Of a stretch of 20,534 nt of DNA, positions 1 through 20,534 are shown one piece after another. The position numbers and the translations under genes are program-made. Each line of letters begins with the position of its first letter. Position 1 is the stretch's first letter. The DNA is from a virus. The notes under the pieces were generated by a model that worked only from the letters and a program-made list of their open reading frames with translations, ran no database searches and was not told the DNA's origin. The DNA is taken from positions 1-20,534 of IMG/VR virus record IMGVR_UViG_3300037584_000868; one strand, 5' to 3'.

Positions 1-74
1 AGTTAGCATATTACTGTAGTGCGGCTAGTGGCAACAATACTATTCTTGTGTCTGCCTCTGCAGCGTTAACATAA
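1..74 (+). CDS. 3' end of an upstream virion-block gene (partial)
   Basis: Reading from base 3 there is an open frame of 23 codons closed by TAA at 72-74. It ends ten bases before the tail-protein start, the spacing expected within the same operon. The visible tail is small-residue rich (Ala, Ser, Asn, Thr) and ends in SASAALT. Too little is present to name it; by position it is probably another tail or virion structural protein. The other two forward frames are closed within the first 20 bases, which supports this frame. Confidence 0.5.
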   Translation, partial: LAYYCSAASGNNTILVSASAALT

Positions 75-83
75 GGGTTATAG

Positions 84-2480
84 ATGTCTTTAATTAAAGC
101 ACAAGGTGCGGGTGACGCAAGCACAGGTTTTTATGATTACACCATAAATCAGTCTTTGCGGTTTCCTGAGTCAACAGGAGGTGGGTATCTTTCAAAGGAG
201 ACGTTTGGTTCAACTGGTGGAGACTGGACATGGAGTGGATGGGTTAAACGCTCTACTATAGGTGCGTTTAAGTTTTTATTTGTGTCTTCATCACAAGCGT
301 CAACCTATGTTACAGCTGGTTTAGGTTTTACAAATACTGACAAGTTATGGTTTTTTCAGTTTAGCAATGCTGCAACTTATACCGTTAATGTACAAAGCAC
401 TGCGGTTTTTCGAGATACTTCAGCATGGTATCACGTTGTTGCTACATACGATGAAGATGGAAATGTTGTTCTTTATGTGAACGGAACTCAAGTTGCATCA
501 GGTTCAACATCTTCAACGTATAGAACGATAAACAAAACTACTTACCCACACTACATTGGTAATCGTACTTATCAGTCAAATCCGGGTGGCGATTTTCACG
601 GCTACATGGCTGAAATTAATTTTGTTGATGGTAGTTTACTTGCACCAAGTAATTTTGGGGAAACAAAGACAGGTATTTGGGTTCCAAAAGAATATAGTGG
701 CTCACACGGTAACAATGGTTTTTACCTGCCGTTCGATGATAGTAGTGCTATCGGTGATGATGAATCTGCAAACACAAATGATTTTTCTGTAACCAGCCTT
801 ACAGCAGATGATGTTGTTGTTGATAGCCCTACAAATAACCACAGTGTGTTTAATGTACTTGATGCTGAAACCTTGTTAACTTTTACCGAGGGCAACCTTG
901 CTTTGTCTTACTCTGGTAATTCTGCTAGGTCTTTGGCTCGTTCAAGTATTAAAATGCCAGCAAGCACTGATGCTTTTTTTGAACTAAAAATGACTAGCAA
1001 TTTGGGCGGCGGTGTCGATATGGCGGTTGGCATTGAGGATGGCAGTGCGAAATCTGCAAATGATTCTGTTGTGTTTGCTAATGCTTATATTATCAGGGAA
1101 GATGGCAGTTTTTATGATCAAAATTCTAGTGGTTCTTATGGAGTAAGTTTTACCAATAATGATGTTATTGGTGTGTGGCGAAAAGCAAATGGTGATTTAG
1201 TTTTTTATAAAAACGGCACTGCCATGAATAGTGGAACTCCGGCAAAAACTGGATTAACAGGTGAGTTTCATTTTGTTGCGGGTCCATTTAATGGGGCTTC
1301 ATGTATTGCTAGATTTGCGGCAGACCAGTGGACAAACACACCAAGCGGTGTTGACTCTACAATGTCTTTATGTGCAGATAATTTACCAGACCCCGGCATC
1401 GACCCTGCACAGGACGAAGAGCCAGCAGATTTCTTTAATACGGTGCTTTATTCCGGTAACAGTTCAACAAACAATGTTACAGGTGCTGGGCTTCAACCCG
1501 ATTGGGTCTGGTTAAAAAATAGGTCAAGTGGTAGCACTGCTCATCGACTGTATGATTCTGTCAGAGGTCCACACAAGGTTCTTTTTTCATCTGCAGATAA
1601 TTCTGAATTTACTGAAAGTGGTTGGGGTCTTGATTCATTTGATTCCGATGGGTTTACTCTTCTGCATGATAATACCAATAAATTATATTTTAACCAAACA
1701 GGACAGAACTACGTTGCATGGAATTGGAAAGTAAACGGTGGTTCTACAAGCAATGTTTCGGCAGGTGCTAGTAGCAATATAAGGTTGATTGGCGGCGGCA
1801 CAGCAGACCAAGCTGCTGTTCAAGCAAATACACAAGCCGGTATAAGTATTGTTAGTTTTGAAAATACTGCAAGGGGTGCGAGTGATTTTCTTACTTTTCC
1901 ACACGGATTAGGTGCAGAACCAGAAATGGTCTGGGTAAAATCAAGAGACTCTTCGAATTATTTTGCGATATATCATGCTGGCGCAGGTTTAAAACTTGGT
2001 TTTTTAGGAAGTAACTCAACTTTTGGTGCTGCTGCTTGGATTACTTCTACATTTTGGAATGCGGTAAATGATACTACTGTTAAATTTCAATCTAATGGTA
2101 ATATTGCGGCAACAAACGAGGATATTATAGCATATTGCTTCCGTGGAATTGAGGGTTACAGCAAGTTTGGTTCATACACGGGCAATGCAAACGCCGATGG
2201 AGTATTTGTTTACACAGGTTTTCGTCCTGCATTCGTTATCAGACGACCAATTGCTGCTGGAAATTGGACAATGGCAGACAATCGAAGAAACGGTTTTAAC
2301 GATGACAATGACCCTTTGTATGCAAATGCGGGTAATGCTGAAGCAAGTTCTGGAGATACGATAGACTTTTTATCTAATGGATTTAAAATGCGTAGTTCCG
2401 ACACAGGCGCAAACCCAAGTGCTACGGTAATTTACATGGCCTTTGCAGAACAACCATTTAAATATTCCAACGCTCGATAG
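84..2480 (+). CDS. Tail / receptor-binding protein with LamG-like and repeated beta-rich modules
   Basis: This 798-aa virion protein probably forms part of the tail tip or a tail fibre and contacts the host surface. Residues about 20-200 look like a LamG/concanavalin-type jelly roll (WTWSGWVKR near 48-56, then WYHVVATYDEDG and LYVNG motifs). Residues about 250-440 look SPRY-like. From about 452 to the end there are three diverged copies of a module with the pattern Y(S/T)GN, G-x-x-P-x-x-V-(W/I)-(V/L/I)-(K/R), NG and Y-(V/I/M)-A, typical of the DUF7483-type ends of marine phage tail proteins. The start at 84 is set by AAGGG at 73-77. There is no signal peptide or membrane segment. Host receptor is unknown. 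The call as a virion tail protein is fairly secure; its exact place in the tail is inference. Confidence 0.75.
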   Translation: MSLIKAQGAGDASTGFYDYTINQSLRFPESTGGGYLSKETFGSTGGDWTWSGWVKRSTIGAFKFLFVSSSQASTYVTAGLGFTNTDKLWFFQFSNAATYTVNVQSTAVFRDTSAWYHVVATYDEDGNVVLYVNGTQVASGSTSSTYRTINKTTYPHYIGNRTYQSNPGGDFHGYMAEINFVDGSLLAPSNFGETKTGIWVPKEYSGSHGNNGFYLPFDDSSAIGDDESANTNDFSVTSLTADDVVVDSPTNNHSVFNVLDAETLLTFTEGNLALSYSGNSARSLARSSIKMPASTDAFFELKMTSNLGGGVDMAVGIEDGSAKSANDSVVFANAYIIREDGSFYDQNSSGSYGVSFTNNDVIGVWRKANGDLVFYKNGTAMNSGTPAKTGLTGEFHFVAGPFNGASCIARFAADQWTNTPSGVDSTMSLCADNLPDPGIDPAQDEEPADFFNTVLYSGNSSTNNVTGAGLQPDWVWLKNRSSGSTAHRLYDSVRGPHKVLFSSADNSEFTESGWGLDSFDSDGFTLLHDNTNKLYFNQTGQNYVAWNWKVNGGSTSNVSAGASSNIRLIGGGTADQAAVQANTQAGISIVSFENTARGASDFLTFPHGLGAEPEMVWVKSRDSSNYFAIYHAGAGLKLGFLGSNSTFGAAAWITSTFWNAVNDTTVKFQSNGNIAATNEDIIAYCFRGIEGYSKFGSYTGNANADGVFVYTGFRPAFVIRRPIAAGNWTMADNRRNGFNDDNDPLYANAGNAEASSGDTIDFLSNGFKMRSSDTGANPSATVIYMAFAEQPFKYSNAR
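1437..2480 (+). repeat. Three diverged beta-rich repeat modules within the tail protein
   Basis: The C-terminal 350 residues of the tail protein can be split into three units, starting near residues 452, 588 and 692. Each opens with a Y/F-(S/T/E)-(G/N) turn, has a GLQPDWVWLKNR / GLGAEPEMVWVKSR / GFRPAFVIRR strand about 15 residues later, and ends in a Y-(V/I/M)-A-(W/Y/F) strand (YVAWNWK, IIAYCFRG, IYMAFAE). The units are too diverged for a DNA-level repeat. Boundaries are approximate. Confidence 0.5.
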
Positions 2481-2489
2481 GAGATAACC

Positions 2490-3068
2490 ATGCCGTGGAA
2501 ATATAACGGTTCAACATTAAGACCGGGAAGAGCCTTTACAGGTACGGACGGTACAAAATACCCTGCAGTTTGGATGAGATATTCTGACTCTGAAAAAGCT
2601 GCTATAGGTATTACATGGGAAGACCCACCTGCATCAGAAGCACCTTACGATAATCGTTTTTATTGGGGCAGACAGACTGACGGAACTCTTATACCAAGGT
2701 CACTTACGGATGTAAACGAAGTTGATGAGGATGGTAAAGCGGTTATTGACCCCATGACGGGCAAACAAGTTATAACATTGGGCCTAAAAAGTCAGTGGAA
2801 AGCAATCATTAAGCAACAAGCCGCAGGGTTATTAGCCCCGACAGACTGGTACATCACACGAAAGTCTGAGGATAGCACAGCAACAACACCATCAGACGTA
2901 ACTACATACAGGGCTGCTGTTCGCACTAAGTCTGGACAGATAGAAACATCCATAACAAATGCAGCAGACCATGCTGCTTTTATGGCACTGTTTGACGTGC
3001 CTGTAGATAGTGACGGTATGCCCACTGGCGACAACGCTCCTATTGCTGACTGGCCTGATGAGATATAA
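2490..3068 (+). CDS. Probable tail-fibre assembly / tail assembly chaperone-like protein
   Basis: This 192-aa protein follows the tail protein by nine bases with a strong AGGAGA site at 2479-2484. Residues about 100-152 resemble the phage tail assembly chaperone family (Phage_tail_APC type): a charged helix, LLAPTDWYITRK at 114-125, then a TTYRAAVRTK helix. The N-terminal half is Gly/Tyr/Trp-rich with an SLTDVNEVDEDG turn and may be a small beta domain. Proteins of this kind usually help fold or trimerise the adjacent fibre. The direct downstream position fits that role. It could instead be a minor virion protein; no catalytic motif is visible. Confidence 0.55.
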   Translation: MPWKYNGSTLRPGRAFTGTDGTKYPAVWMRYSDSEKAAIGITWEDPPASEAPYDNRFYWGRQTDGTLIPRSLTDVNEVDEDGKAVIDPMTGKQVITLGLKSQWKAIIKQQAAGLLAPTDWYITRKSEDSTATTPSDVTTYRAAVRTKSGQIETSITNAADHAAFMALFDVPVDSDGMPTGDNAPIADWPDEI

Positions 3069-3069
3069 A

Positions 3070-3225
3070 ATGAAACCAGATGATTTAGCTATTGCAGTAG
3101 GCGGTATATCTGCACCAATGTGGCTACCTGTCTTAAACCAATGGGTTGCATTAGTTGTAGGTGTTTTGTCAATAACATACTTAGCTATAAAAATATATAA
3201 AGCAACAAGGAAACAAAAGCTATGA
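3070..3225 (+). CDS. Small membrane protein, possible holin
   Basis: A 51-aa protein starting one base after the previous stop. It has a hydrophobic stretch at about 6-20 and a clear transmembrane segment at about 26-44 (VALVVGVLSITYLAIKIY), then a basic tail KATRKQKL. Size, hydrophobicity and basic C-terminus fit a small holin, but no endolysin gene lies in the window to support this. The ribosome site is weak (GAG at 3060-3062), so translation may depend on coupling to the gene before it. An in-frame ATG at 3058 would add four residues but has no Shine-Dalgarno sequence. The stop overlaps the next start (ATGA at 3222-3225). Confidence 0.6.
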   Translation: MKPDDLAIAVGGISAPMWLPVLNQWVALVVGVLSITYLAIKIYKATRKQKL

Positions 3226-5231
3226 TGCAGTTCAAAGCATTTAAACCAGAAGGTCTAAATAAAATAGCAGGGGCTATGGGCTATGAAGGTGATATGTCCA
3301 AGTTTCAAGATTTTATTGAGCAAGACCCAGCACGTATGGCACGTATGAATATGTTTACCCAAGCTGCACAGCAGATGGCACGTGGTGGCATGGTTAAGAT
3401 GCAAACAGGTGGTTTTGTTCCTTTTGGAAGTGTTCAGCCCGTACAAAGTGGCGGAAGTTTTCCTGCTGGACCCCCTACTGATAATGCAGATTTTATTGGT
3501 AATGATACAGACCCTAATAGGTCAGGTATTTTTTCTAATGTGCCACCAAAAGAAGGTGAAGAAAGCGAACCAGATGCAGGTAGTGACATTGTAAGGTTTT
3601 CTGAAAAGCGTGTTACAGAACCTGCTTTACCTGTAGGCGGTGTAACGCAAGCAGTGGGAATAGCGGAAGACCCTCGTCAATTTGTTCCAGAAGGAACTGG
3701 TGCTTTAAAAGAACCAGCACCATTAGTTGATGTTGCTTTAGCTGAAACTGCACAAGCGGAAGCTGCACGTGAAGTGGAAGCTAATACCTATCAAGCACAG
3801 CAAGCAGCACCAGCAATAGAAACAGCATTGCAAGCTACAGAAGCTGCGCAGAGAGACCCCGATGACCCTCGCGCAAAAGTAGCAGCAGCGCAGCAAATAG
3901 CATCCTCTGTGGGTAATTTAGACGCAGCAAAGGGTAAAGCTATTCTTATGGAAAACCCTGTGCAAAGAGAAATACAACAGGGTGAATTAATTTCAGGTGT
4001 TGCTAACGCTCAAACAGCCGCACAGTTTACTGAACAGATACAGGCTGCTGAAGCTACCCCCTCACAGCAAGCTACGGTGCAAGGTCAACTTTCTCAACTT
4101 ACGCAAAACTTTGATGCAGCTAACCCACCATCATGGGCGTCAGGAGCATTGAGAAATGCAAATGCACAGATGGCAGCACGTGGACTTGGCGCATCATCTC
4201 TTGCTGGACAAGCTATTGTGCAAGCTACACTAGAGGCGGCTCTTCCTATTGCACAAGCAGATGCTTCTACGATTGCAAAATTTGAATCTCAAAACTTATC
4301 TAATCGTCAGCAAGTTGCAATGCTTGCAGCGGAACAACGTGCTAAGTTTATAGGGCAAGAATTTGACCAAGCCTTTCAAGCAAGGGTACAAAACGCTTCT
4401 CGTATTGCAGATGTAGCAAATCAAAATTTTACTGCTGACCAACAGATTGCTTTAGAAAATAGTAAGTTTGCAAACAGTATGAATATGACAAACTTATCTA
4501 ACGAGCAAGCGTTAATACTTGCAGAAGCGAGTGCGTTGTCTGGATTAGATTTATCAAACCTAGATAAAAGACAGCAAGCATCAGTTCAAAATGCACAGGC
4601 TTTCTTAGCAAGAGATGCTCAAAATTTAACTAACCAACAGCAAACAGAGTTGTTTAAAGGTGAAAAAAGAACACAGTCTATATTTAGTGACCAAGCTGCT
4701 ACAAATATGGAACGTCAAATTAATGCTCAGTCGCAAAATCAAATGGACACATTGTTTGCTAATATATTTTCACAAACATCTCAGTTTAATGCAGCACAAG
4801 CTAATGCGGTAGCACAGTCTAATGCAGGTCAAATAAATGCTTCAGAGAGATATAATTCTGAGTTGTTAAATCAACGTGAGATGTTTGATGCACAAAATTA
4901 TTTAGAAATTGCACAACGAGCAGCAACGTGGCGTAGAGAAATTGCTACATTAGAAACTGCTGCATTAAACAGAGCAAACGAACTAAATGCAAATTCTATA
5001 CTTGATGTTAGTAAACAAGCCTACGATAATCTATGGAATTATTATGCTGACACAATGGAGTTTGCATGGACATCTGCGGATAATGCTGCAGATAGACATA
5101 ATAAATTAGCTACCGCTAAAATATCTGCTGACTCTAGTATGGATATACAAAAACTAGTAGGTAAGCAAGAGGCTAGTTCAGCTATGGGCAGTTTTGCAAT
5201 GGATATATTTAAATCTGTATTTAGTTTTTAA
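3222..5231 (+). CDS. Gln/Ala/Asn-rich internal virion (ejection-type) protein with 22-residue repeats
   Basis: A 669-aa protein, almost entirely helical by composition (Gln, Ala, Asn) and without cysteine. Residues 53-66 carry a glycine-rich ARGGMVKMQTGG segment, followed by a Pro/Gly-rich disordered stretch to about 160. Residues 358-489 form six consecutive 22-residue units, most opening with N-(L/F)-x-x-x-Q; the register continues weakly to about 577. The C-terminus is SFAMDIFKSVFSF, an amphipathic or membrane-seeking end. Position before two very large proteins resembles the T7 gp14-gp15-gp16 ejectosome set, and I infer a similar role, but no sequence homology to gp14 is evident. AAGGAA at 3207-3212 supports the start; a second ATG at 3225 would remove one residue. 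Confidence 0.6.
   Translation: MMQFKAFKPEGLNKIAGAMGYEGDMSKFQDFIEQDPARMARMNMFTQAAQQMARGGMVKMQTGGFVPFGSVQPVQSGGSFPAGPPTDNADFIGNDTDPNRSGIFSNVPPKEGEESEPDAGSDIVRFSEKRVTEPALPVGGVTQAVGIAEDPRQFVPEGTGALKEPAPLVDVALAETAQAEAAREVEANTYQAQQAAPAIETALQATEAAQRDPDDPRAKVAAAQQIASSVGNLDAAKGKAILMENPVQREIQQGELISGVANAQTAAQFTEQIQAAEATPSQQATVQGQLSQLTQNFDAANPPSWASGALRNANAQMAARGLGASSLAGQAIVQATLEAALPIAQADASTIAKFESQNLSNRQQVAMLAAEQRAKFIGQEFDQAFQARVQNASRIADVANQNFTADQQIALENSKFANSMNMTNLSNEQALILAEASALSGLDLSNLDKRQQASVQNAQAFLARDAQNLTNQQQTELFKGEKRTQSIFSDQAATNMERQINAQSQNQMDTLFANIFSQTSQFNAAQANAVAQSNAGQINASERYNSELLNQREMFDAQNYLEIAQRAATWRREIATLETAALNRANELNANSILDVSKQAYDNLWNYYADTMEFAWTSADNAADRHNKLATAKISADSSMDIQKLVGKQEASSAMGSFAMDIFKSVFSF
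4293..4688 (+). repeat. Six tandem 22-residue (2 x 11) helical repeats in the 669-aa protein
   Basis: Units begin at residues 358, 380, 402, 424, 446 and 468, exactly 22 apart. First positions are N, E, N, N, N, N and second positions L, F, F, L, L, L; Gln clusters at positions 6-7 (NLSNRQQ, NFTADQQ, NLDKRQQ, NLTNQQQ). Three further 22-residue steps keep Asn/Asp at position 1 (D490, N534, D556) but are otherwise diverged. The DNA copies are diverged, so this is old and under protein-level selection. Confidence 0.75.
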
Positions 5232-5246
5232 AATGGAGTTTAAAAA

Positions 5247-5450
5247 ATGCGTTCAAATACAATGACAAATGGAGCAAGGCAAGCTATACGTATGGCTAGG
5301 GCAAAAATGAAAGATTTTAAAGAAGAACCTGAAGTTAAAGAAGTTAGTCTTATGCAGCGTCCAGATAAGGCAAAAGAACAAGGTGATGATTTTATAGAAA
5401 AAACAATTATGCAAGTAAGGAAATTTGGTAATGCTAAACGCACAGCGTGA
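5247..5450 (+). CDS. Small basic phage protein, unknown function
   Basis: A 67-aa highly charged protein (Lys/Arg/Glu-rich, no cysteine) with GGAG at 5235-5238, eight bases before the ATG. It is likely helical at residues 8-30 and 45-62. It lies between two presumed virion genes and its last 20 bases overlap the next coding region in another frame, so the two are probably translated together. I do not recognise a family. A structural scaffold or a small internal virion component is possible from context only. Confidence 0.6.
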   Translation: MRSNTMTNGARQAIRMARAKMKDFKEEPEVKEVSLMQRPDKAKEQGDDFIEKTIMQVRKFGNAKRTA

Positions 5451-5940
5451 ACCATCATTTGATAGACCTATACCCGGACAGTCAATGACTGCACCTTTGG
5501 GTGAAAGACCGTGGCAAAATCCACCAAGGTATGCTTCTGTTGAGGAAACTTTGCAGTTTTATATGCCTCGTATTACTAGTCAAAAGATGGCTAATCAGTT
5601 AATGGACATTCTTGAAATGGGGGTTCCTATTGATACTGTTGTTGATACTGTTCAACTAGGTGGTGTTATGGAAGGTGTACATAGTGTTGATGTTGGTATT
5701 TTAATATCACCTGTGTTAGCTGAAGTAATTGAGCAAATGGCTATTGCTGCAGATGTAAATTATACACTAGAAGGTAAAGAGGAAGATGAAGAAACACCGG
5801 ATGATTCTGAAATAGCACTAGCAATGATGGAAGCTGCAAAGAAAACTGGACTCGCTATCAAAGAAGAAACAGTAGTAGAGGAAGAAGAAGCACCTGTAGA
5901 AAAATTGCAACCTAAAGGTCTAATGGCAAGGAGAGCATAA
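5431..5940 (+). CDS. Conserved-type phage protein with acidic C-terminal half, unknown function
   Basis: A 169-aa protein counted from ATG 5431, which has AAGGAAA at 5417-5423 at good spacing; a TTG two codons upstream lies too close to that site. The N-terminus carries a Pro-rich FDRPIPGQSM segment, then a folded helical core at about 40-110 (residues LQFYMPRITSQKMANQLMD onward). The C-terminal third is strongly acidic (EGKEEDEETPDD, VVEEEEAPVEK) and the protein ends in a basic KGLMARRA tail. Proteins opening with PIPGQS occur in marine phage virion blocks, but I cannot assign a function. The acidic stretch could act in scaffolding or in keeping a partner soluble. Confidence 0.6.
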   Translation: MLNAQREPSFDRPIPGQSMTAPLGERPWQNPPRYASVEETLQFYMPRITSQKMANQLMDILEMGVPIDTVVDTVQLGGVMEGVHSVDVGILISPVLAEVIEQMAIAADVNYTLEGKEEDEETPDDSEIALAMMEAAKKTGLAIKEETVVEEEEAPVEKLQPKGLMARRA

Positions 5941-7092
5941 ATGTTTATCATGTCTTCATTTCTTGGCGGTGCTGCCAAACGTGGCTCTGAAATTATGGAA
6001 GAAGAGCGTAAGAATACACAGAAGATTGTGGACAGCACAATGAGTCTGTGGACAGAGTTAGGTGTACCTGCTTACAAAGAAAGAAAACAAAAGCGCAAAG
6101 ACTTGTCTATGAAGTTTGAAACTCTAAGTAACTATGGTTATTCAGGAGACCAAATTGAAATAGCCGCAAGAGAGAATAGTTTAGATGACCTGATTAAATA
6201 CACTAAGAAAGCTACTGCAGGTGAATTTGGTCCTGATTTTAAGTTTAATGTTGCAGAAATTGTAAAACTTACTCCTGACTATAAAGAGACAGGCAGAACA
6301 AAAGCACAAATACTTGATAGCATTATGGGTAAGGTAGAACGTGGCATGGATTTATCGGATGCTATCGAAGAGGCAGGTGGACAGACAAAAGGTTTCATGG
6401 GTCAAGACTTGTCAGGAATTGCTAAGAAAAGAGCAGAGGCATATCAAACAGGTATGGGCGTTGATATACAAACACTCGCTGCTTTGTCACGTGGCGATGT
6501 AACTATGGAAGACTCACCTGTAAGTGGCACAGTTCGTATGTTTGACCCAACTGCTGAAGCAAAAGCAAAGCAAGCATTGTCAGGTGGTCAAACAGGCCAG
6601 CCGGGTATTAGCACTGCATCAAGAATGGTTGAAGCAAACATACTTGCAGGATTAGAAGGTTCAGTATTTCAAGGCCAAGGTGCAGATGGTATTCCACTAT
6701 ATAGCCACGAAAAGAAAGAGCAGGTTGCTAAATTAAAAAGAATTATACGTGAAGAAATGGCAACAAGAAACATTAACAGATACAGTGCTGCTGATTTAGA
6801 TGAATTAGAACAAGCTGTATCAAAACGAATGGGAGTATCTGCTCAAGGCGGAGGGCAAGTTGGTGATAAAAAAGCAGAAGGAGTAACTCCTAGTGATGCA
6901 ATAACTATGGAATCAGATGCTATTTCTCGTATACAAAGATTACCTGAAGATGCCGGGTCAAAGAAAGCAGACATAATAGAAGATGTAGTTAGAAAAATCT
7001 ATGAATACTACTTAAAAAAAGAGGGTGAACAAAAAGCAAAACAAAAAGCTGCTGAAGCGAGAGACAGGATAATCGGAAAAATTAGAGGCTAA
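5941..7092 (+). CDS. Putative internal virion protein (383 aa)
   Basis: Starts directly after the previous stop with AAGGAGA at 5928-5934; a second in-frame ATG at 5950 is further from that site. It is charged and mostly helical, with a helical N-terminus (AKRGSEIMEEERKN), a mixed middle, a Gly/Gln-rich linker around 215-225 and a Lys-rich C-terminal helix (about 345-383). It has no cysteine, membrane segment or catalytic motif that I can recognise. Placement between the repeat protein and the 1034-aa protein, with a one-base gap to the latter, suggests a component of the same ejected or internal complex. That role is inferred from context. Confidence 0.55.
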   Translation: MFIMSSFLGGAAKRGSEIMEEERKNTQKIVDSTMSLWTELGVPAYKERKQKRKDLSMKFETLSNYGYSGDQIEIAARENSLDDLIKYTKKATAGEFGPDFKFNVAEIVKLTPDYKETGRTKAQILDSIMGKVERGMDLSDAIEEAGGQTKGFMGQDLSGIAKKRAEAYQTGMGVDIQTLAALSRGDVTMEDSPVSGTVRMFDPTAEAKAKQALSGGQTGQPGISTASRMVEANILAGLEGSVFQGQGADGIPLYSHEKKEQVAKLKRIIREEMATRNINRYSAADLDELEQAVSKRMGVSAQGGGQVGDKKAEGVTPSDAITMESDAISRIQRLPEDAGSKKADIIEDVVRKIYEYYLKKEGEQKAKQKAAEARDRIIGKIRG

Positions 7093-7093
7093 C

Positions 7094-10000
7094 ATGCTAA
7101 AAAACTACAATCAAAGAGATGACATATCAGAAGACGACTTGTTGTCTGACGTAGATTTTATTAGGGATGCTGGTCTTTTTCTAAGAGAACGTGACGGTAT
7201 TCAAGAACCCTTAACTACGCAAGAAACATATGACAAGTTTATGGAGCATATGCGTTATCAAAATGTAAATGAGGTAACTGCTCTTCGTGACCTTGAGTAT
7301 GCACAGAACTCTGACCTTGAAGGCAAGCAGCGTTTTGCTAGACTGATAGATGCCTACGATAAAGTAGATACATCTTTTGGTGGCAAGATGATGGGTGATT
7401 ATATTCAGGGCATAGCTACTGCACCATCGACTTATCTTGGTTTAGCAACAGGTGGGTTTGGTAAGGCTGCATCCGTTGCTGGCACACAAGCTGCAAAGAT
7501 AGGACTGCGTAAAGTGCTGTCTACTACAATGCGTGAAGCAACTAAAACTGCTACACGTAGGGCTATGACTGCTGGTGCAGTAGAGGGAACTATAGGTGCA
7601 GGTCAAGCACTAGCACAAGAAGAAGTGCGGGTAGAAACAGGACTGCAAGATAAGATAGACAAAGGTCAGGTAGGTTTAACTGCTGCAATATCAGGTGTGA
7701 CAGGTGGACTACTATCTTTTCCAGTAGCTTCTCGTGCCATGACAAAAGGCAAAGAAGCAGATGAGTTATACGAAGCAGCACAGTTTGCTGCGGCTGAAAA
7801 AGCAAATAAGGCAAGTAAAGCTACAGCACGCATACTCAAAGACAATTCCCCAAAAGATATAACACGGGTGCAGCGTGGACTAAACCAGCTTGACCCTACA
7901 AAGGTAGCCATAGGGCGTAAGTTGAAACAGGACTTACAGCCCGGTGAAACTATGGAAGCTGCACTAGGTTCTGATGTATTTAAAAATATTACTGCTGCTA
8001 CCCTGCAAGTTTCTAAAAAACTAAAATTAAAAAAGGGTGACAGAATAACTGAGGGTATAACAAGATTAATTCAGGAAGGTGAGTTGGATAAGGTTAAAGA
8101 CATTCGCAATATTATGGATGAACACAATCTTACTCTTGACCAGTTTTCTCTTGTGTACTACGCAGAAATGTCAGAGGCTGGACGAACACTGGCACAAGGT
8201 AGTGTGGTAAAACGTGCAGTTGACCCTGCATTAAAACCTGCTAAGAATGTTGTTGATAGATTTGTTGACGATATAGATAAGTTAAATGAAGCAGGTGTGT
8301 CACCCCTATCAGGTGCAGAAGCTAGACGTGCTACTGTTGATGCGGAAAGAAGACACTACATAAAAGACTTAGATAGTTTGCGTCTTGGTTTGATGACATC
8401 TCAGCTTGCTACCACCATGCGTAACAATATCAATGGTGGCTTGCGTATTGGTATAGATGCTACTACACGTGCTTTTGATAACGTACTTAACTTACGTAAT
8501 CCGTTGGATGGTACATTTGATGTAGCTAAGTATGCACTTAATCCACAAGAAGCAAGTGTTATACGTCAGATATATACAGATGCTTTTCCTGAAGAGGCAG
8601 CTAAACTATTTAGAGAAGCGGCTGACCTGTCAGCAGTTACATCTTCAGAAACAGTTCTAGCCAAAATAGGAAGAAAAGCAAACTTTTTAAACACGGCATC
8701 TGATAACTTTTTTAAAAGTTCAGTTATGGCTGCGTCACTTAGAAGACAGTTGTCAGACTCAGGTGAAAATTTAAATGACATAATTAGACGTGGTGATTTT
8801 AATAAAATTGATGATAAGATTATGCAACGTGCTGTTGACGATGCATACGAGTTTACCTATCAGAGTAGCTTCAAGGGCAACGACAGATTTAGTAAAGCTG
8901 TTCGTGGTTTTCTTAACACGCATCAAGACTTTCCATTTCTTATCTCTACCTTTATGCCCTTCCCACGATTCATTGCAAACCAGTTAAAGTTTATCTATCA
9001 ACATGCTCCGTTGATGAGCCTTGCAAATCCTCTTGACCAAACAAACACAAGTAAAAAAATAGCTAGACAAATGACAGGCATGGCTATGCTTGGCACTGCT
9101 CTTGCTTGGAGAACAAAGCAAGGTGAAACAAATAACTGGTATGAGATAAAAACTAATGATGGTAAGATTGTAGATGGCAGACCTGTCTATGGTCCTTTTG
9201 CACCGTTCATGCTTGCTGCAGATTTAATGTATCGTGGTTATAATGGCACTCTTCCTACATCTTCTAGTAAGTATTTTAGAGATGCCTCACAAGCACTGCT
9301 TGGTTCTACGTTTAGAACAGGTTTTGGTTTGTACATGCTTGACCAGCTATGGACTGATGTTGGTAATCAAAAATCTCCAAAGATAATTGGTGAAGCAGTA
9401 GGTAACTTGATAAATACATACACACTACCTGCATCTGTAATAAAAGATTTCTATGCTCCGCTTGATAAAGAGTCTCGTTACATACCAGAGACACGAACAG
9501 GTGAGGTAGAAAAGGAAACAAGTTTCTTTAATATTGTGTATGAAACAGCAAAGGCTCGTGGACTACGTGCAATGCCAGACTTCCCTGCAGGTGGATATGA
9601 TAGACCAGCACGTTCACCTTTTCAAACAGGACCGTTAATGGCGCAGGATGCAGTAGAAAAGCAACTGTTTGGTATGGGCAAACGCCCACAGAAAACTATC
9701 TTGCAAAAGGAGATGGCCCGATTAAACATAGATAGCTATGAGTTGTACAAAAGACAGCCTAATGACAGGTTAGATATGTACATGCGTCAAGAACTGTCAC
9801 GTGAAGATGGTGCGCTTAATCTTACGGATAAACTAGAGAATGTTATTCTGGGTAAAACATACCAAAATAAAAATATTCAAGAGCGTAGGGTTGAACTTAA
9901 AGAACAGGTAAGCAAGGTAGTAGAAAGAGCAAAAGAAAGAGCAACCAACCGTATAGAACGTGAAGCAGCAGAAGCAGGTGAACCTTATACATCACTAGAC

Positions 10001-10198
10001 TTAACAGCTTGGGATAGAACACCTAAGTTAATTAAGGATGTTGTACAAAAAAGATATGAAGAAGATTACGGTGGTGGTTCTATTTTGGGTGAAAGAAACG
10101 AGTCAATTGCAGTTGGTGGACGTGATATGAATGTGTTACGTTGGGCAGTAGAAACCGCTAACAAAGAAGATATCAGAACTGGTGGAGTAGTTCGGTGA
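7094..10198 (+). CDS. Large internal virion / DNA-ejection protein
   Basis: This is the largest gene in the window (1034 aa) with AGAGG at 7084-7088. After a charged N-terminus, residues about 100-215 hold two Gly/Ala-rich hydrophobic stretches (GIATAPSTYLGLATGG at 106-121; GLTAAISGVTGGLLSFPVA at 194-212) that could insert in a membrane. A third hydrophobic/aromatic zone, FPFLISTFMPFPRFIANQL, lies near 615-635. The C-terminus is a charged helix. Size, position and membrane-prone segments match the T7 gp15/gp16 class of proteins that leave the capsid first and build the DNA channel. I see no lytic transglycosylase motif like that of T7 gp16. Its stop overlaps the GTG start of the next gene. 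Confidence 0.6.
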   Translation: MLKNYNQRDDISEDDLLSDVDFIRDAGLFLRERDGIQEPLTTQETYDKFMEHMRYQNVNEVTALRDLEYAQNSDLEGKQRFARLIDAYDKVDTSFGGKMMGDYIQGIATAPSTYLGLATGGFGKAASVAGTQAAKIGLRKVLSTTMREATKTATRRAMTAGAVEGTIGAGQALAQEEVRVETGLQDKIDKGQVGLTAAISGVTGGLLSFPVASRAMTKGKEADELYEAAQFAAAEKANKASKATARILKDNSPKDITRVQRGLNQLDPTKVAIGRKLKQDLQPGETMEAALGSDVFKNITAATLQVSKKLKLKKGDRITEGITRLIQEGELDKVKDIRNIMDEHNLTLDQFSLVYYAEMSEAGRTLAQGSVVKRAVDPALKPAKNVVDRFVDDIDKLNEAGVSPLSGAEARRATVDAERRHYIKDLDSLRLGLMTSQLATTMRNNINGGLRIGIDATTRAFDNVLNLRNPLDGTFDVAKYALNPQEASVIRQIYTDAFPEEAAKLFREAADLSAVTSSETVLAKIGRKANFLNTASDNFFKSSVMAASLRRQLSDSGENLNDIIRRGDFNKIDDKIMQRAVDDAYEFTYQSSFKGNDRFSKAVRGFLNTHQDFPFLISTFMPFPRFIANQLKFIYQHAPLMSLANPLDQTNTSKKIARQMTGMAMLGTALAWRTKQGETNNWYEIKTNDGKIVDGRPVYGPFAPFMLAADLMYRGYNGTLPTSSSKYFRDASQALLGSTFRTGFGLYMLDQLWTDVGNQKSPKIIGEAVGNLINTYTLPASVIKDFYAPLDKESRYIPETRTGEVEKETSFFNIVYETAKARGLRAMPDFPAGGYDRPARSPFQTGPLMAQDAVEKQLFGMGKRPQKTILQKEMARLNIDSYELYKRQPNDRLDMYMRQELSREDGALNLTDKLENVILGKTYQNKNIQERRVELKEQVSKVVERAKERATNRIEREAAEAGEPYTSLDLTAWDRTPKLIKDVVQKRYEEDYGGGSILGERNESIAVGGRDMNVLRWAVETANKEDIRTGGVVR

Positions 10199-12036
10199 AA
10201 AGCATAACAGGTAATTTAGATTTAAATTTGTTTAATGCAGATGATGAGGATAACACAGATTTTTATCCTGACGTAAAAATGTTACAAACAGTAGGTGAAT
10301 TTGCTTTGGATATGACACCTATAGTTGGTGACATCAAAGCTGCTACCGAACTGCCAGAGGATATGCGTATGGCACGTGCGCTTATTGAAGAAGGCTACGA
10401 AGAAGGTGACATCATCGACATGGGATTAGGTGGTGCGCTTGGTGCATTGTCATTGGCAGGTTTTATACCAGCAGGTGGTGCAGTAGCTGATGTACTAAAG
10501 AAAGGTGTTAAGGAAACCGCCAAGTCACGTGCGTCTGAACAGACAAAAGAAATACTGGACAAAGGGTTGGCTACACGTGGTAGAAAAACTGTAGATATAG
10601 AGGAAGCCGAATTTAGTGGTGAACCCAAACAAAAACCTACACCTAAAGTATTTCATGGTGCTTCAAGTATGCGTTCCTCTCGTGCATCTGAGGGTAAAAG
10701 ATACACAAACCTTATGGGCAGCTTTAAAAGTACGTATATAAGAGACCCCCTCTTAGACATGTTTGACAGTTCCAAGATAGGTGACGATGCAGCATTATCC
10801 GCAGATGATATAATAAAGAAGCAAGATGGAAGAATAGCTGTTCCTGTTGGTAGCCCAGATGGAGAAGTCACACCTGCTACCGTTCAGTTTAGAAAAAATG
10901 AGGACGGTAATTTAGATGTTTATTTCTTTGACCCAGAAACAGGAGTGTCAACGGATAGTCCAATAGAAACAGTGTACAAAAGTATAGATAATAAGTTTTC
11001 TTACAACAAGATAAAAATTGCGCTTGAAGATATTAGCTTGGACTTATCAGCACCAGCAGGAGATGTTGGCGGAACAAGAATAGATGCTATTCGAGAAGGG
11101 GGTTTTGAAGCCTATGAGGACTTCAGGGGTGAAAGAGGATTAAGTGGTGAATCAACAGGCGAACACAACGAATTAAAACAAAAGATGTTATCAACCTCTC
11201 GTGACCCATTGGTAGCAATGAAGCCGGGATTTGGTGCGGGTGATACTAAAAACCTTGTATATGCAGACTTGCCACCAGAGTTAACAAGAGATATGAGTCC
11301 TGAAGAATATACAAAAAGAGTAATACCTGAATTAGCTAAAGGGCAGATAGGTTACAGACTTCCAAAGAGTATACACCTTGAAGCAGAAGAAGCTATAGCA
11401 AATCCTGAGTTACTTGATGCTAAAGTCCTAGCAGATAATCCTGAACTTCAAGCTAAAGTTCAACGTGGTCAGGATATGGTAAATGACATACTTAAAAAGA
11501 AAGATACTATATATACAGATGTTCAGTATCCTGAATCTGCTAAAGGTGTAAGACAAATGTATAACAGAACAAAAGAAGTTCTAAACAAGTTGCAATCTCT
11601 TGGTCAGTTTACAGAACAATATGGCGCACGTGGAACATATGACGATTTATTAGAAACTTTATTAGACACTAACAAAAGCCATGATTTTGTTGACGCAATT
11701 CAATTGCTTCCTAATGACTTGCCAGACGGACAACGCAAAAAAATTGCAACGAGTATGAGGTCTATACTAAATAGAATAGGTACTACAAGTATTTCAGGTG
11801 CTAAGTTTAAGGCAGAAGAGGTTCTATCTGGTGTATCTGATAAAGATTTGAATGATGCGTTGTTTAGTACAAAACGTGTGGGTGCTAGAAAGAAAAGAGA
11901 ATTAGATGATGCTGGTCTAGGAATATTTATGGATGGTGCACTAGACCTAGAAAAGCTAGGATACAAAGACCTTAAACGATTGCTGTTCTTAGGAACACAG
12001 AAAATGAACAGAGGCGGGTTAGCCTCACGTAAATAA
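10195..12036 (+). CDS. Internal virion protein with pretoxin-like helix and possible ADP-ribosyltransferase-like motifs
   Basis: A 613-aa protein starting at GTG 10195 within GTGA, overlapping the previous stop; GGAG at 10184-10187 supports it. Residues 36-103 (TPIVGDIKAA at 41-50, then GLGGALGALSLAGFIPAGG at 77-95) resemble the hydrophobic pretoxin segment seen before toxin domains in polymorphic toxins. KVFHGAS at 151-157 and LSTSRDPLVA at 332-341 resemble the H-G and S-T-S strands of ADP-ribosyltransferase folds, with glutamates at 362, 370, 371 and 379 as possible catalytic candidates. The long gap between the two motifs is unusual. The C-terminus is NRGGLASRK. As the last gene of the virion block it may be an ejected protein, possibly an effector; both the domain and the role are tentative. 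Confidence 0.6.
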   Translation: MKSITGNLDLNLFNADDEDNTDFYPDVKMLQTVGEFALDMTPIVGDIKAATELPEDMRMARALIEEGYEEGDIIDMGLGGALGALSLAGFIPAGGAVADVLKKGVKETAKSRASEQTKEILDKGLATRGRKTVDIEEAEFSGEPKQKPTPKVFHGASSMRSSRASEGKRYTNLMGSFKSTYIRDPLLDMFDSSKIGDDAALSADDIIKKQDGRIAVPVGSPDGEVTPATVQFRKNEDGNLDVYFFDPETGVSTDSPIETVYKSIDNKFSYNKIKIALEDISLDLSAPAGDVGGTRIDAIREGGFEAYEDFRGERGLSGESTGEHNELKQKMLSTSRDPLVAMKPGFGAGDTKNLVYADLPPELTRDMSPEEYTKRVIPELAKGQIGYRLPKSIHLEAEEAIANPELLDAKVLADNPELQAKVQRGQDMVNDILKKKDTIYTDVQYPESAKGVRQMYNRTKEVLNKLQSLGQFTEQYGARGTYDDLLETLLDTNKSHDFVDAIQLLPNDLPDGQRKKIATSMRSILNRIGTTSISGAKFKAEEVLSGVSDKDLNDALFSTKRVGARKKRELDDAGLGIFMDGALDLEKLGYKDLKRLLFLGTQKMNRGGLASRK

Positions 12037-12055
12037 GGGGGCAATTAAGCCCCCT
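12036..12055. terminator. Bidirectional intrinsic terminator between convergent operons
   Basis: A perfect 7-bp stem, AGGGGGC (12036-12042) and GCCCCCT (12049-12055), encloses a 6-base AATTAA loop. On the plus strand it is followed by CTTTTATTG and on the minus strand by TATTTACG, so both directions have a U-rich tail, stronger on the plus side. The plus-strand stop codon ends at the first stem base and the last minus-strand stop lies in the loop, so one hairpin closes both blocks. Confidence 0.85.
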
Positions 12056-12143
12056 CTTTTATTGTGTAATGTATTATCGTACCTATATAGTACATATAAT
12101 AACATAGTAGTGATAAAATAAATAGCTTACCTATTGTCTCCAT
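12045..12143 (-). CDS. Short membrane ORF at the end of the replication operon
   Basis: A 32-aa ORF starting at ATG 12143, overlapping the end of the mazG-like gene by 17 bases and stopping inside the terminator loop. GGAGG lies just ahead of the ATG, but only two bases away, which is shorter than ideal; the reading may rely on re-initiation. The peptide is one hydrophobic helix (KLFILSLLCYYMYYIGTII) with a short polar end KEGA. The same frame stays open back to a TTG at 12266 with a second hydrophobic stretch, but that part lies fully inside mazG and is probably chance. The gene is plausible but unproven. Confidence 0.4.
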   Translation of the reverse strand: METIGKLFILSLLCYYMYYIGTIIHYTIKEGA

Positions 12144-12507
12144 CACCTCCAAGTGTGCCTCTTTTACTTCGTCCTGATAGCTTAGAATAATTTTCAGAAG
12201 CAATATCAGAAAGAGTATAACCCAAGTCGTGTGCCAGATTAGCGCAGTACCATAGAACATCTCCAATCTCCGCTGCTATTTCAATCTTCTTCACTTCAAA
12301 TGCTTCTTTGTCAGCACCATCTCTAATGAACTTCTTAACTTTGTTAGCAACCTCACCTGCTTCACCTGCCAGACCAAGCGCAGGATATAAAATCCTGTGC
12401 GTGGCTGGATAGATAGCAAACTCAATTGACTTATTTTGATAGTCATTCATTTGCATGTCTTTGTATTTCTCCTTTAACCAATCTTTAGCTTGCTGTTCTA
12501 AATCCAT
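12127..12507 (-). CDS. mazG: MazG-like nucleotide pyrophosphohydrolase
   Basis: A 126-aa all-alpha NTP pyrophosphohydrolase of the MazG / dUTPase-like superfamily, which cleaves (d)NTPs or related nucleotides to monophosphate and pyrophosphate with Mg2+. The metal-binding signature is complete: E49xxE52 in LAGEAGEVANK and E80xxD83 in EIAAEIGDVLWY. Length fits a single-domain phage MazG. The ATG at 12507 has AAGGA eight bases upstream; ATGs 17 and 19 codons further in are nearer to where homologues usually begin, and a second AAAGGAGA lies before them, so the true start is not certain. It overlaps the T5orf172 gene upstream by 23 bases. In phages it is proposed to sanitise nucleotides or to alter ppGpp; substrate here is unknown. 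Confidence 0.85.
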   Translation of the reverse strand: MDLEQQAKDWLKEKYKDMQMNDYQNKSIEFAIYPATHRILYPALGLAGEAGEVANKVKKFIRDGADKEAFEVKKIEIAAEIGDVLWYCANLAHDLGYTLSDIASENYSKLSGRSKRGTLGGDGDNR

Positions 12508-13018
12508 CAAACAAATCCTTTGTCTGGTTAGATGTTATCTTAAACCATTCATTGTTTCGTTTCGTTGCTTTGCTTTCAAACAATCTGTGCATTTTTCTTT
12601 CTGCATCATGTCGATTGTCTGTTTTTATTTTTGTAATTACAAAGTAATCACGAAACGGTGACGATGTTTGGTATCCGTTAAGTCTATCATCTGCATCAAC
12701 GGCCTTACCAATCTTGACCCAATCAGGCCATGCTTTGTTTCCGATTGCGTAAACCTCACCCTCATTTACAGACTCAATCTTGTTATGTGACCAAGCGTCA
12801 TCTAGTGACTTGTACCTACCGGGTTTGTGTAACGGATGCGTCTTAGGAATGTACTTACCATTGACAAACATCCTGTTATTATTTTTAGCAGCATGTGTGG
12901 AAACACGTTGACGATATCCACTAGGGCTATAGTACCAAGTATCCCCATCCTCTTTAACTGGAATTTGATTTGTGTAGCTATCTATGTCTACCTTATTCTT
13001 TTTCAGTGTGTTCAACAT
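12485..13018 (-). CDS. T5orf172 / GIY-YIG-like domain protein
   Basis: A 177-aa protein with a C-terminal T5orf172 (MUG113-type) domain at about residues 86-162, related to the GIY-YIG nuclease fold. The visible signature is GEVYAIG (87-93), WVKIGKA (100-106), DRLNGYQTSSP (111-121), HDAERKMHRLF with E140 (138-148) and NNEWFKI (155-161). R112 and E140 are the likely catalytic equivalents. The N-terminal 80 residues are basic and may bind DNA, with a YYSPSGYRQRVS segment. Such proteins are thought to bind or nick DNA; a free-standing homing or host-directed nuclease role is possible. AAGGAGA lies five bases before the ATG. It overlaps its neighbours on both sides. Confidence 0.75.
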   Translation of the reverse strand: MLNTLKKNKVDIDSYTNQIPVKEDGDTWYYSPSGYRQRVSTHAAKNNNRMFVNGKYIPKTHPLHKPGRYKSLDDAWSHNKIESVNEGEVYAIGNKAWPDWVKIGKAVDADDRLNGYQTSSPFRDYFVITKIKTDNRHDAERKMHRLFESKATKRNNEWFKITSNQTKDLFDGFRTAS

Positions 13019-13241
13019 TATCTTCTCCTTTCTTTGCTATAAAAAACTTAGTAAGCATTTCCATCTTATCGTGGTAATCAGCAATGTGACCCAACTCAAT
13101 TTCTATTGACTCTTGTATATCTTGATGCTCACCTATACCTGCAGGATTATTAAGCAACACTTCTACATTAGCAATGTGTTTATTAATATGTCCAGCATAA
13201 TGCGAACGTGCTGCATCAATTAGTATTTGCCTCAGATTCAT
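12993..13241 (-). CDS. Conserved small phage protein, unknown function (82 aa)
   Basis: An 82-aa helical protein with AAGGAGA seven bases before its ATG. The core motif SHYAGHINKHIANVEVLLNN (residues 13-32), followed by PAGIGEH and an acidic helix, is one I recognise as common to small uncharacterised proteins of marine and T4-like phages. The spaced histidines (14, 18, 22, 39) could bind metal, but that is only a suggestion. It starts inside the 44-aa gene upstream and ends inside the T5orf172 gene (26-base overlaps at both ends), so it is translated as part of the coupled chain. Confidence 0.65.
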   Translation of the reverse strand: MNLRQILIDAARSHYAGHINKHIANVEVLLNNPAGIGEHQDIQESIEIELGHIADYHDKMEMLTKFFIAKKGEDNVEHTEKE

Positions 13242-13350
13242 TTTCTTTCTCCTTTTCTTTCAGTTTCATCCACTCTTCATAACAAGGGTGGCTTTGGGGC
13301 GGGTCATATTCTATCCACCCCTCTGCCTGTTTCCAAATTAACTTGTTCAT
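13216..13350 (-). CDS. Very short charged protein (44 aa)
   Basis: A 44-aa ORF starting at ATG 13350, whose first bases form ATGA with the stop of the 39-aa gene before it, and ending 26 bases into the 82-aa gene. The peptide opens MNKLIWKQAEGWIEYDPPQS, contains HPCYEEW and ends in a Lys/Glu-rich helix. AAGAAG just upstream is a weak ribosome site, so coupling to the previous gene is likely. Stop/start overlaps at both ends argue that it is real. The family is not recognised. Confidence 0.6.
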   Translation of the reverse strand: MNKLIWKQAEGWIEYDPPQSHPCYEEWMKLKEKEKENESEANTN

Positions 13351-13466
13351 TTCTTCTTAAACCTATGCTTGAAGAATACAACTAAGTTGAGAGTGGTGTT
13401 TACTGTAATCATCACGAGTATCCACCACTGCCACCACAGCAAGTCTAATCCACTACACTCTATCAT
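13347..13466 (-). CDS. Very short Trp-rich single-pass membrane protein (39 aa)
   Basis: Starts at ATG 13466 within TAATG, sharing a base with the stop of the ribonucleotide reductase gene, and stops within ATGA of the next. The peptide has an N-terminal MIECSGLDLL, a Trp cluster WWQWW (residues 11-15), a hydrophobic helix to about 32 and a basic end FKHRFKKK. This gives a clear single-pass membrane topology with the basic end expected in the cytoplasm. There is no separate ribosome site, so it depends on reductase translation. Function is unknown; a small holin-like or membrane-modulating peptide is possible. Confidence 0.55.
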   Translation of the reverse strand: MIECSGLDLLWWQWWILVMITVNTTLNLVVFFKHRFKKK

Positions 13467-15409
13467 TATGCTGCAGTTAAGTCAACAACTTCACATACTC
13501 CTGCAGTACAAGCTAACTCACGCCCACCTGATGTAGTGTCTTCCTTTTCAAAGTCACGTAGTACAACCCAATCAATAGCACTAGGCATTTGTGCTTTCAT
13601 CTCTTCGTACTCTTCCTTGGTGCAATCTTGATATGGTGCTTGTTTATATGTATGTTCACTAAATGGTAAGAAGCTAATGCCTGATACTTCATCAAAGTGT
13701 TTATATACCCATGAGCCTACGTCCATCCACTCGTCTTCTTTTACACTAATTGTAACAGATGGTTTGTGTTCACACCAGTGACGTTGATATTTTAACCACA
13801 ACTCAAGCTGTTCAATAGCCGACATAGATGTTCTGTGTACGGCATTAGTAGGTGACTTCATTGGGAAGCTAAACACTGTTGTGCTATCTGGCTTCATTAC
13901 GTCTGGCTCTGCAGGAATACCCTGTGCTACCATAAACTGTGTTAATGGGTCTTTGTTATCACCCCGTACAGTACGAATGTAATAAGGATTATGCCTTGCA
14001 TGTATACCTGATGCGCTGTCTACCAACTGTGATACAGTTCCTGATGGTTTGACGCACGTGATAGCTGTAGACTGCGGTATCTTTAACTGCTTTGCCATAG
14101 CTTTGTTAGCATTGATAGCGACATCTTTTAGTGCTTCTAGTGTAGTGCCTATGTTCATACCAATATGAGCAGACCTACCTGAAGTCATTTCATTGTCCAT
14201 GATACCCGTTAGTGATACACCAAGCAGACGTTCTTCTTCTGTGTTATCCTTCCATATCTTACGCAGATAGCGAAAGTTAGTCAGTGTAGATTGGAACGTA
14301 CCTAGTATTGTAGCCAAACGTACCTTCTCTGTTAGAGATTGTTGTGTATCTGTTTCACGAACAACTACCTCAGACAGATTACAAAACTGATAAGGACGTA
14401 ATATAATTTCACTACAGGGGTTACATCCGAAATCTTGTTCCGCATCCCTGCGTCCATTCTTTGCAGCCTGTACTTGTGCAGACTTACGATTAAAGATACC
14501 ACGTTCACCTGACTTACTTTCGTACAGCGATAGCCATTCACGCATGAACGTACCCATCTGTGGCTTTCCTTTGTAGGCAACGCTGTTGTTTGCAAGCGCA
14601 CGTTGTCCTTCGTTTTCCCACCACATACCTGCTTTTGCATGACTCATCTGGTCATCGTTCAGGTTTGATAGGCTTATGAGTGCGCTGCGTCTGACCCCAC
14701 CGACAACTACAACCTCACCAATCTTGCACATAATATCGTGACATTCAATAGGAAATAATCTACGACCTGATGCTGCCTTAAACTTCTCTATGCAAAACTC
14801 AAAGAGTTCTTCAAGAGGGGCTGGGCCACTGGCTCTACCACCAAATGTCTTGAGCCTTGCACCTGCGGGGCGTACCTCTGATACATCCCACTTAGGAATC
14901 TGACCAGCGTATAGCATGGCAATAAGTTCCCGTAGTGACTTAGCCCAGCCCGGACGTGAATCGCCAACCTTAATGATAGTATCTGTGTGATGCATATCTT
15001 CGTTGACGATTGGTAGCTTCTCAATGTTGTGACGTTCAACAGAGAAGCCTACACCTGTGCCACACATGAGTATATACATTGTCTCATCAAACGCACGTGG
15101 GCTATCCACAGGCACGTATGAACAATTGTATCCACCTACATGGCAACGGTCCAGTGCAGGACCAGATGTCATTAAGGCTCTCATGCTTGGCATGATGTCT
15201 TGATTTAGTACAGCATCTTCTAATTCAACACGCAAGTCAACGGGTAACTTATACTTATGATTAGTTTTTAAATGCTTTTCCATGTAGTCAAAGTATCTTT
15301 GTACTGTTTCACTCCATGTCTCTCGTCTTTGTTCGTCTTCTTTCCACCTTGCGTATCTGGATAACGCAATAAAGTTTTGGTAGTCTGTAGGTAAATGATT
15401 ACTTATCAT
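13466..15409 (-). CDS. nrdJ: Class II (adenosylcobalamin-dependent) ribonucleotide reductase, monomeric type
   Basis: A 647-aa enzyme that reduces ribonucleoside triphosphates to deoxy forms using coenzyme B12, feeding phage DNA synthesis. It resembles the monomeric Lactobacillus leichmannii type (739 aa) and is somewhat shorter. The catalytic set is present: the disulfide pair C96 (GGYNCSY) and C343 (YQFCNLSE), and the radical-site NPCSE giving N330, C332 and E334. The C-terminal redox arm CTAGVC (C634, C639) is intact. PSGTVS at 455-460 fits the phosphate-binding end of the barrel. AGGAG lies seven bases before the ATG. The phage must rely on host or scavenged cobalamin. No intein or frameshift is seen. 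Confidence 0.93.
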   Translation of the reverse strand: MISNHLPTDYQNFIALSRYARWKEDEQRRETWSETVQRYFDYMEKHLKTNHKYKLPVDLRVELEDAVLNQDIMPSMRALMTSGPALDRCHVGGYNCSYVPVDSPRAFDETMYILMCGTGVGFSVERHNIEKLPIVNEDMHHTDTIIKVGDSRPGWAKSLRELIAMLYAGQIPKWDVSEVRPAGARLKTFGGRASGPAPLEELFEFCIEKFKAASGRRLFPIECHDIMCKIGEVVVVGGVRRSALISLSNLNDDQMSHAKAGMWWENEGQRALANNSVAYKGKPQMGTFMREWLSLYESKSGERGIFNRKSAQVQAAKNGRRDAEQDFGCNPCSEIILRPYQFCNLSEVVVRETDTQQSLTEKVRLATILGTFQSTLTNFRYLRKIWKDNTEEERLLGVSLTGIMDNEMTSGRSAHIGMNIGTTLEALKDVAINANKAMAKQLKIPQSTAITCVKPSGTVSQLVDSASGIHARHNPYYIRTVRGDNKDPLTQFMVAQGIPAEPDVMKPDSTTVFSFPMKSPTNAVHRTSMSAIEQLELWLKYQRHWCEHKPSVTISVKEDEWMDVGSWVYKHFDEVSGISFLPFSEHTYKQAPYQDCTKEEYEEMKAQMPSAIDWVVLRDFEKEDTTSGGRELACTAGVCEVVDLTAA

Positions 15410-15413
15410 AGGG

Positions 15414-15575
15414 TCACTCCTGTATTGTTCTAATGTTACGTATTTTAATTCCTTCTATGTCATACAAGTATTCCTGAAGGCTTTCTTCTAGTTCTTCTGC
15501 TACATTCTCGTCAGCAGGAACCGGATATTCTTCTGGGTCTACATCCAATGTAAGAAACATCTTAACTCTTATCAT
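15414..15575 (-). CDS. Small acidic conserved phage protein, unknown function (53 aa)
   Basis: A 53-aa protein counted from ATG 15575, which has GAGGG eight bases upstream; the frame is open a few codons further but without a better start. It reads MIRVKMFLTLDVDPEEYPVP, then an acidic helix and a short strand IEGIKIRNI: a likely beta-alpha-beta mini-fold. The pattern of a KMFLTLD strand followed by EEYPVPAD is familiar from other marine phages but carries no assigned role. It overlaps the DUF3310 gene by 14 bases and ends four bases before the reductase start, so it may be linked to reductase expression. Confidence 0.65.
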   Translation of the reverse strand: MIRVKMFLTLDVDPEEYPVPADENVAEELEESLQEYLYDIEGIKIRNIRTIQE

Positions 15576-15864
15576 CGTAAAGACCCTCAACTTCAACTAT
15601 CAACTTGTTCAAATACCATCGTGCTTTTTCCAAGTCTTCAACGCCATTCTTATAACGATAACGCCATAGATATTTCATAATGTTACCCTGCAAATAGTAT
15701 TCAAATCCATCACCAGTAGCTGCGGCAATAGCTTCTATACATTCAATCTCAGTGTTATTATAATGAGGTGGGCTATCTACCATGTTTACATTTCCATAAA
15801 CTTCTTTGCCAGCTTTCTCATATCCTTCTTCTATTTTTTCCATTATGTTTTTGTAACTTGTCAT
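15562..15864 (-). CDS. DUF3310 (SaV-like) domain protein
   Basis: A 100-aa protein whose residues 28-90 match the DUF3310 pattern common in phages: VDSPPHYNN (29-37), IECIEAIAAATG, FEYYLQGNIMKYLWRYR (54-70), then NGVEDLEKARWYLNKLI. It is sometimes annotated as a nucleotide kinase-like protein, but no P-loop is visible here, so I leave function open. Placement among nucleotide and DNA metabolism genes is usual for this family. Its ATG overlaps the previous stop in TAATG. Confidence 0.8.
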   Translation of the reverse strand: MTSYKNIMEKIEEGYEKAGKEVYGNVNMVDSPPHYNNTEIECIEAIAAATGDGFEYYLQGNIMKYLWRYRYKNGVEDLEKARWYLNKLIVEVEGLYDDKS

Positions 15865-16220
15865 TATGCACTCCCTTCTGTTTTTGTACCAAAGTCAATC
15901 TTAACTACGTTGCCATCTGTTTCAATGACCCTTGGCTTATCTTCTAACTCAACTTCGTAGTGCTTGTCAACCTTTTCCATAACATAAGTATGTACTAATT
16001 CACGAAAATCTTCATTTAATTCCATCACTGGAATTGTTGATGCAAGCATCTTACAGAAGTGCATTACTTGAAAATAATCTTCTTCATCTAAAGAATTTTC
16101 TGGCTGCGTTATAATTGCAACATCAATCTCGCCATTCCATACGCCATCACTATCTTGTGTTGGTCTAATACGAACAATAAAATCCTCTGGTTGTACTCTG
16201 TCATACTCTCTCTTGCTCAT
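15864..16220 (-). CDS. Conserved-type acidic phage protein, unknown function (118 aa)
   Basis: Start taken at ATG 16220, which shares a base with the endonuclease stop (TGATG) and follows GAGGAGAAAG; upstream in-frame codons lie inside the endonuclease gene. The protein has a beta-rich N-terminal half (DFIVRIRPTQDSDG, then WNGEIDVAIITQP) and a helical middle (EDYFQVMHFCKMLASTIPV), ending in a charged strand (VVKIDFGTKTEG). The family is not recognised. Position between endonuclease I and DUF3310 suggests a role in replication or host takeover only by association. Confidence 0.6.
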   Translation of the reverse strand: MSKREYDRVQPEDFIVRIRPTQDSDGVWNGEIDVAIITQPENSLDEEDYFQVMHFCKMLASTIPVMELNEDFRELVHTYVMEKVDKHYEVELEDKPRVIETDGNVVKIDFGTKTEGSA

Positions 16221-16681
16221 CACTTTCTCCTCTTTACTTTTGTACCAGAGAACTTGATAAACTCTGGGTGTTTGTTCTTGCCTTTCTCTTTTAACCATTC
16301 TTCAGGCACGATTCTATTGTAACACATAAATCCGTGCTTGTCACACCACTCTCCGTAGGTAGACTTAGCACCCTTTCGTAGTTTACGTCTGTGGTTTTCA
16401 AACACAAAACGTATATCTAATTTGGGATGCTGCTTCTTTATAGCCAGATGTTTACGTCTATCTGCTGCTGTAAACATTCCCTTTGTTTCTATTATGATAC
16501 CGTTAGGTAGTACAAAGTCTGGTGTATAAGTACGGTAGGCTAGGTCTTCCCATTCTATCTTAATACATTCATAACCAAAGTCAATTTTTAGTTCTTTCAA
16601 ATAATCAGATAGCTTTACCTCTAAGCCTGACCGATACCCATATTTACGTGCTGCTCGAAACTGTTTAAAGTTAGGCGGCAT
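16220..16681 (-). CDS. T7 endonuclease I-like Holliday-junction resolvase
   Basis: A 153-aa nuclease of the phage endonuclease I family (T7 gp3 is 149 aa). It forms dimers that resolve branched DNA and help degrade host DNA. The PD-(D/E)XK active site aligns closely with T7: E21 (YRSGLE), D55 (YTPDF), E65 and K67 (IIIETKG). The downstream basic helix RRKHLAIKKQ and the GEWCDKHGF segment also fit. The ATG lies inside the end of the exonuclease gene (11-base overlap), so translation is probably coupled. The C-terminus is strongly basic (KVKRRK). Confidence 0.9.
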   Translation of the reverse strand: MPPNFKQFRAARKYGYRSGLEVKLSDYLKELKIDFGYECIKIEWEDLAYRTYTPDFVLPNGIIIETKGMFTAADRRKHLAIKKQHPKLDIRFVFENHRRKLRKGAKSTYGEWCDKHGFMCYNRIVPEEWLKEKGKNKHPEFIKFSGTKVKRRK

Positions 16682-17531
16682 TGTATTTCTCTGCTAGTTC
16701 TACATAGTCAACCATCTTAGGTTCTTTTGCCTGTGACATAACAGCAGGTAGACGTGTTAGGTTAGGCCAACAGTCATTTCTGTATGAACAGAATGAACAT
16801 GTTTTACCAAGAACTTTATTTCCTGTTTCTTTTCCTCGAAAGGTTTCAACCTCTGGTTCAAAGCAACGCTCAAACTTATTTTTATTTACGTTGTCTACAG
16901 TAGACTGTATTTTTGTTAACTCTTTATCTATGTCCATACCACTGGCAGGCACATACTTAAACTGACCATTTGCTTTGTTTACTACCCACCAACCGCCAGC
17001 TTTTTTGCCTGATGCTTTTGCATATCCTGCTAGTTGTGCAACATATCCAAAGGCATCGCTGCTTGCCAGAGTATTGTAGGATTCAAACTTATTTCTGTAT
17101 GACCAGTCGGAAGCTGATTTAATATCGTCAACTGCATCCCGAATGACAATATCATATGTGCCAGAAATGTTAGCGTTAGGCAAGTCCAAAGTAACTTTTT
17201 CATTATCTTCATATGCCACTCCTGATTCTTTTAACAACCCTTTGAAAACAGCTTCAACGATGTCTCCAAGCATCATGTTCATTACAAATGTTGTAGGCTT
17301 TGGTAGTGCAACATCCGGTTTGTTCTTCTCATACCAAAGTTGGCAAGCGGGGCGACCCACGTTAGACATACGTAGTCTGAAGTCACCCCGTTTGCTACCA
17401 CCAAACTGCCTCTTGAGTGCATCTTTAATGTCGCTTGCTACTTGGTCAATGGTGGTATCAGACATTGTTGTTTTGCCTGATACCGCATCTTCCATGTACT
17501 GATGCAATGCAAGTTCAGCAGGATGGTTCAT
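16671..17531 (-). CDS. Cas4/RecB-like PD-(D/E)XK exonuclease with probable iron-sulfur cluster
   Basis: A 286-aa nuclease of the PDDEXK_1 type. Visible are the helix LGDIVEAVF (E93), GTYD127 as motif II, D136-I-K138 as the D-x-K of motif III and Q166LAGY170 as the RecB-type QxxxY motif. Four cysteines fit a Cas4/AddB-style [4Fe-4S] cluster: C63 in RPACQLW and C245, C248, C254 in CSFCSYRNDC. Likely a 5'-3' or single-strand exonuclease for recombination and host DNA breakdown, standing in for T7 gp6. It shares one base with the SSB stop (TAATG). There are no other CRISPR genes, so it is not an adaptation protein. Confidence 0.85.
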   Translation of the reverse strand: MNHPAELALHQYMEDAVSGKTTMSDTTIDQVASDIKDALKRQFGGSKRGDFRLRMSNVGRPACQLWYEKNKPDVALPKPTTFVMNMMLGDIVEAVFKGLLKESGVAYEDNEKVTLDLPNANISGTYDIVIRDAVDDIKSASDWSYRNKFESYNTLASSDAFGYVAQLAGYAKASGKKAGGWWVVNKANGQFKYVPASGMDIDKELTKIQSTVDNVNKNKFERCFEPEVETFRGKETGNKVLGKTCSFCSYRNDCWPNLTRLPAVMSQAKEPKMVDYVELAEKYNAA

Positions 17532-18433
17532 TACGCTACCTCGTCTTCCTCAATCTCAATATCAACCAAGTCATCCACAACATCAATGTCATCATCATCC
17601 ATGTCTGAGTTAGCTTTTTCAGCCCATGCATTTGCGATGTATGAGTTGTAGTTATCCACCCATGCTATGAAGTCAGCAAACATTGCTTGGTCTTCATCAC
17701 TGATGTTGATTGTCTTTGAGACATCTAGCGACACTACTGGAAGGTAAAAGGCATTACCGTTAGGTAACTTTCTTTCCTGAGTGTTAGCCGTAATTAAGTG
17801 TTGCACTGGAAGACGTTGCATCTTTGCAAGTGAGGTAAAACTTTCACCAACAATCTTGAAAGCATCACGATTGTCAATCTCCCATATGAATGGAACAGCA
17901 CCAAGGTCAGTTGAATCACCATTGATAGTGATGGCATCTGACAATTCTACTGTGCCAAGAACAACACGGACACGTTTAATCTGCTTAATTAAATCTTGCA
18001 TCTTCTCTGGCAATGCCTTGAAGTCCTTAATGTAACCAGCAGGTTTGCCGCAGTTAAAGCCACCGTCATTATCCTTGAGGTCTATGTTCAAGTCATCTGA
18101 CATGAGTGTCTTAACATAACGATTAGGTGCATCACCCATGCCACGTACAAAACGCTTGTACATGAAACGCTGCATGAATGGACGTACCTTAATTGATGAA
18201 GCATAGTAAGTTTCACCATCAGGAATCTCTAGCTTGTATGTACCGCCAGAGACAACTTCCATGTTGACCATCTTACCCTTTACTTCTGTTTGCCCCATGA
18301 CAGGGCTATGATTGATACGCAAACGAGCCAAGCTGCTAGACTTTTGCTTTGAGTTATTTGCTTCAGATGCAATACCCATTGCCTTTGCCATAGCTGCGTA
18401 GTTGTTAGTATCAATTGTTGTGAGTTGTGTCAT
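17531..18433 (-). CDS. Putative single-stranded DNA-binding protein
   Basis: A 300-aa protein with a beta-rich body and a strongly acidic tail (residues 277-300: DMDDDD, then DIEIEEDEVA), the arrangement of phage SSBs such as T7 gp2.5 (232 aa), where the tail recruits the polymerase. It lacks the C-terminal aromatic residue that T7 gp2.5 needs. A basic patch occurs near 80-110 (FMQRFMYKRFVRG) and another in LIKQIKRVRVV. Its place between polymerase and exonuclease/endonuclease genes matches the T7 order. The first gene after the predicted promoter, with AAGGAGT nine bases before the ATG, so probably abundant. The assignment rests on tail and context, not on a recognised fold. Confidence 0.55.
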   Translation of the reverse strand: MTQLTTIDTNNYAAMAKAMGIASEANNSKQKSSSLARLRINHSPVMGQTEVKGKMVNMEVVSGGTYKLEIPDGETYYASSIKVRPFMQRFMYKRFVRGMGDAPNRYVKTLMSDDLNIDLKDNDGGFNCGKPAGYIKDFKALPEKMQDLIKQIKRVRVVLGTVELSDAITINGDSTDLGAVPFIWEIDNRDAFKIVGESFTSLAKMQRLPVQHLITANTQERKLPNGNAFYLPVVSLDVSKTINISDEDQAMFADFIAWVDNYNSYIANAWAEKANSDMDDDDIDVVDDLVDIEIEEDEVA

Positions 18434-18461
18434 ATGTTTTACTCCTTATCTTAGTTGAAAG

Positions 18462-18497
18462 TTCGATAGTTATATCAGCTTACATCCTTCGTGTCAA
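18462..18497 (-). promoter_or_regulatory. Extended -10 sigma70-type promoter for the SSB-to-MazG genes
   Basis: On the minus strand TTGACA (18497-18492) and TATAAC (18474-18469) are separated by 17 bases, with TGA (18477-18475) directly before the -10, giving the TGn extended -10. The -35 match is 6/6 and the -10 match 5/6. The TGA is also the polymerase stop codon. Predicted start near 18462 leaves a leader of about 28 bases carrying AAGGAGT. Three AACT direct repeats (18471-18453) overlap the start region and could be an operator, but this is weak. Confidence 0.7.
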
Positions 18498-20514
18498 GCC
18501 AATTGTCACCTATTTTTGACTCTAAAAGAAGGGGTACATTAAAGTTAACTCCCCATCTTAATGCAATCAAATTAGGTAACTCTTTGTTTGTATTATTGAT
18601 TGCATCTATTACTGCCCTTTCTTCGTTAGGATGCACGTCAATAACAATACTGTCATGCACTGTATTGACTATACATGATTTCATATTGGAAAGCAATCCC
18701 TCAATGTGCATCAATGCGATTGGCACAATATCAGCAGTAGCAAAAGACTGAACAGGGTAATTTTTTATCTGCGTAAAGTGGGATACTCTGCCACTTGCCT
18801 TGCGTACAACATCAGGAAAAGCAAACTCTCTACCTGATGGTGTTCGTATAACACCTGTGTTTAAAGCTTCTTTAGCCAATCTGGTATGCCAAATCCCAAT
18901 TCCTTCGTATTTTTCTGTGAAGTGGGTGTAGTATTTTGCTTCGGCAGGTGTGCGTCCGTACCCCGTTGCCCCGTAAAGGGGCGCAAAGGTGTGCGCTTTT
19001 GCATCCTGTCTATTCGTAGGCTGACCAGCTTCACTAATAACTTTAGCGGTGTAACTGTGTACATCAAATCCAGTAGAAACTTCTTCAATTGCAACTCCAT
19101 CTTGTGATAGGAAAGCGGCTGCTCGAAACTCTAACTGTGCAAAGTCAGCCTCAAGTATCTTGCCCTCTTTCCAGCGTGAAATAAATACTTTCTTTACAGG
19201 AAACGTACCACCACGTGGCATGTTCTGCATGTTAGGGTCAGCCCCAGAGAGACGACCAGTTTGTGTGCGGTGCTGCAATAAACGAACATGCAACTTACCA
19301 TCACTCTTAGTGTATGTACGTATACCCTCAACGAATGAGGATAGATATGTATCAACGGCACTCAAACGCCTGACCTTAGACAGAAACTCTGCTGCATCTG
19401 TCATACCTTTTGCCTTGGCTATGTTACCAAGTGTTTCAAGATTCTGCTTACTTGTGCTGAAACCATTCGCACTAGCCCACTTAGATGATGGTGGCTTAAA
19501 CTTGAGGCCAGCAATCTCGCTTGTGGAATTGAACAAAAACCCTGCAGTATTACAAGTAGGGCAACGATTAGGTCTTGCATATGGTGTGCCATCCTTCTTT
19601 GTCTTAGTTATATATCCAGACCCAGAGCAATCTGTACATTGAACCGCTTTGGTTTTGTACAGACGCTCTGTGCCACTGGACAGGAGAGTGCGGAAGTCTG
19701 TGTCATCCATGTAAGGGTCAATCGTATTAGCCCAATACGTTTTATCTTTGACCTTACGTGAATAGATAACCCATGACAACTGCTCTGGACTATTCAGATT
19801 GATAGGTGTATCACCCATCAGATTACGAACATGCTTTTGCAAATCCTTTACTAACTGTTCTCGTTCTTCTTCATACTCTTGTTTTACACTATCTAATGCA
19901 TCCTTGTCAACAGTAAATCCTGTTTGATAAATACGTGACAGTGAAACACAAACCTGATTGGTGAGAGTAACTGTGTCATATAACCTACTGTCTGTAGTGT
20001 TTAGTCTATACATCAGCTTATCAGATAATTCCTGTGTAGCATGAAGGTCAGCAGACAAATATTCAGTCAACTCATTATAAGGTATTGTACGTGTGCTATA
20101 CCCCTTGGCAAAGTATTCTTTAAGGGTGTCTTGTTTCTTTGTATCTAATTCATATCTTTCTGCACAAGCTTCAAGAGACAAAGGTTTTTTCTGCCCACGC
20201 TGTAGCACATACTCAGCAAGCATTGTGTCAAACACAGGGCCATCATACTTAAATCCTGACTCCCATAGCCACAGCAAGTCGTGTGCTGCATTGTGCATGA
20301 TGAGTACAGTTGCCTCATCTAAAAACCATTGCACACGCTCATGATAATCTTTTTGATTGGGAACATCTGCATGGTCAAATGGAAAGTGTCTCTCAACACC
20401 TTGGTCAGTTAACACACCAATCATAGTTAGTGAATTGTCTGGCTCAAAGGGGTCAAGATGCATCTTACCATTACGATGCGTCACTGTATTTTCTACGTCT
20501 AATACTAATTTCAT
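18475..20514 (-). CDS. Family A DNA polymerase with 3'-5' exonuclease and DnaJ-type zinc-finger insert
   Basis: A 679-aa replicative polymerase. The proofreading domain has D6-x-E8, N75/D79 (HNAAHD) and Y152/D156. Polymerase motif A is D457 in EADFAQLEFR; motif B is R502, K506, F510, Y514, G515; motif C is H620-D621 in TVHDSIV. Residues 293-325 carry a zinc-finger pair, CTDCSGSG and CPTCNTAG, between exonuclease and palm; this partial DnaJ insert is the feature described for phage HMO-2011. F510 is at the position of E. coli Pol I Phe762. There is no 5'-3' exonuclease domain. GAGGT lies ten bases before the ATG, which also overlaps a possible upstream stop (TAATG). Primase-helicase genes presumably lie beyond the window. 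Confidence 0.95.
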   Translation of the reverse strand: MKLVLDVENTVTHRNGKMHLDPFEPDNSLTMIGVLTDQGVERHFPFDHADVPNQKDYHERVQWFLDEATVLIMHNAAHDLLWLWESGFKYDGPVFDTMLAEYVLQRGQKKPLSLEACAERYELDTKKQDTLKEYFAKGYSTRTIPYNELTEYLSADLHATQELSDKLMYRLNTTDSRLYDTVTLTNQVCVSLSRIYQTGFTVDKDALDSVKQEYEEEREQLVKDLQKHVRNLMGDTPINLNSPEQLSWVIYSRKVKDKTYWANTIDPYMDDTDFRTLLSSGTERLYKTKAVQCTDCSGSGYITKTKKDGTPYARPNRCPTCNTAGFLFNSTSEIAGLKFKPPSSKWASANGFSTSKQNLETLGNIAKAKGMTDAAEFLSKVRRLSAVDTYLSSFVEGIRTYTKSDGKLHVRLLQHRTQTGRLSGADPNMQNMPRGGTFPVKKVFISRWKEGKILEADFAQLEFRAAAFLSQDGVAIEEVSTGFDVHSYTAKVISEAGQPTNRQDAKAHTFAPLYGATGYGRTPAEAKYYTHFTEKYEGIGIWHTRLAKEALNTGVIRTPSGREFAFPDVVRKASGRVSHFTQIKNYPVQSFATADIVPIALMHIEGLLSNMKSCIVNTVHDSIVIDVHPNEERAVIDAINNTNKELPNLIALRWGVNFNVPLLLESKIGDNWLDTKDVS
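19540..19638 (-). other. DnaJ-type zinc-finger insert in the DNA polymerase
   Basis: Residues 293-325 of the polymerase contain CxxCxGxG (C293, C296) and, after a 21-residue basic loop, CxxCxxxG (C318, C321). These four cysteines can bind one zinc ion as in the cysteine-rich region of DnaJ. No J-domain is present. The insert replaces part of the thumb-proximal region where T7 polymerase has its thioredoxin-binding loop nearby, so it may serve processivity or partner binding; that role is inference. Confidence 0.8.
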
Positions 20515-20534
20515 TATGCTTCATACCTCGCTGT
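20514..20534 (-). CDS. Possible 3' end of the gene upstream of the polymerase (partial)
   Basis: On the minus strand the last bases read TARYEA and then TAA at 20516-20514, sharing a base with the polymerase ATG. The TAATG junction is the same as those between SSB/exonuclease, the 118-aa gene/DUF3310 and reductase/39-aa gene, which suggests that an upstream gene ends here. Only six codons are visible, so it cannot be identified. Confidence 0.35.
   Translation of the reverse strand, partial: TARYEA

Follow-up and report, generated by a model that had tools for sequence, protein, structure and literature searches.

The DNA analysed here (the window), a linear 20,534-nt fragment from IMG/VR, is part of the genome of a marine podovirus of the HMO-2011 type. 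Its gene of interest encodes a 669-aa repeat protein (Table 1) that matches phage1322_25 of Puniceispirillum phage HMO-2011 (ADW08438, annotated there as 'hypothetical protein') with 60% identity over 98% of the protein by tblastn. Tail-fibre genes lie directly upstream, and the gene order from this point on matches HMO-2011: the repeat gene is followed by genes for a ~170-aa, a middle-sized and a ~1000-aa protein and then, on the opposite strand as in HMO-2011, by those for MazG, a class II ribonucleotide reductase, an endonuclease and a PolA with CXXCXGXG motifs. In HMO-2011, Sinorhizobium phiM6, Aeromonas MQM1 and Vibrio CHOED, too, the repeat gene comes first in a conserved group of genes. 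Across the HMO-2011, CRP, HTVC, Rhizobium, Aeromonas and Vibrio phages, the homologs of phage1322_25 are the same gene in the same position and register, annotated as hypothetical protein, once as 'huntingtin' and once not at all. A 613-aa gene (window 10195-12036) overlaps the end of the 1034-aa gene; just 9 of the ORFs searched were homologous to it. HMO-2011 has no equivalent, its 1128-aa gene being followed by that for MazG.

Table 1. Features of the repeat gene and its operon (coordinates refer to the window)
Feature	Coordinates	Strand	Basis
CDS, 669-aa repeat protein	3222..5231	+	ORF; tblastn to phages; HMO-2011 annotation
Residues 1-230, N-terminal part	3222..3911	+	Any-size indels abundant among homologs; spread of first Met-to-A length
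Residues 303-348, conserved helical anchor block A	4128..4265	+	Block HMM in 267 family members
Segment A-B, residues 349-485, 22-residue double hendecads	4266..4676	+	Homolog lengths; 22-register composition
22-residue unit at 358, NLSNRQQVAML AAEQRAKFIGQ	4293..4358	+	
22-residue unit at 380, degenerate, EFDQAFQ	4359..4424	+	
22-residue unit at 402, NFTADQQ	4425..4490	+	
22-residue unit at 424, NLSNEQA	4491..4556	+	
22-residue unit at 446, NLDKRQQ	4557..4622	+	
22-residue unit at 468, NLTNQQQ, extends into block B	4623..4688	+	
Segment B-C, residues 486-557, single hendecads, FNAxxxNAxxQ type	4677..4892	+	Homolog lengths; register composition
Residues 558-625, conserved helical block C	4893..5096	+	Block HMM in 266 family members
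Residues 626-669, variable C-terminal tail	5097..5228	+	Tail comparison, alignment of relatives
171-aa partner protein, listed from TTG start	5425..5940	+	Family downstream of repeat gene
383-aa operon protein	5941..7092	+	Gene order as HMO-2011, phiM6, MQM1, CHOED; fast-diverging
1034-aa operon protein	7094..10198	+	AF2 pTM 0.57; Foldseek against BFVD

The 669-aa protein had no Pfam match, and a PHROG search returned only a weak match to a PHROG of unknown function. A PDB profile search found no solved relative (matches to NEMO at E 0.7 were judged to be chance), and comparison of its AF2 model with the PDB gave no meaningful match. The initial annotation knew of no named family with this repeat, and these searches bear it out. 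Two conserved blocks flank the repeat: block A, with the pattern PxWAxGAxR...RGLGASSxAGQAxxQAxxEAALPIAQADA, is covered by a stretch of about residues 279-348 modelled by AF2 at pLDDT 81-87, while block C follows AxWRRxIATxxTAAxNxANxxNA...LWxYYxDTMEWAWxSAENxxDR.

Residues 358-577 had been described as carrying an exact 22-residue periodicity built on the motif N[LF]xxxQQ, and the periodicity is real and stronger than first described. The coordinates given for it were exact, with residue 358 at nt 4293 and residue 577 ending at nt 4952. BLOSUM62 autocorrelation over these residues was significant at lags of 11, 22, 33 and 44 (z = 3.6, 4.8, 3.9 and 5.3, respectively), and 0 of 2000 shuffles reached the observed maximum, which rules out chance as its source; by the same method, residues 200-357 had no periodicity. 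The motif is exact at residues 358, 402, 446 and 468 but not at 424, where the second Q is replaced by A (NLSNEQA). The unit at 380 is weak, as had been noted, and the register is kept at D490, N534 and D556. Of the claimed 22-residue period, the part over residues 358-485 stands, whereas residues 490-577 follow an 11-residue FNA-type repeat. Because no DNA-level repeats were found in the window and the 22-mers of the protein share a mean pairwise identity of 22%, we consider the repeat units to be ancient.

The number of repeats was compared in a family set drawn from IMG/VR and named phages, with 262 anchored members of which 214 are distinct between the anchors. HMMs of three conserved blocks served as anchors and were placed independently in each sequence; in the window protein block A ends at residue 348, B starts at 486 and C starts at 558. 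In the 214 distinct sequences the A-to-C length lies between 133 and 408 residues and falls into 13 A-B/B-C length classes, and the A-B length equals 6 mod 11 in all 214, as does the B-C length. The number of repeats therefore varies among homologs always in whole 11-residue units. Further, the A-B length equals 6 mod 22 in 213 of the 214, the exception being CRP-207, whose A-B segment differs by 11 residues. Length steps in A-B are almost only of 22 residues, corresponding to an NL[ST]NxQQ double unit, and those in B-C are of 11 residues, corresponding to an FNA unit. Because A-B lengths follow 6 mod 22 and B-C also changes by single 11s, the true unit is the hendecad, doubled in the first half (A-B). 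The longest rods (408 residues from A to C, with 14 double units) occur in most of L178-L185.

This length rule is confined to the segments between the anchors. Both the length before A (130 distinct lengths) and the length after C (52 distinct lengths) fall into all 11 classes mod 11, and when moduli from 2 to 23 were compared, only 11 placed the observed lengths in a single class. Regular-expression anchors, again placed independently, gave total lengths in one class mod 11 in 139 of 139 cases; some regex B-anchors were off by whole units, which leaves the total lengths unaffected. An anchor artefact is ruled out, as the HMM and regex methods agree. Among 80 relatives with 50-68% identity, we counted 0 indels in residues 341-600 and many in the N-terminal 229 residues. 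Several homologs (L019, L044, L065, L073, L079, L081, CRP-1 and CRP-603) have greatly enlarged N-terminal parts, giving proteins of ~860-1140 aa, with an unchanged rod length.

The length class has changed at least 11 times by parsimony on a tree of 155 sequences, which was built from the blocks only (144 columns) and has many unresolved forks; counted apart, there are 7 changes in A-B and 6 in B-C. Recent tandem duplication was rejected as an explanation of the rule, given the lack of DNA repeats and the low identity between units, though the units could stem from old unequal recombination. Repeat-mediated duplication would already favour changes by whole units; the absence of all other indels still requires selection. 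In the strict 11-residue rule, held through these changes, helical register has left a direct record of its action as a selective constraint, which is rarely seen. Both the repeat and its length rule hold throughout the family, and the literature searched apparently contains no description of them.

Composition was tabulated in register for a consensus set of 50 sequences with <75% identity. The first half of the A-B unit reads N(84%)-L(74%)-[DSTN](88%)-N(59%)-[RKE]-Q(77%)-Q(70%)-A-x-[VLIM](91%)-x and the second half N-A-Q-x-F-x-Q-[MFLI]-D-[LM]-A, the latter (even) half resembling the FNA hendecads. The B-C consensus is F-N-A-x-x-x-N-A-x-x-Q, with F in 71% at position 11, N in 60% at position 1 and N in 64% at position 6, and these hendecads have a single main hydrophobic face at positions 11/4/8. 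In the register tables Asn+Gln make up 28% and Lys about 4%; the repeat region is very likely to be alpha-helical because proline is absent (0) and glycine is at ~1%. AF2 predicted only helices over the repeat at low confidence (pLDDT 62, pTM 0.29), and residues 358-577 did not yield a globular fold with any confidence. Together with the single 11-residue phase of the homologs, this agrees with the 11-residue helical repeat that was first proposed. The right-handed coiled coil or tube proposed with it is less clearly borne out. The low-confidence AF2 model has helix breaks near the boundaries of the 22-residue units. The A-B wheel has two hydrophobic faces with charges and amides between them and no dominant one, a suggestive likeness to the two seams and amide/guanidinium lumen of phiX174 H that is not significant in a permutation test (P = 0.26 for two seams, with only 11 positions) and on which we do not base a tube.

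The surroundings of the repeat gene suggest that it takes first place in an ejection operon. Each of the 170 testable loci (170 of 170) has a member of the ~170-aa partner family no more than 2.3 kb downstream from the repeat gene, making the 171-aa protein its most constant neighbour, and our searches gave this protein no confident family assignment. The 383-aa protein would occupy the slot of the middle ejection protein, judging solely from gene order and size. For the 1034-aa protein, a Foldseek search of BFVD with its AF2 model gave matches to internal virion proteins of Synechococcus S-CBP2 and S-RIP1 (E about 1e-5, prob 1.00) as well as several LPD-annotated phage proteins (E 1e-5 or better). 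The same model had no match in the PDB. This protein thus appears to resemble internal virion proteins in its predicted fold. A set of small, middle and large operon proteins is likewise found in T7 (gp14/15/16), P22 (gp7/20/16), SU10 (gp20-24) and DEV (gp71-73). In T7, SU10 and DEV such proteins leave the capsid and build a conduit across the envelope (PMC8954989, PMC9509320, PMC10925440); in the kuravirus SU10, all five proteins gp20-24 exit the virion at genome release (PMC9509320). The 669-aa protein is best filed with these podoviral ejection-module proteins, with which it shares the first place in the operon and a large partner similar to internal virion proteins in predicted fold. The earlier suggestion that it may be ejected fits this apparent internal-virion/ejection operon, which would make it a virion protein. 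With hhalign and HMM comparisons we found no homology between the repeat region and podoviral ejection proteins, the only matches being those of an S74 tail in relatives, and the literature searched held no description of a hendecad repeat in the T7, P22, SU10 or DEV ejection proteins.

Our preferred reading, which we consider to have about an even chance of being right, is that the ejection operon begins with the 669-aa protein and that this protein is a self-associating, register-locked hendecad rod that serves as a helical conduit or pilot rod. The long alpha-helical hendecad rod would span residues 349 to about 600, the sequence suggesting that the helix is continuous. Since 11 residues make three helical turns with little drift, blocks A and C would keep the same rotation under 11-residue steps. 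If the rod self-associates, as its sequence suggests, and its ends (blocks A and C) are held in a fixed rotational register, gain or loss of whole hendecads would preserve that register and other indels would be eliminated. The 22-residue NL[ST]NxQQ half may pack differently from the 11-residue FNA half. Given the gene context, the protein would be packed in the capsid, exit with the DNA and provide, between the tail and the cell envelope, a helical conduit or pilot rod rich in Asn/Gln. Possible working analogues are the hendecad tube of phiX174 H and the nonameric long-helix channel of DEV gp73 (PMC10925440). The approximately threefold spread of rod lengths argues against a simple fixed periplasm-spanning tube or ruler. 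We found no published virion proteomics or structure of any family member in the literature searched, which also held no description of the DNA delivery mechanism of HMO-2011-type phages.

A rather unlikely alternative for the A-B half is that each 22-mer is a short helix followed by a tight turn, so that this half would be a zigzag or solenoid and not a continuous coiled coil. The N-L-[STDN] start could act as C-cap/N-cap with Q6 closing a capping box (S/T/D/N in 88% at position 3 and Q in 77% at position 6), and the AF2 helix breaks (378-382, 403-404, 420-426, 468-471, 535-538 and 575-576) all fall near starts of the 22-register, a length of 6 mod 22 in 213 of 214 homologs being consistent with the same idea. 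However, the 11-residue difference in CRP-207 breaks this pattern, the supposed turns have no Pro and almost no Gly, and the even half of the 22-mer looks like an FNA hendecad. The breaks themselves are weak evidence, with pLDDT there about 45-60.

The C-terminal tails bear on whether the rod is ejected at all. Tails of relatives have a Gly/Ala-rich segment that is sometimes followed by a Peptidase_S74 domain or a CWVAREVYG-type extension, and C-terminal modules are freely exchanged in the family. The module starting at about CWVAREVYG is present in L082 (HMO-2011) and L002 and absent from the window protein. Peptidase_S74 acts as a trimer in tailspikes and fibres, and Pfam places it at the C-terminus of CRP-3 and CRP-738. 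Trimeric coiled-coil needles and fibres with S74 as an intramolecular chaperone also share the long helical repeat. The protein could be a trimeric right-handed coiled-coil rod outside the virion, a tail needle or fibre that is not ejected. Long tail fibre proteins among the S74 matches, the tail-fibre genes immediately upstream and the one main hydrophobic face in B-C, like that of a single-core bundle, agree with such a rod. We nevertheless regard it as unlikely, as the window protein lacks S74 (Pfam search) and its downstream partner genes look internal to the virion. Nor is the S74 tail specific to fibres: its matches include phrog_4287 'DNA ejection protein' as well as proteins annotated for injection/ejection in Salmonella phage 7-11 and Pseudoalteromonas H6/1, and in H6/1, AH02 and DB2 the S74 gene directly precedes genes annotated as ejection protein or P22-like injection translocase/hydrolase. 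For the preferred ejected rod, S74 in some relatives implies trimers, and a DNA tube would need more subunits than three, unless several trimers join up. The repeat core itself had no homology to 7-11 gp020, H6/1 gp17, AH02 11, DB2 gp18 or PVA1 by hhalign and HMM; a vaguely similar Gly-Ser motif can be seen by eye between it and the 7-11, H6/1, AH02, DB2 and PVA1 proteins.

It is quite improbable that the protein is instead a structural core or scaffold in the capsid that is left there and does not pass into the cell. The operon position would suit any internal virion protein, ejection itself being read from this context, but members of such operons exit the virion in characterised short-tailed phages (PMC8954989, PMC9509320). 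Very improbable is the amphipathic helix lying on membranes, as in apolipoproteins or synuclein, that the initial annotation raised: 11/22-residue periodicity would suit it, but the repeat is Asn/Gln/Ala-rich with few Lys and has polar Asn/Gln all round the wheel, A-B lacks a dominant hydrophobic face, no membrane-like hydrophobic stretch passed the threshold used in the 669-aa protein, and a strict in-phase length suggests protein-protein register, which would be superfluous for lipid binding.

Within the preferred ejected-rod reading, the closest functional parallel is phiX174 H, a DNA pilot protein that forms a decameric alpha-helical tube and, like the 669-aa protein, has hendecads in a long Gln/Asn-rich helix. 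In phiX174 H the hendecads line the DNA tube with Asn/Gln/Arg and the protein is the route by which the genome crosses the cell wall (PMC7354561), whereas for the 669-aa protein a conduit role is suggested by its gene context. phiX174 is an ssDNA microvirus and the window belongs to a dsDNA podovirus; H has three hendecads followed by heptads, compared with about 12-37 11-residue units between the anchors here. Membership in the phiX174 H family was rejected, as no sequence or profile relation was found, and the H chain was absent among the PDB profile matches up to E 1. By analogy, the 669-aa protein perhaps works like phiX174 H. More specifically, it is possible, though doubtful, that it is a dsDNA-phage counterpart of H, an Asn/Gln-lined hendecad barrel, modular by 11 or 22 residues, that conducts the genome and whose length is set by the number of hendecads. 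If true, this would link short-tailed dsDNA phages to the hendecad tube principle of phiX174, and an H-like barrel would be the genome conduit in a virus group that ranks among the most abundant in the ocean.

Finally, the 'huntingtin' label belongs to the L091 (ctYwJ313) homolog and is probably an annotation error arising from its Gln-rich sequence. A short RGG[ML]-like motif recurs in the window, as MARGGMVKMQTGG in the 669-aa protein (window ~3375-3416) and, C-terminally in the 613-aa protein (window ~12007-12033), as MNRGGLASRK. The C-terminus of the 171-aa protein, PKGLMARRA (window ~5914-5937), bears a vague likeness to this motif.
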